From Corallococcus sp. AS-1-6 (GTDB lineage: Bacteria > Myxococcota > Myxococcia > Myxococcales > Myxococcaceae), in contig NZ_JAIQDE010000039.1 of NCBI RefSeq assembly GCF_020037015.1, forward strand, positions 1-64,000: a DNA stretch of 64,000 nucleotides, written 5' to 3'. The position numbers and the translations under genes are program-made. The notes beneath the pieces were generated by a model. It was not told the origin of the DNA. It saw only the letters and a program-made list of their open reading frames with translations, and searched no databases. How positions within the stretch are numbered: position 1 is the first letter of the stretch; each line of letters opens with the position of its first letter. Of the stretch, positions 1 through 64,000 are shown piece after piece.

Positions 1-744
1 CTGGGGAGCGCGTGCTTCCGGCTCCAGGACGCGGCGCGCTGGGAGTCGGGGGCAACCTGCGCCCAGGCGGAGTTCGAGTTGCTTCGGGAGGCGGCGCGGG
101 TGGCGGAGCGGCCCGGGCATGTGCTCCTCGTCCAGTCCCTGCAACGGGCCTTCATGGGAGGCGCCGCCAAACTGCTGCCGCTGCTGGGCGGAGCCGCGCT
201 GCGCTCGTGGGCCTCCCGCGCGATGGCAATCCTGCACGAGCGCGACGTGCGGGCGCTTCAGCACGAGCTGCCGACACTGATGAAGGCTTGCGATGAGCTT
301 GTGCTGGATGCCTTCGCTCCTGCTCCCCAGGCACCTGCGCCCCCGGAGGCCCTTCTCACTCAAGAGGGCATCCTTGGTGCGACAGCGTCAGCCACCGGGC
401 GGGAGGATGCTCTGGAGGTACTCCCTGCCGTCGCGGACCTGAGCCTCGATTGCCTTCCGCCTGCATCCGAGGTGCTCGGGGCTGCTCCGTACCCTCGGGC
501 ACAGGGCCTCTCCGTGGCTCCGACCCGTGAGGCGCCTCTGTCGCCAACAGCGCCGGGGCTGCCTCCTCATGAGCATGGAGGGGAACGCGCCGAAAGCGAG
601 GAGATGGGCTCGGCCCCGGGCAACCTGCCCGACTGTCGGACGGAGGGGGACGGCTCGTCTCCGGAGAGTGGCCCCTCCTGCGCGAGGCTTGCTTCAGCGC
701 AGAATGGGGCAATGCGGCTTGGGCTGCCTGATCAGCCGCCGTAG
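1..744 (+). CDS. GntR-type regulator, 3' part only (paralogue of the gene at 32517-33692)
   Basis: The frame is open from base 1, so the N-terminal part, including any DNA-binding domain, lies outside the window. The 247 visible codons begin with a segment closely matching residues about 127-250 of the GntR-type regulator at 32517-33692; both carry EFELLREAARVA, RPGHVLLVQSLQRAF and LMKACDELVL. By homology this is the helical effector-binding half of a GntR regulator. After the shared stretch APAPQ the two proteins diverge into low-complexity Ser/Pro/Gly tails of unknown function. The tail here contains NLPDCRTE, which is how the dispersed palindrome of this genome reads in this frame. The TAG stop lies 13 bases inside the convergent lipoprotein gene. 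The family call rests on the paralogue; the ligand is unknown. Confidence 0.75.
   Translation: MGSACFRLQDAARWESGATCAQAEFELLREAARVAERPGHVLLVQSLQRAFMGGAAKLLPLLGGAALRSWASRAMAILHERDVRALQHELPTLMKACDELVLDAFAPAPQAPAPPEALLTQEGILGATASATGREDALEVLPAVADLSLDCLPPASEVLGAAPYPRAQGLSVAPTREAPLSPTAPGLPPHEHGGERAESEEMGSAPGNLPDCRTEGDGSSPESGPSCARLASAQNGAMRLGLPDQPP
623..643. repeat. Decayed copy of the dispersed palindrome, inside coding sequence
   Basis: The sequence CCTGCCCGACTGTCGGACGG is a two- or three-mismatch copy of the CTGTCCGAC-N-GTCGGACAG palindrome found intact at 33813 and 57591. It lies in frame in the 3' tail of the regulator gene and encodes NLPDCRTE. Confidence 0.55.
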
Positions 745-1016
745 CAGTTCAGGGTCGAACCGCCACAGTAGCTGGAGCCGGAGTTGCTCCAGGAGCCCGC
801 CGAGTTGGTGCAGATCTGGTTCTGCCGGCGCTCCAGCGTCGGCGTGCAGCAGCCCACCTTGATGGTGCGCGTCTGACCGGGGATGCAACTGGCCTGCGCG
901 GACACCTCCTGCGTGTCCTCCTGCGCCGGCGCGCCCTCCTCCGGCGCCTCCACGCCACAGCCCACGGTTCCCAGCAGGCAGCCCACCAGCAACAGTCCCC
1001 GCTTCAGCGTCTTCAT
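732..1016 (-). CDS. Small predicted lipoprotein, cysteine-rich
   Basis: This 94-residue protein begins MKTLKRGLLLVGCLLGTVGC, a charged n-region, a hydrophobic core and a lipobox ending at Cys20, so it is probably a lipoprotein. An in-frame ATG nine codons upstream is possible, but the chosen start gives a clean signal peptide. After an acidic linker the mature part has six or more cysteines (SCIPGQTRT, GCCTP, QICTN, SSYCGG, LNCYGG), the pattern of a small disulphide-bonded exported domain. No family is recognised. The stop overlaps the convergent regulator gene by 13 bases. Confidence 0.7.
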   Translation of the reverse strand: MKTLKRGLLLVGCLLGTVGCGVEAPEEGAPAQEDTQEVSAQASCIPGQTRTIKVGCCTPTLERRQNQICTNSAGSWSNSGSSYCGGSTLNCYGG

Positions 1017-1060
1017 GTGTCGCTCCCGGTTGTCGTGATTCACGGCGGCCCGGGACGCTA

Positions 1061-1903
1061 TCAGGGAGTTCCTTCTTCACCAGGATGAACGGGATTGCCT
1101 GAGCCCGGCAGTCGGGCCCACAACACCGTGGCGTTGGGCCGGGCTGGCTCCGGGGTGATGCCCAGCTTCTTGAAGTCCTTCGAGTAGCGCGAGCCCTTCA
1201 GCACCACCAGCCGGCGTGCCACACGCCGGGCCTCGTCCACCGTCTCGCGCGTCAGCGGCGCGTAGTCCGCGTGGCGGCGCAGCGCTTCGAACGCGGCGGA
1301 GGACTTGCGCTCGCGCTCGAACATCGGGTCGAAGAGCACCACGTCGAACGCGCCGTCCGGCAGCGTGCGCAGCCGCGCCGCCGCGTCCGCGTGCACCACG
1401 TCCACCGCGCAGGAGGCCGGGTGGCGAGGCAGCCCCGCGAGCCCGTGACGCACCAGCAGGTAGAGCGCCGGACTCTTCTCCAACGCGGTGACGTGGCCGC
1501 CAGGCCCCACCAGCCTCGCCGCCACCTGCGCATCCGCGCCCAGCCCCAGCGTGCAGTCCAGCACGCGCTCCCCTTCGCGCAGCCCCGCGACGCGCAGGAG
1601 CTGGTCCTCCTTCACGCCCGCGTCCAACTGCTTCACGCGCAGGTGCGCCAGGCCCGGCGAGAAGCGCAGCGTCCCTTCCGCGTCCACCAACGACACCGCC
1701 GTGGATTCGAAGACGACGAGCGCGTCCGCCGTGTCGGTGAGCAGCTTCTTCAGGGGCAGCTTGTGGTGACGCTCCACATACGGAACGCCCACCTCCTCCG
1801 CCGCGCACCGCGCACGGTGTGCGAGCTGTGCGTCCACCCGGTCCGACGTGGTGACCACCAACGGCTGGCGGGGGAAAGACAGGGTTCCAGACGGAAGGGA
1901 CAT
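1061..1903 (-). CDS. Class I SAM-dependent methyltransferase, RsmJ-like
   Basis: This 280-residue protein has a Rossmann methyltransferase core: VLDCTLGLGADAQVAARL is the SAM-binding motif I, and FDVVLFDPMFERERKSS matches the DPMF-x-R-x-KS signature of RsmJ, the 16S rRNA guanine-N2 methyltransferase of Gammaproteobacteria. An extra N-terminal segment of about 90 residues, PLVVTTSDRVDAQLAHRA, resembles the region before the fold in related proteins. The start MSLPSGTL at 1903 is preferred because longer in-frame starts add a Gly/Arg-rich stretch typical of non-coding sequence. A TAGGCT hexamer lies 10 bases before the ATG, so the leader may be very short. The substrate is inferred and could be another RNA. 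Confidence 0.75.
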   Translation of the reverse strand: MSLPSGTLSFPRQPLVVTTSDRVDAQLAHRARCAAEEVGVPYVERHHKLPLKKLLTDTADALVVFESTAVSLVDAEGTLRFSPGLAHLRVKQLDAGVKEDQLLRVAGLREGERVLDCTLGLGADAQVAARLVGPGGHVTALEKSPALYLLVRHGLAGLPRHPASCAVDVVHADAAARLRTLPDGAFDVVLFDPMFERERKSSAAFEALRRHADYAPLTRETVDEARRVARRLVVLKGSRYSKDFKKLGITPEPARPNATVLWARLPGSGNPVHPGEEGTP

Positions 1904-2112
1904 GGGGCGGCACAGCCTACCCCGCGCGCAAGCCGTCCCTCCGGGGACATGCCCCTGTCCACCGCCCGTCACCCCACCCGCCCCCGGGACACATGGCCCC
2001 GCCCGGCCCCCCTTCTTACTTCTTCGACACCGCGCGGGGATGTCATGGAAACCGCGTTCATATGGCCTTGCCGGTTCAGGGCCGTGAATCGTGAATGAAG
2101 AGGGGGATGGAC

Positions 2113-3618
2113 ATGAGACACCCACGAATGGCCCATGCGGGCGTGATGCTGTTCAGCGTCGCGGTGCTGGTCGCCATGGCGCTGCCGCGGATGGCGGCCA
2201 GCCCGGCCCGGCCGCTGCTGGACGCGCCTCGCGCCTCTCCCACGGGGATGGGGCCGCGCGCCGTGGCGCTGGGAGACTTCGACGAGGACGGACACCTGGA
2301 CGTCATCACGGCCAACCACACCGCGGGCACCGTGTCCGTGCTCCACAGCCTGGGGGACGGGACGTTCTCGCCCGGCCTGGAGCGGCCCACCGGCGCGCTG
2401 CCCGGCGCGGTCGCGGTGGGGGACTTCGACGGGGATGGCCACCTGGACGCGGTCACCAGCCACTTCGGGGGCACGGTGTCCGTGCTGCTGGGGCGCGGGG
2501 ATGGGACGTTCGGGGCGCGGACCGACCACTCGGTGGGCGCGGAGCCCTCGGCCGTGGACGTGGGCGACCTGGACGGCGACGGCCGCCTGGACGTGGTGAC
2601 GGCCAACGCGCTCGATGACTCCGTGTCGGTCCTGCTGAACCGGGGCTTTGGACAGTTCGTGTCCCAGAAGGACGTGACCACCGGCACCAACCCCTTCGCC
2701 GTGAAGGTGGGGGACGTCAACCACGACGGGAAGATGGACCTCATCACCGCGAACTTCGTGGACACGGTGTCGGTGCTGCTCGGCAACGGGGACGGGACGT
2801 TCCAGCAGCGCATGGACTTCGCCACGGGCAACGCGCCCTACTCCGTCGCGGTGGCGGACGTGGACGGCGACGGGAAGATGGACCTCGTCACCGCGAACTT
2901 CCGGGGCCAGAGCGTGTCCGTGCTGCACGGCAACGGCACCGGCGCGTTCCCTTCGCGCGCGGACTTCCCGGTGAAGGGCGGGCCGTACTTCGTCGCGCCC
3001 GGCGACTTCAACGGCGACGGGATGCTGGACCTCATCACCGCGAACTTCAACGAGGACACCGTGTCCCTGCTGCCCGGGCAGGGCCACGGCGCCTTCGGCG
3101 CGCCCACGCGCCTGCCCACCGGCGAGGGCCCCGCGGCGGTCGCGGTGGGTCTGCTCGACGGTGACCTGAAGCCGGACGTCGTCACCGCCAACACCCGGAG
3201 CCATGACGTGTCCGTGCTGCGCGCCGCCGCCTCGGCGGACGTGGAGGTGACGCTCACCGCCGTCCCCAGGCCGGGGGTGTCCGTGCCGCGCATCGACTAC
3301 ACGCTCACCGTCACGCAGCACGGGCCGGATCCGCTGACCCGGGCCGTCATCACCGTGGCGCTGCCCCCGGGCCTCCTGGCCAGCACCCGGGACTGCCTCA
3401 TGGTCGCCGGCACGCTCCAGTGCGAGGTGGGACCGATGGCCGTGGGCGACACCGCCCTCCTGCGCTTCAGTGCACCGCTGCCGCGCTCCAGCGTGGGACT
3501 GTCCTACCGCATCACCGCCACGCGGACGCTCAGCGTCCCCGCCGACCCTCACTCCGCCAACGACGCCGCGAGCCAGGACTACGTGTCCCTGGGAGGGCTC
3601 GCCGCGACGTGGTGGTAG
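2113..3618 (+). CDS. Secreted FG-GAP/VCBS seven-bladed propeller protein with DUF11-like C-terminus
   Basis: This 501-residue protein starts with a Sec-type signal peptide (MRHPRMAHAGVMLFSVAVLV). Seven consecutive repeats of about 50 residues follow, each of the form VAVGDFDGDGHLDAVT...SVLLGRGDGTF. The DxDGDGxxD loops are the calcium-binding FG-GAP signature, so an integrin-like seven-bladed beta-propeller is expected; the seventh blade has a weaker loop (LLDGDLKPD). Residues about 375-500 form a beta-rich domain with DYTLTVTQHGPDPLT and SVPADPHSANDAAS, like the DUF11 domains of surface proteins. The start at 2113 follows AGAGGGGG with six bases of spacing; an ATG at 2095 has no ribosome site. 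It is probably exported and may bind a ligand or surface; the partner is unknown. Confidence 0.85.
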   Translation: MRHPRMAHAGVMLFSVAVLVAMALPRMAASPARPLLDAPRASPTGMGPRAVALGDFDEDGHLDVITANHTAGTVSVLHSLGDGTFSPGLERPTGALPGAVAVGDFDGDGHLDAVTSHFGGTVSVLLGRGDGTFGARTDHSVGAEPSAVDVGDLDGDGRLDVVTANALDDSVSVLLNRGFGQFVSQKDVTTGTNPFAVKVGDVNHDGKMDLITANFVDTVSVLLGNGDGTFQQRMDFATGNAPYSVAVADVDGDGKMDLVTANFRGQSVSVLHGNGTGAFPSRADFPVKGGPYFVAPGDFNGDGMLDLITANFNEDTVSLLPGQGHGAFGAPTRLPTGEGPAAVAVGLLDGDLKPDVVTANTRSHDVSVLRAAASADVEVTLTAVPRPGVSVPRIDYTLTVTQHGPDPLTRAVITVALPPGLLASTRDCLMVAGTLQCEVGPMAVGDTALLRFSAPLPRSSVGLSYRITATRTLSVPADPHSANDAASQDYVSLGGLAATWW

Positions 3619-3636
3619 TGGTCCGGACGGAGCGCT

Positions 3637-3972
3637 TCAGCGCGAGCGCTTCAGCTTGGACCACATGAGCCCGACGAAGGTGTCGGGGGCGGGCTCCGCG
3701 GTCATCAGCTCCTCGTCTTCGTGACCGCGCACGGGTTGCGGCAGGGGCTTGGGGGCCACGGGAAACGGCAGGGGCTCACTGGTGTTCAGCCCCTGCGCGT
3801 GGCGCTCCATCACCTCCGCGAAGGAGCGCTGGGGCGCGCTGCGCTCCGACACCGGCGCGGCGCCCTCCACGCCCTGGAGGGCCCGGATGCGAAGGATGAC
3901 GTTGGCGCCCTCCGCGCGTGAGATGCCCGTCACCCGCCCGATTGGACCTCGTGGCCCGCGTGCCCGGCTCAT
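3637..3972 (-). CDS. Small hypothetical protein
   Basis: This 111-residue protein has no recognised domain, signal peptide or membrane segment. It starts MSRARGPRGPIGRVTGISRA and is basic at the N-terminus and Pro/Glu-rich near the middle. It ends TFVGLMWSKLKRSR. The ATG at 3972 is preceded by GGGAGG at a good distance, which supports this start over longer in-frame extensions. It converges with the propeller gene and diverges from the MsrBA gene, so it is probably monocistronic. About 190 bases separate it from the MsrBA gene, with no promoter that could be confidently recognised. Confidence 0.6.
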   Translation of the reverse strand: MSRARGPRGPIGRVTGISRAEGANVILRIRALQGVEGAAPVSERSAPQRSFAEVMERHAQGLNTSEPLPFPVAPKPLPQPVRGHEDEELMTAEPAPDTFVGLMWSKLKRSR

Positions 3973-4168
3973 CGGCTCCCTCCCGGTCCTTGCCTGAAAC
4001 CGTAGCCCTTCCAGCCCCCCGCCGGCCACTGCCCGTCCCTCCAGCGCGCCACGGAGAGGCCCGCCCGGCTGGCAGGTCTGCATCCCTCCGCTGTAACCGC
4101 CCCCGGGTGTCGCGCGTACGTTGAGGTGGCGCCCACTCTTCTGACGGCGCCCGGAGGCTTCGCGACCC

Positions 4169-5350
4169 ATGTCGTCCGCCCGAGCAGTGTCCTCTTCCCC
4201 CCGCCTGTCGCTGGCGCGCCGGCTGTGGCCCGCCGTGCTGGTGCTGGCCACCGCCCTGAGCGCGTGCACCGAGGCGCGTGGCGCCCCGCCCGGCGGCAAG
4301 CCCGCGGCCACCGCGTCCGCGCCCGTGCAGGACGGCCGCGCGTACACGAAGCCGTCCGACGCGGAGCTGAAGCGCACCCTGTCCCCCCTGGCCTACCAGG
4401 TGACGCAGCACGAGGCCACCGAGCCTCCCTTCCGCAACGCGTACTGGAACAACCACGAGGAGGGGCTCTACGTCGACGTCGTCAGCGGCGAGCCGCTGTT
4501 CTCCTCGCGCGACAAGTTCGAGTCCGGCACCGGCTGGCCCAGCTTCACCCGCCCCCTGGACAAGGCCCACGTGGTGGAGAAGCGCGACAGCACCCTGGGC
4601 ATGGAGCGCGTGGAGGTGCGCTCGAAGGACGGCGACTCGCACCTGGGCCACGTCTTCGAGGACGGCCCCGAGCCCACCGGCCTGCGCTACTGCATCAACT
4701 CCGCGTCGCTGCGCTTCATCCCCGTGAACGAGCTGGCCGCGAAGGGCTACGGCGCGTGGCTGCCCGCCTTCGGCCGCGCGGCCCCGAGCGAGCCCCAGGG
4801 CGCGCTCGCCCCCGCCGCGGGCGCCACCGTGCTGGCGAAGGCCACGGCCCCCACGCAGGCCTCGCGCGAGACGGCGTACCTGGCGGGCGGGTGCTTCTGG
4901 GGCATGGAGGACATCCTCCGCAAGATTCCGGGCGTCATCGACACGGAGGTCGGCTACACGGGCGGCGCGAAGAAGGGCGCTACCTACGAGGACGTGCACA
5001 CCGGGGAGACGGGCCACGCGGAGGCCGTGCGCGTCGTCTTCAACCCGAAGCTGCTGACGTACGAGGCGCTGCTGGAGCAGTGGTTCTTCCGCATGCACGA
5101 CCCGACGACGCTCAACCGCCAGGGCAACGACGTGGGCTCGCAGTACCGCTCCGCCATCTTCTACCTGTCGGACGAACAGCGCCGGACCGCGGAGGCGGTG
5201 AAGGCCCGCGTGGACAAGTCCGGCAGGTGGCCCCGGCCCGTCGTCACGCAAATCACCGCCGCCGGCGAGTGGGTGCCCGCCGAGGGCTACCACCAGGACT
5301 ACCTGGTGAAGAACCCCGGCGGCTACACCTGCCACTACCTGCGTGACTGA
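4169..5350 (+). CDS. msrAB: Peptide methionine sulfoxide reductase, MsrB-MsrA fusion, predicted lipoprotein
   Basis: This 393-residue protein reduces both epimers of methionine sulfoxide. Residues 16-33 form a hydrophobic signal ending LSAC, so the enzyme is probably anchored outside the cytoplasm. Residues about 62-195 are Msr[42 protein letters not shown], and the catalytic cysteine in [13 protein letters not shown] (Cys175). The two CxxC zinc pairs of many MsrB proteins are absent, so this is a zinc-free type. Residues about 235-390 are MsrA, with catalytic Cys242 in [10 protein letters not shown] and the conserved GYTGG and YHQDY motifs. The MsrB-first order is the reverse of the common MsrA-MsrB fusions. 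It probably repairs envelope proteins after oxidative stress. The gene is separated from the convergent enoyl reductase by 10 bases. Confidence 0.92.
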
Positions 5351-5360
5351 CGGAGCGCCC

Positions 5361-6623
5361 TCACGCGGCGCGGTCGTGCACCTCGAACGTCATGCCCGCC
5401 TTGCGCAGGCGCTCCACCAGCACCATGCCCATGGCGGACGCGGGGGTGAGCACACCGCCCCGCTTGGGAATGGTGTCGAAGGCGAGGCACAGCGCGGACT
5501 CCGCCAGCATGCGCGCCGTGGCCGCGTAGCCCGGGTCGCCCTTCGCCGCGACCTTCCCCTCCACCTTCACGCGCTGGCCGCTCTTGGGCGAGTGCCCCTC
5601 GCCCAGGAGCCGCACCTCGAAGTGGCCGCGCTCGCGCACGGTGGCGGACGGGCCCTCGCCCGGCGCGGGCAGCACGTGCTTCTCCAGGAGCTCCCGCACG
5701 GGGTCCACGTTCGACAGGACCATGAAGCCGCCCAGCCCCGCGGTGGTCGCCGCGGCGAGCGCCAGGCCCCTGGGCCCGGGGCCGAAGTCGGAGACCTCCG
5801 AGTAGAAGAAGTCCCGGCCCCACGGGTAGCCCAACAGCGCGTTGGAGCGGCGCACGACGCGCGTGTTGACGGAGGCCATCACGAAGGGCGCGGTCCACGT
5901 GCCCGTGTCCGGGCTCTTCTTCACCGTGGCCAGGTCGCGCTCCTCCTTCGTGCCCCGGGAGGGCTCCGGGTCCAGCGCGTGGGCGCTGGTCAGCACCTTC
6001 TTGAGGGCCGGCTCGGCCTTCACCGCCGCCAGGGTGTCCATCATGCTGGCGATGGTGCCGCCGCTGAAGCCGCCGCGCATGCGCGTCAGGTGGAAGCGCA
6101 CCTGGTCGCAGTGGCCGCCGTGCTTCTCCCGCATGTAGTCCTGGACCATCAGCGTGCCCAGGTCGGAGGGGATGGAGTCGAAGCCGCAGGTGTGCACGAT
6201 GCGGGCGCCCGTCTCGCGCGCCCGCGCGTCGTGGGCGTCGATGGTCTTGCGCATCCACTGCACCTCGCCCGTCAGGTCGCAGTAGTCCGTGCCGGCGCGG
6301 ACGCAGGCGGCGACCAGCTCGTTGCCGTAGCGCGCGTAGGGGCCCACCGTGGAGATGATGACGCGCGTGCGCGCCACCATCGCGTCCAGCGAGGCCGCGT
6401 CCTTCGCGTCCGCGAGCACCACCGGCAGGTCCGCGAACTCCGGCCGCACCGTGGCCAGCTCCGAGCGGACCTGCGAAAGCTTGCCTTCATCCCGCCCGGC
6501 GAGGGCCCACTTCGCGCGGTGCGCGTCCTGGTTGCGCGCCAGGTACTCCGCCACCAGGCGGCCGGTGAATCCCGTGGCACCCCACAGGATGATGTCGAAC
6601 GCGGGCTTCTTGTCGTGGGCCAT
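5361..6623 (-). CDS. Saccharopine-dehydrogenase-like / trans-acting enoyl reductase family oxidoreductase
   Basis: This 420-residue protein opens with an NAD(P)-binding Rossmann motif, DIILWGATGFTGRLVAEYLA. It then has ISTVGPYARYGNELVAACVR, DYCDLTGEVQWMRK and VHTCGFDSIPSDLG, all hallmarks of the saccharopine-dehydrogenase-like family that includes mycobacterial trans-acting enoyl reductases. Its length fits that family. The start MAHDKKPAF at 6623 puts the Rossmann strand about 10 residues in; longer starts add unrelated sequence. Family members act in lipid metabolism, but no polyketide synthase lies nearby, so the substrate is unknown. Confidence 0.85.
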   Translation of the reverse strand: MAHDKKPAFDIILWGATGFTGRLVAEYLARNQDAHRAKWALAGRDEGKLSQVRSELATVRPEFADLPVVLADAKDAASLDAMVARTRVIISTVGPYARYGNELVAACVRAGTDYCDLTGEVQWMRKTIDAHDARARETGARIVHTCGFDSIPSDLGTLMVQDYMREKHGGHCDQVRFHLTRMRGGFSGGTIASMMDTLAAVKAEPALKKVLTSAHALDPEPSRGTKEERDLATVKKSPDTGTWTAPFVMASVNTRVVRRSNALLGYPWGRDFFYSEVSDFGPGPRGLALAAATTAGLGGFMVLSNVDPVRELLEKHVLPAPGEGPSATVRERGHFEVRLLGEGHSPKSGQRVKVEGKVAAKGDPGYAATARMLAESALCLAFDTIPKRGGVLTPASAMGMVLVERLRKAGMTFEVHDRAA

Positions 6624-6713
6624 GGGGCGGCGCGTAGCCGGACCCTCCATGTGCGCGCAAGCGCGATTCCACGCTGCGTGAACGCCCTGTGCAGGGCGCC
6701 ACATCCCGGGACG

Positions 6714-7088
6714 TCAGGCGCGCAGGCGCAGCCGGAGGGGCCCACGCGCGGTGGACGGGTCCACCACCCGGCCCCCCTGGACGATGTCCAGCACGCCCCG
6801 CGCGACGAGCCTGCGCGCCGCCTCGCGCACGGGCTCCATGCACGCGCGCCAGTCCTCCCCACCCGACGCCCGGGCGACCTCCGAGGGGCACACGGTGGCG
6901 CCGCCCGCCCGCTGGGAGAGCAGCTCCAGGATGCGCGCCTCCCAGGGGGAGTCCCGCGCCTGGGTCCGCTTCCCCCGGCACGCGTCCGAGCAGTAGCGCA
7001 CCTGTTCCCAGTCGCGCGCCCACTTGCGGCGCCAGGTGATGTCCCGGCCGCAGACGGCGCAGGGCTTGGGGGGCGGAGGCGAGGCCAT
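6714..7088 (-). CDS. DUF2256 + DUF3253 protein
   Basis: This 124-residue protein joins two short domains. Residues about 8-45 form a zinc knuckle of the DUF2256 type, with Cys10, Cys13, Cys33 and Cys37 (KPCAVCGRDI and RYCSDACRGKR). Residues about 48-120 match DUF3253: ILELLSQRAGGATVCPSEVA and EDWRACMEPVREAARRLVA, a winged-helix-like fold. The combination is known in proteobacteria but its role is not established. The ATG at 7088 is preceded by GGAGG. Nucleic-acid binding is plausible from the folds but is an inference. Confidence 0.85.
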   Translation of the reverse strand: MASPPPPKPCAVCGRDITWRRKWARDWEQVRYCSDACRGKRTQARDSPWEARILELLSQRAGGATVCPSEVARASGGEDWRACMEPVREAARRLVARGVLDIVQGGRVVDPSTARGPLRLRLRA

Positions 7089-7162
7089 GTGCCTCCATCG
7101 ATGCGTCCCGCCCCGCCGGATTTCAACCCCGACCGACGCCAGCGCTCGCGCACCCGGAGGAT

Positions 7163-8233
7163 TCAGCCCAGCGCCGCCTCCACCTCCAGGGCGCGGTGCG
7201 CGTACGTGTGCTCGGCCAGCACGCGCCGGAGCGCGGCCTGTCCCATGCGCCGCGCATCCTCCGGGGTGAGGCGCCGCAGGTGCTCGGTGACCTCTTCACC
7301 GGAGCGGGCCACCAGCACCTCGCGGCCGGGCTCCAGGAACTGCTCCACCCCCTCGAAAGCGTCGGTGATGAGACAGGCCCCCGCGCCCGCGGCCTCGAAC
7401 ACGCGCGGGGCCGGTGAGAAGCCGAAGCGCGCCATGCTGTCGCGGTGGAGGTTGAGCACCGCGCGCGCCGAGCAGTTCAGCGCGTTGTGGTCCTGCGTGT
7501 AGACGTGGCCCAGGCGCCCGACGTTGGCGGGCACGACGCGCTCCTCCCAGCCGTTGCCGCCCAGGAGCATGCGCGAGCGGGGCAGCGCCTCCGCGACCTT
7601 GAAGAAGCAGGCCTCCACGCGCGCCTCGCGATCCGGCAGCCGGTGGCCCAGGAAGGCCAGGTCACAGGCGAAGCGCGCCTCGGGCGCCGCGGGGTGGTGC
7701 GTGTCCGGGTCCACCGCGGGGGGGATGGACACGCAGTGCCTGGCTCCCAGCTCGCGGTACGCGTTCACCACCGGCGCGCCGCCGCCGGACGTGAGGATGT
7801 GGTCGAAGCGCGGGATGCACTGGCGGAAGAGGTGGTGGGCGTCCTTCGCCACGCGCTCCAGCGTGGCGGGCGCGCTCAAGTCCCAGAACACCACCTGCGT
7901 GCCGGAGCGGCGCAGCTCCAGCACGCGCGAATCCAGGTACGCGTCGAGCGCGCCCACGTCACTGGCCTTCACCACGACGTCCACGCCGAAGGCGTCATCC
8001 AGGCACTCGTCCACCGAGCCCAGGTTGTTGGAGTAGACGACGACGCGGGCCCAGTCCGGCGCCTGGAGGTCGCGGTGCTGCTGCCAGCCGGAGACGTCCG
8101 GTTCATAGACAGTGACCTGGTGGCCACGCGCGTGAAGGGCGCGGAGCAGGCCGCGGTAGCAGGTGGCCGCGCCGTTCCACCAGGTGGACACGACGCTGGC
8201 ACCGAAGAAGGCGATGCGCAGGCCATGGCTCAT
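7163..8233 (-). CDS. Glycosyltransferase, CgeB/Glyco_trans_1_2 type (second of a coupled pair)
   Basis: This 356-residue protein has a GT-B-like layout. The N-terminal half opens LRIAFFGASVVSTWWNGAAT, and the C-terminal half contains LGHVYTQDHNALNCSARAVL, RVFEAAGAGACLITDAFEGV and FLEPGREVLVARSGEEVTEH. This is the Glyco_trans_1_2 pattern seen in CgeB-type transferases. The Glu of RVFEAAG is the usual donor-binding glutamate. Its ATG overlaps the stop of the upstream transferase gene (ATGA), so the two are translationally coupled. Both sugar and acceptor are unknown; surface polysaccharide or glycoprotein modification is likely. Confidence 0.8.
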   Translation of the reverse strand: MSHGLRIAFFGASVVSTWWNGAATCYRGLLRALHARGHQVTVYEPDVSGWQQHRDLQAPDWARVVVYSNNLGSVDECLDDAFGVDVVVKASDVGALDAYLDSRVLELRRSGTQVVFWDLSAPATLERVAKDAHHLFRQCIPRFDHILTSGGGAPVVNAYRELGARHCVSIPPAVDPDTHHPAAPEARFACDLAFLGHRLPDREARVEACFFKVAEALPRSRMLLGGNGWEERVVPANVGRLGHVYTQDHNALNCSARAVLNLHRDSMARFGFSPAPRVFEAAGAGACLITDAFEGVEQFLEPGREVLVARSGEEVTEHLRRLTPEDARRMGQAALRRVLAEHTYAHRALEVEAALG

Positions 8234-9369
8234 GCGAGGACTCCTTCCGAGGACAGCGGATGGAGGGCGGCGCCAGACATCCCCAGCTCCTGACAGATGA
8301 CGAGCAACGCCTCCACCCGGTGCGCGCAGGTGTGCCGTGACAATACCGTGCGCAGGCCTGCTTCCGCGAAGGCGTGCCGCATCTGCGCGTCCGAGACCAG
8401 CGCGGACAGGTGGCGCCGCATCTCGGCGCCGTCCCGGGCGACGAGGTAGTCCCGGCCCGCGGTGAAGAGCCCATCCGAGTCCTCCCAGGGGGACGACACC
8501 AGCGGGATGCCGCACGCCAGCGCTTCGAAGGGGCGGATGGTGGGGATGCCGGGCAGCAGCGTGGCGTAGGGCCGCCGGGGGATGTGCACGGTGACGCGCG
8601 CCTGGGAGAAGGCCAGGGGCACGCGGTGGTTGGGCAGCCAGCCGGCGTACTCGATGCCGGCTTCGAAGAGGGCGCGCAGGACTGGGGCCGGGTAGCGCAC
8701 GCCGTGCACCCGCGCGGAGAGGCCCAGCTCGTGCACCGGCTCCACCAGGAACTCCTGCAGCTCCTGCGTGCGCTCGTCATCCCCCCCGTTGCCAATCCAG
8801 ACCAGGTCCCGCACCTCGCGGTTGCGCGGACGCGGGTGGAACACGCGCACGTCCGCGGCCTCATGCCAGGTCCATGCGCGCTGGGCCCAGCCCTTCTCCA
8901 TGTAGAGGTCGCGCAGCACGTCCCCGGAGGCGAGCACGCCGTCGTAGCGGGACAGCGCGTAGCGGGCCATCGACCCGGGCGCGCTGACACCGCGGTGCCA
9001 GGTGTCGTGGAAGAGGAGGCGGAAGCGGCCGCCGTCACGCCGCTTCGCGCCGATGCGGCGCACCAGGTCCGGCGGCGTCCAGGCGTGCACCAGCACCAGG
9101 TCCGCGTCATCGAGCACGGTTTCCAGGTCCAGCGCTTCGGGCGCGTAGCGCTCCGGACGCACGTGCGGGTAGAGGGCGCGGACCTCGTTGAGCACGGCCA
9201 CGCCGTGGGGCTCCTCCAGCAGACACTGGAAGCTGCGCGAGTCCTCGGGTTCGAGCACGCGCACGGAGTGGCCTCGCGCGGCCAGCTCCGTCACCACGCC
9301 GCGCAGGAAGTGGGCGTCTCCATGGTTCCAGTCCGACAGCAGGGAGTGACAGAAGAGGATGACACGCAT
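8230..9369 (-). CDS. Glycosyltransferase, CgeB/Glyco_trans_1_2 type (first of a coupled pair)
   Basis: This 379-residue transferase begins MRVILFCHSLLSDWNHGDAH and has the same layout as its downstream partner. The C-terminal half carries LPGIPTIRPFEALACGIPLV, SSPWEDSDGLFTAGRDYLVA and a final helical stretch, matching a GT-B nucleotide-sugar domain. The two proteins are paralogous in architecture but diverged in sequence, so they probably add successive sugars to the same acceptor. The start at 9369 is preferred because the two alternative upstream residues come from a Gly/Arg-rich leader. No other glycan genes lie next to the pair. Confidence 0.8.
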   Translation of the reverse strand: MRVILFCHSLLSDWNHGDAHFLRGVVTELAARGHSVRVLEPEDSRSFQCLLEEPHGVAVLNEVRALYPHVRPERYAPEALDLETVLDDADLVLVHAWTPPDLVRRIGAKRRDGGRFRLLFHDTWHRGVSAPGSMARYALSRYDGVLASGDVLRDLYMEKGWAQRAWTWHEAADVRVFHPRPRNREVRDLVWIGNGGDDERTQELQEFLVEPVHELGLSARVHGVRYPAPVLRALFEAGIEYAGWLPNHRVPLAFSQARVTVHIPRRPYATLLPGIPTIRPFEALACGIPLVSSPWEDSDGLFTAGRDYLVARDGAEMRRHLSALVSDAQMRHAFAEAGLRTVLSRHTCAHRVEALLVICQELGMSGAALHPLSSEGVLA

Positions 9370-9528
9370 GGATGGACGGCTCCTCGGGCCCACACCGCCG
9401 CGTCCATGGGCCCGGTCGGGAAAACGGTAAACACCCCGCCGTCCGGTTCACCCCTCCCTGATGGCTTGTCTGGGCGCCAGCCTTCGCGTGCACCCCACAC
9501 CTCCCTCCAGGGCCCCTTGCCCATGAAG

Positions 9529-9570
9529 TACGAAGGGCTTCGTTGACATCTACGAAATCGTTCGTATAAC
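9529..9570 (+). promoter_or_regulatory. blaI promoter with two tandem palindromic operators
   Basis: TTGACA at 9543-9548 and TATAAC at 9565-9570, 16 bases apart, form a strong vegetative-type promoter pointing at blaI. Two inverted repeats flank and overlap the -35: TACGAA-N4-TTCGTT at 9529-9544 and the perfect TACGAA-N4-TTCGTA at 9551-9566. Their starts are 22 bp apart, two helical turns, so dimers could bind side by side. A possible half-site TCCGTA follows at 9573. BlaI/MecI repressors bind TACA/TGTA dyads in their own promoters, so these are the expected autoregulatory operators. The binding itself is inferred. Confidence 0.75.
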
Positions 9571-9603
9571 TATCCGTAGGAAGCGGTGAGGAGAGAGGAA
9601 GCC

Positions 9604-9990
9604 ATGAGCCGAGGAAAGCTGCCGCGACCCACGGATGCCGAGCTGGCCATCCTGCGGGTGCTGTGGGACGGGGGCGCGCGCACGGTGCGCGAGGTCCACG
9701 AGACGCTCCAGGACGGGAGCGGCTACACCACCGTCCTGAAGACGATGCAGATCATGACGGAGAAGGGGCTGGTGACGCGGGACGAGTCCCAGCGCGCGCA
9801 CGTCTACAGCGCCCGGCTCCCCCGGGAGAGCACCCAGCAGCAGTTGGTCACCGACCTGGTGGACCGCGTGTTCGGCGGTTCGCCGGCGCGGCTCGCCCTT
9901 CAGGCCCTGTCCACGAAGAAGACGTCCCCGGAGGAGCTGGCGGAGCTGCGCCAGTTGCTGGATTCGCTGGAGAAGGAGTCGGGGTCATGA
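9604..9990 (+). CDS. BlaI/MecI/CopY family repressor
   Basis: This 128-residue protein has the winged-helix fold of BlaI/MecI: LPRPTDAELAILRVLWDGGA, TVREVHETLQ and GSGYTTVLKTMQIMTEKGLV are the N-terminal helices, recognition helix and wing. RVFGGSPARLALQAL lies where such repressors are cleaved or dimerise. The ATG at 9604 follows GAGAGGAA with good spacing; the GTG at 9586 is less likely. The stop overlaps the start of the M56 sensor (ATGA), the usual blaI-blaR1 arrangement. It probably represses its own operon through the TACGAA dyads upstream and is released when the partner sensor is activated. No beta-lactamase gene lies next to it, so a non-beta-lactam signal is possible. Confidence 0.92.
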   Translation: MSRGKLPRPTDAELAILRVLWDGGARTVREVHETLQDGSGYTTVLKTMQIMTEKGLVTRDESQRAHVYSARLPRESTQQQLVTDLVDRVFGGSPARLALQALSTKKTSPEELAELRQLLDSLEKESGS

Positions 9991-11816
9991 ACGGTCTCAT
10001 TTTGGAAGCGGTGGGTTGGGCGCTCGTGCACCTGGTGTGGCAGGGCGCGTTCGTGGCGGTGGCCCTGGCGCTGGCGCTCCGGTGGGTGGGGCGGCGTTCC
10101 GCGAACCTGCGCTACGCGCTGGCGTGCGGCGCGCTGGGCATCATGCTGGCGCTGCCGGTGGCCACCGCGTGGCGGCATGCCTCGCGCGCGACGGAGCTCC
10201 GTCCGGCGCGCACGGCGGTCGTCCCGCGGCCCGTGGCGCCCATGCCGGTCCCGGTGTCCGCCGCCGTGGCGCGGCTGCCCGCGTCGCGTCCCCTGCCCGT
10301 GAAGGAGGCCGCGAGGCTGCCCCGGCTGGACGAACTGTTCCAGCAGGTGGGCGAGCACCTGCCCTGGCTGGTGCTCGCGTGGGGTCTGGGCGTGGCGACG
10401 TCGTCGCTGCGGCTGCTCAAGGGCTGGATGGGGCTGCGCCGGCAGGTGGACGAGGCGGTGCACGCGTCATGGGAATGGCAGCAGCGGCTGGAGGTGCTGG
10501 CGCGGCGGATGAACCTCACGCGTCCGGTGCGCCTGCTGGTGTCGTCGAAGCTGGACGTGCCGTCCACGCTGGGCTGGCTGAAGCCGGTGGTGCTGGTCCC
10601 CACGGCCACGCTCACCGGGCTGGCCGTGCGCGAGCTGGAGCTGGTGCTGGCCCACGAGCTGGCCCACATCCGCCGTCACGACTTCGCGGTGAACGTGGTG
10701 CAGACGCTGGTGGAGACGCTGCTCTTCTACCACCCGGCCGTGTGGTGGATGTCCCAGGTCATCCGCGTGGAGCGCGAGAACTGCTGTGACGACCTCGCGG
10801 TGCGGCAGGGCCCCGGCGCCCTCCCCTACGCCCGAGCGCTCACCGCCCTGGAGGCGCTGCGGTTGCAGGGCACGGACGCCAGCGGGCCCGCGATGTCCGC
10901 GCTGGGCGGTTCGCTGAAGGACCGCGTGCGGCGGTTGGTGGTGACGCCCGCGTCGCGGTGCTCGTCGCGCTGGGCGGCGGGGGTGTCCATCGTCACGCTG
11001 GCCAGCAGCCTGGCGCTGGCGGTGCCGCTGACGGCGCTCGCCGTGCAGCACCCCGCGAAGGCGCCGGAGTCGAAGGCCCTGGCGTCTCCTGCCGTGAGCG
11101 CCGCCGGGGCACCTGCCCCGCTCGCGGGCTCACAGCCGATGCCGCTCCCGGTCCTCGCGGCGCCCCCTGCTCCGCCCCCGGCGCCCGCTCCGGTCATCGC
11201 GCCGGTTCCGAACCCCGGGCCCTCCTCGAAGGAGGCGGCTCGCGCGGCGAGGAAGGCGTCGGACGATGCCGACGAGAAGACCCGCGTGGGTGTGGATCCG
11301 CTGAGCGTGGACCAGCTCGTCGCGCTAAAGATCGCGGGCGTCACGCCGGAGGTCGTCGAGCGCATCTCCGCCATGGGCTACGAGCCCACCGTGAACACGC
11401 TGGTGGGCTTCCAGCATGCCGGCGTCACTCCGGACTACGTGAAGTCCATGACGGACCGCTTCGGCCGGTCCATCTCCGCCGAACAGCTCATGGCCCTGAA
11501 ACACCTGGGCGTCACGCCGGAGTGGCTGAAGCAGATGGCCGCCCTGGGCTTCGACACGGTGGACTCCGACGACCTGCTGTCCGCGAAGGCGCTGGGCATC
11601 AACGCCGCGTGGCTCAACGAACTGAAGGCCGCGGGCTTCGGGAAGCTGAGCCTGGATGAAGCCGTGCAGCTCCGTGCGCTGGGTGTCGACTCCCGCTACC
11701 TGCGCGAGCTGGAAGGCGCGGGCGTCAAGCCCACCACCGTGGATGAGCTGGTGCGCCTGCGCACCGGCGGCGTGGACGCGGACTTCATCCGCCGCATGCA
11801 GAAGCCCCGGAAGTAA
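9987..11816 (+). CDS. BlaR1-type M56 metallopeptidase sensor with C-terminal helical repeats
   Basis: This 609-residue membrane protein has four predicted hydrophobic segments: residues about 3-32, 42-62, 122-140 and one after residue 330. The cytoplasmic zinc-protease motif is HELAH at 223-227 in LVLAHELAHIRRHDF, followed by ERENCCDDLAV, which supplies the third zinc ligand. This is the M56/BlaR1 family, which cleaves or inactivates its BlaI partner when the outer domain senses a signal. The outer part is not a penicillin-binding domain. A Pro/Ala linker is followed by about six 28-residue repeats (residues about 435-605) of the type ALKHLGVTPEWLKQMAALGF. The gene overlaps blaI by four bases. 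The protein encoded downstream carries the same repeats, which suggests interaction or a shared ligand. Confidence 0.9.
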   Translation: MNGLILEAVGWALVHLVWQGAFVAVALALALRWVGRRSANLRYALACGALGIMLALPVATAWRHASRATELRPARTAVVPRPVAPMPVPVSAAVARLPASRPLPVKEAARLPRLDELFQQVGEHLPWLVLAWGLGVATSSLRLLKGWMGLRRQVDEAVHASWEWQQRLEVLARRMNLTRPVRLLVSSKLDVPSTLGWLKPVVLVPTATLTGLAVRELELVLAHELAHIRRHDFAVNVVQTLVETLLFYHPAVWWMSQVIRVERENCCDDLAVRQGPGALPYARALTALEALRLQGTDASGPAMSALGGSLKDRVRRLVVTPASRCSSRWAAGVSIVTLASSLALAVPLTALAVQHPAKAPESKALASPAVSAAGAPAPLAGSQPMPLPVLAAPPAPPPAPAPVIAPVPNPGPSSKEAARAARKASDDADEKTRVGVDPLSVDQLVALKIAGVTPEVVERISAMGYEPTVNTLVGFQHAGVTPDYVKSMTDRFGRSISAEQLMALKHLGVTPEWLKQMAALGFDTVDSDDLLSAKALGINAAWLNELKAAGFGKLSLDEAVQLRALGVDSRYLRELEGAGVKPTTVDELVRLRTGGVDADFIRRMQKPRK

Positions 11817-11848
11817 CCCCTCCCTTCCCCTCCCAAGCGGCCCCACCG

Positions 11849-11870
11849 CGCGCGCCTTCCCGGGCGCGCG
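11849..11870 (+). terminator. GC hairpin between the M56 sensor gene and the repeat-protein gene
   Basis: CGCGCGCC at 11849-11856 pairs perfectly with GGCGCGCG at 11863-11870 across a six-base loop. There is no T-run, so it may be an attenuator, an mRNA processing or stability element, or merely GC-rich spacing that can fold. Confidence 0.35.
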
Positions 11871-11906
11871 GGAGGGCCGCGCCTTGCCCGAAAAGGAGTC
11901 GCCGTC

Positions 11907-12782
11907 ATGACGTCTCGCCTGTCTCCGTGGCTCACCCTGGTCGTGATGCTCTTCACCCTTCCCGTCCTCGCCGCTGACGCACAACGCACCGGCACGTGGG
12001 GGGCGTCCGTGAAGGAGCAGCAGTTGCATCTGTCATTGCAGCCCAAGGACAGACCGGATTCGCACCACGGCTTCTCCGCGCCGCTCGCCGACTTCCAGGG
12101 GCTGTCCACCGCGGACGGCAGCAGCGCCCCCTTCAAGCTGGTCCGCGAAGCGGGCACGTTCGACTTCGAGGGCCGCTTCAAGGACGAACAGGGCGTGGGC
12201 ACCTGGCGCTTCACCTCCGACGCGAGCTTCACGAAGAAGCTCGGGGAGCTGGGCATTCCCAAGCCAGACGCGGACCAGCAATTCCTCCTGGCCATCCTGA
12301 ACGTCGGCCCGAAACGCGTCCAGGCGCTCGCGGCCGTGGGCCAGAAGGTGACCACGGTGGAGGAGCTGGTCCAGGTGGGCATCTTCAACGTCACCCCGGA
12401 ATACGTCCGGGCCATGGCCGCGGAGGGCTACCCGAAGCTGACGCTCGAGCAGCTCGTGAGCTGCCGCATCCACAACGTCACGCCGGAGCGCATCCAGGGC
12501 CTCGCGGCGCTGGGGTTCAAGGGCCTGCCCCTGGACTCACTCCTGTCCATGAGCATCCACGGCGTGACGCCGGACTTCATCCGCGAGATGCGCGGCCTGG
12601 GCTTCAAGGACCTGAGCGCGGAGGAGCTGGTGTCCATGCGCATCCACGGCGTCACCGCCGCCTTCGTGAAGGAGATGCGCGACGCGGGCTACGAGAACGC
12701 CACCGCGCAAGACTTCGTCTCCATGCGCATCCACGGAATCGACTCCGTCTTCGTCCGCTCCCTGTCCAAGAAGCGCAAGTAG
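11907..12782 (+). CDS. Exported helical-repeat protein, partner of the BlaR1-type sensor
   Basis: This 291-residue protein has a Sec signal peptide (LTLVVMLFTLPVLAADA) and a beta-type region with SFTKKLGEL. About five to six 28-residue repeats follow, such as SIHGVTPDFIREMRGLGFKD and MRIHGVTAAFVKEMRDAGYE. The repeats match those at the C-terminus of the M56 sensor 90 bases upstream, down to the G/N-V-T-P-x-[FYV]-[IV] core. The ATG at 11907 follows AAAGGAG at nine bases. The gene is in the same direction as blaI-blaR1 and probably in the same operon. It may act as a periplasmic ligand, decoy or co-receptor for the sensor. That role is inferred; no enzymatic motif is visible. Confidence 0.8.
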   Translation: MTSRLSPWLTLVVMLFTLPVLAADAQRTGTWGASVKEQQLHLSLQPKDRPDSHHGFSAPLADFQGLSTADGSSAPFKLVREAGTFDFEGRFKDEQGVGTWRFTSDASFTKKLGELGIPKPDADQQFLLAILNVGPKRVQALAAVGQKVTTVEELVQVGIFNVTPEYVRAMAAEGYPKLTLEQLVSCRIHNVTPERIQGLAALGFKGLPLDSLLSMSIHGVTPDFIREMRGLGFKDLSAEELVSMRIHGVTAAFVKEMRDAGYENATAQDFVSMRIHGIDSVFVRSLSKKRK

Positions 12783-12906
12783 CCAGGCGCGGTGTCCTGG
12801 TCTCCCCTCCATCATCCGGCGCCACCGCGTGGACCGCGTCCATCGACTCCGTGAAGGTCTGGAAGCCGGGCCCGGGCATGAGCGGGCAGTAGGCCTTCTG
12901 TCCTGA

Positions 12907-12935
12907 CGCGGACGGCGCACTTAAGGCCGTCCGCG
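12907..12935 (+). terminator. Stem-loop terminator after the repeat-protein gene
   Basis: CGCGGACGGC at 12907-12916 pairs perfectly with GCCGTCCGCG at 12926-12935 around a nine-base loop. It is followed by CCTTTC, a short pyrimidine tract. It fits a factor-independent terminator of the blaI operon. Confidence 0.65.
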
Positions 12936-13032
12936 CCTTTCACTCCGTCGTACCTTCCTCATGCTTTTCGGTGTATCCCTGGCTCCCCCCTCAACGGGCT
13001 TCCCCCCTGCCCGGCCCATCAGGAGCGCAGCC

Positions 13033-13422
13033 ATGCACCACAGCCGACTCAGCACGTTCGTCATCGACTGCAAGGTCGAGGACCTCGAAGCCGCCACCCG
13101 CTTCTGGAGCGCGGCGCTGGGACGGAAGGCTAAGCCGGTGGACCCGGACTCGCCCCACTACCGCGAGCTGGAGGCGACGGACGCCGAGCCCTCGCTGCTC
13201 CTCCAGCAGGTGGAGCACGAGAGCCGCATCCACCTGGACATCGAGTCGGATGACCTGGACGCGGAGCTGGAGCGGCTGGAGGCCCTGGGCGCGAAGCGCG
13301 TCGCCTACGTGAAGCGCTGGTGGGTGATGGAGGCCCCCACGGGCCACCGCTTCTGCATCGTCCGCCCGCAGCGCGGTCCCCTGGAGGGCCGCGCCAACGT
13401 GTGGGACGGCGAGGGCCGCTAG
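13033..13422 (+). CDS. VOC (glyoxalase-like) family protein
   Basis: This 129-residue protein has one complete vicinal-oxygen-chelate module pair: STFVIDCKVEDLEAATRFWS, then HLDIESDDLDAELERLEALG and VMEAPTGHRFCIVRP. The His of the first strand is replaced by Asp (VIDCK), while His at IHLDIE and the second-module residues remain, so metal binding may differ from glyoxalase I. The start follows AGGAG at seven bases. The stop overlaps the convergent gene by four bases. Substrate unknown. Confidence 0.85.
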   Translation: MHHSRLSTFVIDCKVEDLEAATRFWSAALGRKAKPVDPDSPHYRELEATDAEPSLLLQQVEHESRIHLDIESDDLDAELERLEALGAKRVAYVKRWWVMEAPTGHRFCIVRPQRGPLEGRANVWDGEGR

Positions 13423-14051
13423 AGGCGCCCGCCCTCGCCCGGGCCCAGCGCGGCCTGGAGCAGGTCCAGGAGCCCCGGCCACTCCTCGGCGGACAGCCAC
13501 AGCCCCTCCGGCGCGTGCTCCGCGGTCATCCGCAGGGAGGAGGACTCGAAGAGGCGCGCCGCCAGGGCGCCCTCCTTCGGCAGCGCCCCCTCCACCCGGA
13601 GCACCTGCCCGTCCCAGGCCAGCCCCGGCGGCAGCAGCTTGCGCGCCAGGGCCTGGAGCGCGGCCCTCCCGGCCCCCGTGCGCAGCGCGCCCATCAGCAG
13701 GGACGAGGCGCCGGGGGACTCCTCCAGCTCCACCCGGCCCGGCGTGGCCAGCCACAGCGTGTAGCGCCCCCCGGCCAGCTCCACGCGCTGGGGGGTGGCC
13801 TCCACCCGCAGCTTCCAGCCGCGCACGTCCAGCCGCAGGTCGTACACGGACGGGGTGGTGTCCCAGGCGCGCAGGGTGAACCCCTTCACGCGGCCCAGCA
13901 CGCCCCTGGACAGCGCCTCCACCCGCGCGTGCGACAGGCGCACCCGCCGCCCGGCCACGTCCACCGCCACCTGGTTGGACAGCCCCGCGGGCAGGGCCTT
14001 CGCCCACGCGACCACTCCGTCCAGCATTCCCGTCCACGGCTGCCCCGCCAT
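13419..14051 (-). CDS. Hypothetical protein (210 aa)
   Basis: This protein has no recognised enzyme motif, signal peptide or membrane segment. It has a predicted mixed alpha/beta content: SNQVAVDVAGRRVRLSHARV and VKGFTLRAWDTTPSVYDLRL suggest beta-strands, as in lipid-binding or DUF2993-like (LmeA) proteins, which often contain SVYDLRL-type segments. The similarity is weak and only suggestive. It diverges from the acyltransferase operon, with about 100 bases between their starts. Confidence 0.6.
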   Translation of the reverse strand: MAGQPWTGMLDGVVAWAKALPAGLSNQVAVDVAGRRVRLSHARVEALSRGVLGRVKGFTLRAWDTTPSVYDLRLDVRGWKLRVEATPQRVELAGGRYTLWLATPGRVELEESPGASSLLMGALRTGAGRAALQALARKLLPPGLAWDGQVLRVEGALPKEGALAARLFESSSLRMTAEHAPEGLWLSAEEWPGLLDLLQAALGPGEGGRL

Positions 14052-14141
14052 CGTGCGTCACTCCCTGGGGGCCCGGCCGGGGCACCCGTCCAGCGCACAA
14101 TGGGGGACGCGGGCCCCCCGTGCAAAGCGCACGCGCGGTGC

Positions 14142-14147
14142 TACGGT
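14142..14147 (+). promoter_or_regulatory. Candidate -10 of a leaderless transcript
   Basis: TACGGT ends seven bases before the GTG at 14155. This spacing would place the transcription start at or next to the start codon, and no Shine-Dalgarno sequence is present. The same layout occurs before several other genes in this window. Confidence 0.4.
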
Positions 14148-14154
14148 GCGCCCC

Positions 14155-14973
14155 GTGCCCCAGAGCGAGTCGCTGTCAGAGCGGGTGGAGCGGTTGGAGC
14201 TGCCCTTCAACGAGTACGGGGTCGACCCGTACGGCATCTCCAAGAAGCACCTGAAGCTGGCGCTGGAGTTCTTCGCCTTCCTCTACCGGAACTACTTCCG
14301 GGTGCGCTGCACCGGCGTGCAGCACATCCCCAAGAGGGGCCGGGGCATGCTGGTGGGCAACCACTCCGGCGGCGTCGCGGTGGACGGGATGATGGTGCTC
14401 ACCTCCACCCTGCTGGAGATGGACCCGCCCCGGCTGGCGCAGGGCATGGTGGAGCGCTTCATCCACAAGTTCCCCGTGGCCTCGCTGTGGGCCAGCCGCA
14501 CCGGCCAGTTCACCGGCCTGCCCGAGCACGCCGTGCGCCTCCTGGAGGACGACCGGCTGCTGATGATTTTCCCGGAGGGCGCCCGGGGCACCGCGAAGCT
14601 CTACCCGGACCGCTACTCGCTGGTGGACTTCGGCACGGGGTTCATCCGGCTGGCGCTCCAGACGCGCTCGCCCATCATCCCCTTCGCCTTCCTGGGCGGC
14701 GGCGCGGCCATCCCCACGGTCACCAACGCGTACGCGCTGGGCAAGCTCCTGGGCATCCCGTACGTCCCGCTGACGCCATACCTGCTGCCGCTGCCCCTGC
14801 CGGTGGGGCTGGAGATCCACTACGGCGAGCCGCTCGTCTTCGAGGGCACGGGCGACGAGGAGGACCACGTCATCCAGGGCTACGTGGACCAGGTGAAGGC
14901 GAGCATCCAGCGGCTCATCGAAGACAACCGCGCCGAGCGCAACCTGCGCCGGGCCCGGAGGCTGTTGCCATGA
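14155..14973 (+). CDS. Lysophospholipid/1-acylglycerol-phosphate-type acyltransferase
   Basis: This 272-residue protein is a PlsC-like acyltransferase. GMLVGNHSGGVAVDGMM carries the His/Asp catalytic motif, in the variant spacing of the subfamily with NHSGG, and LMIFPEGARGTAKLY is the conserved FPEG motif. A hydrophobic segment precedes it (LEFFAFLYRNYFRV). It would transfer acyl chains to a lysolipid at the inner membrane. The GTG start at 14155 is chosen for its leaderless-type promoter; a GTG three codons upstream is also possible. The next gene starts inside its stop codon (ATGA), forming a three-gene operon with an epimerase and a transporter. Confidence 0.85.
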   Translation: MPQSESLSERVERLELPFNEYGVDPYGISKKHLKLALEFFAFLYRNYFRVRCTGVQHIPKRGRGMLVGNHSGGVAVDGMMVLTSTLLEMDPPRLAQGMVERFIHKFPVASLWASRTGQFTGLPEHAVRLLEDDRLLMIFPEGARGTAKLYPDRYSLVDFGTGFIRLALQTRSPIIPFAFLGGGAAIPTVTNAYALGKLLGIPYVPLTPYLLPLPLPVGLEIHYGEPLVFEGTGDEEDHVIQGYVDQVKASIQRLIEDNRAERNLRRARRLLP

Positions 14974-15911
14974 GGGTGTTGATCGCGGGCATCTCCGGCG
15001 GCATCGCGCGCAGGCTGGCGCTCAAGCTTCGGGACAGCGGCCATGAGGTCGCGGGCATCGACGTGCGCCCGTGGCGGGACGCGCCCAAGGGCATCGACAT
15101 CCACCCGGTGGACATCCGCAAGCGCGCCGCCGAGGACGTCTTCCGCCGCTGGAAGCCGGAGGCCGTCATCCACATGGCCACGGTGACGGCGTTCACCGTG
15201 CAGGGCCACGAGCGCGGCCGCATCAACCTGGACGGCACCAAGGCCCTCTTCGACCACTGCGCGGCGCACGGCGTGAAGCAGGTGCTCTTCGTGGGCCGGC
15301 ACACGTTCTACGGCGCGGCGCCGGACTCGCCGCTGTACCACAGCGAGGACGAGCCCCCGCGCGCGCTGGAGGCCATCCCGGAGCTGGCGGACCTGGTGGC
15401 CGCGGACCTGTACGCGGCGACGGCGCTGTGGCGCCTGCCGGACGTCACCACCGCGGTGCTGCGGCTCGTGTACACGCTGGGCACGCCGGGCACGGGCACG
15501 CTCGCGAACCTCCTGCGCGGCAAGCGCGTGCCCATGGTGCTGGGCTACGACCCGCTCTTCCACGTGCTCCAGGAGGAGGACGTGGTGACGGCGCTGCAGT
15601 TGGCGCTGGAGAAGCAGGTGCGCGGCATCTTCAACGTCGCGGGGCCCGCGCCCATGCCGCTGTCGGTCATCATCAAGGGCACGGGCCGCACGCCGGTGCC
15701 GCTGCCGTCGCCGGTGCTGTCGCTGCTCTTGGGGCGGGCGGGCTTCCCCCGGCTGTCCGTGGGGGCCACGGACCACCTGCGCTACCCCATCGTGGTGGAC
15801 AACAAGCGCTTCCTGGAGGCCACGGGCTTCCACGCCGCCTACGACGAGGGCCGCATCCTGCGCGCGTACGCGGACGCGCTCCCGGTGGACCGGGCGGGTC
15901 ATGGCGGCTGA
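14970..15911 (+). CDS. NAD-dependent epimerase/dehydratase family (extended SDR)
   Basis: This 313-residue protein begins MRVLIAGISGGIARRLALKL, a GxxGxxG nucleotide-binding motif. It continues with IHMATVTAFT, INLDGTKALFDHCAAHGVKQ and a C-terminal substrate half. The usual YxxxK dyad is not visible in its normal place; LYAATALWR occurs there, so the catalytic lysine seems to be missing and activity may be altered. The gene overlaps the preceding acyltransferase by four bases and the following transporter by eleven, so all three are translationally linked. It may act on a lipid or sugar-lipid intermediate, which is an inference from context. Confidence 0.8.
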   Translation: MRVLIAGISGGIARRLALKLRDSGHEVAGIDVRPWRDAPKGIDIHPVDIRKRAAEDVFRRWKPEAVIHMATVTAFTVQGHERGRINLDGTKALFDHCAAHGVKQVLFVGRHTFYGAAPDSPLYHSEDEPPRALEAIPELADLVAADLYAATALWRLPDVTTAVLRLVYTLGTPGTGTLANLLRGKRVPMVLGYDPLFHVLQEEDVVTALQLALEKQVRGIFNVAGPAPMPLSVIIKGTGRTPVPLPSPVLSLLLGRAGFPRLSVGATDHLRYPIVVDNKRFLEATGFHAAYDEGRILRAYADALPVDRAGHGG

Positions 15912-17130
15912 GAGCGTGGCCGGCGCCTCCGCCGCCACGCCGGGCCTGCAGCGCCGGGTGGAGGCGGTGGTGTTCCTCACCGTGTTCCTGGACCTGGTGG
16001 GCTTCGGCATCGTCATCCCGATGCTGCCCTTCTACGTGCAGTCCATGGGCGGCTCGGCGCGCACGGTGGGCATCCTGCTGGGGTGCTTCAGCTTCACGCA
16101 GTTGCTCGCCACGCCGCTGCTCGGGCGCTACTCGGACCGGCACGGGCGGCGGTCGGTCATCCTGCTGAGCCTGCTGGCGAACGCGGTGGCGATGGCGCTG
16201 TTCGCGCTGGCCAGCCACCAGCGGCTGCTGCCGCTCCTGTTCGCGTCGCGCATCCTGGCGGGGGCCACGTCCGGCAACATCGCCGCGTGTCAGGCGGCGC
16301 TCGCGGACGTGACGACGAAGGAAACGCGCGCGAAGGCCATGGGGCGCATTGGCGCGGGCATCGGCCTGGGCATGGTGCTGGGGCCCACGCTGGGCGGCCT
16401 GTTCTCCGGCCTGGGGCCGTGGGTGCCGCCGCTGCTCGCCGGAGCCCTGGCGCTGGTGGGCTTCGCGGGCGCGCTCCTCGCGATGCCGGAGACGCACCCG
16501 GTGGAGAAGCGCGTGGCGGCGAAAGCCCAGACGCGCTGGTCCGCGCTGCGGGACGCGCCCCAGCGCAAGGCCCTGGGGATGGTGCTGGGGCTGTTCTTCG
16601 CGGTGTTCCTGTCCATGACCACGCTCCAGGTGGCGTTCGCGCTGCTGGTGCAGGCGCGGCTGGGCTGGGGCTCCAAGGAGGTGGGCTACACCTTCGCGGT
16701 GGTGGGGGGCCTGGGCATGGTCATCCAGGGCGGGCTGATTGGCCCGCTGTCGCGCGCGGCGGGTGAGTTCCGGCTGCTCATCTGCGGAGCGCTCCTGCTC
16801 GCGGGCGGCATGGCGGGGCTCGCGGTGTCTCACCAGGCGCTCGCGATGATGGCCTCCGTGGTGCTGGTGGGCGTGGGGACGGGCTTCCTGCAGCCCTTGA
16901 TTTCGAGCCAGGCCTCCCAGGTCGCCCCGCCGTCCCAACAGGGCGCCGTGCTGGGTCTGGCGCAGTCGTGCGGTGGGCTGGCCCGCACGGTGGGTCCGGT
17001 GGCGAGTGGCTGGATGTATGCGTCATGGAGCACCCAGGCCCCCTTCCTGACGGGCATGGTGTCGGCGCTCGCGGCGGCGGTGCTGGGCGTGCTCCTCCAT
17101 CGGGAAACCGGCGGCGACGCGGGGCGCTAA
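15901..17130 (+). CDS. MFS transporter, TetA-like (12 TM)
   Basis: This 409-residue protein has about 12 hydrophobic segments. It carries the MFS motif A, LLGRYSDRHGRRSVILL, after TM2, and the DHA1 motif LDLVGFGIVIPMLPFY in TM1. These place it with drug/H+ antiporters of the TetA type. It overlaps the epimerase gene by 11 bases and ends the operon that begins with the acyltransferase. It may export a lipid-linked or small hydrophobic compound; the substrate is unknown. Confidence 0.88.
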   Translation: MAAESVAGASAATPGLQRRVEAVVFLTVFLDLVGFGIVIPMLPFYVQSMGGSARTVGILLGCFSFTQLLATPLLGRYSDRHGRRSVILLSLLANAVAMALFALASHQRLLPLLFASRILAGATSGNIAACQAALADVTTKETRAKAMGRIGAGIGLGMVLGPTLGGLFSGLGPWVPPLLAGALALVGFAGALLAMPETHPVEKRVAAKAQTRWSALRDAPQRKALGMVLGLFFAVFLSMTTLQVAFALLVQARLGWGSKEVGYTFAVVGGLGMVIQGGLIGPLSRAAGEFRLLICGALLLAGGMAGLAVSHQALAMMASVVLVGVGTGFLQPLISSQASQVAPPSQQGAVLGLAQSCGGLARTVGPVASGWMYASWSTQAPFLTGMVSALAAAVLGVLLHRETGGDAGR

Positions 17131-17268
17131 AGCCTTTCAGACCCACCCGGGTCCCTGCCTTCCCGGCAACGCCATACCTCCTTTGGGGGGCTTGTCTTCA
17201 CCCGACCCGTGGGAGCAGTCTTTTGCTCACGAGGGGGCGGTGAGGCCATCACTCCCGGGGGGTAGTGC

Positions 17269-18486
17269 TTGCCATTGGCGGGAGAAGTCGCGCTGCTGGA
17301 TGCGTTGGACCGTCAGGCCCGGCGCCGGGCGGAAGGCATCGCGACCCTGAGCGTGTTGGAGGGACCGGAGGCCCTGGGGGGGACCCTCTGGAGTCAGTGG
17401 GCGGCGCGGCACGGGCTGACGGTGGTGGAGGTGTCCGGGGAGGACCCGCACGAGGCGGCGCTGGGGTGGGCCCGGGCGCTGGCGGCGACGCGGGACCTGG
17501 GAGCGGACGCGGAGGCGCTGGCGACGTTCAGCCTGACGGCGGCGAATCCCAGACACACGCCGGTGTTCCGGGGAAAGACAGCCCATGAGCGGCGCGTGTT
17601 GCTGGACGCGCTGCCGCCGCCCGCGGTGCTGGCGGACGCCACGTGGGCGCTGTGCCGGGAGCTGGTGATTGGCCGTGAGGCGGTGGAGCCAGGAACGCTC
17701 CCGGAGGCCGTGCGCACGGCGTTCGCGAGGAACCCGGGCGCGGGGCTGCGCGCGTTGCACGCGCTGGTGCCGCCCGGGCAGGCCCCCGTGGTGCGAGTGG
17801 CGGTGGGGGAGGCGCCATCGTGCCGGGGGCTCCAGGTGGCGGGGGCGTTGAGCAGCGCGGTGCCGGCGCTCGCGGTGGCGTGCGTGGTGTCCAGCGAGGC
17901 ACTGGGGGCGTTCCTGGCGGGCGGGGAGACGCGGCTGAAGGCGCTGGTGCGCGAGGGCGTGCTGGAGGTGCCGGAGGAGCCCTCCGAGACCGCGAGCGCG
18001 GTGGCGACGCTCCGGAGGCTGGAGCGCGCGGGGGCGCCCGAGCAGCAGCGGGTGAGCGCCGCCGAGGTGGCGCTGGCGGTGCTGACGGGCGCGGGCGAGG
18101 CGGGCGCGGACCGGGCGCGGAGCAAGGCGGAGGCGTACCTGCGCGACCGGCTGGAGGAGCACTCGCGCACGGCGGGCCTCTTCGAGCTCAACGCCCGGCT
18201 GCGCCCCGAGGACAGGCGCAGTTGGGAGGTGGACCTGCTGTGCCGCTCGCTGCGCATCGCGGTGGAGATCGACGGCTACCACCACTTCCAGGATCCGGAG
18301 CGGTTCCGCCGCGACCGGCGCAAGGACCTGGACCTGCAGCGCGAGGGCTACTGGGTGTACCGGCTGCTCGCGACGGACGTGCTGTCCCGGTTGGAACACA
18401 TCCTCCACACCCTCGACACGTTGATTGAAGCCCGCGGGCACGCGCCTGGCGGGCGGGAGCCACGACATGGACACCGACACTCCTGA
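17269..18486 (+). CDS. DUF559-type PD-(D/E)xK nuclease with degenerate P-loop-like N-terminus
   Basis: This 405-residue protein starts at TTG, the first possible start after an in-frame stop at 17263, with GGGGGG upstream. Residues about 319-385 match DUF559/very-short-patch-repair-like nucleases: WEVDLLCRSL carries Asp322, RIAVEIDGYHHFQDP carries Glu333 and Asp335, and EGYWVYRLLATDVLSRLEHI completes the fold. Residues 1-300 look like a degenerate AAA-type ATPase. GPEALGGT at 32-39 sits where GxxxxGK[ST] would be but lacks the lysine, and VVEVSGEDPHEAALGWARAL follows as after a Walker A strand. It is the first gene of a cassette with a winged-helix-like protein and a HerA-like ATPase, an arrangement typical of defence systems. 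The target of cleavage is unknown. Confidence 0.8.
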   Translation: MPLAGEVALLDALDRQARRRAEGIATLSVLEGPEALGGTLWSQWAARHGLTVVEVSGEDPHEAALGWARALAATRDLGADAEALATFSLTAANPRHTPVFRGKTAHERRVLLDALPPPAVLADATWALCRELVIGREAVEPGTLPEAVRTAFARNPGAGLRALHALVPPGQAPVVRVAVGEAPSCRGLQVAGALSSAVPALAVACVVSSEALGAFLAGGETRLKALVREGVLEVPEEPSETASAVATLRRLERAGAPEQQRVSAAEVALAVLTGAGEAGADRARSKAEAYLRDRLEEHSRTAGLFELNARLRPEDRRSWEVDLLCRSLRIAVEIDGYHHFQDPERFRRDRRKDLDLQREGYWVYRLLATDVLSRLEHILHTLDTLIEARGHAPGGREPRHGHRHS

Positions 18487-19477
18487 TACCCGGATTCAGG
18501 GCCTGGCCCTGGCCTGGCTGGCGACGCGCTCGGAGAAGAAGGCCGGCACGCGCACCGAGCTGGCGAAGACGCTGCACGCGTTCGTGGAGCACCGCTGGAG
18601 CCGGGGCGAATGGACCGGCCGGTTCGACGCGCTGCTGACGGAGCTGCTGGAGGACAAGCTCGTGGAGGCCCGGGGCCGTTCGGGGCTGGCGTTGACGGGG
18701 GCGGGCCGTCAGCAGGCGTTGAAGTTCCTGCGGGTGGATTCCCCCAAGGGGCTCACGTGGAAGCGCGTGAAGCAGCAGCACCTGCTGGCGAAGGGGCTGG
18801 GCCTGCCGGGCTCCAAGTCCGCGCTGGGGCGCTTGTCGGACGCGGACGGCGTGCGGGCGCTGGTGCTCAAGCGGGCGCACCAGGTGGAGGGGCCGGAGAC
18901 GCCGACGCTGGCGCAGGTGCGAGACCGACTGCTGTGGCGGCGACTGGGCGTGGAGACGGACGAGGCGTTCACGCTGCGCGCGGTGCAGGCGCACCTGCTG
19001 GGCAAGCTGCTGGACCAGGAGGTCCGCGACCCGAAGCGCGGCGTGGAGCAGTTGGCCGCCCGCGCGGTGGGGGCGCCGCGGGTGGACGCGGAGGTGGTGC
19101 GGATGGCGGCGCTGCGGCAGTGGGTGCTGGCGGAGGCGGACAAGGCCTCCGTGCCCAGGCCGAAGCCCGTGGAGGCGCCCGTGCAGCCACTGCCCACGGA
19201 TACCGCGTCGTTCGCCACGCGGGTGCTGGACGCGGCGAGGGGCATCCCGCCCTCGGGCCGCTTCGGGGACAACAAGGTCTTCATCTCCCACGTGTGGAAG
19301 GCGTTGCAGCCCGAGTGGGCGGACCGCCCGGCGTTCAATGAGGCCCTGCTCGCGGCCAACCGCGCGCATGAGCTGGCCCTGGGGCGCGCGGACCTGCTGG
19401 CGGCCATGAACCCCCGGGACATCACCGAATCCGAAGTGCGCACCGTCGGCGCCACCTTCCACTTCGTCGTCCTTTAG
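18467..19477 (+). CDS. Cassette middle protein, probably winged-helix, function unknown
   Basis: This 336-residue protein overlaps the nuclease gene by 20 bases, with its own GGGAG ribosome site, and is followed after 25 bases by the ATPase gene. It is almost all helical and charged. Residues about 15-85 (RTELAKTLHAFVEHRWSRG, FDALLTELLEDKLVEARGRS, GLALTGAGRQQALKFL) look like a winged helix. A second helical region spans about 90-210, and the C-terminus (FGDNKVFISHVWKALQ) contains HELALGRADLLAAMNPRDI. The last segment could be another winged helix. No catalytic motif is seen. A DNA-binding or adaptor role between the nuclease and the motor is inferred from position only. Confidence 0.75.
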   Translation: MDTDTPDTRIQGLALAWLATRSEKKAGTRTELAKTLHAFVEHRWSRGEWTGRFDALLTELLEDKLVEARGRSGLALTGAGRQQALKFLRVDSPKGLTWKRVKQQHLLAKGLGLPGSKSALGRLSDADGVRALVLKRAHQVEGPETPTLAQVRDRLLWRRLGVETDEAFTLRAVQAHLLGKLLDQEVRDPKRGVEQLAARAVGAPRVDAEVVRMAALRQWVLAEADKASVPRPKPVEAPVQPLPTDTASFATRVLDAARGIPPSGRFGDNKVFISHVWKALQPEWADRPAFNEALLAANRAHELALGRADLLAAMNPRDITESEVRTVGATFHFVVL

Positions 19478-19502
19478 CTGAATCCCTCTCAGGAGCCTCT
19501 CC

Positions 19503-22500
19503 ATGTCCAAAGACGCCCGGCTGCAAGCGTTCCTGTCCGATGGCCCCGAGATCTTCAACAGCGTCCAGCAGGGCCAGACGCTCTGGAAGCGGGATCCGTT
19601 CGACGTGCCCTCCATCAACGCCCCGGCACGCGCGGCGTTCGAGCGGCTCGTGAAGCGCGCCACCGCGCAGACACCGCCCGAGGACGGGAGGATCCTCCTC
19701 TTGAAAGGGGACTCCGGCAGCGGCAAGACGCACCTGGTGCGTGCCTTCCGCAACAGCGTGCACGAGAGCGGCAGGGGCTACGTCGGGTATCTGCCCATGA
19801 CCGTCGATGTGACGCACTACGACCGGTACATCCTGTCGGAAGTCATCGACTCGCTGGAGAAGCCGTACGACCACGGACATGTCGAGGACACGGGGTTGAT
19901 GCTGCTGTCCGAGGCCGTGCTCAAGCGCTGCAAGAACATCTTCGCAGCCAACATTCCCGAAGAGGACCTCCTCGATGACGAGGAGTTGCACGGCAACATC
20001 CGCGCGGTCGCGGACGACCTGCACGCGGACCCTGCGTTCCGGAACATCGACGTCAACCTCCTGCGCGCCCTGCTCTGCCTCCAGCGCCGCGAGGCCCGCT
20101 TCCACCACCGCATCGTCCAGTGGCTGCGCTGCGAGGAGATGTCACCGGAGGACCGGGCCATCATCGGCAACCTGGTCCCGCGCAACACCGAGGAGTCCCC
20201 CAGCCGGATGCTCATCCAGTTGGGCCAGCTCATGGGCATCTTCGGCAAGGCGATGGTCCTCTGCGTCGACCAGGTGGAGGACATGCTCGACTTCGAGCAG
20301 CGGCCCCAGATGGAGCCCTCCTTCCGCCGCGCGATGAGCACGCTGGTCGCGCTGGCGGCGCAGGTGCCCACGGCCGTCGTGGTGGTCTGCTGCCTCTCCG
20401 ACTTCTGGACGGCGACGCGCATGCACCTCAACCGCGCGATGCTCGACCGTATCGAGCGCAATCCCGACCCCGTGGACCTGGAGATCAACGTCACCGCGCA
20501 GACGGGGCGGGACATCGCGGCCCGCCGGCTGAAGTCCCTGTACGAACAGCAGGGCATCGCGTTCAACCCGGCCCAGCCCACCTACCCCATTCCGCCCCAG
20601 GGCTTCGAGCTGCTGAGCGGACAGCGGACGCGCGACATCCTGAACGCCTGCCACCGCTACCGGGAGCAGGCCATCCAGGACGGCAAGCTGCCGGCGGCGT
20701 TCCCCCTGCCGGAGAAGAAGCAGCCTCCCGCGAAGGGAGTCACCGTCATCACGCAGACGCCCCCTGCGCCGGACCTGGATCAGGCCTGGACGGACTTCAA
20801 GGCCCGGTTCAAGGAGCGTGTGCCGGAAGAGGACGCGGAGATCGCGGCCCTGCTCGACTGGGGCATCCAGGTGAGCGCGGAGGAGCTGGGAGGCGCCACC
20901 CGCTTCCGGGTGGAGCCCCTCGGGGACGACGCGCTCGACGTCACGCTCCAGCCGGGGAACACCCACCTCTACGTCGCGATCTGCAACACCACCTCCCGGG
21001 GTGGACACCTGGCGAGGCGGATGGAGAGCGCCATCAGGGCTGCGAAGAAGAGCCTGCCGGTGCTCGTGCGCTCCACGGAGTTCCCCGGGGGCCTGGGCAC
21101 GCTGGTGGCGGACCAGACCGCGGTGCTCCACCGCAAGGGCGGCAGACGCGCGGTGGTCGGCCCCAGCGACCTGCGGGAGCTGCTCGCGCTGAAGGCGTTC
21201 CGCAAGCAGCACGACGAAGCCGCGTTCCTCGGCTGGAGCCGCGTGGCCCGCCCCGTGACGCGGCTCCAGGGCATCACGGACCTGCTGGCCCTGGAGAAGT
21301 ACACGCCTTCCACCACGGTGGCCGTGGCGTCCGCCACGCCCGTGCCCAGCAAGGCCGGCACTTCAAGAGAGGCCTCCGTGACGGACGGGGTCAACGAATG
21401 GGAGGTCACTCCCGCGGGCCCCATCCTGCCGCACACGCCAGAGGAGCCCACCCCCACGGCCGTCGCGGAAGAAGCGCCCAGGCCCCCGAAGAAGGGCGAA
21501 GGGACCAAGGCGCCGAAGAAGGAGGAAGGCCCCAAGGGCCAGATGCGCGTGGGCGTCTCCGAAGGCGTCTTCACCAACACCGTCTACGTTCAGGCGGATG
21601 AGCTGAACAAGCACAGCGCCTTCCTCGGGGGTCCTGGCAGCGGCAAGACGACGCTCGCCCTGAACCTCATCGAGCAGTTGGTGATTCAAGGCGTCCCCGC
21701 CATCCTCGTGGACCGCAAGGGCGACCTCGCCGCGTATGCGCGCGACGAGTCGTGGGAGGAGGAGCTGGACGACCCGATGATGGTCGAGCGCCGCAAGCTG
21801 CTGCGGGAGCGCGTGGACGTGGCGCTCTACACGCCGGGCCGCTCGGACGGACGCCCGCTGTCGATTCCGGTGGTGCCCCGGGGGCTCGACAAGCTCTCGC
21901 CCGAGGAGCGCGACCAGATCCTCCAGCAGGCGGCGGACGCCCTCTCCACCATGCTGGAGTACAAGAGCAGCCAGAAGGACAAGGCCGCGAAGGCCCTGCT
22001 GGCCCTGGCGCTGCGCCTGCTGGTGCAGCGCCCGTCCGGCAAGGAGATCACCCTGGACCTCATCCAGCGCTTCGTCGCCGCGCAGGACATGACGCTCGTC
22101 CAGGAGGCGCATGGGCTGGATGACAAGGTCTTCATCAAGCTGGCCCAGGACCTGGCGACGCTGCGGCTCAACGCGCAGAGCCTGCTCTCCAACACCGGGG
22201 AGAAGCTCGACATGAACGAGCTGCTGGGGCTGGGGGCCGCGAAGGTGCCGGGCAAGACGCGGCTCACCATCATCAGCACCAAGTTCCTGGGCGGACTGCA
22301 CAGCTCGCTGTTCTGGGTGTCACAACTGCTGGTGGAGGCCAACCGCTGGGCCAGCCAGCACCCGTCGCCCAGGCTCCAGGCGGTCCTCCTCTTCGACGAG
22401 GCGGACATCTACCTGCCCGCGGTGGGCATCCCCGCCACGAAGCAGCCCATGGAGAACCTGCTCCGGCGAGCGCGTTCGGCCGGCGTCGGCGTGATGCTCG

Positions 22501-22802
22501 CGACGCAGAGCCCCGGCGACCTGGACTACAAGTGCCGCGACAACGTGCGCGCCTGGTTCGCGGGCCGGGTGAAGGAGGAGACCGCGCTCCGCAAGCTCAA
22601 GCCCATGTTCTCGGAGGCGCGCGTGGACGCTTCGGTTCGCCTCCCGGCGCAGAAGACAGGTCAATTCCATGTCCTGCGTGAAGGTCAGGTGGAACAGCTC
22701 AAGGCAGACCGGAACATCATCAAGACAGAGCAACTGTCCGAGGAAGAAATCCTCCAGCTCGCGCACCGCTCCGGGGAGCAGGGCATCCGCAACGCGGGGT
22801 GA
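19503..22802 (+). CDS. Double P-loop ATPase with C-terminal HerA/FtsK-like motor
   Basis: This 1099-residue protein has two nucleotide-binding modules. The first (residues about 40-400) has a Walker A at 69-76 (GDSGSGKT) and AMVLCVDQVEDMLDF as a Walker B region, resembling AAA/STAND-type ATPases. A middle region (about 420-610) has mixed alpha/beta content, HLYVAICNTTSRGGHLARR, of unknown fold. After a Lys/Glu/Pro linker, the C-terminal module has Walker A GGPGSGKTT (709-717), Walker B VLLFDEADIYLP (Asp965-Glu966), an arginine-rich region (MENLLRRARSAGVGVMLATQ) and the SPGDLDY turn typical of HerA and TraD/VirB4-like hexameric motors. Such motors pump DNA or partner with nucleases in repair and phage defence. 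The start has AGGAG eight bases upstream. It forms one cassette with the two preceding genes. Confidence 0.85.
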   Translation: MSKDARLQAFLSDGPEIFNSVQQGQTLWKRDPFDVPSINAPARAAFERLVKRATAQTPPEDGRILLLKGDSGSGKTHLVRAFRNSVHESGRGYVGYLPMTVDVTHYDRYILSEVIDSLEKPYDHGHVEDTGLMLLSEAVLKRCKNIFAANIPEEDLLDDEELHGNIRAVADDLHADPAFRNIDVNLLRALLCLQRREARFHHRIVQWLRCEEMSPEDRAIIGNLVPRNTEESPSRMLIQLGQLMGIFGKAMVLCVDQVEDMLDFEQRPQMEPSFRRAMSTLVALAAQVPTAVVVVCCLSDFWTATRMHLNRAMLDRIERNPDPVDLEINVTAQTGRDIAARRLKSLYEQQGIAFNPAQPTYPIPPQGFELLSGQRTRDILNACHRYREQAIQDGKLPAAFPLPEKKQPPAKGVTVITQTPPAPDLDQAWTDFKARFKERVPEEDAEIAALLDWGIQVSAEELGGATRFRVEPLGDDALDVTLQPGNTHLYVAICNTTSRGGHLARRMESAIRAAKKSLPVLVRSTEFPGGLGTLVADQTAVLHRKGGRRAVVGPSDLRELLALKAFRKQHDEAAFLGWSRVARPVTRLQGITDLLALEKYTPSTTVAVASATPVPSKAGTSREASVTDGVNEWEVTPAGPILPHTPEEPTPTAVAEEAPRPPKKGEGTKAPKKEEGPKGQMRVGVSEGVFTNTVYVQADELNKHSAFLGGPGSGKTTLALNLIEQLVIQGVPAILVDRKGDLAAYARDESWEEELDDPMMVERRKLLRERVDVALYTPGRSDGRPLSIPVVPRGLDKLSPEERDQILQQAADALSTMLEYKSSQKDKAAKALLALALRLLVQRPSGKEITLDLIQRFVAAQDMTLVQEAHGLDDKVFIKLAQDLATLRLNAQSLLSNTGEKLDMNELLGLGAAKVPGKTRLTIISTKFLGGLHSSLFWVSQLLVEANRWASQHPSPRLQAVLLFDEADIYLPAVGIPATKQPMENLLRRARSAGVGVMLATQSPGDLDYKCRDNVRAWFAGRVKEETALRKLKPMFSEARVDASVRLPAQKTGQFHVLREGQVEQLKADRNIIKTEQLSEEEILQLAHRSGEQGIRNAG

Positions 22803-22927
22803 GTCCACCCGGGTCGTGCATCCAACACACCCCAGGCATTTGAGAGCCTTTGCGCCCACCCACGGACCTTCGCGCGCGCCAACGTGGCACCATCGCCAGG
22901 CAGCCCCCCCTCTCTCCTGGAGACACC

Positions 22928-23218
22928 ATGCGCCGTTCATTGATGCTGGGTCTTGCCGTCGTCGGACTTCAGTTTGGCTGTGGAATGGACGAAGCCGAGC
23001 AGCGCGCGGCCTCGGAGCCGGAGAGGCGCGTTGACGCGCTCTACCGCTGCACGACCGACTCCTTGACCATCTATTACAGCGACGCCACGTACACGACGCA
23101 GGTCGGCTCGGATCGGTGCTTCTGCGGCAGGGCTCCCTTGCGAACGGGCCAGATGACCGACTACGCGCTCACGGGATTCAGTGAGGACTGCCCCGGGTTC
23201 GCGCCGGCGGCCCAGTAA
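22928..23218 (+). CDS. Small predicted lipoprotein
   Basis: This 96-residue protein has a lipoprotein signal: MRRSLMLGLAVVGLQFGCG, with the cysteine at residue 18. The mature part has four more cysteines and the motif SLTIYYSDATYTTQVGSD, a pattern I associate with short secreted myxobacterial and actinobacterial proteins of unknown function. The start has CTGGAGAC upstream. It follows the ATPase gene after 125 bases but is not obviously part of that cassette. Confidence 0.7.
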   Translation: MRRSLMLGLAVVGLQFGCGMDEAEQRAASEPERRVDALYRCTTDSLTIYYSDATYTTQVGSDRCFCGRAPLRTGQMTDYALTGFSEDCPGFAPAAQ

Positions 23219-23233
23219 CCCTCCGGCACCGAA

Positions 23234-23268
23234 GCCCGCGGGCAGGGGGGCGCTCCCCTCCCGCGGGC
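23234..23268 (+). terminator. Strong stem-loop after the lipoprotein gene
   Basis: GCCCGCGGG at 23234-23242 pairs perfectly with CCCGCGGGC at 23260-23268, with further internal AGGGG/CCCCT pairing. There is no T-run, so termination is likely but not certain. Confidence 0.5.
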
Positions 23269-23365
23269 GCAACCGGCCCCCGAGCAGAGCACCGTCCCCG
23301 CGCGGCTTCTCGCGGCAGTGGCTCCCATACTTCCTCCAAGTGTCTTTCATGGAGGGATGGGAGGA

Positions 23366-25741
23366 ATGGCCGTACGACAGGGCCAGGACTGGACCTCGCG
23401 CAGGCGCCCCACGCCCGAGGGTGCCTCGTCCATCCAGGCCCTCGACGCCCTGGAGCGCATCTCGGACGCGGTCTTCGCGCTCGACCGCTCCTGGCGCTTC
23501 ACCTACCTCAACGCGAGCAGCGAGTGGCTGCTGCGCCGCCCGCGCGAGGAGCTCCTCGGGCACAACGTGTGGGACGAGTTCCCCGAGGCGCGCGGCTCCG
23601 TGTTCGAGCAGGAGTACCAGCGGGCGCTCACGCAGCAGGTCCACGTCGCGTTCGAGGCCTACTACGCCCCCCACGATGCCTGGCTGGACGTGCGCGCGTA
23701 CCCCTCCTCGGGAGGCCTCACCGTCACCTTCCGGGATGTCAGCGCCCGCGTCCGCGCCGAGCATGCGCGGCACGAGTCGGAGAAGTTCCTGCGCGCCACG
23801 CTCGACTCGCTGTCCACGCACATCGCCATCCTGGATGGCCAGGGCGCCATCCTCGCCGTCAACGCCGCCTGGAGGCGCTTCGCGCGCGACAACGGCTGTC
23901 AGGACGCGGACCGCCGCTGCGGCGTGGGCGCGAACTACCTGCGGGTGACGGAGGCCGCGCGCGGCGCGAACGCCAGGGAGGCGGCCTCCGTGGCCCAGGG
24001 CATCCGCGACATCCTCGCGGGCCACCGCGAGTCGTTCCTCCTGGACTACCCGTGCCACGAGCCCGGAGGAGGCAAGCGGCGCTGGTTCCTGCTGCGCGCC
24101 ACGCGCTTCATCGGGTCAGGCCCCATGCGCGTGGTGGTGGCCCACGAGGACATCACCGCCCGCCACGAAGCCGACGAGGCTCGCAACCGGCTGGCGCGGG
24201 AGGAGGCCGCCCGCGAGGAGGCGGAGGCCGCGCGCGAACGGATGAACGCGGTGCTCGAGCGCATCACCGACGGCTTCGCCGCGTTCGACCGGGACGGGCG
24301 CTTCACCTACGTGAACCGGCCCGCCGAGGCCCACTTCGGCCTCCAGCGCGAGGTGCTGCTGGGCCGGCGGCTGGAGGACGTCTTCTCCATCGACCACGGC
24401 CCGGCCATGGCGGCCCTGGTGCGCCGGGCCTCCGCGGCGCAGCACCCCGTGGAGGAGGAGCAGCCCTCGGTCGTGGACAACCGCTGGCTGCGCGTCGTGG
24501 CGTACCCGTCCCCGGAGGGGCTCTCCGTCTACTTCCGCGACATCACGGAGAAGCGGCGCGTGGAGCTGTGGGGCCGCTTCCTCTCCGACATGGGCGCCGC
24601 CAGCACGCGCTCCCTGGACTGCGGGGAGGTGGTCCGCACCGTGGTGACGCTCGCGGTGCCCACGCTCGCGGACGGCTGCGCCATCGCCACGCGGGGCGGC
24701 TGCCCGGAAGAGGGCCCCTCCACCGAGGTCACCGCCGTGACGCCCGAGCTGGCGGACGCGCTGCGAGCGGCGTGCGTCCCCGGGGCCCCAAGCGCCCTGG
24801 GACGGACCGTGGCGCGGGCGGTGCACACGGGGGCGGGCGTGCTGCTGTCAGGGCCCGCCGCGGACAGCCCCGGCGTGGAGTCCGCGGTGGCCGTGCCGCT
24901 GGCCTTCCAGGGCCACTCCCTGGGGGAGCTGCTGCTGGTGTCCACGCACACGGGCCTGCGCTACGGCCAGGAGAGCCTCCCCCTGGTGGAGGAGCTGGCG
25001 CGGCGGACTGCGCTGGCGCTGGAGAACGCGCGGCTGTACCGCACCGCGAAGCAGGCCGTCGCCGCGAGAGACGAGACGCTGGGCATCGTCTCCCATGACC
25101 TGCGCGCGCCGCTGAACACCATCTCCCTGCTGTCCCGCTCCGCGGAGCGCAGCCTGAGCCGGACGCACGAAGAGGCGAGCGCCACGGAGGCCCTGCGCAA
25201 GGTCCGCCTCGTGGTGGGCAACATGGAGGGGCTCATCGACGACCTGCTGGAGGTGGCGCGGGTGGAGTCGGGGCACACGCTGCTGGATCTGGAGCCGCTG
25301 GACGTGCCCCCGCTGCTCCACCAGGTGCAGGCCCTGAACGAGCTCCTGGCGGCGGACAAGGCGCTGCGGCTCGACGTGGAGACCGGGCCGGACCTCCCCC
25401 GGGTGCGCGCGGACCGGGCGCGCCTGGTGCGCATCTTCCAGAACCTGGTGGGCAACGCCATCCGCTTCACCCCGGCCGGGGGCCGCATCCTCCTGAAGGC
25501 CGAGCGCCAGGGGGAGCAGGTGTGCTTCCGCGTGGTGGACTCGGGGCCGGGCATCGACACGCGGTCGCTGCCCCACGTGTTCGACCGCTTCTGGCAGGCC
25601 ATCCACACGCGCAAGGCGGGCGCCGGGCTGGGGCTCGCCATCGTCAAGGGGCTGGTGGAGGCCCACGGCGGCCGGGTCTGGGTGGAGAGCCAGCCGGGCC
25701 ACGGCGCCGCGTTCTTCTTCACGCTGCCCGGCACCCCGTGA
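23366..25741 (+). CDS. Multi-PAS/GAF sensor histidine kinase
   Basis: This 791-residue soluble kinase has no membrane segment. In order it carries three PAS domains (about 25-135, 145-265 and 285-400; for example DAVFALDRSWRFTYLNASSE and GFAAFDRDGRFTYVNRPAEA), a GAF domain (about 410-560), a HisKA dimer/phosphoacceptor region with His577 in GIVSHDLRAPLN, and a HATPase domain (N box FQNLVGNAIRFT, G boxes DSGPGIDTRSL and GAGLGLAIVKGL). No receiver domain and no adjacent response-regulator gene are present, so it is an orphan kinase, as is common in myxobacteria. The ATG at 23366 lies nine bases after GGAGGG; a GTG at 23318 and an ATG at 23357 are alternatives. The signal is unknown. Confidence 0.92.
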   Translation: MAVRQGQDWTSRRRPTPEGASSIQALDALERISDAVFALDRSWRFTYLNASSEWLLRRPREELLGHNVWDEFPEARGSVFEQEYQRALTQQVHVAFEAYYAPHDAWLDVRAYPSSGGLTVTFRDVSARVRAEHARHESEKFLRATLDSLSTHIAILDGQGAILAVNAAWRRFARDNGCQDADRRCGVGANYLRVTEAARGANAREAASVAQGIRDILAGHRESFLLDYPCHEPGGGKRRWFLLRATRFIGSGPMRVVVAHEDITARHEADEARNRLAREEAAREEAEAARERMNAVLERITDGFAAFDRDGRFTYVNRPAEAHFGLQREVLLGRRLEDVFSIDHGPAMAALVRRASAAQHPVEEEQPSVVDNRWLRVVAYPSPEGLSVYFRDITEKRRVELWGRFLSDMGAASTRSLDCGEVVRTVVTLAVPTLADGCAIATRGGCPEEGPSTEVTAVTPELADALRAACVPGAPSALGRTVARAVHTGAGVLLSGPAADSPGVESAVAVPLAFQGHSLGELLLVSTHTGLRYGQESLPLVEELARRTALALENARLYRTAKQAVAARDETLGIVSHDLRAPLNTISLLSRSAERSLSRTHEEASATEALRKVRLVVGNMEGLIDDLLEVARVESGHTLLDLEPLDVPPLLHQVQALNELLAADKALRLDVETGPDLPRVRADRARLVRIFQNLVGNAIRFTPAGGRILLKAERQGEQVCFRVVDSGPGIDTRSLPHVFDRFWQAIHTRKAGAGLGLAIVKGLVEAHGGRVWVESQPGHGAAFFFTLPGTP

Positions 25742-25770
25742 CGCCCCTCCCCGGGCGCGGGCCCGGGTCT

Positions 25771-25823
25771 AGTATGGGGCCATGCACTTCGACGGCGCCC
25801 TGCCCGCCTCCCGCCAGGCCTGA
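25771..25823 (+). other. Candidate leaderless 13-codon leader ORF before pabC
   Basis: TAGTAT at 25771-25776 is followed after five bases by an ATG at 25782. That opens a 13-codon frame, MHFDGALPASRQA, ending in TGA at 25821-25823, two bases before the pabC ATG. pabC has no ribosome site of its own. This fits translation of pabC by reinitiation or coupling after a leaderless mini-ORF, but chance cannot be excluded. Confidence 0.4.
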
Positions 25824-25825
25824 AC

Positions 25826-26650
25826 ATGTTCTCCACCGTCTCCGTCGATGGCGTCGTCCAGCGCTGGGAGGACCTGCGCCTGCACGACTTCTCCCAGGGC
25901 TTCTTCTTCGGCGCGGGCTTCTTCACCACCTTCCGCATCGACGCGGGGCAGCCGAGGTTCCTCGCGCGGCACCTGTCCCGCCTGCGCGGGAGCCTGGACG
26001 CGTTCCCCACCGCCGTGCGCGCCCCGGCCCCCGCGCTCCTGCGCGAGGACGCCGTGCGGGAGGCCCTGGGCCGCTGCCTCGCCGCGGAGCCGGCGATGGG
26101 GCCCCGCTTCACCGGCGTGGGCAAGCTCGCGGTCAGCGACGGCCACGTGCTGTGCACCTTCCGTCCGTTCCCCGCGGAGCTGGAAGCCCTGCACCGGCAG
26201 GGCCGCGAGCTGGAAGGCGTGGAGGCCAGGGCCTACCGGCGCGCGGAGCGCACGGTGAACCACAAGGGCCTGTCGTACTTCCGCCAGCACGCGCTGCTGC
26301 CGTGGCTGCCCGTGCTCACCAACGAGGCGGAGGAGGTCTGCGAGCTGCCCACCGCCAACCTCTTCGTGCAGGTGGACGGCGCGCTCGTCACCCCGCCGCT
26401 GTCCGCGCCGTGCCTGCCGGGCATCTCCCGCGCGGTGCTGCTGGCCATGGCGTCCGTGGAGGGCCTGCCGGTGGTGGAGCGCGTGCTGCCGCTGGCGGAC
26501 CTGGCCCGGGCGCAGGCGTGCTTCTACAGCAACGCGGTGGCGCTGGCCGTGGGCGTCCCCCGGCTGCTGGGCCGGGAGCTCCCGGACAGCCTGCGGCTCG
26601 CGGAGCGGGCCCGCGCCGCGCTCGAGGCCCGGGCCATTCGCGAGGGCTGA
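25826..26650 (+). CDS. pabC: Aminotransferase class IV, probable aminodeoxychorismate lyase
   Basis: This 274-residue PLP enzyme has the class IV fold. The PLP lysine is in ERTVNHKGLSYFRQ, the cofactor and substrate loop is CELPTANLFVQVDGALVTPP, and APCLPGISRAVLL is the conserved C-terminal signature. Length and motifs best fit PabC, which converts 4-amino-4-deoxychorismate to p-aminobenzoate for folate; D-amino-acid or branched-chain transaminases are possible alternatives. No pabA/pabB gene is adjacent. The start at 25826 lies two bases after a short leader ORF. The following RBBP9-like gene may be cotranscribed. Confidence 0.8.
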   Translation: MFSTVSVDGVVQRWEDLRLHDFSQGFFFGAGFFTTFRIDAGQPRFLARHLSRLRGSLDAFPTAVRAPAPALLREDAVREALGRCLAAEPAMGPRFTGVGKLAVSDGHVLCTFRPFPAELEALHRQGRELEGVEARAYRRAERTVNHKGLSYFRQHALLPWLPVLTNEAEEVCELPTANLFVQVDGALVTPPLSAPCLPGISRAVLLAMASVEGLPVVERVLPLADLARAQACFYSNAVALAVGVPRLLGRELPDSLRLAERARAALEARAIREG

Positions 26651-26672
26651 GCCCGTGGCACACTTGGCGGCC

Positions 26673-27245
26673 ATGACGACCCGCTCGCTCATCATGGTCC
26701 CCCGCTGGGCTGGAAGCCCCGACACGGACTTCTACCCCTGGCTCACCGCGAAGCTGCGCACGCCGCCCCTCTTCGACACCGTCCGCGCGCTGGACATGCC
26801 CACGCCGGGCGCGCCCACCGTGGACGGCTGGGTGTCCACGCTCGCCAGGGAAGCGGGCCCCGTGCCCGCGCCCTCCACCGTGTTCCTGGGCCACAGCGTC
26901 GGCTGTCAGGCCGTGATGCGCTACCTGTCCGCGCTGCCTCAGGGCCACACCGTGGAGGGCGCCATCTTCGTCGCGGGCTGGTTCGAGGTCGACACGCCCT
27001 GGGACACGCTGCGGCCGTGGCTGGACACGCCCATGGACTTCGAGCGGATCCGCGCCGCGCTCCGCCGCTGCGTCGTGCTGCTGTCGGACTCCGACCCCTT
27101 CACGTCCGACTTCCGCCGCAACACGCGCCTCTTCGAGGAGCGGCTGGGCGCGGAGGTGCGCGTCGTCCCCGGGGGACGGCACTTCAACAACCCCCAGGAG
27201 CCCGCCGTGCTGGCCGCGCTCCAGGAGCGCTTCGGGGCGCGCTGA
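26673..27245 (+). CDS. RBBP9/YdeN family alpha/beta hydrolase
   Basis: This 190-residue protein has the short RBBP9-like serine-hydrolase fold. SLIMVPRWAGSPDTDFYPWL is the first strand and loop, VFLGHSVGCQAVMRYL is the nucleophile elbow (GHSVG), and the catalytic Asp and His are in LLSDSDPFTS and GGRHFNN. It is cytoplasmic. The ATG at 26673 is preferred over an in-frame GTG at 26655. It lies 22 bases after pabC on the same strand. Substrate unknown. Confidence 0.88.
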   Translation: MTTRSLIMVPRWAGSPDTDFYPWLTAKLRTPPLFDTVRALDMPTPGAPTVDGWVSTLAREAGPVPAPSTVFLGHSVGCQAVMRYLSALPQGHTVEGAIFVAGWFEVDTPWDTLRPWLDTPMDFERIRAALRRCVVLLSDSDPFTSDFRRNTRLFEERLGAEVRVVPGGRHFNNPQEPAVLAALQERFGAR

Positions 27246-27342
27246 GCCGCCGGCCGGGCAGGCGCCGGACATGGCAAACGCCCTGTCCACCCCCATCTTG
27301 GGAGGACATCGAAGGACTTCCTCCAACGACAGGGGGCTCGAC

Positions 27343-27516
27343 ATGGAGACGAAGAAGCCAGACGAGAAGCAGGTCCAGCGCCAGGGCCTGAGCGAGGACG
27401 AGCGCCTGCGGCACAAGGGCGGCGGCCGCGAGGCCGAGGCCGACCGGCACGCGGGCCCGAAGCCCGAGGGCAACGGCGGCACGGGGCAGCCCGCCGCGTT
27501 CCCGGAGCACCACTGA
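27343..27516 (+). CDS. Small hydrophilic protein (57 aa)
   Basis: This short protein, METKKPDEKQVQRQGLSEDE at the start, is very rich in Lys, Glu, Gly and Gln and should be disordered. It ends PAAFPEHH. A GGGGG stretch lies a few bases before the ATG, so the start is plausible. No domain is recognised; its composition resembles stress-induced hydrophilins. Evidence is codon use and the ribosome site only. Confidence 0.5.
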   Translation: METKKPDEKQVQRQGLSEDERLRHKGGGREAEADRHAGPKPEGNGGTGQPAAFPEHH

Positions 27517-27594
27517 CGCCGGGCGCGCCGCCGGGTTCCACGCGACGCCTCGAAGGAGCTTTCGCGGGGGCCGGGAGCCATTAACCTGGGGGGC

Positions 27595-28062
27595 ATGTCC
27601 GCTCCCGCTCCCTTCGTCTCCCGCGTCCCCTTCGAGGCCGCCCACCCGAAGACCCTGGCCGTGTACTGCTCGGACGGGCGCTTCACCGAGGCCGTGGAGG
27701 ACCTGGCCCGCCACCTGGGCCACCCGCGCATCGACACGCTCACGATTCCTGGCGGTCCCGCGCTCCTCAACCGCTGGGCGTCGGACTACCTGGAGAGCGA
27801 GGGCTTCACGAAGGCCGCCCGCTTCCTCATCGAGGGGCATCACATCGAGGACGTGCTGCTGCTGGCGCACGCGGGGTGCGGCTACTACCACGCGAAGCAC
27901 AGCGCGCTGGGGCCGGACATCGCGGTGGAGCAGCAGTTGAAGGACCTGCACTTCGGCGCGAAGGAGCTCCAGACGGCGTACCCGCACCTGCGCATCCACC
28001 TCTACTACGTGCGCCCCCACGGGAAGACCCTCGAGTTCGAGCCCATCCCCCGCGAGGGCTGA
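27595..28062 (+). CDS. Beta-carbonic-anhydrase-like protein
   Basis: This 155-residue protein keeps the zinc-binding pattern of beta-carbonic anhydrases: Cys25 in VYCSDGRF, and His92 and Cys95 in AHAGCGYYHAK. Asp27/Arg29 form the usual catalytic dyad. It is shorter than classical enzymes (about 200 residues) and may belong to a divergent clade, so hydration activity is likely but unproven. The start is preceded by TAACCT seven bases upstream and no ribosome site, as for a leaderless transcript. The MFS exporter gene follows in the same direction. Confidence 0.8.
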   Translation: MSAPAPFVSRVPFEAAHPKTLAVYCSDGRFTEAVEDLARHLGHPRIDTLTIPGGPALLNRWASDYLESEGFTKAARFLIEGHHIEDVLLLAHAGCGYYHAKHSALGPDIAVEQQLKDLHFGAKELQTAYPHLRIHLYYVRPHGKTLEFEPIPREG

Positions 28063-28104
28063 GCCCGAAGCGACAGGCGTCCGCCGACCTGATACGGGAC
28101 GCCC

Positions 28105-29301
28105 GTGAAGACACCCAACGCAGGCAGGGCGCTCCTGGCGTTGTCCCTGGGAGGCTTTGGCATCGGGACGACCGAGTTCGCCACCATGGGCATCCTCCCG
28201 AGGATCGCGAGCGGGCTCGGGACGACGATTCCCCGGAGCGGACACGTCATCGCCGCCTATGCGCTGGGCGTGGTCGTGGGGGCGCCGCTGGTCGCCATCG
28301 TGACGGCGCGGATGTCGCGCCGGGCGCTGCTGCGGGTGTTGATGGTGGCGTTCACGCTGGGCAACACGGCCTCGGCGCTGGCGCCCACGATTGAAACGCT
28401 CATCGCGGCCCGGTTCATCGCGGGCCTGCCGCACGGGGCCTACTTCGGCGTGGGCTCCGTCGTGGGCGCGGAGCTGCTGGGGCCCGGGCGCAAGGGGCGC
28501 GCGGTGGCGCTGATCATGGCCGGACTGACGGTCGCCAACATCGTCGGCGTCCCGGCGGCGACGTTCCTGGGGCAGCAGGTGGGCTGGCGCAGCACGTTCC
28601 TGCTGGTCGGTGCCATCGGGCTGGTGACGCTCGTGGCCCACTGGCTGTGGGTGCCGCACGTGGCGACGCTGGGAGGCAGCAGCATCCGGCAGGAGCTGTC
28701 CGCGCTGAAAGAGCCGCAGGTGTGGTGGACGTCGCTGGTGGGCGCGGTGGGCTTCGGAGGGCTGTTCGCGGTCTACAGCTACATCGCGCCGACGCTGACG
28801 CTCGTGTCGGGGCTGCCCGAGTCGGCGCTGCCGTGGGTGCTCGCGCTGTTCGGCGTGGGCATGACGGTGGGGGCGATGCTGGGCGGACGTCTGACGGACC
28901 ATTCCGTGTCGCTCGCGATGTGGGTGGGGTTCGGCGCGACGACGCTGGTGATGGGCCTGTTCGCGCTCACGGCGCGGTCGCCGTGGGCAGCGGTCCCGCT
29001 GGTGTTCCTCATTGGCATCGCGGCGCAGTTCCTCGCGCCGGCGGTGCAGGTGCGGCTCATGGAGGCCTCGCCCGGTGCGCCCTCCCTGGCCGCGTCGATG
29101 TCCCACTCCGCCCTGAACATCGCCAATGCCGCGGGAGCGTGGCTGGGCGGACTGGTCATCGCGGCAGGGTATGGCTACCTCGCGCCGGCCTGGGCCGCCG
29201 TCGCGCTCACGCTGCTCGGAGCCGCCCTCTTCGCGGTCGCGAACCGCGCCAGCGGCCGTCCCGCGCAGGCACAAGCCAAGCACGCATCAAGTCCTGCTTG
29301 A
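28105..29301 (+). CDS. MFS transporter, AraJ/YdhP-like
   Basis: This 398-residue protein has about 12 membrane segments. LALSLGGFGIGTTEFATMGI in TM1 and ARFIAGLPHGAYFGVG in TM4 are hallmarks of the AraJ/YdhP/ChlR efflux group. The GTG start lies six bases after TACGGG and has no ribosome site. The end (QAKHASSPA) runs directly into the decayed transposase, so the final residues may have been altered by that insertion. Likely drug, sugar or amino-acid efflux; substrate unknown. Confidence 0.87.
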   Translation: MKTPNAGRALLALSLGGFGIGTTEFATMGILPRIASGLGTTIPRSGHVIAAYALGVVVGAPLVAIVTARMSRRALLRVLMVAFTLGNTASALAPTIETLIAARFIAGLPHGAYFGVGSVVGAELLGPGRKGRAVALIMAGLTVANIVGVPAATFLGQQVGWRSTFLLVGAIGLVTLVAHWLWVPHVATLGGSSIRQELSALKEPQVWWTSLVGAVGFGGLFAVYSYIAPTLTLVSGLPESALPWVLALFGVGMTVGAMLGGRLTDHSVSLAMWVGFGATTLVMGLFALTARSPWAAVPLVFLIGIAAQFLAPAVQVRLMEASPGAPSLAASMSHSALNIANAAGAWLGGLVIAAGYGYLAPAWAAVALTLLGAALFAVANRASGRPAQAQAKHASSPA

Positions 29302-29958
29302 AGGTTGCGCGGGTGGCGCTGGCGGTGGCCGAGCAAGCACTCCCGCGCCATGGCTCCAAGTACAGCCGCCACGACTTCCCCTGCCTCGATTGACAGCGTG
29401 CCTGCGGGTTCAGCGCGTCTACCGCTTGGACCTCAGAGGTACGGGAGTGCTGCCCGTTGAGCATGAAGTCTGTGTCAGGTGCTGGGTCTCAAGGGTGCTC
29501 CGGACCACACGACGCTCTGGCGAGCACAACGTCGGTTCCCACCACCGCGGTTGGGGCGCCTGTTGGATGAAGCCGTCCGCATGGCGGGGCGCGCGGGCTT
29601 GATTCGACTTCAAGACTCGCCTTTGCGCGTGCGCTCACTTCTGGCCCAGGTGGCGGATGTGGGCACACCTGAGAAGTGCAGCAACGGGTGCTCCAAGCCC
29701 AGCACCGCCACTCTTCAAGCATCATCCCATCCAAGTGAAGCCCTGCACCCTTTGCGCGTGCAGACCCCTGAGCGTCGGAGCTTGCTGCTGCACCTTCCCA
29801 GGCGCCTGTACGCCCGGCGTTGGCAGGCCGAGAGCTTCTTCTCCAGCCACAAGCGGCGCTTCGGTGACGCGCTCGCGGGGCGTACCTGGCGGCAACGCGC
29901 CCGCGCAACACTCCTGCACGGCGTGCCGCACAACTGTGCACTCCTCAAGGCCGCCTGA
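29300..29958 (+). pseudogene. Degenerate IS5-like transposase
   Basis: Pieces of a DDE transposase lie in three frames. VALAVAEQALPRHGSKYS (29310-29393) matches an N-terminal domain, and CLRVQRVYRLDLRGT (about 29400-29445) continues in another frame. GAPDHTTLWRAQRRF (about 29490-29535) has the PDHxTLxR motif, and ESFFSSHKRRFGDALAGRTW with HGVPHNCALLKAA (29830-29957) is the C-terminal E region. The central catalytic domain is largely missing. With at least two frameshifts and a deletion it cannot be active. No clear terminal repeats were found. Confidence 0.75.
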
Positions 29959-30039
29959 GGATCGCAACAGAGCAAGCGCCCCGCACCGGATGCCGCTTCC
30001 TGGCCCCACGCCGGAGCATGCCGAGCACCGAAGAGGCGC

Positions 30040-30777
30040 TCAGCGCGGCCCACCCTCACGGGTCGCTACGTCTTGGAGCCCGCTCCGCATCGCATCCAGC
30101 AATGACGGCGGATCGCCCACGCGGAAGGCCTGGAGCCCCGCTTCGAAGTCGGCGCGAGCACCCGCGGCATCACCGCGCTGGAGCCGGAGCACGCCCCGCT
30201 CGTGGAGCAGCTCGGGGTCCACCGCTTCGCCCTGCTGGGATGCGAGTGCTTCGGTGAGGTCCTGCTCCGCGGCCTCCGTCCGCCCCGCGCGGGTGCGGCT
30301 CCGGGCCCGCTGCTGGAGCAGCCACGGGTTGCCCCGGTCCTCCGCCAGGGCCGCCGTCCAGTCCGCCTCCGCCTCCGCGAACCGGCCCAGCGCTTCGAGC
30401 GACTGCGCGCGCTTCATGTGCAGCACCAGCGCCTTGCGGAACCCCGCGGCCTCCACCTGCGTGAAGCCCTCCACCGCCTCCGCGTGCCTGCCCAGCCGGG
30501 CGAGCGTGAGCGCCCGGTGGTAGCGCGTGGCCACGTGGCCGGGCGCCAGCTCCAGCACCCGGTCGAACCAGGGCAGCGCCTCCGCCGGCTGGCCGCCCCA
30601 CACCCCGAGCGTCAGCCCCACCTCCACCAGCACCCGCACCTGCGTCGGATGCGCCTCCGCCAGCGTCCGCGCCAGCGCGAGCGCCGACGTGTAACGGCCC
30701 CCCCGGCGCAGGCGGTCCACCTCGCGCAGGGGCTCGGAGAGCTCCGGGGGCCACGCCTGTCGTCCGTTGCGTTCCAT
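30040..30777 (-). CDS. Tetratricopeptide-repeat protein
   Basis: This 245-residue protein is made of helical TPR units without a signal peptide: RYTSALALARTLAEAHPTQV, EALPWFDRVLELAPGHVATR, HAEAVEGFTQVEAAGFRKAL, RFAEAEADWTAALAEDRGNP and RTEAAEQDLTEALASQQGEA are successive repeats. It is likely a cytoplasmic scaffold. The ATG at 30777 (MERNGRQAW) is chosen because the longer frame upstream lacks TPR character. It diverges from the methyltransferase gene by 96 bases. Partner unknown. Confidence 0.85.
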   Translation of the reverse strand: MERNGRQAWPPELSEPLREVDRLRRGGRYTSALALARTLAEAHPTQVRVLVEVGLTLGVWGGQPAEALPWFDRVLELAPGHVATRYHRALTLARLGRHAEAVEGFTQVEAAGFRKALVLHMKRAQSLEALGRFAEAEADWTAALAEDRGNPWLLQQRARSRTRAGRTEAAEQDLTEALASQQGEAVDPELLHERGVLRLQRGDAAGARADFEAGLQAFRVGDPPSLLDAMRSGLQDVATREGGPR

Positions 30778-30873
30778 GTGGGTGGGGGCGGTCGCCCGGC
30801 ATTTCGCAGGCACTTCCCGGGGTGTCAAGGTGGCGACTTGACCCGGGAGCCCGGTCGCGCGAAGAGCGCTGGC

Positions 30874-31587
30874 ATGAAGCCCTGGGAAACAGTGGAGCGA
30901 GCGCAGATGCCGGACGTGGGTGAGGTCGTGCTCGCCCGGCGGGACGAAGAGTACGTGCTGCGAGTGCGCGGCCAGACGTTGATGTCCAGCCGCCAGCATG
31001 GTTCAGAGATGGCCATGGCCGAGGCCGGCTGCGCGAACCTCACGCCGGACGCGCCCGCCCGGGTGCTCGTGGGCGGGCTGGGCTTCGGCTTCACGGTCCG
31101 CGCCGTGCTCGACCGCCTGGGCCCGGGCGCCCGCGTCGTCGTCGCGGAGCTGATGTCCCCGGTCGTGGAGTGGAACCGGGGCGTGCTCGCGCCGCTGGCG
31201 AAGGCTCCGCTGGAGGACCCGCGCGTCACCGTGGTGGAGGGTGACGTGGGCAAGGTGATGCGCAGGCAGCAGGGCGCCTTCGACGCCATCCTGCTCGACG
31301 TGGACAACGGCCCGAAGGCCCTGACCCACCCGGACAACGACAGCCTCTACGACCTCACCGGCGTGTCGCACGCCTTCAACTCCCTGCGCTCCAACGGAAC
31401 GCTGGTGGTGTGGAGCGCCGGGCCCTCGCCCGCGTACGTGAAGCTGTTGGAAGAGGTGGGCTTCTCCGTCCAGCTCCTCCACCCCGCGGCGCACGGCACC
31501 AAGGGGACGCGGCACACCCTCTTCGTCGCCCGGCGCGTGCCCAAGGCGAAGTCGCAGTCGTCGTCCAGGCCGCCGTCCCGGCGCTGA
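30874..31587 (+). CDS. Spermidine-synthase-like methyltransferase
   Basis: This 237-residue protein has the spermidine synthase-type Rossmann core: RVLVGGLGFGFTVRAVLDRL, GARVVVAELMSPVVEWNRG, DVGKVMRRQQGAFDAILLDVD and NGTLVVWSAGPS. The catalytic aspartates of true spermidine synthases are not obviously retained, so another aminopropyl or methyl transfer is possible. The start is within a GAAGAGCG context. The C-terminus is a Lys/Ser/Arg-rich tail (PKAKSQSSSRPPSRR). Cytoplasmic. Confidence 0.82.
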   Translation: MKPWETVERAQMPDVGEVVLARRDEEYVLRVRGQTLMSSRQHGSEMAMAEAGCANLTPDAPARVLVGGLGFGFTVRAVLDRLGPGARVVVAELMSPVVEWNRGVLAPLAKAPLEDPRVTVVEGDVGKVMRRQQGAFDAILLDVDNGPKALTHPDNDSLYDLTGVSHAFNSLRSNGTLVVWSAGPSPAYVKLLEEVGFSVQLLHPAAHGTKGTRHTLFVARRVPKAKSQSSSRPPSRR

Positions 31588-31625
31588 GCCCCACGAGCAT
31601 TCTTCCCCTCCGGAGGTGGCAGCCC

Positions 31626-32453
31626 ATGCGCTGTGTCCGTCTGTTCCTGCTCGCGGTCCTCCTCGTCAGCGGCGTGGGCCATGCCGCTGAAACGGAGCCG
31701 ATGCCTCCGCACGCGACGTTCACGCTGCCGTCGAAGAAGCTCCGGGAAACGCGGCGCATCAACGTCTATACGCCGCCCGGCTACGACGCGGCGAAGGGCG
31801 TGCGCTACCCCGTCCTCTACATGCCCGACGGCGGCGAACAGGAGGACTTCCCGCACGTCGCCACCACGGTGGACACCGCCATCCGCGCAGGGGAGATGCG
31901 GCCCGTCATCCTGGTCGGCATCGAGAACACCGAACGGCGCCGGGACATGACCGGCCCCACGCAGGTCGAGGAGGACAAGAAGATCGCCCCGCGCGTCGGC
32001 GGCTCCGCGGCCTTCCGCGCCTTCCTGCGCGACGAACTGATACCCCACGTCCGCCGCAAGTACCGCGTCACCGACGAGACGGCCATCATCGGCGAGTCGC
32101 TCGCGGGGCTGTTCATCATGGAGACGTTCTTCCTCCAGCCCGGGATGTTCAGCACCGCCATCGCGCTGAGCCCCAGCCTCTGGTGGAACAACGAAGAATG
32201 CGTGCGCAAGGCCGGAGAGCGGCTCAAGGCGAGGCCGAACCTGAAGGCCACGCTCTACATCGCGTCGGCCGGAGACGACGTCGCCTCCGAGGCCGGACGC
32301 CTGGCCGAAGTGCTCCGAGCGAACGCGCCCACGGGATTGCAGTGGAAGTACGACCCCCGGCCCGACCTGCTCCACGCCAACATCTACCGTTCCCTGGAGG
32401 CGAAGGTGCTGAGGGAAGCCTTCGCACCCGCCTCCACCAAGGTCCTCCCTTGA
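31626..32453 (+). CDS. Exported esterase-D-type alpha/beta hydrolase
   Basis: This 275-residue protein has a Sec signal peptide (RLFLLAVLLVSGVGHAAE). RRINVYTPPGYDAAKGVRYP starts the hydrolase fold, AIIGESLAGLFIMETF is the nucleophile elbow (GESLAG), and a C-terminal His in DLLHANIY completes the triad. It fits the esterase D/Fes/IroE group (PF00756). It may hydrolyse carboxyl esters, possibly siderophores; no siderophore synthesis genes are near, so that remains open. The start follows a GGAGG sequence. The gene is on the same strand as the methyltransferase. Confidence 0.88.
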   Translation: MRCVRLFLLAVLLVSGVGHAAETEPMPPHATFTLPSKKLRETRRINVYTPPGYDAAKGVRYPVLYMPDGGEQEDFPHVATTVDTAIRAGEMRPVILVGIENTERRRDMTGPTQVEEDKKIAPRVGGSAAFRAFLRDELIPHVRRKYRVTDETAIIGESLAGLFIMETFFLQPGMFSTAIALSPSLWWNNEECVRKAGERLKARPNLKATLYIASAGDDVASEAGRLAEVLRANAPTGLQWKYDPRPDLLHANIYRSLEAKVLREAFAPASTKVLP

Positions 32454-32516
32454 GCGTGGAGCCAGAAGCGAGGGCCCTCCAGTTGGAACACCAGAGGATG
32501 CAGGGGCTGTCGCCAT

Positions 32517-33692
32517 TCACGAAGCAGGCAGGCCCAGCGAAGCGGCGATGAAGCGCCAGAGGCGAGCAGTCCACCGGCCCAGGAGCCCCCAGCCATCAGG
32601 GAACGGGCTGCCGTCCGAGTGCACCGCCACGTGAAGGAAGCCGTGGGAGCCCCGGGAAGGAACCTCGGGCAAGAGTTGCTCCTCCGACGAACCCAAGGCG
32701 CCCGAACTGGTATGACAAGCGGACGCGTTGCCAGGGGCCGCGCGCATTGAATCCCCGGCGCATGCCCCACCTGGCTCGCGGGTTTGCTCCACACGAAAGC
32801 CGTGATTCTGGAGGCAGGGGACACCCCCGAGCACCTCACTGCTCTCGACAGACGACACGGGCCAGCCAGGGCCACGCTCCTCAACACAGGGATGCGCCTC
32901 CGGAGCATCGACCTGCGCGGTGGCCACCCCAGGGGTGTCGGAAAAGTCCTCCTGGGCGCATGCGGCTTCGGGGGATGCAGATACCTGAGGAGCAGGAGCA
33001 AAGGCATTCAGCACGAGTTCATCGCAAGCCTTCATCAGCGCCGGCAGCTCGTGCTGAAGCGCCCGCACGTTCCGCTCCGAGAGGGCCTCCCTCGCACAGG
33101 TGGCCCACGCGCGCAGCGCCTCTCCGCCCAGCAGCGGCAACAGTGGGCCGGCGCCGCCAAGGAATGCCCGCTGCAAGGATTGGACAAGGAGCACGTGCCC
33201 GGGACGCGCCGCCACGCGCGCCGCCTCCCGAAGCAACTCGAATTCCAAGTGGGCGCAAGGTGCCCCCGGCTCCCAGCGCCCCGCGTTCCAAAGCCCGAAA
33301 CACGTGCTCCCCAGCCGGTCCAGGTCGCGGTCCGAAGCCTTCGAACAGCAGTCGACGAGCAGCTCCACCAACACCTGCCGCTTGAGGCTGAAGTAGCCCT
33401 CCAGAAGCCACCGGGTCTGCGGGGAGCGCGCGTCATGCAGCGCCAGCCCCAGGTTCTCCAGCGTCAGCGATTCATCCAGGGCCACCGCGCGAGTCTTTCG
33501 CCCGGGGCGCTGCACCACCAGTCCCCGCGCCGCCAGCCGCCGCAGCGCCTCGCGGATGGTGCCCCGGCACACCTCATAGCGACGCGCCAGCTTCGCTTCG
33601 GAGCCGAATTGTCCGCTCGGGTGCAGCCGTCCCAGTGCGATATCGCGCTCGATTTGCGCTTCCACATACGCCACGAGTCCTCCCCGTCCCAT
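32517..33692 (-). CDS. GntR family transcriptional regulator with long variable tail
   Basis: This 391-residue protein has a GntR winged helix at residues about 6-70: GGLVAYVEAQIERDIALGRL, GSEAKLARRYEVCRGTIREA and LRRLAARGLVVQRPGRKTRA. A helical effector domain of about 180 residues follows (EFELLREAARVAARPGHVLL, LMKACDELVLNAF). After residue about 250 there is a tail of roughly 140 residues with low complexity (Ser/Pro/Gly/Glu) that ends WRFIAASLGLPAS. The partial regulator at 1-744 is a close paralogue with a different tail. The ATG at 33692 has AGGAGG eight bases upstream; an ATG six bases earlier is too close. It is probably autoregulated; two dispersed palindromes lie in the promoter region. 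Confidence 0.85.
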   Translation of the reverse strand: MGRGGLVAYVEAQIERDIALGRLHPSGQFGSEAKLARRYEVCRGTIREALRRLAARGLVVQRPGRKTRAVALDESLTLENLGLALHDARSPQTRWLLEGYFSLKRQVLVELLVDCCSKASDRDLDRLGSTCFGLWNAGRWEPGAPCAHLEFELLREAARVAARPGHVLLVQSLQRAFLGGAGPLLPLLGGEALRAWATCAREALSERNVRALQHELPALMKACDELVLNAFAPAPQVSASPEAACAQEDFSDTPGVATAQVDAPEAHPCVEERGPGWPVSSVESSEVLGGVPCLQNHGFRVEQTREPGGACAGDSMRAAPGNASACHTSSGALGSSEEQLLPEVPSRGSHGFLHVAVHSDGSPFPDGWGLLGRWTARLWRFIAASLGLPAS

Positions 33693-33812
33693 CCCCATCC
33701 CCTCCTCGTTTCAGCATCGCCATCCAACCACAGGGGTCTGACATGGACGCGAAACCTCATTGTCCGCGCCCCCTGCCGGAAGGAGGCCCCCGCCGGGCGC
33801 GCTTCCGGAAAA

Positions 33813-33833
33813 CCTGTCCGACTGTCGGACAGG
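33813..33833. repeat. Dispersed palindrome, intact copy
   Basis: CCTGTCCGACTGTCGGACAGG is a perfect palindrome around a central T. It is flanked by AAAA upstream and TTTT downstream, so the symmetry extends further and it could form a hairpin in either transcript. The same core occurs at 57591. Confidence 0.8.
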
Positions 33834-33944
33834 TTTTCATCGCTCGGGCCCGGCGGGGGGCCTCGGCCCGTGCTTTCTCTTCGCGTCCGAGCACGGATAC
33901 GGCCATGGCCCACTCTCGAGGTTTGGGCTTCAGGTGGCGCAGCT

Positions 33945-33964
33945 CTGTCTGACTGTCGGACAGG
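33945..33964. repeat. Dispersed palindrome, near-intact copy
   Basis: CTGTCTGACTGTCGGACAGG is a one-mismatch copy of the palindrome at 33813-33833 and is followed by the same TTTTC tail. Confidence 0.75.
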
Positions 33965-34114
33965 TTTTCGGCGAGCGTGCTCGGAGGGCGGCGCAGCCTC
34001 TGGCGCTCCGTCGTTTGGAAACCCGTGCTCGCTGAGCTTCGTGCTGGCGACAGTCCTGGCGGACATTGAGCCGGTGATGGGTGTCTCCCGGCGTCCTGGG
34101 TCAAGGGCCCTCCG

Positions 34115-34999
34115 CTACGGCACGAGCCGCGCGGTGCCCGTGCGCACCGCCTCTGGAGGCCGCATCATCCCGGCCGCCACGCGCAGACCCAGCCAGCGCG
34201 GCGTGAAGCGCGTCAGGTTGGCCTGCAGCCAGTTGCGCCATCCCGGCACCACCGACGCCCGGCCCTGGTCCAGGGCCTTGAGCGCACTCAGCACCACCTC
34301 CTCCGCTGTCGCCATGGGACCGACGGCGGCCTGCTGGGTGCCCACCACGTCGAAGAACGCCGTCTTCACGGGCCCCGGGCACAGGGCGGTCACTCGCACG
34401 CCGCGCTCGCGCGTCTCCTCCGACAGGGCCTCCGTGAAGGACAGCACGAACGCCTTCGTGGCCGCGTAGATGGCCATGTACGGCACCGGCTGGAAGCCCG
34501 CGATGGAGGCCACGTTGAGGATTCCGCCCACGCCGCGCGCGAGCATGTCCGGCAGGAACAGGTGGCTGGTGTCCACCAGCGACGTGACGTTGAGCATCAC
34601 CTGTTCGTGCTGCCGTGCGAACGGCGCCGCGTCGAAGGCACCGTGCGTGGCGAAGCCCGCGTTGTTCACCAGCAGGTCCACGCGCAGCCCCTTCTCCTGG
34701 CAGCGCGCGTGCAGTTCGCGGCCCGCGCCCTCGCGACCCAGGTCCAACGCGATGACCTCCACCTGGATGTGATGGGCCTGCGTCAGCTCCGCCGCCAGCG
34801 CGCGCATCCGGTCCTCGGAGCGGGCCACCAGGATGAGGTCCATTCCTCGCGCCGCCAGCTCGCGGGCGAACACCACCCCCAGGCCGGACGACGCGCCCGT
34901 CACGAGCGCGCGGTGGCCCGCGTAGGGGAAGGCCTTGCCCTTCAGGGTGGCCGGGGAGACAGACGAACGAACAGGGGACTGGGACGAGGTCGTTTGCAT
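34115..34999 (-). CDS. Short-chain dehydrogenase/reductase
   Basis: This 294-residue SDR has the cofactor motif ALVTGASSGLGVVFARELAA, the NAG motif LLVNNAGFATHGAF, and the catalytic Ser...Tyr-x-x-x-Lys in VASIAGF and YAATKAFVLSFTEAL. It is of the DltE/YqjQ-like classical type and cytosolic. A C-terminal extension (RWLGLRVAAGMMRPP) may associate with membranes. The start at 34999 places the N-terminal Ser/Thr-rich stretch before the fold. It is divergent from a TetR regulator, whose operator lies between them, so this gene is probably its target. Confidence 0.9.
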   Translation of the reverse strand: MQTTSSQSPVRSSVSPATLKGKAFPYAGHRALVTGASSGLGVVFARELAARGMDLILVARSEDRMRALAAELTQAHHIQVEVIALDLGREGAGRELHARCQEKGLRVDLLVNNAGFATHGAFDAAPFARQHEQVMLNVTSLVDTSHLFLPDMLARGVGGILNVASIAGFQPVPYMAIYAATKAFVLSFTEALSEETRERGVRVTALCPGPVKTAFFDVVGTQQAAVGPMATAEEVVLSALKALDQGRASVVPGWRNWLQANLTRFTPRWLGLRVAAGMMRPPEAVRTGTARLVP

Positions 35000-35005
35000 G
35001 AGGTT

Positions 35006-35031
35006 AGAATGTGAGCGGTCGCTCACGTTCT
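35006..35031. promoter_or_regulatory. TetR-type operator between the SDR and tetR genes
   Basis: GTGAGCG at 35011-35017 and CGCTCAC at 35020-35026 form a perfect dyad with a 2-bp spacer. The symmetry extends to AGAA/TTCT with one mismatch on each side. It lies between the divergent starts at 34999 and 35070. Such GTGAGCG-type dyads are typical of TetR regulators acting on divergent dehydrogenase genes. Binding is inferred. Confidence 0.75.
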
Positions 35032-35069
35032 CAACTCGCGTGGTGCTCACATTCCCTCAAGGAGGCCTC

Positions 35070-35741
35070 ATGCCCCGCCGTCCCCCGCCTTCCCGTCGCA
35101 GGGCGCCTCGCCAGGAGCGGGCGCAGGCCACGGTTGACGCCATCCTCACCGCGACTGCTCGCGTTCTGCTCAGGGATGGCTACGAGGCCGCGAGCACCAA
35201 CCGCATCGCGCAGGAGGCGGGGGTGAGCGTGGGCTCGCTCTACCAGTATTTTCCCAGCAAGGAGGGGCTGGTGACGGCGCTGATGGAGCAGCACCGCGCG
35301 CGGTCACTGGCGGACTTCGAGGCCGGGCTGGTGCCGCTCGCCGGGCAGCCGCTTCCGGTGGCGATGCGCGCGCTCATCCGGCAGGTGCTCGCGGTGAAGC
35401 GGGAGAACCCTCGCCTGCATCAGGCGCTGCATGAACTGATGCCGCGGATGCGGCAGTGGGGCCTGTCGGATGCGTACACGCAGCGGCTGCACCGGCTGGT
35501 GCGGGCGTTCCTCGCGCCCCGCTTCGAGGACCTGCGCCCCCGGAACCTGGACATGGCGGTCTTCATCCTGGTGAACGCGGTGGAGGCGCTGTGCCACACG
35601 GCGCTGACGGACCGGCCGGACTACGTGGAGGACGACGCGTTCGTGGATGAAATCGCCGCGCTCGCGGTCGGCTACCTGCGTCCGGAGCCGGCCCTGGCGC
35701 GGCCCCGGCGAGCGACGCGGGAGCGCGTGTCCCGCGTGTGA
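35070..35741 (+). CDS. TetR/AcrR family transcriptional regulator
   Basis: This 223-residue protein has the TetR helix-turn-helix at residues about 15-65: QATVDAILTATARVLLRDGY, ASTNRIAQEAGVSVGSLYQY and FPSKEGLVTALMEQHRAR. The C-terminal half is a helical ligand domain (TetR_C-like; LMPRMRQWGLSDAYTQRLHR). AAGGAGG lies a few bases before the ATG. It is divergent from the SDR gene over a 26-bp dyad, so it probably represses both. The ligand is unknown; the N-terminus is basic (MPRRPPPSRRRAPRQ). Confidence 0.92.
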   Translation: MPRRPPPSRRRAPRQERAQATVDAILTATARVLLRDGYEAASTNRIAQEAGVSVGSLYQYFPSKEGLVTALMEQHRARSLADFEAGLVPLAGQPLPVAMRALIRQVLAVKRENPRLHQALHELMPRMRQWGLSDAYTQRLHRLVRAFLAPRFEDLRPRNLDMAVFILVNAVEALCHTALTDRPDYVEDDAFVDEIAALAVGYLRPEPALARPRRATRERVSRV

Positions 35742-35837
35742 AGGGCACAACGTCCTTCCGCGAGGAGGGTCCGACGCGTGACCTTGGAGGGGCGTTCGCG
35801 CGCGTGGACGCCCTCCTCGCGGGAGGAAGGCCGTGGG

Positions 35838-36641
35838 TCAGGGCGGCGCGGGTGCGCGGCCCAGGGGAATCACCAGCGGTCCGGGCTGGTCCGGCCGCGA
35901 CACCACCTCGACTTGCACTCCGAAGGTGCCAGCGATGAGGCCGGGAGTCAGCACGCTCGAAGGCGTGCCCGTCTCCACGCACCGGCCCTGGTCCAGCACC
36001 GCGATGCGGTCCGCGTACCGCGCGGCCAGGTTCAGGTCATGCAGCACCGCGAGCACGGCGCCGCCGTCCTGCGCGAACGTTCGGGCGCACTCCAGCACCA
36101 GGTGCTGGTGGGACAGGTCCAGGCTCGCCGTCGGTTCGTCCAGCAGCAGGTAGCGGTGGCCTCGGGCGGGAGGCGTCCACAGTTGGGCCAGCACGCGGGC
36201 CAGTTGCACGCGTTGCCGCTCACCACCGGAGAGCGTGGTGTACGCGCGCGAGGCCAGGTGCTGCGTGTCGGTGGCATCCAGCGCCGCTCGGGCGATGTCC
36301 AGGTCGGACGTGTCGCCGCCACGCCGGGCATGCGGGCTGCGGCCCAGTGCCGCCACCTCCAGCGCGGTGAAGCCGAAACCCAATGAGGACTCCTGCGGCA
36401 GCACGCCCAGGCGCTGCGCACGGTCCAGAGAGGGCCACTGGTGCAGCGCGCGGCCCTCCAGGTACACGTCGCCGGTCTTGCATCGCAGTTCGCCCGACAG
36501 CGCCGCGACGAGGGACGACTTGCCCGCGCCGTTGGGCCCCACCACGGCGAGCACCTCGCCGGGCCGGACCTCCAGCGACAGCGGACCGGCCACCCTGCCC
36601 CGCCCGCGCCAGACCTCAATGCCGCGAGCTTCCAGGCTCAT
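35838..36641 (-). CDS. hmuV: Heme ABC transporter ATP-binding protein HmuV
   Basis: This 267-residue ATPase has Walker A GPNGAGKSS (35-43), Q-loop LPQESSLGF, signature LSGGERQRVQLA (137-148) and Walker B YLLLDEPT (164-171), with the H-loop VLHDLNLAARYADRIAVL. It matches HmuV-type heme importers. It powers heme passage through the permease HmuU. It is the last gene of the heme operon, and its ATG overlaps the stop of the third tandem mini-ORF, so its translation probably depends on coupling through that chain. The 97 bases to the convergent tetR gene hold nothing recognisable. Confidence 0.93.
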   Translation of the reverse strand: MSLEARGIEVWRGRGRVAGPLSLEVRPGEVLAVVGPNGAGKSSLVAALSGELRCKTGDVYLEGRALHQWPSLDRAQRLGVLPQESSLGFGFTALEVAALGRSPHARRGGDTSDLDIARAALDATDTQHLASRAYTTLSGGERQRVQLARVLAQLWTPPARGHRYLLLDEPTASLDLSHQHLVLECARTFAQDGGAVLAVLHDLNLAARYADRIAVLDQGRCVETGTPSSVLTPGLIAGTFGVQVEVVSRPDQPGPLVIPLGRAPAPP

Positions 36642-36727
36642 GCCGCTCCCTCGCGAGCAGGCAGCGCGATGACGCCATCCACCGGCGGTGTGGCGGTGCG
36701 GCCCGCTTCATTTGCCTCACGGCTCAT
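36638..36727 (-). CDS. Tandem mini-ORF copy 3 (29 aa)
   Basis: The frame reads MSREANEAGRTATPPVD, then GVIALPAREGAA, and stops. It differs from copy 1 by three silent and two replacement codons. Its TGA overlaps the ATG of hmuV. The ribosome site before hmuV is weakened here to GAGGGAG. Confidence 0.45.
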   Translation of the reverse strand: MSREANEAGRTATPPVDGVIALPAREGAA

Positions 36728-36822
36728 GCCGCCTCCTCGTGCGTAGGCAGCGCGGTGGCGCCATCGCCCGGCGGCATGCGCGGTGCGGAGGTGCGGCCCA
36801 CTTCATGAGCCTCGCGGCTCAT
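36724..36822 (-). CDS. Tandem mini-ORF copy 2 (32 aa)
   Basis: The frame reads MSREAHEVGRTSAPRMPP, then GDGATALPTHEEAA, and stops. It is the most diverged copy, with a 9-bp in-frame insertion that keeps the frame open. Start and stop overlap copies 1 and 3 by ATGA, and GAGGAGG precedes the next ATG. Confidence 0.45.
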   Translation of the reverse strand: MSREAHEVGRTSAPRMPPGDGATALPTHEEAA

Positions 36823-36908
36823 GCCGCCTCCTCGCGAGCAGGCAGCGCGATGACGCCATCCACCCGCGGCGTGGCGGTGCGGCCCGCTTCATTAGCCTCG
36901 CGGCTCAT
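36819..36908 (-). CDS. Tandem mini-ORF copy 1 (29 aa)
   Basis: The frame reads MSREANEAGRTATPRVD, continues GVIALPAREEAA, and stops. Its ATG overlaps the stop of hmuU, and its TGA overlaps the ATG of copy 2. The last codons supply GAGGAGG, a strong ribosome site four bases before the next ATG. No domain is recognised in so short a peptide. Whether the peptide matters, or only the act of translating through it, is unknown. Confidence 0.45.
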   Translation of the reverse strand: MSREANEAGRTATPRVDGVIALPAREEAA

Positions 36909-37984
36909 GCCGCCCCCTTGCGCGCGAGCAGCCCGATGAAGGCCGGCACTCCCAGCACCGACGTGAGCGCGCCCACTGGCAGCTCCGACGGCGAGACCAA
37001 CGTGCGCGAGAGCAAATCCGCCGCGAGCAGCAGCGATGCCCCTGACAGCGCGGACGCGGCCAGCAGCCGCCGGTGGTCCGGACCTAGCGCGATTCGCAGC
37101 AGCGCCGGCACCAACAGGCCCACGAAACCAATCATCCCGCAGAACGACACCGCGGCTCCCACGCCCAGCGCGGCGGCGAGGATGAGCTTGCGCTTGAGCC
37201 GCTCCACGTCCACCCCCAGGTGCCACGCCTCACGCTCACCCAGGAGCATCAGGTTGAGCGCCCGGGCCTCGCTCAAGAGCACCGCCAGCGTCACGACCAG
37301 CGGGAGCGCCGCGGCGCCCACGGTCTCCCACGACGCTCCTCCCAGACTGCCCAGGCTCCAGAACGTGATGGTGCGCAACTGCGCGTCCGAAGCGCTGTGT
37401 GTGAGAAGCCCCATGCCAGCGAACGCGCCCGCGCTCACCGCCACGCCCGCCAGCAGCACGCGCGGCGTGTCCGTGCGCCCTCCTCCCGTGCCCAGCCGCA
37501 ACGCGAGCACCGTCGCCGACAGCGCGCCCAGGAAGGCCGCTCCCGGCACCATCAGCATCCGGAACGGCCCCACGTGCGCGGCCAGCGTCACGTCCAGCAC
37601 GATGGCCAGCACCGCGCCCAGCGCCGCCCCGCTGGACGTTCCCAGCAGGCCGGGCTCCACCAACGGATTGCGGAAGAGGGCCTGCAGCGCGGCGCCCGTC
37701 GTCGCCAGCACCCCGCCCACCATCACGGCCATCAGCACGCGCGGCAGGCGCAAGGTGAGCAACACCGCGCGCTGCGTGGTGTCCAGCCGGTGGGAGGCCT
37801 CGCCCAGGCCCAGCGCCTCCCAGAGACTTCCGAGGATGGCGGACGGAGGCACCGTCATGGAGCCCACCGCCAGCGCCGCCAGGACCATCCACGCCAGCAG
37901 CAGCCCCAACGTCACCCAGGGCCCCGCGCCCGGCAGCCGGGAAGACACCGGACGCGACGCGGGCATGGCCTCCGACGCGCTCAT
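36905..37984 (-). CDS. hmuU: Heme ABC transporter permease HmuU
   Basis: This 359-residue protein has about ten hydrophobic segments and the FecCD/BtuC-type motifs: LPRVLMAVMVGGVLATTGAA, QALFRNPLVEPGLLGTSSGA and the EAA-like GVGAAVSFCGMIGFVGLLVP with DHRRLL. It carries heme across the inner membrane with HmuT and HmuV. Its start overlaps the stop of hmuT and its stop overlaps the ATG of mini-ORF copy 1, both ATGA. Its C-terminus (LLARKGAA) resembles the ends of the mini-ORFs (LPAREEAA), a hint that they arose by junction duplication. Confidence 0.93.
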   Translation of the reverse strand: MSASEAMPASRPVSSRLPGAGPWVTLGLLLAWMVLAALAVGSMTVPPSAILGSLWEALGLGEASHRLDTTQRAVLLTLRLPRVLMAVMVGGVLATTGAALQALFRNPLVEPGLLGTSSGAALGAVLAIVLDVTLAAHVGPFRMLMVPGAAFLGALSATVLALRLGTGGGRTDTPRVLLAGVAVSAGAFAGMGLLTHSASDAQLRTITFWSLGSLGGASWETVGAAALPLVVTLAVLLSEARALNLMLLGEREAWHLGVDVERLKRKLILAAALGVGAAVSFCGMIGFVGLLVPALLRIALGPDHRRLLAASALSGASLLLAADLLSRTLVSPSELPVGALTSVLGVPAFIGLLARKGAA

Positions 37985-38844
37985 TTGCCGGCGCCCTTCG
38001 CCGAAGCCGGGGCCACCGCGTCCTGCACGCGGGCCACCGCCTGGCCCAGGTGGGGCCCCAGCCCCATGAAGTCCACGTCCTCCACGGTGACGAGCTTCCA
38101 GCCCTTCACCTGCGACAGCCCGGGCAGCTTCGCCAGCCCCTCCGCGCCCCCCACCGCCGACACCGAGCCCTCGGGCAGCAGCACGAACTCCGGCGCCGCC
38201 GCCACCACGGCCTCCGCGCCCAGCGGCTTGTAGCCTGACAGCGAGTCCGCCGCGTTCACCGCGCCCGTCAGGCGGATGAGCGTGTCCGCCACGGTGTCCG
38301 AGCCCGCCACCATCATCGTGCCCGCGCCGCGCGCGTAGATGGCGAGGATGCGCGGCGGCTTCGCGCCCTTCACCCGCGCAGCGCGCTCCGCCGCCTTCGC
38401 CAGGTCCTGGTCCAGCTTCGCCACCAGCGCCCTGCCCCGCTCCGGCGTCCCCAGCCGCTCCGCGATGCCCTGGATGCGCGCACGCGCGCCCTCCACCGTG
38501 GGAGCGTTGGAGAACGTCTCCACCGCCATGCCCGCCTGCTTGAGCTGCTCCAGCACCGGCGGAGGCCCGGCCTCCGCGGAGCCCAGCAACAGGCCCGCGC
38601 CCAGCGACAGCACCCCTTCCGCGGACAGCGCGCGCTGATAGCCCACCGTGCGCACCCGCGACGCCTCCGGCAGCGCCGCGCTGGAGTCGTCCACGCCCAC
38701 CACCCGGTCGCCCGCCCCCAGCGCGAACACCGTCTGCGTGATGGCCGGTCCAATGGTGATGAGCTTCGCCACGGGAGCCGCCGCGTGTGACGACAGCGCG
38801 AACAGGGCCGTGACGAGGCCCCACTTCGAGGCCGTCCGCCTCAT
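37981..38844 (-). CDS. hmuT: Heme-binding periplasmic protein HmuT
   Basis: This 287-residue protein has a signal peptide (KWGLVTALFALSSHAAAPVA) without a lipobox. It has the cluster A-III substrate-binding fold: KLITIGPAITQTVFALGAGD, VGVDDSSAALPEASRVRTVG and VETFSNAPTVEGARARIQGI. The Tyr in VGYQRAL corresponds to the axial heme ligand of HmuT/ShuT proteins. It delivers heme to HmuUV. It is linked by ATGA overlaps to hmuS upstream and hmuU downstream. Confidence 0.92.
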   Translation of the reverse strand: MRRTASKWGLVTALFALSSHAAAPVAKLITIGPAITQTVFALGAGDRVVGVDDSSAALPEASRVRTVGYQRALSAEGVLSLGAGLLLGSAEAGPPPVLEQLKQAGMAVETFSNAPTVEGARARIQGIAERLGTPERGRALVAKLDQDLAKAAERAARVKGAKPPRILAIYARGAGTMMVAGSDTVADTLIRLTGAVNAADSLSGYKPLGAEAVVAAAPEFVLLPEGSVSAVGGAEGLAKLPGLSQVKGWKLVTVEDVDFMGLGPHLGQAVARVQDAVAPASAKGAGK

Positions 38845-39923
38845 GACGCCACCTCCACCGCGGGCAGTGTCTGGACCAGCTCCCCCATCAGCGCCCGCCA
38901 GGCCGGGGACTCCCGTTCGCCCGGCTTCCGCTTGCCGAAGAACAGCGCGATGTTCTCCCCCGCCTTGTCGAACAGCTCCAGCGAGGTGACGTCGCCATCG
39001 CGCGTGGGCTTGCGCACCACCCAGGCGGTGTGGACGTGGTCCGCGCGCACATGCAGGTTGAAGCCCGGGTCCATCACGTTCATCCATGGGCCCATGGGCC
39101 GCACCGTGCGCACCGGGCCGGTGTGGATCTGGATCGCGCCCGGGTTTCCCACGAACACCATGATGGGCAGCTCCGACGACGCGGCGCGCTCCAGCGTCCA
39201 GCCCAGTGCGTCCGGCCTCACCGGCTGCGCGAACTCCGTCCCGGCCAGCCGCAGCGCCTGCGTGCGCGCCACCTTGAACCGGTGGAGCAGCGCGAAGAAC
39301 TCGTGCGTGTCCTGGAGCGCGCGCCAGCCGGCCTTGAGCCCCGGCGTGTCGATCTCCGAATCCGGCCGGGGCCCGGCGGGCGGAGCCACCGGCACCACAT
39401 CCAGCACGTGGCGCGGATCCTCGTGCTGGAGCTCGCGCACCAGCCCCTCGAAGGCGGCGACGTTCGCGTCGTCCTGGAGGTAGATCTTGTGCACCGCCGT
39501 GCCCGCCGCGTCGAACACCTGGAAGCCGCGGCGCACCTGGCCGGAGAGGTCCTCGCGCAGCGCGAAGACGAAGCACCAGCGCGACAGGAACAGCCGCAGG
39601 TCGATGTCCTCGTCCAGCACCAGCGCCCGCGCGCCGTGCAGCTCCACGTTGCGGTAGACGCCCTTCTTCTCATGCACGGCGGACGCGTTGCGCGTGAGCG
39701 CCATCACCCGGCCCAGTGATTCCAGCCGGGGCAGCAGTACGTCGAAGCGCGGCTCCAACCGCACCAGCTCGCCGCTCACTCCGGTGACGAGCAACTCCGC
39801 CTCGCTCACCCCCAGCCGCTCCGCCGCGTCGCGGATGCGCAGGCGCGGCTCGGCTTCACGCAGGGCCTGCCAGCGCTCCCGCAGCGCGGCGAGCGGGCCT
39901 GCCACCGCCTCCGTGCCGCCCAT
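38841..39923 (-). CDS. hmuS: Hemin-degrading factor HmuS
   Basis: This 360-residue cytosolic protein has the duplicated ChuS/HmuS layout. The first half contains RLESLGRVMALTRNASAVHE, with the His after SAV as a likely heme ligand, and RCFVFALRED-like strands (RWCFVFALREDLSGQVRRGF). The second half contains GNPGAIQIHTGPVRTVRPMG, WMNVMDPGFNLHVRADHVHT and the conserved Trp/His ends. Such proteins bind and can break down heme. Its start shares one base with the hmuY stop (TGATG), and its stop overlaps hmuT. Confidence 0.93.
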   Translation of the reverse strand: MGGTEAVAGPLAALRERWQALREAEPRLRIRDAAERLGVSEAELLVTGVSGELVRLEPRFDVLLPRLESLGRVMALTRNASAVHEKKGVYRNVELHGARALVLDEDIDLRLFLSRWCFVFALREDLSGQVRRGFQVFDAAGTAVHKIYLQDDANVAAFEGLVRELQHEDPRHVLDVVPVAPPAGPRPDSEIDTPGLKAGWRALQDTHEFFALLHRFKVARTQALRLAGTEFAQPVRPDALGWTLERAASSELPIMVFVGNPGAIQIHTGPVRTVRPMGPWMNVMDPGFNLHVRADHVHTAWVVRKPTRDGDVTSLELFDKAGENIALFFGKRKPGERESPAWRALMGELVQTLPAVEVAS

Positions 39924-40582
39924 CACGGCCGCACCCCGGCCGGCGCGTCCACCTTCGCCCAGAGCAGCTTCATCATCCCGGGCGTGCCTGCGGCGTCGTA
40001 GTACGACTGCACCCGCACCTTGAAGTACGCCCCTGAATCCGAGCGCACGACGTAGAGCTGGTCGCGCGGCGTGAGCATGTGGGTCGCCAGGTCGTAGAGG
40101 TACCAGCCGTCCCCCGCGTTGAAGACGGTGTCCGGGCTGCCGCCGGTGTCGGGGCCGTCCGCCGCGTCCGTCAGGTAGCCAGACGCGGGTGCCTGGGTGA
40201 GCGCCGCGAACGCCACGTTCGGCACGATCGCCACCTCCACGCCGCCCGTGCCGCTGACGCCGCCGCGCGCCTTCACCGTGTAGCGCTGGAAGGCCAGGTC
40301 CCAGACCGCGTCCTCCGCCGCGCTCACCTGCTTGCCCGTGTCCAGATCCACGCCAACCCACGCCTCCGCGTTGGACGCGTCCACGACGGAGGTGAAGGAG
40401 CCATCGCCGTTGTCGTGGTGCTTCAGGTTCGCGCCGTCCTGCGGCGTGACGATGGGGTCCTCGTCGTCGCCGGGCCCGGGCGTGGGCTGGAGGTCGTCAC
40501 CGCACGCGGTGCCCAGGGCCGCGATGAGCAGCGCCGCGCGGGCGCGGCCCAGGAAGGTGGGACGGAGGGGAATGGGGAACAT
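39923..40582 (-). CDS. hmuY: HmuY-family heme-binding lipoprotein
   Basis: This 219-residue protein has a lipoprotein signal (RAALLIAALGTACGDD) followed by an acidic linker. The rest is the beta-rich HmuY fold: DASNAEAWVGVDLDTGKQV, WDLAFQRYTVKARGGVSGTG and YFKVRVQSYYDAAGTPG match HmuY signatures. HmuY captures heme at the outer surface and hands it to the TonB receptor. The ATG at 40582 lies six bases after AAGGAG; upstream codons run into the receptor gene in another frame. It follows the receptor after 31 bases. Confidence 0.87.
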   Translation of the reverse strand: MFPIPLRPTFLGRARAALLIAALGTACGDDLQPTPGPGDDEDPIVTPQDGANLKHHDNGDGSFTSVVDASNAEAWVGVDLDTGKQVSAAEDAVWDLAFQRYTVKARGGVSGTGGVEVAIVPNVAFAALTQAPASGYLTDAADGPDTGGSPDTVFNAGDGWYLYDLATHMLTPRDQLYVVRSDSGAYFKVRVQSYYDAAGTPGMMKLLWAKVDAPAGVRP

Positions 40583-40613
40583 GCGGACTCCTTCAGGGTG
40601 CTGGGTGGAGGAA

Positions 40614-42644
40614 TCAGAACCGGGTGGAGACGCCGGCCTGGAGGGTGCGGGGGGGAATGGGCAGGTCCGTCGGATTGCCCGCACCGGTGAGGTTGCTGCC
40701 CACTGCGAAAAGCTGGAGCCCGCCCGCTGGCATCCGCCAGGCGACCCGGGCGTCCAGGGAGACGGTGGGGCTGGCACGGTAGGAATCCGCCACACCGTCT
40801 CCGTTGGTATCGGGATGGAAGGGACGCTCGCCGGTGAGCGCGCCGCGCACGTGGGCCTCCAGGCCCCAGGGGCGGTGGCGCCACGTGGCCTGCGCGGTGA
40901 GCCGGTGGCGCGCCTGACCTTCCAGCGCGAGGCCGGTCTCCTCGTCGGTGCCGTCGGTGAGCGTGTAGCTCAGCTCCAACTGGACGCGGCCGGGCAGCGC
41001 CTGCCGCAGCCCCAGCTCTCCGCCGCGCACGCGGGCCCGGGCGATGTTGACGTACGAGTAGCGCAGGAAGTCGCCCTCGGACTGGAGCGACGCGGAGATC
41101 ATGTCGCGCAGCGAGTGCTGGAACAGGCCCACCCACACCCCGGAGTCGCGCGTGGGGCGCGCCTCCACGTCGAGGCTGAAGCTGCGCGAGCGCTCCGGCT
41201 TCAGGTCCGGGTTGCCGCGCACGGTGTAGCCCACCGAGGGGTTCTCGAAGTCGATGAACAGGTCCTGGAAGCTCGGCGCTCGGTAGCCCCAGCCGTAGCC
41301 GCCACGCACGGTGAGCCACGACAACGGGTCCACCTTCAGCGCCACGCGCGGCGTGGCCGCGAACCCGAACCGCGAGTCCACGTCCAGCCTTCCGCCCGTC
41401 ACCAGCACCAGCCCCGGCTTCTCCGCCAGCGTCCAGTGGTCCTGCGCGTACACGGAGCCGCGCCCGCGCCGGCCGCTTCCACCGTCCAGCCGGTCCGAAC
41501 GCAGCCACTCGCCCAGGTACTCGGTGCCCATCACCAGCGCGTGTCCGCCGCCGGGGCGCGTGTCCACCTGCGCGCCCACGCGAGCCTGCTGGTCGCGCGT
41601 GTCCTCCACGGTGTCCAGCGCGGAGGCGTTGCGCTGGTCGCGCAGGTAGCGCCGCTCGAAGTGCCCGTAGGACACGTCCGCGCGCAGCGTCGTCGTGTCG
41701 CCCAGGCGCCAGGACGGAGATACGCGCGAGGCGAGGCTGTTGTCCCGGCTGGCGCGGTCGAACACCGCGCCCGCCGCGCCCAGGTCCACGCCGCGCTGGA
41801 TGCGGTGGGAGAAGGACGCGGTGCCCTCCAGCGACATCGCCCCAGCGCCGCGCCAGTCCCCGCGCGCGGACAGGTCGTAGCCGCTCAGGCTGCTGCCCGT
41901 GGTGCCGATGTCCGAGGCGTCCAGGTCATAGGCCGAGCGCCGCTGGAGCCCGGCGCTCATGCGCAGGCCCCACGCGTCGCCGCGCGTCTCACCCGTGGCG
42001 TCCAGGTCCAGGCGCCCGAGCGTGCCGTACGCGGCGCGCAGGTCCGCGCCCAGCATGCGCTGCGCGCGGCGGGTGATGAAGTTCACCACGCCCGCCACCG
42101 CGTCGCTGCCGTAGAGCACGGAGCCGGGGCCCTTCACGATTTCGACCTGCTCGATGTCCTCCAGAGACAGGCGCGACAGGTCGATGGTGCCGTCCACCTT
42201 GCCGGTGACGCGCTCCCCGTCCACCAGCACCAGCACGTACTCCGGGGCCAGTCCCTGCATGGACAGTCCTGCGCCCGCGAAGCCCTGCTGCACCACGAAG
42301 CCCGGGCGCGAAGAGAGCAACTCCGACGCGTCTCGCGCGCCGCTCGCGACAATCTCCGAACGGGTGATGACCTCGGTGGCCACCGGCGTCTCGCTCAGGC
42401 GCTCCCGCGTGCGAGAGCCCGTCACCACCGTCTGGAACGCGGCAGGCTCATCCACCGCGAGCGCGGCATTCACCGCCTGAGCTGGCTTCGCGGGCACGGC
42501 CTCCGTGGCCCTGGCGGTGGCTGCCAGTTCCGACGCAGCCGCAGCCTGAGCCACGCCGCCATCCGAGGACGGCACGTCCTCCGCCCAGGCCAGGCCCGAC
42601 AGGGCACTCCACAGCAGCGCGCACAGCCACCAACGCCCCTGCAT
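40614..42644 (-). CDS. hmuR: TonB-dependent heme receptor (HmuR-like)
   Basis: This 676-residue outer membrane receptor has a signal peptide (WWLCALLWSALSGLAWAE), an N-terminal linker and a plug domain: QTVVTGSRTRERLSETPVAT, ASELLSSRPGFVVQQGFAGA and IEQVEIVKGPGSVLYGSDAV. A 22-strand beta-barrel follows. The YRAPSFQDLF and NPDLKPE segments correspond to the FRAP/NPDL signature of heme receptors, and the C-terminus ends in an aromatic residue (VSTRF). The ATG at 42644 lies after GGGAGGA at seven bases. It is the second gene of the operon, behind the zinc-ribbon gene and the Fur-like box. Confidence 0.92.
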   Translation of the reverse strand: MQGRWWLCALLWSALSGLAWAEDVPSSDGGVAQAAAASELAATARATEAVPAKPAQAVNAALAVDEPAAFQTVVTGSRTRERLSETPVATEVITRSEIVASGARDASELLSSRPGFVVQQGFAGAGLSMQGLAPEYVLVLVDGERVTGKVDGTIDLSRLSLEDIEQVEIVKGPGSVLYGSDAVAGVVNFITRRAQRMLGADLRAAYGTLGRLDLDATGETRGDAWGLRMSAGLQRRSAYDLDASDIGTTGSSLSGYDLSARGDWRGAGAMSLEGTASFSHRIQRGVDLGAAGAVFDRASRDNSLASRVSPSWRLGDTTTLRADVSYGHFERRYLRDQRNASALDTVEDTRDQQARVGAQVDTRPGGGHALVMGTEYLGEWLRSDRLDGGSGRRGRGSVYAQDHWTLAEKPGLVLVTGGRLDVDSRFGFAATPRVALKVDPLSWLTVRGGYGWGYRAPSFQDLFIDFENPSVGYTVRGNPDLKPERSRSFSLDVEARPTRDSGVWVGLFQHSLRDMISASLQSEGDFLRYSYVNIARARVRGGELGLRQALPGRVQLELSYTLTDGTDEETGLALEGQARHRLTAQATWRHRPWGLEAHVRGALTGERPFHPDTNGDGVADSYRASPTVSLDARVAWRMPAGGLQLFAVGSNLTGAGNPTDLPIPPRTLQAGVSTRF

Positions 42645-42780
42645 CCCACGTCCTCCCGGCACGAAAGCCGGGGGCCTCCCCTCACGGGAAGCCTGACGGG
42701 CGCTGGGCTCAAAGGGCCTCGGGCCTCAGGAAACACACTGCCTCGGGCCCCTCACCGGAGGCCCGTCCCTTCACTGCGTC

Positions 42781-42975
42781 TCAGCCGCGACCCCTCCGGG
42801 GAGCACCGCCACCCCGTGGCTCCGCCGACGCCCCCGGCTCCAGCGGCACCACCCGCGTCCGGTGACACCGGCGGCACTTCAGCTCCACACCGCCCGGCAC
42901 CAGCCGCGCCAGCAAGCTGCCGCACAGGCAGCGCAGCTCCCCGGCACCTCCCTGTGGCCCGCATCCCTCGTGCAT
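42781..42975 (-). CDS. Small zinc-ribbon (Com-like) protein at the head of the heme operon
   Basis: This 64-residue protein has two cysteine pairs, CLCGSLLARLVPGGVELKCR with Cys16/Cys18 and Cys35/Cys38 (CRRCHRT), the pattern of Com-like zinc ribbons that bind nucleic acid. The C-terminus is Pro/Gly/Arg-rich. The ATG lies about 20 bases downstream of the predicted transcription start. It is the first gene under the Fur-like box, so it is likely co-regulated with heme uptake. About 135 bases separate it from the receptor; no riboswitch motif was recognised there. Whether it regulates the operon is unknown. Confidence 0.7.
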   Translation of the reverse strand: MHEGCGPQGGAGELRCLCGSLLARLVPGGVELKCRRCHRTRVVPLEPGASAEPRGGGAPRRGRG

Positions 42976-43002
42976 CGCGGCTCCCGCGCTCGATGGGGTC
43001 AG

Positions 43003-43031
43003 ACGATATTGATACTGACTCTCAAAGTCAA
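43003..43031 (-). promoter_or_regulatory. Heme operon promoter with overlapping Fur-like box
   Basis: On the minus strand TTGACT (43031-43026) and TATCGT (43008-43003) are 17 bases apart. The bases 43005-43023, GATATTGATACTGACTCTC on the plus strand, match the 19-bp Fur consensus GATAATGATAATCATTATC at 14 of 19 positions and overlap the spacer and -10. Fur-iron binding there would block transcription of the heme operon when iron is plentiful. The region is AT-rich against its surroundings. Confidence 0.65.
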
Positions 43032-43077
43032 AAGACTTCCGGCGCCCCCTCCCAGTGGGCGTTCAGGGAAGGACCGT

Positions 43078-44052
43078 CTACTTCGTGCCCGTCTTCGCCT
43101 CGGGGCGCGGGGCGGGCGCGGCGGCCTTCGTGGGGGTGAGCAGGGGCACCCGGCCTTCGGGATAGAGCGCGGTGAGCCGGTCGCCGCGAAGCTCCAGCGC
43201 GGCCAGGTGGCGGCCGTAGTGGGTGCTGAGTCCCGTGTCGATGACGATGACGCGGCCACCGAAGCGGATGGAGAGCCGGCCATCCTTCGAAGGCGTGTGG
43301 CCCATCACCATGCGGCGGGCACCGAAGCGCTCCAGCACCTGCGTGAGGCCCGCGTCCCACTTCGCCTCGTCATCGATGGCGTAGCCGCGGAACCACACCG
43401 GGCCCTGCGGATCCACGCCGCCGCCGGGCGCCTGCCCCGGCGTCAGGTCCTGCCACACCCAACGGTTCACCTCCTCCAGCGTGGCGCCGGGGACGGTGGG
43501 CGCCAGGCCGCCGTGGAGGAAGAGCGTGTCGTTGATGCGGATGACCGCGGGGTGCGAGCGCAGCCACTTCCCATAGCGCCCGTCCGCGGCGTAGGCGGCG
43601 GCGTGGCCCCGGAGCCCCCGGGGTTCACCCGGGCCGTCAGCGACGGGGGACTGGTCCGCGAAGGAGGCGAACTCGCCGGGCGTGACGTAGCGCAGGTCTC
43701 CGCGCATGTTCATCACCTCGTGGTTGCCCAGGAGCGGGTGCACGCGGCCGCCGGCCTTGCGCGCCTCGGTCTCCAGGCGCATGAGCAGCTCGAAGGCGTC
43801 GCGGGTGTGGTCCCCCCGGTCCGGCAGGTCCCCGGTCTGCACCAGGTGCGCCTTGCCGCCAATCCAGCGGTCCTTCGCGTCGATGAGCCCCGCGAGCCGG
43901 AGCACCTCCTTCAGCGCCTCCACGTCCCCGTGCACGTCCGCCACGGCGACGATGCGCTCCACGCCCTGGAAGACATACGGGTCCTGCGCCTTCGGGGCGG
44001 CGGCACCCGCGAGCGCGGGCAGGAGCAGCAGGGACAGGAGAACGGGACGCAC
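43078..44052 (-). CDS. Exported metallophosphoesterase (Shewanella-like protein phosphatase group)
   Basis: This 324-residue protein starts at GTG with GGAAGG upstream and a signal peptide (RPVLLSLLLLPALAGAAAPK). The PPP-type motifs are in order: VAVADVHGDVEALKEV (GDxHG type), QTGDLPDRGDHTRDA, LLGNHEVMN, FLHGG and VMGHTPSKDG, which bind two metals. This resembles Shewanella-like Ser/Thr phosphatases. It probably dephosphorylates proteins or small molecules in the periplasm. The tail is Lys/Pro/Ala-rich. It is in the same direction as the membrane protein gene upstream, separated by 51 bases. Confidence 0.9.
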   Translation of the reverse strand: MRPVLLSLLLLPALAGAAAPKAQDPYVFQGVERIVAVADVHGDVEALKEVLRLAGLIDAKDRWIGGKAHLVQTGDLPDRGDHTRDAFELLMRLETEARKAGGRVHPLLGNHEVMNMRGDLRYVTPGEFASFADQSPVADGPGEPRGLRGHAAAYAADGRYGKWLRSHPAVIRINDTLFLHGGLAPTVPGATLEEVNRWVWQDLTPGQAPGGGVDPQGPVWFRGYAIDDEAKWDAGLTQVLERFGARRMVMGHTPSKDGRLSIRFGGRVIVIDTGLSTHYGRHLAALELRGDRLTALYPEGRVPLLTPTKAAAPAPRPEAKTGTK

Positions 44053-44103
44053 GGGCTTCCTTCCTTCGAAGAGGGCGGAAGCCTAGCGCACGTCCCGCCC
44101 GGC

Positions 44104-44454
44104 CTATGCGTTCGCGGCGGCGTAGATGTCCAGCAGCGTGACGCCCGCGACGGCGCCGGTGGCGGCGAGCAGGCGGCCCTTGCGCACGCCCGGCTCGCGC
44201 AGGCCCTTGCCCAGGGTGGCCAGGTCCAGCGCGTCACCGGCCACGCGCGCCCACAGCCACGGGCGCTTCCTCGCGGGGCTCAGCAGCGCCACCCCGGCGG
44301 CGAGCTCCCGGGCGCCGTAGGCGCGCACCCACCGGTCCCCGCGCGAGATGCCGAAGAACCGGAGCAGGTTCCACGCTCCCAACAGCTCCGTGACGCCCAG
44401 GCCCACGCTGAACCAGCCCAGCGCGCGCGGCAGCTTGCGCATCGCCTTCGCCAT
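44104..44454 (-). CDS. Small membrane protein of unknown function
   Basis: This 116-residue protein has hydrophobic stretches at about 11-32, 50-62, 72-84 and 95-113, such as ALGWFSVGLGVTELLGAWNL and GRLLAATGAVAGVTLLDIYA, likely four membrane helices. YGARELAAGVALL resembles DUF4267-type membrane proteins, but the match is loose. AAGGAGGCGG precedes the ATG. Function unknown. Confidence 0.7.
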   Translation of the reverse strand: MAKAMRKLPRALGWFSVGLGVTELLGAWNLLRFFGISRGDRWVRAYGARELAAGVALLSPARKRPWLWARVAGDALDLATLGKGLREPGVRKGRLLAATGAVAGVTLLDIYAAANA

Positions 44455-44580
44455 GACACCGCCTCCTTCCAACAGAAAGGTCCGGTGGAAAGCTGAGGGC
44501 GTCTCCGGCGCACGCCAAGACCCTTGGCCGTCCGGGCGCTGGCGCATGCCGGAAGGCAGCCAGGCGACGGAGCCCCTGCC

Positions 44581-45960
44581 CTACGGGGAGTTGCCGCGGA
44601 AGCGGGCCGGGACGGCGCGCAGGAGCTGCGGATCCCTCCAGTCCCAGACGCGCTCCGTCGCGCTGTCCACGTCCACCGGCACGGAGTTCCACGCGTGCAC
44701 GTCATAGGAGGTGGAGGCGCGCCAGTGGAAGACGACGCTGAACGCGGCCGTCACGGCCAGCACGCCCGCCAGGACGCGGTGCTGGCGAGGCGCCTCCAGC
44801 GCGAGCTGCACCGGATACGCGAGGAAGACGACGAGATAGGGCAGCACGTCCGTGAAGAAGCGCGGCCCCACCGAGTGCCCCGCCCACCAGATGGGGAACG
44901 CGGAGATGGCCACCCAGTGCAGCAGCACGATGATGGCGAAGGCCTTCTCGGCGGGCTCCAGCTCCCGGCTGCGCCACCGCTGGACGAACCCCACCCCGGC
45001 GAGCACCAGGAACGGCGAATAGAGGAGCAGCCCGCGCGACGGGCTCACCAGGTTCGCGGCCAGCGCCATGACGAAGCGCGACCCCATGAGGTCCAGCGGG
45101 TGCGTGTAGTACGGCGACAGGAGCGAGCCGTAGACGTGGAGGTTGTACCCGCAGAACGGCAGCGCCACGAGCGCCGCGCCCGCGAAGTACGCGGGCAGCA
45201 GCCGGCGGAAGCGCAGCACGAAGTACGCGGTGACGACGACCACGGAGAGCGAGTGCGTGGGCCGGCACACATACGCGAGCGCCACCGCGAGCCCGGCGAG
45301 GAACGCGGTGCGCGGCGTCTGCGCGGGCCGCGCCAGCAGCAGCACGACACAGGCGACGGCGAGCAGCCCGGGGCCGTGCTGCCAGAGGACGCGGCTGGCG
45401 GTGGAGTACGCCGTCGTCCCCAGCCCGAAGAGCAGCACGGTGACGAGCGCGGCGCGGGGGGACACGCGCCTTCGCAGCGCGACGAACAGCACGCCCGCGG
45501 CGGCGCACACGTAGAACGAACCGATGAGCTGCTCGGTGCGGTGGAAGGAGCCCAGATCCACCTTGCCGGTGCTCCGGAACAGCTCCAGCCACGCCAGCGC
45601 CTCCGCGCCCGGAGTCCCCAGGTGCGCGAGCAGCGGCCGGCCCAGCGAGAACAGCCCCTCCGCGGCCGCCAGGAACGGGAGCGCGGAGACCATCACCCCG
45701 GGCGGGTACTCGTAGTAGGTGCGCCCGCCGTGGACGCCGCGCGCGTACGCGGTCGCCGGCGTGAATGACGGCGCGTACTCGTCCAGGTCGGCGTTGCCCT
45801 CGTGGAGGATGCTGGCCGCGGACGGGATGGACCACAGCGAGTCCGTCTGCATCTGCACCTGGCTCGCGGTGTAGACCGCGAACAATCCCAGACACAGCAG
45901 CCAGACCGCCAGGGACGAGGCCGCGAAGTCGCGAGGGGACGGGGAGGACGCCGGAAGCAT
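44581..45960 (-). CDS. Polytopic membrane protein, probable glycosyltransferase-like (GT-C)
   Basis: This 459-residue protein has about ten to eleven hydrophobic segments, including VWLLCLGLFAVYTASQVQMQ, SFYVCAAAGVLFVAL and AFAIIVLLHWVAISAFPIWW. Between TM1 and TM2 is a large loop with DSLWSIPSAASILHEGNADL and AYARGVHGGRTYYEYPPG, similar in type to the DxD/ExD loops of GT-C mannosyltransferases. GT-C activity is an inference; no lipid-carrier gene is adjacent. The ATG at 45960 lies seven bases after TAGAAG with no ribosome site, a leaderless pattern. Confidence 0.75.
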   Translation of the reverse strand: MLPASSPSPRDFAASSLAVWLLCLGLFAVYTASQVQMQTDSLWSIPSAASILHEGNADLDEYAPSFTPATAYARGVHGGRTYYEYPPGVMVSALPFLAAAEGLFSLGRPLLAHLGTPGAEALAWLELFRSTGKVDLGSFHRTEQLIGSFYVCAAAGVLFVALRRRVSPRAALVTVLLFGLGTTAYSTASRVLWQHGPGLLAVACVVLLLARPAQTPRTAFLAGLAVALAYVCRPTHSLSVVVVTAYFVLRFRRLLPAYFAGAALVALPFCGYNLHVYGSLLSPYYTHPLDLMGSRFVMALAANLVSPSRGLLLYSPFLVLAGVGFVQRWRSRELEPAEKAFAIIVLLHWVAISAFPIWWAGHSVGPRFFTDVLPYLVVFLAYPVQLALEAPRQHRVLAGVLAVTAAFSVVFHWRASTSYDVHAWNSVPVDVDSATERVWDWRDPQLLRAVPARFRGNSP

Positions 45961-46009
45961 GACATTGCTTCTAGCGAATCCCCGTCCACCCCGCGCGCCC
46001 TGACGTCAC

Positions 46010-49000
46010 CTACGGCGTGGACACCTGCGTCCACTCGCCCATGACCATGGTCCAGTTGCTGAGGAAGTCGACCTTCTTCGACGGCTGGCTGGGGTCCGGC
46101 GCGTACGACAGGCCGGACTGGTTGTTGAGCCGGCTGGTCATGTAGATGAGCCGCGACATGGCGGGGCCCGGCGACTTCGGCTGGCCCTGGACGTTCGTCA
46201 GCCCCTCCTTGAAGCGCGCCGCCAGGTAGAAGGGCGGGATGGTCTGGTAGTTCACCCGCACCCGCGCGGACTTCCAGCCGGCCGCGCGGTTCGTGGGGAC
46301 GCGGTACGTGACGCGGTCCAGGCCCGGCGCGGACTTCGCGCTGTAGTCCGGGTCGCTGGTGACGCTCGTGTCACCGGCCCCCAGCACCGTGCTCATCGGC
46401 TCCGTCAGCGTGGCGAGCTGCTGGAGGTTGAGCCCCAGCAACGCGTCCGAGGGATTGCGCGCCGAGGGCGGCACCCAGCCCAGCGGCAGGATGCGGTTGT
46501 CCTTCACGCCCTGGAACTGCTGCAGCTCCGTGGAGGTGAGCTGCTTGTAGTCGTCCACCACGCGCAGCTCGTAGATCTGCGCCTGCGACTCGTCGGTGAT
46601 GACCTGGCGGTGGGGCTGGAGCTGGCCGGCGGTGGTGGCGAACTCGGAGGGCAGCGTGTTGCTGCCAGCCACGTTGCACGCGCCCTGGCAGATGGCACCC
46701 CAGGCGTTCGGCTGACCGGACGCCCAGAGGACCCGGCCGCCGTCGCCCAGCAGCTCGAACTGCACGAAGGCCCGGCGGAAGCCCGCGCCGCTGGGGAACT
46801 TGTGCCCCACGTTGTTGGTGACGGTGACGGCGAAGTCCTGCGTGGCGCCTGCGTTGGTGGGCGGCGCGACGGACACCTGCACCGCCGGCTTCAGCGGGTT
46901 GAAGACGCCCTGCGACGTGTTCACCGCCAGGTCCAGGATGGACTGCTCCGCGTTGAGCAGGTTCTTCGCCACCGCGTAGCTCCGGCTCGCGTCCGTCAGC
47001 AGGGGCGCGGCGGACTCCGGCAGCGTCAGGGACAGGAACAGGTCATCCACCCCGATGTTGGCCGGCAGCACCACGGTGACCGAGCGGGTCCCCGGGCTCA
47101 GATGAACCTTCCGGTTGAAGCTCAGCCACGTGCTGTAGGGCGGGTTCTTGAAATCGGGCACGTCCGGGATGTGGCTCGAGCCCCCGAACGTGAGCTGGAT
47201 TGGCAGGTTCTTCTCGAAGGCGTTCCGGTAGAACACGCTCGCGCCCCAGTTCAGGTCCACCTCGCCGCCGTTGCGGTCGATGTACTGGGCGTACTGGGAC
47301 ACGTCGAGCGTCAGCGTCGCCCCCTCGGTCCCGGAGGCGCCACCGCGCACGGTGAAGAAGTATTGGCCGTGCGCGGGCTTGACGGTCCCTTCGCTCTTGA
47401 CGGCCTGCATCTGGGTGCCCGCGAGCACCTTCCAGCCCTGCGTGTCGCCATTCTCCGCGCCCGGGTTGAGGATGAGGTTGCCCGTGCGCGTGCGGATGGC
47501 CGGCGACTGGAGGAACGGCGGCACCACCGAGTTCTCAGACGGGTAGTACTCGATGCCCAGCACGTCCGGGAACTGCTGGAACATCTCGTGGACGAAGAGG
47601 TTCACGCCCAGGAGCGTGTGCCGGTTGTACTGGCGCGGCGTCGTGGCCGTGTTGCCCTGGTAGAACTTCGCCAGGTCCGCGTTCACCTGCGCCACCGGCT
47701 CGAAGCCGTCGTTCGTGGACACGCTGGCCAACTGCATGTGGCACGTGAGGCAGGACGCCGTCTGGGTGGCGTAGCCGCTGTTGAGCCACTCGAAGTACGT
47801 CGTCTGCTCGTAGGCCAGCCCCACGCAGGGGTCCGTGAGGAAGTCGCCGGTGAAGTTCTTCTGCCCGGTGGGGCAGCTCGCCGGCTTCACGTAGCCGCCG
47901 CGCGACTGCGCCTCTTGAATGGTCAGCGCATTGCTGTACCGGTCCGGCACCTTGGGCAGCACCACCACGTGGCAGGAGCCGCACACCGTCGCGTCGCGCA
48001 GGTACGGCTGGCCTCCCGCCGCGTTGGTGGCCGTCTCCAGCCCCAGGCCCGCCGCGGCCATGGGCGCGATGTTGAGCCCCGTGTCCGGCCCCACCACGGA
48101 GCCCGGCCGGGTGTTCATGTGCGAGGTGAACGGGAACGGCGGAGGCTGACTGGAGTCGCCCGCGTCCTTCAGGCGGTTGGACAGGTTCCCGCCGAACACG
48201 CTGTTGGCTTCGCTGCCGTAGAACGTCGTGAAGTCCTTGCCGTCCCAGGGCAGGCCCTGCTGGGGCGCCACGTCGTGGCACGCGGCGCACGACACGCCGT
48301 CGCGGCCCAGCGCGCCCAGCGTGGCGTTGGCGGGGCTCGCGTTCGGGTCGTGGACGGGGCTGGTGTAGCCGGAGCCCTCGGGCGTCGAGTACAGCATGAA
48401 GTGGCTGAAGAGCTTCCCCTGCTGGTTCGCCTGCCGCTGGCCCAGCGGCGAGTGGCAGCGCAGACAGAGGTTGTCCACCTGCTCCGGCTGGTTCGGAGAC
48501 AGGGCGCGCGTGTTCTCCACCTGTGCCAGGAAGACGGGGTCGCGCGCCGCCAGCGCCTTGATGGAGCCGCTCCAGTCCCCGAAGAGCGACCAGTTGGACG
48601 CCAGGTCCCGCTTGCCGGAGGGGTCCACCCGCGCCACGCCGGGCTGCGCCCAGAAGGACATCTGCGGCAGGTCCGTGCCGGACGCCTTCCAATCGCTGTC
48701 ATGGCAGGACTGGCACACCAGCGACGAGTTGAAGTTGCCCGACGCCAGGTCCAGGCCGTTGTGCGCGATGTCCAGCGACCGCTTGGGCAGCGCGAACAGC
48801 GACGCGCGCGTCAGGTTGGGCACCGTCACGCCGGCCCGCTGGCTGTAGTACGTCAGGAACTGCTGCACCGACGGGTGGTTGTCCGCCAGGGATGACGTGA
48901 GCGTGTTGCCGTGCGGGAACACCGGGAAGGGCGGCGACAGGTAGCCGTCCATCGCGGCCACGGCCTGGGTGGGTGGCGCGTCCAGGGTGCGCTCCCAGGA

Positions 49001-49093
49001 GGTGCACGCGCCCAGCGCGAGGACTCCGGCGAGCGGGAGCGCCCCCGCGGCGGCGAGCAGGTGGCGCGAAGGTCGATGGCGTCCGGTTGTCAT
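46010..49093 (-). CDS. Pentaheme c-type cytochrome lipoprotein
   Basis: This 1027-residue protein has a lipoprotein signal (AGALPLAGVLALGACTSWE, Cys30) and five CxxCH heme c motifs: CQSCH at 127-131, CLRCH at 210-214, CAACH at 269-273, CGSCH at 371-375 and CLTCH at 448-452. Residues from about 550 onward are heme-free and beta-rich: NLILNPGAENGDTQGWKVLA resembles a carbohydrate-binding or galactose-binding-like module, and VTVTNNVGHKFPSGAGFRRA a further beta-domain. It would sit at the outer membrane and accept electrons. It is coupled by ATGA overlap to the LodB gene, in one operon with the LodA-type quinone oxidase, so it is probably that enzyme's electron acceptor. That link is an inference. 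Confidence 0.88.
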   Translation of the reverse strand: MTTGRHRPSRHLLAAAGALPLAGVLALGACTSWERTLDAPPTQAVAAMDGYLSPPFPVFPHGNTLTSSLADNHPSVQQFLTYYSQRAGVTVPNLTRASLFALPKRSLDIAHNGLDLASGNFNSSLVCQSCHDSDWKASGTDLPQMSFWAQPGVARVDPSGKRDLASNWSLFGDWSGSIKALAARDPVFLAQVENTRALSPNQPEQVDNLCLRCHSPLGQRQANQQGKLFSHFMLYSTPEGSGYTSPVHDPNASPANATLGALGRDGVSCAACHDVAPQQGLPWDGKDFTTFYGSEANSVFGGNLSNRLKDAGDSSQPPPFPFTSHMNTRPGSVVGPDTGLNIAPMAAAGLGLETATNAAGGQPYLRDATVCGSCHVVVLPKVPDRYSNALTIQEAQSRGGYVKPASCPTGQKNFTGDFLTDPCVGLAYEQTTYFEWLNSGYATQTASCLTCHMQLASVSTNDGFEPVAQVNADLAKFYQGNTATTPRQYNRHTLLGVNLFVHEMFQQFPDVLGIEYYPSENSVVPPFLQSPAIRTRTGNLILNPGAENGDTQGWKVLAGTQMQAVKSEGTVKPAHGQYFFTVRGGASGTEGATLTLDVSQYAQYIDRNGGEVDLNWGASVFYRNAFEKNLPIQLTFGGSSHIPDVPDFKNPPYSTWLSFNRKVHLSPGTRSVTVVLPANIGVDDLFLSLTLPESAAPLLTDASRSYAVAKNLLNAEQSILDLAVNTSQGVFNPLKPAVQVSVAPPTNAGATQDFAVTVTNNVGHKFPSGAGFRRAFVQFELLGDGGRVLWASGQPNAWGAICQGACNVAGSNTLPSEFATTAGQLQPHRQVITDESQAQIYELRVVDDYKQLTSTELQQFQGVKDNRILPLGWVPPSARNPSDALLGLNLQQLATLTEPMSTVLGAGDTSVTSDPDYSAKSAPGLDRVTYRVPTNRAAGWKSARVRVNYQTIPPFYLAARFKEGLTNVQGQPKSPGPAMSRLIYMTSRLNNQSGLSYAPDPSQPSKKVDFLSNWTMVMGEWTQVSTP

Positions 49094-50256
49094 GCGTTCT
49101 TCCCAACGGCGAGGGGGTTCAGGGCTGCGGCGAATGGAAGGGGTGCGTGGGATTGCTGGCGGTTGCGCCAGTACGGCGCCGTGGGCCAGCGGCGCTCCAG
49201 GCGGTAGTAGCCCTCGCGGATGCGCAGGTGCTCCTGGAACTCGTGCCGCGTCCGCGCCTCGTGCAGGCGCAGCGCGGAGGGGTCACCCCGGAGGTACCGG
49301 CCCACCGCTTCGGCGGCCTGATGCGCCGAGCGCAGGGCCTGGGACGTGCCCTGCGAGGACAGCGGATCCAACGTGCACGCGGCGTCCCCCACCGCGAGCC
49401 AGTCCTCGCCGTGCAGGCGGTCCAGGCAGGCGACGTTCGCGGACACCGCGCGCAGGCAAGCGCCGGTGAAGTCACAGGCCTCCAGGCGGCGGCGCGTCTC
49501 CGGCGCGCGCGCCATCCGGGCGCGCCAGGCCCCGGCGTCCTTCGGAGACAGCCCCTGGAGCGAGTCCCGGTCGCCCATCAGCCCGAAGACGACCTGGTCC
49601 CCGGGCATCCGCGCGGAGTACCACCAGCCGTCCTCGCACGCCTCCACCAGCGTGAGCGCGTCCACGTCGCGGCCGGGCTGGAGCGCGAACGTGCCGCACA
49701 CGCCGAAGGCGCGGTCCACCGTGTGGCGCCGGGCCCCCCGCGACGTGGCGAACACCGCGCTCCGTCCCGTGGCGTCCACCACGAAGCGCGCGTCCACGAA
49801 GGCCCGGGGCGCATCCGCCTCCATGGCCAGGAAGAGCCGGTGGCCGCCGCTCGCCAGGGGCGCCCAGTCCGTCACCGCCGCGCCGGTGCGCACGTCCACG
49901 CCGTGGCGCGAGGCCTCGTCCGCGAGCATCCGGTCGAACCGGGCGCGGTCCAGGTGCCAGCCCGTCCCCCACGGCGAGCGCAGGTGGTCGTTGTAGCCCA
50001 GCGCGGAGTCCCCCCAGCGCGAGCACGAACCCATGGAGCGCAGGTGCCCCTGGCGCGCGAACGCCTCCCAGACGCCCAGCCGCGCCAAGAGCCGCCGGCT
50101 GTCCGGAGGCAGCGTCTCGCCCAGGTGGGGCTGCGCGTAGGTGGAGCGCTCGAACAGGACGACGCGCGGGCCCGGGTGCCTGCGCAGCGCCAGCGCCAGC
50201 GCCGCGCCCGCGGGACCGCCGCCCAGCACGGCGACGTCAAACCGGAGGTCGCCCAC
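49090..50256 (-). CDS. lodB: LodB-type FAD-dependent maturase
   Basis: This 388-residue protein has an FAD-binding GxGxxG-type motif at the N-terminus (FDVAVLGGGPAGAALALALR), the GD motif in DWLAVGDAACTLDPLSSQGT, and VVDATGRSAVFA, as in tryptophan-halogenase-like flavoproteins. LodB is the member required to build the cysteine tryptophylquinone cofactor in LodA. Its neighbour is a LodA-type gene, which supports this assignment. It starts with GTG at 50256, three bases after the LodA stop, and overlaps the cytochrome gene by ATGA. Cytoplasmic. Confidence 0.85.
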   Translation of the reverse strand: MGDLRFDVAVLGGGPAGAALALALRRHPGPRVVLFERSTYAQPHLGETLPPDSRRLLARLGVWEAFARQGHLRSMGSCSRWGDSALGYNDHLRSPWGTGWHLDRARFDRMLADEASRHGVDVRTGAAVTDWAPLASGGHRLFLAMEADAPRAFVDARFVVDATGRSAVFATSRGARRHTVDRAFGVCGTFALQPGRDVDALTLVEACEDGWWYSARMPGDQVVFGLMGDRDSLQGLSPKDAGAWRARMARAPETRRRLEACDFTGACLRAVSANVACLDRLHGEDWLAVGDAACTLDPLSSQGTSQALRSAHQAAEAVGRYLRGDPSALRLHEARTRHEFQEHLRIREGYYRLERRWPTAPYWRNRQQSHAPLPFAAALNPLAVGKNA

Positions 50257-50259
50257 GGC

Positions 50260-52185
50260 TCAGGCCGTCCTGTCCTTGTGCTCCAACGGCCGGCGCTCGA
50301 CCTCCAGGAACAGCGGGCCCGGGCCGGACTGCTTGAGGATGAAGCCCAAGTCCTTCCAGTTGAAGACCATGGTCTCGTCGACGACGAAGTTGGCGCCGGC
50401 CGGACGCGTCCAGTAGTCCTGCTTCACCTGGCCGCCCTCCAGGTACGAGACGAAGTACGGCCGCTGCGCGGGCCACCACCAGAGGTTGGTGTAGTCGGTG
50501 GTCTGGTTGGAGCACTCGTTGAAGTCCGCCTGCCACGGCAGCGCCATGTACTTGGTCGCGTCTCCGGGCTGGAGGCCGTGGCCCGCGGTGGGCTCGGTGT
50601 CCCACTGGAGGCCCGCGTTGCCCGTGGACGGCATGGGCTTGATGCGGAAGGGCTCCTCGTAGATGGCCGGGTCGCGGCACAGCCAGGTCATCTCGATGCC
50701 CGGGCAGAACGGCCCGCCCACGCAGTTCTCCAGCACCCCGCGGTCCCACTGCTCGCCGGGCCCCAGCGTGGACGCGGGCGGCGGGTCCTTGGAGTACACC
50801 TGCTTGCTGAACTGCTGCAGCAGGAAGTACTGCGTGCGCGTCAGCGTGAAGTACTTGCTCGGGGCGCTGGGGATGACGTTGGGCTCGCCCTGCAGCGGAT
50901 CATCCCCGGCCAGCTTGGGCATCAGGCCCGGCGTCGGGTCGTTCTCATGGCCCGGCTGGCGCAGGTAGCCGAAGAAGTTGGACGGAGACCCGTCCTGCCG
51001 CACCACCCCGTCATGTCCCTCGGTGCCCTGCGCGTTGATGTTGGCGACCCACTGGTAGATGGAAGGCCGCGCCAGGATGGGGCGGATCTCCGCCTGGAAG
51101 TTGGGCACGTAGCCGGGGTTGAAGCCGTTGGGGCCGTAGAGGTCCGGCGCCAGGTTCCTCGAGCGCACGAGCGCGTCGTAGATGGTGTCGTGGAGCGTCA
51201 CCATGTTGAGGATCTGCGGCGCGTAGGCCGGCGGCGCGACCATCACCCAGGCGGGAGTCACCTCCACGGAGGTGCCGTTCGGGAGGATGACCCGGGCGGT
51301 GACGGGACCGTCCGAGGTGTCGTCCCACCAGAAGTTGTTGTTGGCGTAGTTGTCGATGCGCGGCTGCTCGTACGCAATCGCTTCCACGTCCAGGGCCAGG
51401 CCCGTGCCGACGTTCTGGCCGAAGATGCCGATGATGGCCGCCCGGAACGCCGCCTCCGTGGGATACCCGATGTCCGCGATCTGCCGCAGCCCCGCGACCG
51501 CGGCGGGCGGCAGGTAGCCGGGCGCGTTGATGTCGGTGGTGTTGACGGTGTTGAGCAGCGCCGTGGTGACCATCCACCGCGTGGAGCACCCGGAGCGCCC
51601 GTAGCCGCCCCGGAAGTCCATGCGGCCCTGGCCGTCCACGGAGAGCTGGCCCAGCGTGGTGATGTCGCTCTGCTCCGGCACCAGGCCCGTCGCCGGGAAG
51701 CTCACCGGGTAGCCCCGGGGCGCGTGCGCCGCGTCCAGGGCGGACTGGGACGGCAGCCCCGTGTATCCCCGGGCCGCGACCGTGCGGGGCCCCGGGTCGA
51801 TGATGAGGCCATTGCGCTGCCCCGAAGGCGTCCGGGGGTTGCGCAGCGGCTGGCCGGCGTGTTTGCCATCCACGCCGGAGAGCTGCTGGAACTCGTACCA
51901 GGCCGCCTTCTTGTTGGCCACGTGCACGGTCCACAGGACGTCCTGGACGTCCTGCCCCAGCGTCACGGGGCGGCCCCGCGGGCTCTTGTCGTCATAGACG
52001 AACACCTGGAAGCGCGCCGCCTGCCGGCGGATGCCGCCCTGGGCGTCGCGGAAGGCCTTCACCTCCGTCTGGCCATCCTTCTCCAGCGGCAGCCCCCCGG
52101 CCGTCACCGGGCCCAGGTAGTAGTCCTCGCTGTTGCCAACGCGTGCGATGCCAATGGCAGGGTGGATTCGGTAGGTCGGGCTCAT
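50260..52185 (-). CDS. lodA: LodA/GoxA-type cysteine tryptophylquinone oxidase
   Basis: This 641-residue protein matches LodA/GoxA proteins, which deaminate amino acids such as lysine or glycine using a Cys-Trp quinone. It starts YRIHPAIGIARVGNS, the conserved N-terminal signature. Residues 486-500 are ENCVGGPFCPGIEMT, where Cys488 is the expected cofactor cysteine. Trp569-571 in NLWWWPAQRP are candidates for the crosslinked tryptophan, and an Asp-rich region (NECSNQTTDY) precedes them. There is no signal peptide, as usual for the family. It is followed by LodB and a pentaheme cytochrome. Substrate specificity cannot be read from the sequence. The start may also be two codons upstream at 52191. 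Confidence 0.88.
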   Translation of the reverse strand: MSPTYRIHPAIGIARVGNSEDYYLGPVTAGGLPLEKDGQTEVKAFRDAQGGIRRQAARFQVFVYDDKSPRGRPVTLGQDVQDVLWTVHVANKKAAWYEFQQLSGVDGKHAGQPLRNPRTPSGQRNGLIIDPGPRTVAARGYTGLPSQSALDAAHAPRGYPVSFPATGLVPEQSDITTLGQLSVDGQGRMDFRGGYGRSGCSTRWMVTTALLNTVNTTDINAPGYLPPAAVAGLRQIADIGYPTEAAFRAAIIGIFGQNVGTGLALDVEAIAYEQPRIDNYANNNFWWDDTSDGPVTARVILPNGTSVEVTPAWVMVAPPAYAPQILNMVTLHDTIYDALVRSRNLAPDLYGPNGFNPGYVPNFQAEIRPILARPSIYQWVANINAQGTEGHDGVVRQDGSPSNFFGYLRQPGHENDPTPGLMPKLAGDDPLQGEPNVIPSAPSKYFTLTRTQYFLLQQFSKQVYSKDPPPASTLGPGEQWDRGVLENCVGGPFCPGIEMTWLCRDPAIYEEPFRIKPMPSTGNAGLQWDTEPTAGHGLQPGDATKYMALPWQADFNECSNQTTDYTNLWWWPAQRPYFVSYLEGGQVKQDYWTRPAGANFVVDETMVFNWKDLGFILKQSGPGPLFLEVERRPLEHKDRTA

Positions 52186-52289
52186 GGCCATGCCCCACCC
52201 CGCTGCAATCCACACACCAGGAAATCCATGCACAAGCCGCAAAGGATTCTGGAGGGTTGCGCGGGGCGCTGGCGGGCGCGCGGGCAGCC

Positions 52290-52342
52290 TGACGTGTCAG
52301 GGGTTGCGGCCGTGACGTGTCAGCCCGCGCGCTGACGCGTCA
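52290..52342. promoter_or_regulatory. Three TGACGYGTCA boxes between lodA and yaiI
   Basis: TGACGTGTCA occurs at 52290-52299 and 52313-52322, and the perfect palindrome TGACGCGTCA at 52333-52342. Spacing is 23 and 20 bases, close to two helical turns. They lie in the 200-base gap between the divergent lodA and yaiI genes, so they are a likely binding array for an unknown regulator. Confidence 0.6.
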
Positions 52343-52384
52343 ACGCGCCTGACCCGGGCGGGGCAATCAGCGAGGATGGCGCGC

Positions 52385-52843
52385 ATGAGAATCTGGGTCG
52401 ATGCCGATGCATGTCCGGGGCCCGTGCGGGACATCCTGCTGCGCGCCGTGCAGCGCGTGAAGGTGCCCATCGTCTTCGTGGCGAACAAGCCGCTGGCGCT
52501 GCCGCGCCTGGCGTACGTGTCCACCGTGCAGGTGGGCGCGGGGCTGGACGTGGCGGACCGGCACATCGCCACGTCCGCGGAGGCCGGGGACCTGGCCGTC
52601 ACGCAGGACATCCCCCTGGCCGCGCTGCTCGTCCCCAAGGGCGTCGTGGTGATGGACCCGCGCGGGGAGCTCTTCACGCCGGAGACCATCGACGAGCGCC
52701 TGTCGATGCGGAACTTCATGCAGGAGCTGCGCGACAGCGGCGTGAACACGGGCGGCCCCGGCGGCTTCTCACCGCAGGACCGCCAGCGGTTCGCGGCCAC
52801 GCTGGACCGCGAGCTGACCCGGCTGGCGAAGCAGCAGGGCTGA
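52385..52843 (+). CDS. yaiI: UPF0178/YaiI family protein (DUF188)
   Basis: This 152-residue protein matches YaiI/YqxD: RIWVDADACPGPVRDILLRA holds the conserved VDADACP motif, and GDLAVTQDIPLAALLV, DPRGELFTPETIDERLSMRN and RDSGVNTGGPGGFSPQDRQ follow the usual order. It is a PIN-like NYN-type fold, possibly a nuclease, with an unclear role. The ATG at 52385 has GCGAGG about nine bases upstream; an ATG three codons earlier is possible. It is divergent from the lodA operon, with the TGACGYGTCA boxes between. Confidence 0.92.
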   Translation: MRIWVDADACPGPVRDILLRAVQRVKVPIVFVANKPLALPRLAYVSTVQVGAGLDVADRHIATSAEAGDLAVTQDIPLAALLVPKGVVVMDPRGELFTPETIDERLSMRNFMQELRDSGVNTGGPGGFSPQDRQRFAATLDRELTRLAKQQG

Positions 52844-52858
52844 GGCCACGGCGTCTGT

Positions 52859-53344
52859 CTAATGGCCCGCGCCGCCGCTGCCCTCCGCGGGAGGCGTCCC
52901 GGTGGACGGCGCCACGGGGCTCGTGCCGATGCCCTTGTTGCGGTTCCAGGCCTCCGGGATGATGTCCAGCCGCGCGCCGGGGTTCTGTGACGGCACGGCC
53001 TCCGGGGCCAGGTTGTCCACGTCGCGCATGTCGATGCTGCCCGAGCCGCCCGTGCCCACCTCGTTGATGTCCACGCATTGCTGGTCCTCGGGCTTCGAGG
53101 ACCACGGGCTGCCCGTGCCTCCGGTGGCTTCGGCGTTGGCCTGGGCCTCGGCGCCCACGGTTCCGTAGAAGTTCATGCCGTGCTTGGCCAGCATCTCCTG
53201 CGTGCGCGGCGACTCCTCCGAGTCCCAGGACATCTCGTCGCTGGCGAACGCCTTGGCCGGGGACTCCTGTGGAACGGACGCGGTCTGCGTGGCGCAGCCG
53301 CCCAGCAGGAGCGCGGACAGCGAGGCCATGAGCGGAAGCTTCAT
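52859..53344 (-). CDS. Predicted lipoprotein (161 aa)
   Basis: This protein has a lipoprotein signal (KLPLMASLSALLLGGCATQT, Cys17). The mature part is Glu/Asp/Ser/Gly-rich and probably disordered, with DEMSWDSEESPRTQEM, KPEDQQCVDINEVGTGGSG and an acidic-to-polar C-terminus. No known domain. It converges with yaiI and is separated from the M20 gene by 112 bases, in which nothing is recognised. Confidence 0.7.
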   Translation of the reverse strand: MKLPLMASLSALLLGGCATQTASVPQESPAKAFASDEMSWDSEESPRTQEMLAKHGMNFYGTVGAEAQANAEATGGTGSPWSSKPEDQQCVDINEVGTGGSGSIDMRDVDNLAPEAVPSQNPGARLDIIPEAWNRNKGIGTSPVAPSTGTPPAEGSGGAGH

Positions 53345-53456
53345 CGGGATGTCCTCCAGAAGTGTCGTCCGCTACTCAAGTTGGAGGCACTCGCGGCGGG
53401 GGCAAGCGACAGGGAGCCAGCCGGGCCAGCGGCCCCGCTCCAGGCCGGGGCCCTCT

Positions 53457-54791
53457 TCAATGGTCCGGGGACGCATCGCCCCCGTGCAGGCAGGCCAGCG
53501 CCGCCACGGTGAGTGACTCGCATCCCCCGCGCAGCGAGCCCGCGCGGTCCGGGGCGTAGCGGCTGGAGTGCGGCCCCGGCAGGTGCGCCATCTTCTCCTG
53601 GGGCGTCGCGCCCGGCGCCTCCTCCCAGGTCTTTCGCGGCGTGATGCCCAGGTACCAGTACGCGGTGGGCACCGGGTGCTCCGGCCCCCGGGCGAAGAAG
53701 GGGAAGTCCTCGCTCGCGGTGACGAGCACGCCCGGCACCAGCGCGTCGCGGCCGAACCACTCCGCGTGCGCATCCCGGACGCGGCGGAGGAGCTCCGGGT
53801 CGTTGCGGTTCACCGGCCCGCGGTTGACGACCTCCACCTGGGGAGGCGCTGGCGCGCCCGCCGCCGCGGCCTCGCCCTTCGCGATGCGCTCGATGGCGGC
53901 GAGCACCCGCGCCTGCACCGCGTCGTCCTCCGTGCGCACCGTCAGCTCCAGGAGCGCCTCCTCCGGAATCACGTTGGCGCGCGAGCCCGCCTGGAAGTGG
54001 CCCACCGTCACCACCGCGGACTCCAGCGGCGACAGCTCGCGCGACACGATGGTCTGCAGGCGCAGCACCACGCTGGCCCCCAGCACCACGGGGTCCACGG
54101 ACAGCTCCGGCTGCGCCCCGTGCGCGCCCCGGCCGAAGAGGCGGATCCGCACGTGCGCGGAGCCCATCATCGTCACGCCCTCGCGGTGCATGAAGGTGCC
54201 CACCGGCAGCGGCGCCGTGTGCTGGCCCAGCACCGCGTCCGGCGTGCCGAAGCGCGAGTAGAGCCCGGCGTCCAGCATCGCCTTCGCGCCCTGGAGGGTC
54301 TCCTCCGCCGGCTGCCCCACCACCATCACCGTGCCGCGCCACGCGCCGCGCGAGCGCGCCAGCACCGCCGCCGCGCCCACCAGGCACGCGGTGTGGACGT
54401 CGTGGCCGCACGCGTGCATCACCGGCGCACCGTCCTCCGTCCGCGCGCGGCTCGCGTACGGCAGCCCCGTCTTCTCCTCCACGGGCAGCGCGTCCATGTC
54501 CCCGCGCAGGAGCACCGTGGGCCCGTCGCCGTTGCGCAAGAGGCCCACCACGCCGTGGCCGCCCACGTCCCGGCTCACCTCGTAGCCCTCCGCCTCCAAC
54601 CGGCGCGCTACCTGGGCGGCCGTGCGCGCCTCCTGGCCGGACAGCTCCGGGTGTTCGTGCAGGTCGAGGTAGAGCGCGTCCACGTCTGGCAGCACCGCGT
54701 CCAGGTGCGCGAGGACGCGCCGGGCACGGGCCTGGAGGCCTGAGACGGTGGACGGGCCCGCTGCGGACTGGGGATGGGCGGCGTCGTTCAT
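53457..54791 (-). CDS. M20 family amidohydrolase
   Basis: This 444-residue protein has the M20D/IAA-amidohydrolase layout. PTVLLRGDMDALPVEEKTGL and PVMHACGHDVHTACLVGAA form the N-terminal metal site with His/Asp ligands, VGQPAEETLQGAKAMLDAGL carries the catalytic Glu, and the lid domain with GRGAHGAQPELSVDPVV follows. SEDFPFFARGPEHPVPTAYW supplies a further ligand. It hydrolyses N-acyl or carboxypeptidase-type amide substrates. No signal peptide. It is separated from the outer-membrane protein gene by 247 bases, in which no further feature was seen. The start MNDAAHPQSA is the first ATG. Confidence 0.92.
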   Translation of the reverse strand: MNDAAHPQSAAGPSTVSGLQARARRVLAHLDAVLPDVDALYLDLHEHPELSGQEARTAAQVARRLEAEGYEVSRDVGGHGVVGLLRNGDGPTVLLRGDMDALPVEEKTGLPYASRARTEDGAPVMHACGHDVHTACLVGAAAVLARSRGAWRGTVMVVGQPAEETLQGAKAMLDAGLYSRFGTPDAVLGQHTAPLPVGTFMHREGVTMMGSAHVRIRLFGRGAHGAQPELSVDPVVLGASVVLRLQTIVSRELSPLESAVVTVGHFQAGSRANVIPEEALLELTVRTEDDAVQARVLAAIERIAKGEAAAAGAPAPPQVEVVNRGPVNRNDPELLRRVRDAHAEWFGRDALVPGVLVTASEDFPFFARGPEHPVPTAYWYLGITPRKTWEEAPGATPQEKMAHLPGPHSSRYAPDRAGSLRGGCESLTVAALACLHGGDASPDH

Positions 54792-55038
54792 GGCGGTGGG
54801 CTCCCGTCCCGGACGCGAGGAGGTGTCGAGGGCATCCGGGTACGGCTCAAGGTGGAAGCCACGCGTCAGGCATCACAGGGGAGGGGCAGGGAGGCAGGCG
54901 GGGGCACGGCCTCGCGCGCCGCCTCCCCCACCCTCCGGGGCGCCGTGGGCCTCCGGGGTACCGCCTGTCCGTTCGTTGTCCGCCCCTCCCCCGGAGGCCA
55001 CCTTCTGGCTGCGCACGCGACACATGGAGGGAGCGGTC

Positions 55039-55656
55039 ATGAGGCGAAGCATCGCACTGGGGTTCTGCCTGGCGGGACTGACGGGTGGCGCCGCCAGCGC
55101 CCAGGACCCACCGTCGGACGCGCCCACGCAGGTGGGACGCGTGGATTGGCAGGGCCCCTACTTCCTCCTCGGGTTGGGCGTGGAGGGCTACACGGGCAAG
55201 CTCGCGCCCAACCTGGATCCAGGGCCATCGTATGGCGTCCTCGTGGGCTACCGCGCCAATGACTACCTGGGCGTGGAGCTGGGCTACAGCGGCGGCGTGA
55301 GCAACCTGTCCGTCGCGAACGGCTCGTTCTTCGGAACCCCGGACATCGTGCGGAACGGAGGGCAGGCGGCGCTCACGGTCGGCTTCACCCACACGCGGTT
55401 GCAGCCGTATGTGCTCGGGGGCATCGGCGTCGAGCGCTACTCGGTGCGCGAGGGCAACTTCTTCCGGTTCTTCGACGACACCGGGGGCTACGCGCCCGTG
55501 GGCGCGGGCGTGCGCTTCAAGTTCAACCCCCAGCTCACGGCCGAGGTGCGCGGCACCTACAGCTTCCTCTTCGGACAGGACTTCGCGCCCGCGCAGAACA
55601 TTGGCGCGGGGGATGGCCGCTACGCGGGCCTGCTGATGATTGGCGGCAGCTATTGA
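55039..55656 (+). CDS. Outer membrane beta-barrel protein
   Basis: This 205-residue protein has a signal peptide (RRSIALGFCLAGLTGGAASA) and alternating beta strands of the OMP_b-brl type: GPYFLLGLGVEGYTGKLAPN, YGVLVGYRANDYLGVELGYS, QPYVLGGIGVERYSVREGNF and FNPQLTAEVRGTYSFLFGQD, ending GGSY. An eight-stranded OmpX/OmpW-like barrel is likely. The ATG at 55039 follows GGAGGG at seven bases; an earlier ATG at 55024 is less likely. It is seven bases from the fatty-acyl-AMP ligase and probably cotranscribed with it. Confidence 0.85.
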   Translation: MRRSIALGFCLAGLTGGAASAQDPPSDAPTQVGRVDWQGPYFLLGLGVEGYTGKLAPNLDPGPSYGVLVGYRANDYLGVELGYSGGVSNLSVANGSFFGTPDIVRNGGQAALTVGFTHTRLQPYVLGGIGVERYSVREGNFFRFFDDTGGYAPVGAGVRFKFNPQLTAEVRGTYSFLFGQDFAPAQNIGAGDGRYAGLLMIGGSY

Positions 55657-55663
55657 GGTGCGA

Positions 55664-57472
55664 ATGTCCGTCACGCTGATCGACCTCCTCGACGAGCGAA
55701 GCCGCCGTCCCGCGGATCCACGCCTCTACACCTTCCTGGAGGACGGCGCGGAGGTGACGCTCACCCGGGGTGCGCTGGCCTCCAGCGCGCACCGCATCGC
55801 CGCCGCGCTCCAATCGCTCGCGGCGAAAGGCGAGCGCGCGGCCCTGCTCTATCCGCCTAGCGCGGACTACCTCCGAGGGTTCTTCGGCTGCGTGTGTTCG
55901 GGGCTGGTGGCGGTGCCGGCGTATCCGCCGGACCCCTCCAGGCTGGAGCGCACCCTGCCCCGCCTGCGCGCGCTCATCGCGGACTCCGGGGCCACGGTGG
56001 TGCTCACCACGTCCGTCATCCTGTCCATGGCGGAGTTCCTCTTCACGGACGCGCCGGAGCTGCGCGCGCTGAAGTGGGTGGCGACGGACGCGCTGGGGGA
56101 AGGCGACGCGGGCACGTGGAAGCGGCCGGACGTGACGGCCGACACGCTGGCGTTCCTCCAGTACACGTCCGGCAGCACGGGGGCGCCCCGGGGCGTGATG
56201 CTCAGTCACGGCAACCTGCTGCACAACCTGGGGGCCATCCGCCGCGCCTTCCAGACATGCGACGACAGCGTGGGCGTCATCTGGCTGCCGCCGTACCACG
56301 ACATGGGGCTCATTGGCGGCGTGCTGGTGCCGCTGGCGCAGGGCTTCCACACGGCGCTGATGTCGCCGCTGACGTTCCTCAAGCGGCCCCGCGCATGGCT
56401 GGAGGCGCTCACCCGCTTCGGCGGCACCATCAGCGGCGGGCCCAACTTCGCGTTCGACCTGTGCGTGCGGCGCATTCCGCCCGCGGAACGGGAGGGCCTG
56501 GAGCTGAGCCGCTGGGAGGTGGCGTTCTGCGGCGCGGAGCCCATCCGTCCGGAGACGCTGGCGCGCTTCACGGAGGCGTTCGAACCGCATGGCTTCCGGC
56601 GCGAGGCGTTCTACCCATGCTACGGCCTGGCGGAAGGGACGCTCATCGTCTCCGGCGGCGAGAAGGACGCCGCGCCCGTCCTGCGAGACGTGGACGCCGC
56701 CGCGCTGGAGGCAGGCAGCGCGAGGGCCCCCATTGGCGCGGCCCGGACGCTGGTGGGCAGCGGCGCCACGCTGCCGGATCAATCCCTGCGCATCGTGGCG
56801 CCGGACACCGGCCACGTGCTCCCGCAGGGCGAGGTGGGCGAGGTCTGGGTGAAGGGGCCCAGCGTGGCGAAGGGCTACTGGAATCGCGAGGAGGAGTCCG
56901 CGCGGGTGTTCCAGGCGAGGACCGCGCAGGGAGACGGGCCCTACCTGCGGACCGGGGACCTGGGCTTCCTGGACAACGGGGAGCTGTACGTCACGGGGCG
57001 AGCGAAGGACCTGATCATCGTGCGAGGCCGGAACCTGTACCCGCAGGACCTGGAGACGGTGGTGGAGGAGAGCCACCCCGCGCTCAGGCCCGGATGCGGC
57101 GTGGCCTTCGGCGTGGAGGTGGACGGAGAGGAGCACCTCGTCGTGGTGCAGGAGGTGGATGCCCGCAGGTGGGACGGCGAGGTGGCCCCCGTGCTGGGCG
57201 CCATCCGCGGACGGCTGGCGACGGTGCACGAGGTGAGACCCCGAGCGGTGGTGCTCATCGAGCCCGGGAGCCTGCCGAAGACCTCCAGCGGCAAGGTGCA
57301 GCGAAGGGCCACACGGGAGGCGTTCCTCACCGGAGCGCTGCGCGAGTTGCACACCTGGTGCACGACCGCGATGGGAGGCGCGGGCCCGAACACCGAGCGT
57401 TCAGCGCGGGAGTTCCGGGTCCTGGCCCGAGTACCAGCACGCGTGGGGGACCTGGACGCCCACCTCCCCTGA
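55664..57472 (+). CDS. Fatty-acyl-AMP ligase (FAAL)
   Basis: This 602-residue enzyme has the adenylation motifs YTSGSTGAPRGVMLSHGN, WLPPYHDMGLIGGVLVPL (typical of FAALs), YGLAEGTLIVSGGEKDA and YLRTGDLGFLDNGELYVTGR, followed by KDLIIVRGRNLYPQDLE and the C-terminal Lys in LPKTSSGKVQRR. FAALs activate fatty acids as acyl-AMP and hand them to carrier proteins of polyketide or peptide assembly lines, or to other acceptors. The C-terminus has an extra stretch of about 70 residues after TREAFLTG. No carrier protein or synthase gene is adjacent; only the outer membrane protein precedes it. The start follows GAGG at six bases. Confidence 0.92.
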   Translation: MSVTLIDLLDERSRRPADPRLYTFLEDGAEVTLTRGALASSAHRIAAALQSLAAKGERAALLYPPSADYLRGFFGCVCSGLVAVPAYPPDPSRLERTLPRLRALIADSGATVVLTTSVILSMAEFLFTDAPELRALKWVATDALGEGDAGTWKRPDVTADTLAFLQYTSGSTGAPRGVMLSHGNLLHNLGAIRRAFQTCDDSVGVIWLPPYHDMGLIGGVLVPLAQGFHTALMSPLTFLKRPRAWLEALTRFGGTISGGPNFAFDLCVRRIPPAEREGLELSRWEVAFCGAEPIRPETLARFTEAFEPHGFRREAFYPCYGLAEGTLIVSGGEKDAAPVLRDVDAAALEAGSARAPIGAARTLVGSGATLPDQSLRIVAPDTGHVLPQGEVGEVWVKGPSVAKGYWNREEESARVFQARTAQGDGPYLRTGDLGFLDNGELYVTGRAKDLIIVRGRNLYPQDLETVVEESHPALRPGCGVAFGVEVDGEEHLVVVQEVDARRWDGEVAPVLGAIRGRLATVHEVRPRAVVLIEPGSLPKTSSGKVQRRATREAFLTGALRELHTWCTTAMGGAGPNTERSAREFRVLARVPARVGDLDAHLP

Positions 57473-58187
57473 GCCCAGGGGGCCCGCCGCGCGGCGGAAG
57501 CCAGGCGCCACCGGGGCGCGGTCCAAAGCATGAAGCCGGAGTGCCCAAGCCCCGGGCAACGGACCTCCCCCGCCCGGCACAGGTCCAAAACCTGTCCGAC
57601 AGTCGGACAGCTTTCCGCGGTCCGGACGACAAGGGGCCCCCGCCAGCCCCGGTCCACAAACTTGTCCGACTGTCCGACAGGTTCTTGTCTCCCGGGCGGC
57701 AAGGGGCTCCCCCACAGCCCAGTCCACAAACCGGTCCGACTGTCCGACAGGTTCTTGTTTCTCGGGCGGCAAGAGGCTCCCCCACAGCCCGGTCCACGAA
57801 CTTGTCCGACTGTCCGACAGGTTCTTGTTTCCGAGGCGGCAAGGGGCTCCCTACAGCCCGGTCCACCAAACCCGTCCGACTGTCCGACAGGTTCTTGCTT
57901 CCCGGGCGGAGGGAGGGAGTTCCTCGAGCCTCGGTTCTCACGACCTGGCTGGCAGTCGGACGGGTTCGTGAGGTGGGCCGCTGACCGGAGGCTCTGGGGG
58001 ATTCGAAACCTGTCCTACTGTCGGACAGGTTTTTCTCGGCGCGGCGCTGGGGGACCTGGCGCCTGGGCGGATCCGTGCGGGAGGCCCGCGCGAACTCGTG
58101 GCCGGTGCTTCGGGCCCGGCGTGTCCCTGGCGGCCTGGGCGCGCCTTGCTAGCATCGGGCGCCCCCCCCCGCTGAAAGCCGACTCCG
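57473..58187. other. Intergenic region dominated by a 70-bp tandem array
   Basis: Over 700 bases between the FAAL and the acyltransferase contain no supported gene. The palindrome array occupies 57591-58029. The short reading frames found there in several phases are translations of the repeat. A nine-C run at 58162-58170 lies before the acyltransferase, with TAGCAT just upstream. Confidence 0.75.
57591..58029. repeat. 70-bp tandem array built on the dispersed palindrome
   Basis: Five units start at 57591, 57661, 57731, 57801 and 57871, exactly 70 bp apart, followed by decayed copies near 57944 and 58009. Unit 1 has the intact palindrome CTGTCCGAC-A-GTCGGACAG. Units 2-5 share one change, TGTCCGACAG in place of TGTCGGACAG, which breaks the symmetry, so they probably arose by tandem duplication after that mutation. 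The spacers CCCGGGCGGCAAGGGGCTCC and ACAGCCCGGTCCACAAAC are nearly constant. It is not a CRISPR because the spacers are alike. Confidence 0.9.
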
Positions 58188-59336
58188 CTGAACGCCACCG
58201 AACCGCGCCATCTGGCCGGCCTGGACCTGCTCCGGTGCCTGGCCATCCTCGTCGTCGTCGTCTACCACTACCCCCGCCCCGAAGGTCACGAGGCCTACCA
58301 GTCGTTCGCCAACTTCGGCTGGACGGGCGTGGAGCTGTTCTTCGTGCTCAGCGGCTTCCTCATCGGCTCGCAGCTCCTGGAGCCGGTGTCGCGAGGTGAG
58401 ACGCCGTCACTGCGGCGCTTCTACCTGCGGCGCGCGCTGCGCATCCTCCCGTCCTTCCTCGTCGTGCTGGGCCTGTACCTCTTCGTGCCCGCCTGGAGCG
58501 AGCGGCCCCTGGTGACGCCCGCGTGGCGCTTCCTCACCTTCACGCAGAACTTCGGCCTGCGCATCAACGGCTTCTCCCACGCGTGGTCGCTGTGCGTGGA
58601 GGAGCACTTCTACCTGGTGCTGCCGCTCACCGTGCTCGCGCTGCGCGGACGCCTCCGCGCTCCGTCCCTCATCGCGCTCGCGGCGGCCGTGATGGTCGGC
58701 GGCATGCTCCTGCGCGGCGGGCTGTGGCAACGCCACTTCTCCATGCTCGGGCCCGCGGAGCCGGGGTGGCGCGACTTCGACATGCTCCTCTACTACCCGA
58801 CGTACGCGCGGCTCGACGGGCTGACGTGCGGCGTGCTGCTCGCGGCGCTGCGCGTCTTCCGGCCCCGGGCCTGGGAGCGCTGGACTCGCGGCGCCCGCGC
58901 GGGAGGGATGGCCGTCGTGGGACTCGCGTGCCTGGGTGGCGTGCTCTTCATCAACGAGGAGCACTACCGCTACCTGCCCTATGTCCTGCTGTCGTTCCCC
59001 CTGGCCGCGCTGGGCTTCGCGGCGCTGTTGCTGGCACTGGCGGGCCCCGGGGCCTCACGCTTCTGCGTCCGCATCCCGGGCGTGAAGACCTTCGCGATCC
59101 TGAGCTTCACCGTCTACCTCACGCACAAGGCCGTGCAGCACGGCGTGCGGGAGGCGCTGGCGCCTCATGGCCTGGACGCGTTCCACCCCGTCACGCTGCT
59201 GGGCGGCGCGGTGGCGGTGCTGCTCGCCTCGCTCGCGCTGCACCATGGCGTGGAGCGGCCCGCGCTGAAGTGGCGGGAGCGGCTGGAGCGGGGGCTCCTC
59301 TCCAGCAAGCCCCAGGCGCGGCCCGCCTTGCCCTGA
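58188..59336 (+). CDS. Acyltransferase-3 (OafA/YrhL-like) membrane protein, possible CTG start
   Basis: This 382-residue protein has the OafA layout with about ten membrane helices: HLAGLDLLRCLAILVVVVYH, GWTGVELFFVLSGFLIGSQL, HAWSLCVEEHFYLVLPLTVL and FTVYLTHKAVQHGVREALAP. The first motif carries the conserved R and H residues and WSLCVEEHFY the catalytic-region E. It O-acylates sugars or lipids. The first in-frame ATG is at 58329, but homology to the family extends back to 58188 where only CTG is available, just after an in-frame stop at 58173. Either a CTG start or a nearby frameshift (for example in the nine-C run) is implied. It may use acyl groups from the FAAL upstream; that is a guess. 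Confidence 0.85.
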   Translation: MNATEPRHLAGLDLLRCLAILVVVVYHYPRPEGHEAYQSFANFGWTGVELFFVLSGFLIGSQLLEPVSRGETPSLRRFYLRRALRILPSFLVVLGLYLFVPAWSERPLVTPAWRFLTFTQNFGLRINGFSHAWSLCVEEHFYLVLPLTVLALRGRLRAPSLIALAAAVMVGGMLLRGGLWQRHFSMLGPAEPGWRDFDMLLYYPTYARLDGLTCGVLLAALRVFRPRAWERWTRGARAGGMAVVGLACLGGVLFINEEHYRYLPYVLLSFPLAALGFAALLLALAGPGASRFCVRIPGVKTFAILSFTVYLTHKAVQHGVREALAPHGLDAFHPVTLLGGAVAVLLASLALHHGVERPALKWRERLERGLLSSKPQARPALP

Positions 59337-59406
59337 CGGCGGCCCGCGCTTCTGCTCGGCAGAAGCCACGCACGGGGGTGGCCCTGGGCCCGGGCGCCGC
59401 GTGCGC

Positions 59407-59414
59407 GCTAGACC
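59407..59414 (+). promoter_or_regulatory. Candidate leaderless -10 before the DUF2071 gene
   Basis: GCTAGACC is followed after six bases by the ATG at 59421, and there is no ribosome site. The layout matches that at 27582, 45968-45973 and 14142. Confidence 0.4.
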
Positions 59415-59420
59415 TCGCGC

Positions 59421-60161
59421 ATGCGCCCCTTCCTGACGGCGACGTGGCGGTACCTGCTGATGCTCAACTACGAGGTGGATCCGGCGGTGCTGCGGCCCCT
59501 CGTCCCCCGTGGCACGGAGCTCGACGCGTGGCAGGGCCGCACGTTCGCGAGCATGGTCGGCTTCCGCTTCCTCGACACACGCGTGCGGGGAATCGCGGTG
59601 CCGTTCCACCGGGACTTCGATGAGGTGAACCTGCGCTTCTACGTGCGCCGCCTGGGCCCCGAAGGCTGGCGGCGCGGCGTGGTGTTCGTGCGCGAAATCG
59701 TGCCCCGGTGGGCCATCGCCACCGTGGCGCGCGTCCTCTACAACGAGCCCTACGTCGCGCACCCCATGCGCCACGCCGTGACCATGGACGGCGCGGACAC
59801 CGGCGCGCCCGGCCACGTCGAGTACGCCTGGAAGTCCCACGGCCGCTGGCACCAGTTGTCGGCACGGACGCTCGGCGCGCCGGCCGAGAGCGCCCCCGGC
59901 TCCCAGGAGGAGTTCATCACCGAGCACTACTGGGGCTACACCGCCCAGCGCGACGGCGGCTGCGCCGAGTACCGCGTGGAGCACCCGCGCTGGACCGTCT
60001 GGCGTGCCCAGGAGACCGCCTTCGACTGCGACGTGGCCCGCTTCTACGGCCCCGCCTTCTCCGAATGCCTCCGGGGCACGCCCCACTCCGCCTTCGTGGC
60101 CACCGGCTCGGAAGTGTCCGTCTTTCCTGGAAATGAACTCCCGCCCTTGCCAAGCCCGTAG
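59421..60161 (+). CDS. DUF2071 (YqjF-like) protein
   Basis: This 246-residue protein matches DUF2071: LTATWRYLLMLNYEVDPAVL, LRPLVPRGTELDAWQGRTFA and GFRFLDTRVRGIAVPFHRDF, then EVNLRFYVRRLG and VEHPRWTVWRAQETAFDCDV. The family is widespread and of unknown function; its fold resembles acetoacetate decarboxylase. No signal peptide. It ends 46 bases before the DUF2089 gene. Confidence 0.9.
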   Translation: MRPFLTATWRYLLMLNYEVDPAVLRPLVPRGTELDAWQGRTFASMVGFRFLDTRVRGIAVPFHRDFDEVNLRFYVRRLGPEGWRRGVVFVREIVPRWAIATVARVLYNEPYVAHPMRHAVTMDGADTGAPGHVEYAWKSHGRWHQLSARTLGAPAESAPGSQEEFITEHYWGYTAQRDGGCAEYRVEHPRWTVWRAQETAFDCDVARFYGPAFSECLRGTPHSAFVATGSEVSVFPGNELPPLPSP

Positions 60162-60192
60162 AAATCAATATTCTCAAACTTGAAATTGATTT
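60162..60192. promoter_or_regulatory. AT-rich inverted repeat before the DUF2089 gene
   Basis: AAATCAAT at 60162-60169 and ATTGATTT at 60185-60192 form an inverted repeat within about 45 AT-rich bases, an island in a GC-rich region. TTGCCA at 60147-60152 and TATTCT at 60169-60174, 16 apart, could be the promoter for the 60208 gene, with the dyad overlapping its start. The regulator is unknown. Confidence 0.5.
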
Positions 60193-60207
60193 TCTGAATA
60201 ACCATCC

Positions 60208-60627
60208 ATGACGACCTCCAAGTCCACCTGGCCCGTGCCCACCCGCTGCCCCGTCTGTGGAGGCGGCACCGTCATCGAGCGGGTGCGCTGCGACGGGTGC
60301 GCGTCCGCGGTGGAGGGGCGCTTCACGACGGGCTGGGTGCAGCAGTTGTCGCCGGAGCAGCTCGCGTTCGTGCGCGTGTTCATCGCGTGCCGGGGGAAGA
60401 TCAAGGACGTGGAGCAGGCGCTGGGCCTCTCCTATCCGACGGTGGTGGCGCGGCTGGACGACGTGGTGGAGGCCCTGGGCCAGGCGCCCGGAGTCCCGCC
60501 GCCTCCCGCCCCTCCTCCGCCCCGGGAGCGCGGCGCGCCGCGCCGGGCGCAGATCCTCGATGACCTCGCGGCCGGGCTCATCGACGCGGACGAGGCCGCT
60601 CAACGTCTCAAGAAGGCACGGGAGTAA
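60208..60627 (+). CDS. DUF2089 protein, zinc ribbon plus helix-turn-helix
   Basis: This 139-residue protein has a zinc ribbon with Cys14, Cys17, Cys28 and Cys31 (RCPVCGGGTVIERVRCDGCA). A DUF2089 helix-turn-helix follows: LAFVRVFIACRGKIKDVEQA and LGLSYPTVVARLDDVVEAL. A Pro-rich linker leads to a C-terminal hairpin, AQILDDLAAGLIDADEAAQR, that is also found at the end of the next gene product. It is probably a transcriptional regulator acting with the downstream protein. The stop lies five bases before that gene. Confidence 0.88.
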   Translation: MTTSKSTWPVPTRCPVCGGGTVIERVRCDGCASAVEGRFTTGWVQQLSPEQLAFVRVFIACRGKIKDVEQALGLSYPTVVARLDDVVEALGQAPGVPPPPAPPPPRERGAPRRAQILDDLAAGLIDADEAAQRLKKARE

Positions 60628-60632
60628 CCTCC

Positions 60633-61664
60633 ATGATGGACCCTGAAGCCACGCCGTCCTCCGACGCCTCGTCTTCCTCGCGCGAGGGCACCCAGCGCCA
60701 CGCGATTCCGTGGGGACAGCACGCGGAGCTGGTGCTGCACGCGCCCGCCGCCACGCTCGTCGTGTCGCCGCTGCCGGAGGGTGAGAAGCCCTACCTGGTG
60801 ACGCACGGCCGGGTGGAGGCGCGCATCCAGGAGCACGGCCGGGTGACGAAGGTGGAGCTGGTGCCGCGCGAGGCCGGCTTCCTGTCGCTGTTCTGGCGCC
60901 ACGGCGGACAGGCGGAGCTGTTCGTGCCGCCGGACGTGCGCGCGAAGCTCCTCCTGGACGCGGGCGCGGTGCGTATCTCCGGCCTGAAGGACTGCGAGCT
61001 GGAGCTGAACACCGACGCGGGCACGGCGAGCCTGCGCGACGTGCACGGCAAGCTGACCCTGCGCACGGGCGCGGGCCGCATCATCGGCGAGCGCGTGGGC
61101 GGCACCCTGCACGTCCACGCCGCCGCGGGCGCGGTGAAGCTGGACGTGGACGCGCTGGACGTGGGCGAGCACCGCATCGGGACGCAGGTGGGCGCGGTGG
61201 AGCTGCGCCTGGTGCCCGGGCTGGACGTGAACATCTCCGCCCATACGTCGCTGGGCTCGGCGCAGACGCGCTACCCGTCCAACCCCCAGGCGGCCACCAC
61301 CCTCCTGATGGAGACGGAGCTGGGCTCGGTGCGCCTCCGCGAGTCGGGGCGTTCACGCGGCGAGGACGCGGAGGCCTGGGAGGAGGACTCGCTGCGCTGG
61401 CAGCGTCAGGCGGAGCGCTGGCAGCGCCGCGCCGAGCGCCACGCGAACCAGTGGGCCCACGCCTGGGCGAACTCCTGGGGCGCGCCGCCCTGGGCAGGCC
61501 CTGGCGCCCGGCACCACCACCGGCCGCAGCCGCCCGCGCCCCCCCCGCCGCCTCGGTCCCAGGGCATCCCCGACGAGGAGATGCGCCGCGTGCTGGACCT
61601 GGTGGAGGCCGGCAAGCTCAGCGCGGAGGACGCGCACAAGCTGCTCAAGGCGATGCAGCGCTGA
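60633..61664 (+). CDS. DUF4097-type beta-helix-like protein with SHOCT-like C-terminus
   Basis: This 343-residue protein has a repetitive beta region (about 70-230): LLLDAGAVRISGLKDCELEL, NTDAGTASLRDVHGKLTLRT and GAGRIIGERVGGTLHVHAAA match DUF4097/YvlB-like adhesin folds. A Trp/Arg/Gln-rich stretch follows, then a Pro-rich linker, and the C-terminal VLDLVEAGKLSAEDAHKLLK motif, close to that of the DUF2089 protein. There is no signal peptide or membrane segment, so it may be cytoplasmic and act as a partner or anti-regulator of DUF2089. The GGAG site lies eight bases before the ATG. Confidence 0.85.
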   Translation: MMDPEATPSSDASSSSREGTQRHAIPWGQHAELVLHAPAATLVVSPLPEGEKPYLVTHGRVEARIQEHGRVTKVELVPREAGFLSLFWRHGGQAELFVPPDVRAKLLLDAGAVRISGLKDCELELNTDAGTASLRDVHGKLTLRTGAGRIIGERVGGTLHVHAAAGAVKLDVDALDVGEHRIGTQVGAVELRLVPGLDVNISAHTSLGSAQTRYPSNPQAATTLLMETELGSVRLRESGRSRGEDAEAWEEDSLRWQRQAERWQRRAERHANQWAHAWANSWGAPPWAGPGARHHHRPQPPAPPPPPRSQGIPDEEMRRVLDLVEAGKLSAEDAHKLLKAMQR

Positions 61665-61667
61665 GGC

Positions 61668-62318
61668 TCAGGCGCCCTGGGTGAGGAAGCGGAAGGGGCG
61701 CACGCAGTCCTCCCGGGTACACCGGAAGAGGTAGCCCCGGCCGTTGTCTCCGAAGTCCAGGCCGAACGGCATCGCGGCCAACTGCGCGACGAAGCGCATG
61801 GGGGCGTCGCAGCACTCCGGCGTGGCCTCGCCGTTGAGCCACCCGGGCACGCCGCCCACCTTGCTCTCCGGTGCCTCCTCCTGCGCGCGGTCCAGCGCCA
61901 GGAGCTGCTCCTCGGTGGCCTCGTTGACGTCCACCGACAGGGCCTCGGTGTCCTCGGTGGCGGGCGCGAAGCCGAGCGTCCACTCCGCGTAGGGCTTCAC
62001 CGGCCCCGGCGGCGCGCTCACGGACGGCGCGCCCGCCATCACCGGCACGGCCGCGTTGGCGCCCTCCTCCGGGTCCCAGCGGAAGCAGGTCGTGTCGGGG
62101 TTCTCGCACTGGAAGACGTGGACCGACGCGTGGGGCGCCAGGTCCAGCCGTCCTTCGACGTGCGGCAGTTGGAAGAGGAAGCGCTGGGGGCCGCCGCACA
62201 TCGCGCAGGCGGGCCACTCCAGGGGGCCTGGCGCCTCTGGCGCGCCCCCCACCTTCATCAGGGGGACACCGGTGCGGCCAGGGACGAGCGCCCACAGGGG
62301 CGCGAGCGGACGGGACAT
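61668..62318 (-). CDS. Cysteine-rich protein, DUF1963-like
   Basis: This 216-residue protein has cysteines in three clusters: CAMCGGPQRFLFQL, QCENPDTTCFRWDPEEGAN and TPECCDAPMRFVAQLAAM with FRCTREDCVRPFRFLTQ. The hydrophobic patterns resemble DUF1963/YwqG proteins, but the match is not certain. Zinc binding is likely. It is on the minus strand, ten bases after the endonuclease I stop; the endonuclease stop codon TAG forms part of TAGACT, seven bases before this ATG. It converges with the DUF4097 gene. Confidence 0.7.
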   Translation of the reverse strand: MSRPLAPLWALVPGRTGVPLMKVGGAPEAPGPLEWPACAMCGGPQRFLFQLPHVEGRLDLAPHASVHVFQCENPDTTCFRWDPEEGANAAVPVMAGAPSVSAPPGPVKPYAEWTLGFAPATEDTEALSVDVNEATEEQLLALDRAQEEAPESKVGGVPGWLNGEATPECCDAPMRFVAQLAAMPFGLDFGDNGRGYLFRCTREDCVRPFRFLTQGA

Positions 62319-62328
62319 GCCCGGGAGT

Positions 62329-63147
62329 CTAGAAGTCCGCGATGCGGTCGGCCAGCGACGCGTCGTCCACGAAGGGGTTGCGGTTCTGCTGGTAGGTCTC
62401 GATGGCGTCGTTGCGCGCGACTTCCGCCGCGTCCACCTTGTCCAACTGGTTCCACTGCTTGAGCACGGCCTCGTCGTCCGCGGGGATGTGCTTGTTGTAG
62501 ACGGTGGAGAAGTAGAACAGCGCGCGCGCCACGTTGCCCTTGTGCTCGTCGGGCGGCTCGAAGACGGTGCGGCCCTTCTCGTCGGTGCCGAACTTGGCGC
62601 CGTTCTCCTGCCACTTCACGTTCTTCACCGTGCCGAAGGGGTAGTTGCCGCGGATGGAGTTGGCCTTGCTGTCCGTGGGGAACAGGTGGTGCAGGTCCGC
62701 CTTCGCCGCGCCCGTGGCGCCCTTGGACTGGGGCCAGGTGTGCTCGGTGTTCATCACGTTGCTGCTGGGAATCTTGTTCGTCTGCACTTCCTTGCCCGTG
62801 TAGACGCACTTCACCTTGCCGTCGTGGTTGTCCAGGGTGGTGAAGATGATCTTCCGCGCGCCGTTGTAGCCCAGGTCCTTGTGCTTGCTGACCGCGTCGT
62901 GCAGCGCGTTGATCAGCGCCTGGTCCTTCAGCCCGTCGTAGCGGGGATCCGACTTGGGCGGCACGTCCTCCACCGGCACCTGCGGCGCGGGCACGGGCGT
63001 CGTCGGGGCCTTCTTCGCCGTCGCGCCGGCCTCGAACGTGGAGACCGAGGAGAACGCCTTCGGGGTGATACGGGCCGTGTTGGCCGGGGCCGACGCGGAG
63101 TTCGTCGAGGGGCGGGTCGCGGAGAGCGGGCGGGACGGGATGATCAT
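62329..63147 (-). CDS. Endonuclease I (EndA/NucM family)
   Basis: This 272-residue protein carries the His-Me finger motifs of endonuclease I: NTEHTWPQSKGATGAAKADL holds the catalytic His with the WPQS motif, and LHHLFPTDSKANSIRGNYPF the metal-binding residues. ALFYFSTVYNKHIPADDEAV follows. It cuts DNA or RNA without specificity. The N-terminal 70 residues are Ser/Thr/Ala/Pro-rich and lack a typical signal peptide (MIIPSRPLSATRPSTNSASA), so export may use another route. In a predatory myxobacterium it may help degrade prey DNA; that is an inference. A 278-base upstream gap holds no further gene. Confidence 0.88.
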   Translation of the reverse strand: MIIPSRPLSATRPSTNSASAPANTARITPKAFSSVSTFEAGATAKKAPTTPVPAPQVPVEDVPPKSDPRYDGLKDQALINALHDAVSKHKDLGYNGARKIIFTTLDNHDGKVKCVYTGKEVQTNKIPSSNVMNTEHTWPQSKGATGAAKADLHHLFPTDSKANSIRGNYPFGTVKNVKWQENGAKFGTDEKGRTVFEPPDEHKGNVARALFYFSTVYNKHIPADDEAVLKQWNQLDKVDAAEVARNDAIETYQQNRNPFVDDASLADRIADF

Positions 63148-63425
63148 GACGGCCCTCAAGATTCGAGGTGGGGGGATGACGCATTGTCGTCCGGGCGCGC
63201 CCCCGGTTGCGTGACGCGCCGCATTTTCCCTTCGAGCCAGTGGGTTTCTCCCGCCCGACCCGGGACATCCCGGGAAATGCCCCACCCCCGCCCCCGGAGC
63301 CGGGGAAAAGCGGGGCTCATCGGCGGCACCAGGACGGCCCGGGGGCCGCCTTCCGGGAGCCGGGCGGTCCGGACGGGGCGCGCGCTATGCCTCCGGGGGT
63401 CGCACCACATGAGGGGGTTTCGTCC

Positions 63426-64000
63426 ATGAAGGTCGTGATTCCGGGTGGCACGGGGCAGGTGGGCGCCCTGCTGGCGCGGGCGTTCAGCGCGCGGGGGGAT
63501 GACGTCGTGCTGCTCAGCCGGGGAGGACAGGGGGCGGCGCGCACGGTGTCCTGGGACGGACGCACCCTGGGTGCTTGGGCGAAGGAGGTGGATGGCGCCG
63601 ACGCGGTCATCAACCTGGCGGGGCGCAGCGTGAACTGCCGCTACACGGAGGAGAACCTGCGCCAGATGATGGACTCGCGGGTGGACTCCACGCGGGTGGT
63701 GGGCCAGGCCATCCAGCAGGCCGCGAAGCCGCCGCGCGTGTGGCTGCAGATGAGCACCGCGACGCTGTACGCGCACCGGCTGGACGCGCCCAACGACGAG
63801 GCCACCGGACTCATGGGAGGGAGTGAGCCGGGGGTGCCCGCGTACTGGAAGCGCAGCACCGACATCGCGCAGGCGTGGGAGCGCACGCTGGCGGAGGCCG
63901 TCACGCCCCACACGCGCAAGGTGGCGCTGCGCACGGCGATGGTGATGAGCCCGGACCGGGAGGGCATCTTCGACGTGCTCCTGGGCCTGACGCGCCGGGG
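63426..64000 (+). CDS. TIGR01777-type epimerase (SDR39U1 family), 5' part
   Basis: The frame is open to the end of the window, so the C-terminal part is missing. The N-terminus has the nucleotide-binding motif MKVVIPGGTGQVGALLARAF. Then come AVINLAGRSVNCRYTEENLR, RVDSTRVVGQAIQQAAKPPR and LQMSTATLYAHRLDAPNDEA, all typical of the family. The catalytic Tyr lies in ATLYAHR, but the usual Lys is not evident. The start follows GAGGGGG. Function in this family is often linked to lipid or cell-division processes and is not clear. Confidence 0.85.
   Translation, partial: MKVVIPGGTGQVGALLARAFSARGDDVVLLSRGGQGAARTVSWDGRTLGAWAKEVDGADAVINLAGRSVNCRYTEENLRQMMDSRVDSTRVVGQAIQQAAKPPRVWLQMSTATLYAHRLDAPNDEATGLMGGSEPGVPAYWKRSTDIAQAWERTLAEAVTPHTRKVALRTAMVMSPDREGIFDVLLGLTRR

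What the first reader, a model, noticed from the sequence alone, without database searches (positions are those of the whole stretch)
17269..22802. Candidate undescribed three-gene defence-like cassette: DUF559 nuclease, winged-helix-like protein, double-ATPase HerA motor
Three tightly packed genes (20-bp overlap, then a 25-bp gap) encode a PD-(D/E)xK nuclease with a degenerate P-loop half, a helical winged-helix-like protein, and a 1099-residue protein that fuses an AAA-type module to a HerA-like motor. HerA motors paired with nucleases occur in repair and in several phage-defence systems. I do not recognise this exact three-gene arrangement as a named system. The direct evidence is the Walker motifs and the DUF559 motif; the defence role is inference.
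Basis: partly seen in the sequence, partly recalled or inferred. Interest (0 to 1): 0.8.

Follow-up and report, generated by a model that had tools for sequence, protein, structure and literature searches.

The report
Myxobacterial nuclease and double-motor gene cassette
Three adjacent genes encode a DNA-cutting enzyme, a probable DNA-binding adaptor and a two-engine DNA pump; similar trios occur in bacteria of three phyla and look like an uncharacterised system that captures and cuts DNA, probably invading DNA.

Summary
Gene 1 (17269/17275-18486) has a Vsr-like DUF559 nuclease behind a dead AAA-like half. Gene 2 (18467-19477) has an N-terminal winged helix. Gene 3 (19503-22802) fuses a STAND/Orc-Cdc6-type AAA domain to a HerA motor; key ATPase and nuclease residues are invariant in the relatives aligned. 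The block is a real unit: 63 of 66 copies in 61 Myxococcaceae genomes keep all three genes in order, and similar trios occur in Actinomycetota and Alphaproteobacteria. It is neither pan-myxobacterial housekeeping nor visibly mobile: near-fixed in seven genera (61 of 63 genomes), mostly at shared sites, with no defence gene among 10 neighbours scanned. In Corallococcus the nuclease half, gene 2 and gene 3 are exchanged as one allele with a breakpoint inside gene 1; against one species they are the only window genes at or below 80% identity (60-77%; median of 52 others 93%). The closest known kind is the predicted 'HerA/FtsK capture' counter-invader class (PMC10853773), to which it adds a Vsr-like nuclease and an AAA-HerA fusion. 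I favour an anti-invader DNA-capture-and-cleave role (0.55); repair is the main rival. No function was tested.

The parts
17269..18486 (+). Gene 1: degenerate AAA-like N-half (about residues 1-235, no P-loop lysine) plus Vsr-like DUF559 nuclease (about residues 280-389). Start 17269 TTG or 17275.
17275..17931 (+). N-half of gene 1: sides with the phylogeny of the upstream flank, i.e. not part of the exchanged allele
17932..22802 (+). Allelic module exchanged as one unit in Corallococcus: nuclease half of gene 1 + gene 2 + gene 3 (ends approximate, from 300-bp windows)
18467..19477 (+). Gene 2: 336 aa, N-terminal winged helix, helical middle, low-confidence linker, small C-terminal end; no family match
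19503..20732 (+). Gene 3, N-terminal AAA domain of STAND/Orc-Cdc6 type; key Walker A (within residues 69-77) and Walker B (255-259) residues invariant in 27 sequences
20769..21302 (+). Gene 3, fast-evolving middle region (residues 423-600); no convincing family match; could be the inactive REase expected of the class, not shown
21543..22802 (+). Gene 3, C-terminal HerA/FtsK-type motor; key Walker A (709-717), DEAD (965-968) and Q1002 residues invariant in 27 sequences

Best explanation
The cassette encodes one DNA-capturing, restriction-like complex directed at foreign DNA (phage, plasmid, or incoming chromosomal DNA). Gene 3's AAA domain loads on or senses DNA or an invader signal; its HerA ring grips and pumps double-stranded DNA; the winged-helix protein (gene 2) contacts DNA or bridges the parts; gene 1 docks through its dead AAA half and its Vsr-like nuclease cuts the translocated DNA. 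Shown here: three co-conserved genes, invariant ATPase and nuclease residues, and allelic exchange of the nuclease half together with genes 2 and 3. Inferred from the families: ring formation, pumping, cleavage, complex formation, target, and the defence role.
For: Order and strand conserved in 63 of 66 Myxococcaceae copies; same-order trios in Tsukamurella, Nonomuraea and Methylobacterium, where gene 3 aligns with the myxobacterial family over 1016 columns (7e-59) and the nuclease domain at 5e-16, though the short gene 2 is not a demonstrable homologue. Invariant Walker, HerA and nuclease residues. The same part list is proposed as a counter-invader class in PMC10853773; 'HerA/FtsK + ORC/Cdc6 + fast-evolving wHTH + nuclease' recurs in PMC12839542. 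The AAA half hits AAA_16, AAA_22 and nSTAND1 in 16 of 16 members and BrxC_BrxD in 3 of 16. Deep alleles at one site: cassette data reject the flank tree (delta lnL 2567), flank data reject the cassette tree (p 6.5e-5); cassette 77/70/60% versus 85-99% for 52 other window genes in G028. Such allele turnover is common at conflict loci (general knowledge).
Against: No PADLOC hit (E up to 0.01) in 10 neighbours of the window cassette. Of 10 neighbours of seven other copies, four had hits: a Septu-like pair near one copy, a kinase (PD-T4-6, mad6 models) near another, a subtilase-like protease near a third: no consistent defence island. Near-fixation (61 of 63) at mostly shared sites, and no match in 50,697 phage records and only four in 72,556 plasmid records, resemble a resident, possibly housekeeping, locus. 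No methylase domain among 10 flanking proteins. Allele discordance was seen in Corallococcus but not in the 10 close pairs of the Myxococcus group, which come from only five genomes. Gene 1 is missing beside three second copies (L057, L058, L081) and not detected at L111.
Confidence: 0.55

Rival explanations
1. DNA repair or chromosome-maintenance machine: the HerA ring and the Vsr-like nuclease process broken or stalled host DNA, as archaeal HerA works with NurA (recalled).
For: Near-fixed and in place in seven genera, single copy in the window's genome, low dN/dS in the HerA half (0.11-0.33), ordinary neighbours.
Against: Not found over both halves in 131 of 195 Myxococcota genomes, two of them in an otherwise positive genus; deep allele swapping in Corallococcus; three gene 3 places in G159; genes 2-3 occur without gene 1.
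Confidence: 0.25
2. Suicidal (abortive) immunity: the STAND-like AAA domain senses an invader product and releases the Vsr-like nuclease on the host's own DNA, with HerA as the scaffold.
For: AAA half hits nSTAND1 in 16 of 16 members and NACHT in 8 of 16; the fast middle region (40-48% aa identity between allele classes) could be a sensor.
Against: STAND proteins often carry sensor repeats (recalled); none is among the 25 Pfam families shown of 51 for gene 3. A processive HerA motor would be superfluous for indiscriminate cutting (inference).
Confidence: 0.12
3. Domesticated Tn7/Mu-like transposition module or DNA-transfer apparatus: a TnsC/MuB-like AAA with a nuclease, plus a HerA/TraD-like pump.
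For: N-half of gene 1 superposes on TnsC and MuB (Z about 9); the HerA half has weak matches to conjugative coupling proteins.
Against: No transposase, integrase or conjugation domain among 10 neighbours; no repeat pair bounding the cassette in 16800-23300 (16 nt or more); sites shared within genera. Z about 9 is common for AAA folds.
Confidence: 0.06
4. The sharp identity drop in Corallococcus is fast in-place evolution, not allele exchange (a separate question from function).
For: Raised dN/dS in the nuclease half (0.47-0.87) and the gene 3 middle (0.31-0.63).
Against: Synonymous divergence also jumps (G028: 0.09-0.12 in flank genes, 0.38-1.07 in the module) and groupings conflict with the flanks (AU tests).
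Confidence: 0.05

Closest known systems
Predicted 'HerA/FtsK capture' systems with Orc/CDC6 AAA + REase + wHTH (Rakesh, Aravind, Krishnan 2024, PMC10853773; abstract, sections 22 and 26, and passages seen)
   Same: HerA/FtsK-type motor, STAND/Orc-Cdc6-type AAA, a REase-fold nuclease and a winged-helix protein in one operon, in varying fusions.
   Different: Here the nuclease is Vsr-like/DUF559 fused to a dead AAA; AAA and HerA are one polypeptide; the locus is resident rather than mobile in Myxococcaceae; an inactive REase insert was not demonstrated. 'Vsr' and 'DUF559' do not occur in that paper's main text; its figures and supplement could not be seen.
BREX-Related Capture (BRC) systems (PMC12839542, passages seen)
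   Same: HerA/FtsK translocase with ORC/Cdc6 AAA and winged-helix proteins.
   Different: BRC has PglZ, DUF6079, STAND-NTPase and DUF4007, with GNAT and TGT in a subset; the 10 neighbours scanned here gave no PADLOC hit.
MADS (mad8 component; PADLOC model only, no paper read)
   Same: The HerA half's best PADLOC model is mad8 (2.1e-22); the same for Tsukamurella and Methylobacterium.
   Different: No other mad gene in the window cassette or its 10 scanned neighbours. A mad6 kinase hit beside the distant copy L068 (1.1e-47) scores below 13 PD-T4-6 kinase models for the same protein.
DndFGH
   Same: Three genes, HerA motor, nuclease, winged helices (as described in PMC10853773).
   Different: No DndF, DndG or DndH profile hit for the three window proteins at E up to 1; nuclease and HerA sit on different polypeptides.
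Vsr and Vsr-like VsrA of Caulobacter (PMC12907096, passages seen); I-Bth0305I; NGO0050
   Same: Nuclease-domain fold: 3hrl Z 12.7, 3r3p 11.9, Vsr 1cw0 10.2; VsrA bears DUF559.
   Different: Not known to me to be fused to a dead AAA or to share an operon with a HerA motor (recalled, not tested).

Membership tests
HerA/FtsK capture, Orc/CDC6 class (PMC10853773) | HerA/FtsK ATPase in the operon | tested here: met
   HerA_C and DUF87 above cut-off; PDB HerA-like hits; invariant motifs including the glutamine taken as sensor-1
HerA/FtsK capture, Orc/CDC6 class (PMC10853773) | Orc/CDC6-clade AAA ATPase | tested here: inconclusive
   AAA_16, AAA_22, nSTAND1 in 16 of 16; BrxC_BrxD in 3 of 16; no clade-level tree or model of the AAA half
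HerA/FtsK capture, Orc/CDC6 class (PMC10853773) | Active REase of either of the paper's two families | tested here: inconclusive
   A REase-fold nuclease with conserved residues is present; identity with either family not tested
HerA/FtsK capture, Orc/CDC6 class (PMC10853773) | Inactive REase inserted between AAA and C-terminal wHTH | tested here: inconclusive
HerA/FtsK capture, Orc/CDC6 class (PMC10853773) | Winged-helix component | tested here: met
   Gene 2 N-terminus, Z about 9-10 to MarR/PadR/MukF winged helices, a Z that the tool calls middling for helical models
HerA/FtsK capture, Orc/CDC6 class (PMC10853773) | Mobile gene neighbourhood (descriptive in the paper) | tested here: not met
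   Shared sites within genera in Myxococcaceae, no bounding repeats; so works-like, not filed as a confirmed member
MADS | Set of mad genes beyond mad8 | tested here: not met
   No other mad hit in the 3 proteins or 10 neighbours of the window cassette
DndFGH | DndF, DndG, DndH profiles | tested here: not met
   None at E up to 1 for P0001-P0003
HerA-NurA repair pair | NurA-family nuclease partner | tested here: not met
   Pfam hits of gene 1 are DUF559 and MTES_1575 only
Anti-phage function | Protection of cells from phage or plasmid | not testable with these tools
   needs an experiment

The most novel reading that the evidence does not exclude
The cassette is an allele-matched DNA-interference locus near-fixed in fruiting myxobacteria: nuclease half, adaptor and double motor co-travel as one compatibility type, so strains of different type attack each other's incoming DNA (phage-borne, conjugated or taken up), making it a new variety of HerA-capture immunity kept polymorphic by balancing selection at one chromosomal site.
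Probability: 0.12. Interest if true: 0.85.

Novelty: new variant of a known kind. Interest (0 to 1): 0.6.

Why it matters
If it works as proposed, it is a compact three-gene representative of the HerA/FtsK-capture class, which the parts of the source paper that I read propose from sequence and structure analysis, and it is present in Myxococcus xanthus (strain AM003, L041), a tractable host, so the idea becomes directly testable. The module-wise allele exchange, with a breakpoint between the dead AAA half and the nuclease half, is a natural experiment on which parts must match, and suggests that nuclease, adaptor and motor act together.

Tried and rejected
Rejected: all-Myxococcota housekeeping (64 of 195 genomes); whole-system match in PADLOC. 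Not shown: homology of gene 1's dead AAA half to gene 3's AAA domain (hhalign probability 0.0; not excluded); sequence homology of gene 2 to the short winged-helix gene of the actinobacterial and Methylobacterium operons (probability 1.9%), whereas the Xanthobacter gene 2 is a clear homologue (5e-13). TAL-effector names look like repeat artefacts; not followed. DNA between gene 3 and the kinase gene in some Corallococcus loci is varied; of it only one protein was scanned with Pfam and none with PADLOC. A 200-kb viral contig with a HerA-like gene (L156) has neither gene 1 nor gene 2 by HMM. Repeats in 16800-23300: only short pairs, among them the two P-loops. VIA-align lists are second looks; families absent there are not excluded. 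Literature: ten searches used; among the papers listed I found none describing this trio, but I opened passages of only five (PMC7159879, PMC12907096, PMC10853773, PMC12288472, PMC12839542), and supplements were not readable, so Supplementary Data S1 of PMC10853773 may contain it. PMC12288472 lists an M. xanthus HerA-like helicase, MXAN_4539, falling after mitomycin C (one table row); whether it is this gene 3 is unknown.
Full report
What is there. Three + strand genes lie at 17269/17275-18486, 18467-19477 and 19503-22802 with a 20-bp overlap and a 25-bp gap. The window belongs to a 9.5-Mb genome in 82 contigs; the closest named relative among the loci is Corallococcus carmarthensis (86% for gene 3). 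Genes 1 and 3 are single copy in it. Neighbours are ordinary: glyoxalase, acyltransferase, epimerase and MFS transporter upstream; PAS histidine kinase, class-IV aminotransferase and serine hydrolase downstream. Of the 11 other genes called between 11907 and 28062 ten were scanned; none has a PADLOC hit at E up to 0.01.

Gene 1. The C-terminal part is a DUF559 nuclease. An AlphaFold model (14 sequences, mean pLDDT 81, pTM 0.56) places it closest to NGO0050 (3hrl, Z 12.7, 94 residues), the I-Bth0305I catalytic domain (3r3p, 11.9) and Vsr (1cw0, 10.2). D320, E331, D333 and H337, among others, are invariant in 28 sequences. The N-terminal half superposes on AAA ATPases, including TnsC, MuB and ORC (Z about 9, 9-16% identity), but 0 of 25 sequences covering the loop have a P-loop motif: a dead AAA-like half, with low specificity of the match.

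Gene 2. No Pfam, NCBIfam or PADLOC match at E up to 1 and none in PHROGs at 0.001. The model (15 sequences, pLDDT 78, pTM 0.48) has an N-terminal winged helix (Z about 9-10 against MarR, PadR, MukF), a helical middle and a small C-terminal end. The low pTM leaves domain packing uncertain.

Gene 3. The N-terminal half hits AAA_16, AAA_22 and nSTAND1 in 16 of 16 sequences, NACHT in 8 and BrxC_BrxD in 3, i.e. a STAND/Orc-Cdc6-type AAA. The C-terminal half is HerA (HerA_C 1.6e-10; mad8 2.1e-22; PDB HerA-like proteins). Key residues of both Walker sites and Q1002 are invariant in 27 sequences. The middle (423-600) is the fastest part and has no convincing match; by eye its likely strand-helix order could suit an inactive REase, which I did not test by structure.

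Distribution. In 195 Myxococcota genomes a gene 3 match was found in 84; by my reading of the rows 64 span both halves (some split over contigs) and 20 match only the HerA half. The 64: seven genera of the window's family, 61 of 63 genomes, plus G097, G159 (three places) and G160. For those 61 I fetched the copies: 65, and 66 with the window. Genes 2 and 3 are in 66 of 66, gene 1 in 63 of 66; it is missing beside second copies in G032, G033 and G034 (L057, L058, L081), whose genomes hold a full copy elsewhere. No fetched copy breaks the order or strand. Copies cut by contig ends (L054, L129, L136) were counted as present. At L111 (G160) gene 1 was not detected, so genes 2-3 may be the core. 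Left out of this count: L085-L090 and L111-L116.

Other phyla. tblastn of gene 3 against 72,556 plasmid-collection records gave four records, two of them with chromosome-like content. Three carry a trio in the same order: Tsukamurella (DUF559 345 aa, 223 aa, DUF87 1088 aa; between ribosomal protein genes), Nonomuraea and Methylobacterium. The fourth, Xanthobacter pXAUT01, has a short nuclease-like remnant, gene 2 and a gene 3 that ends after the AAA half, with IS genes beside it. Profiles: gene 3 families 7e-59 over 1016 columns; nuclease domain 5e-16; Xanthobacter gene 2 5e-13; the short gene 2 of the other three not significant. Phage records: none.

Sites. In g1, g5 and g19 the cassette sits at one orthologous site: w14970 and/or w25826 was found beside it in 27 of 27 g19, 2 of 2 g5 and 10 of 15 other g1 genomes; in the other five it lies near contig ends, four show another flank gene of the site (w15901 or w23366) and one, on a 7.6-kb contig, none. 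Of the 21 remaining copies 19 share neighbours in four groups (g3 with g6; second g6 copies; G035 with G037; four g7 copies) and two (G041, G042) stand alone. So within this family the locus is inherited largely in place.

Allele exchange. Against G028 nucleotide identity is 93-98% up to about 17,900, falls to 59-85% through the nuclease half, gene 2 and gene 3, and returns to 88-95% beyond 22,750. Of 53 other called genes of the window 52 have a G028 match: 85-99%, median 93, none at or below 80; the cassette is 77/70/60%. In G018 the cassette is 94/89/84% and 39 of 53 other genes, all that matched in the stretches fetched, have a median of 93. In G016, 3 of 35 matched other genes are also at or below 80%. 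Ten-taxon trees fall into three groups (the third, G025 with G027, weakly supported at 57); the cassette data, without the fast gene 3 middle, reject the flank tree (delta lnL 2567, AU p 2.6e-90), the flank data reject the cassette tree (p 6.5e-5), and the N-half of gene 1 rejects the cassette tree too (p 2.7e-5). Synonymous divergence jumps with it, so old alleles were exchanged; it is not only fast evolution. Against: no discordance in ten close g19 pairs (from five genomes); in g1, four of six close pairs were discordant.

Comparison with the known. PMC10853773 (abstract, sections 22 and 26, passages) predicts counter-invader operons combining an Orc/CDC6 AAA, an inactive REase, an active REase, HerA/FtsK and a winged helix in varying fusions. 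PMC12839542 (passages) extends the theme. This cassette fits with two differences: a Vsr-like nuclease on a dead AAA, and AAA-HerA in one chain. I do not file it as a confirmed member, because the Orc clade and the inactive REase were inconclusive and the neighbourhood is not mobile here. MADS and DndFGH membership were tested and not met.

Mechanism and verdict. Most likely (0.55) a complex that captures foreign DNA, pumps it with HerA and cuts it with gene 1. Repair is the chief rival (0.25), because the locus is near-fixed and in ordinary surroundings. The defence-island argument fails here: of ten neighbours of seven other copies, PADLOC hits fell on a Septu-like pair near one copy (PtuB, and a C-terminal PtuA fragment), a kinase near a second (PD-T4-6 2.3e-70, mad6 1.1e-47) and a subtilase-like protein near a third; I take the last two for general kinase and protease families (inference).

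Noticed in passing
L042:13556-19270 (also L048:12194 onward): A 1904-aa gene without a convincing Pfam match sits between gene 3 and the histidine kinase in C. carmarthensis; other Corallococcus loci carry different inserts (4-9 kb) there, one (L032) with a protein that looks PAAR-like to me by eye: a variable spot.
   Followed up: partly
L059:4020-5401: A PtuB-like HNH gene and a short PtuA C-terminal fragment (Septu-like, possibly broken) lie about 3 kb from the cassette of G034.
   Followed up: partly
G159 contigs C73, C88, C7 (L112-L114): One Myxococcota genome outside the window's class holds gene 3 relatives at three places, two of them with gene 2 sequence upstream.
   Followed up: partly
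G021 contigs C691 and C478: Short extra gene 3 fragments (44-117 residues, 47-84% identity) suggest remnants of a second copy in this Corallococcus genome.
   Followed up: no
L156:7839-9200: A 453-aa HerA-like ATPase that the gene 3 profile hits (3.5e-45) on a 200-kb viral contig, without genes 1 or 2.
   Followed up: partly
L090:4274-9242: In Tsukamurella the trio lies between ribosomal protein genes rplN and rpsQ with a VapBC-type pair and a DEAD/DEAH helicase: a possible insertion spot.
   Followed up: no
L088:7518-10278: Xanthobacter pXAUT01 carries what looks like a decayed version: 102-aa nuclease-like remnant, a full-length gene 2, and a gene 3 that ends after the AAA half next to IS genes.
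   Followed up: partly
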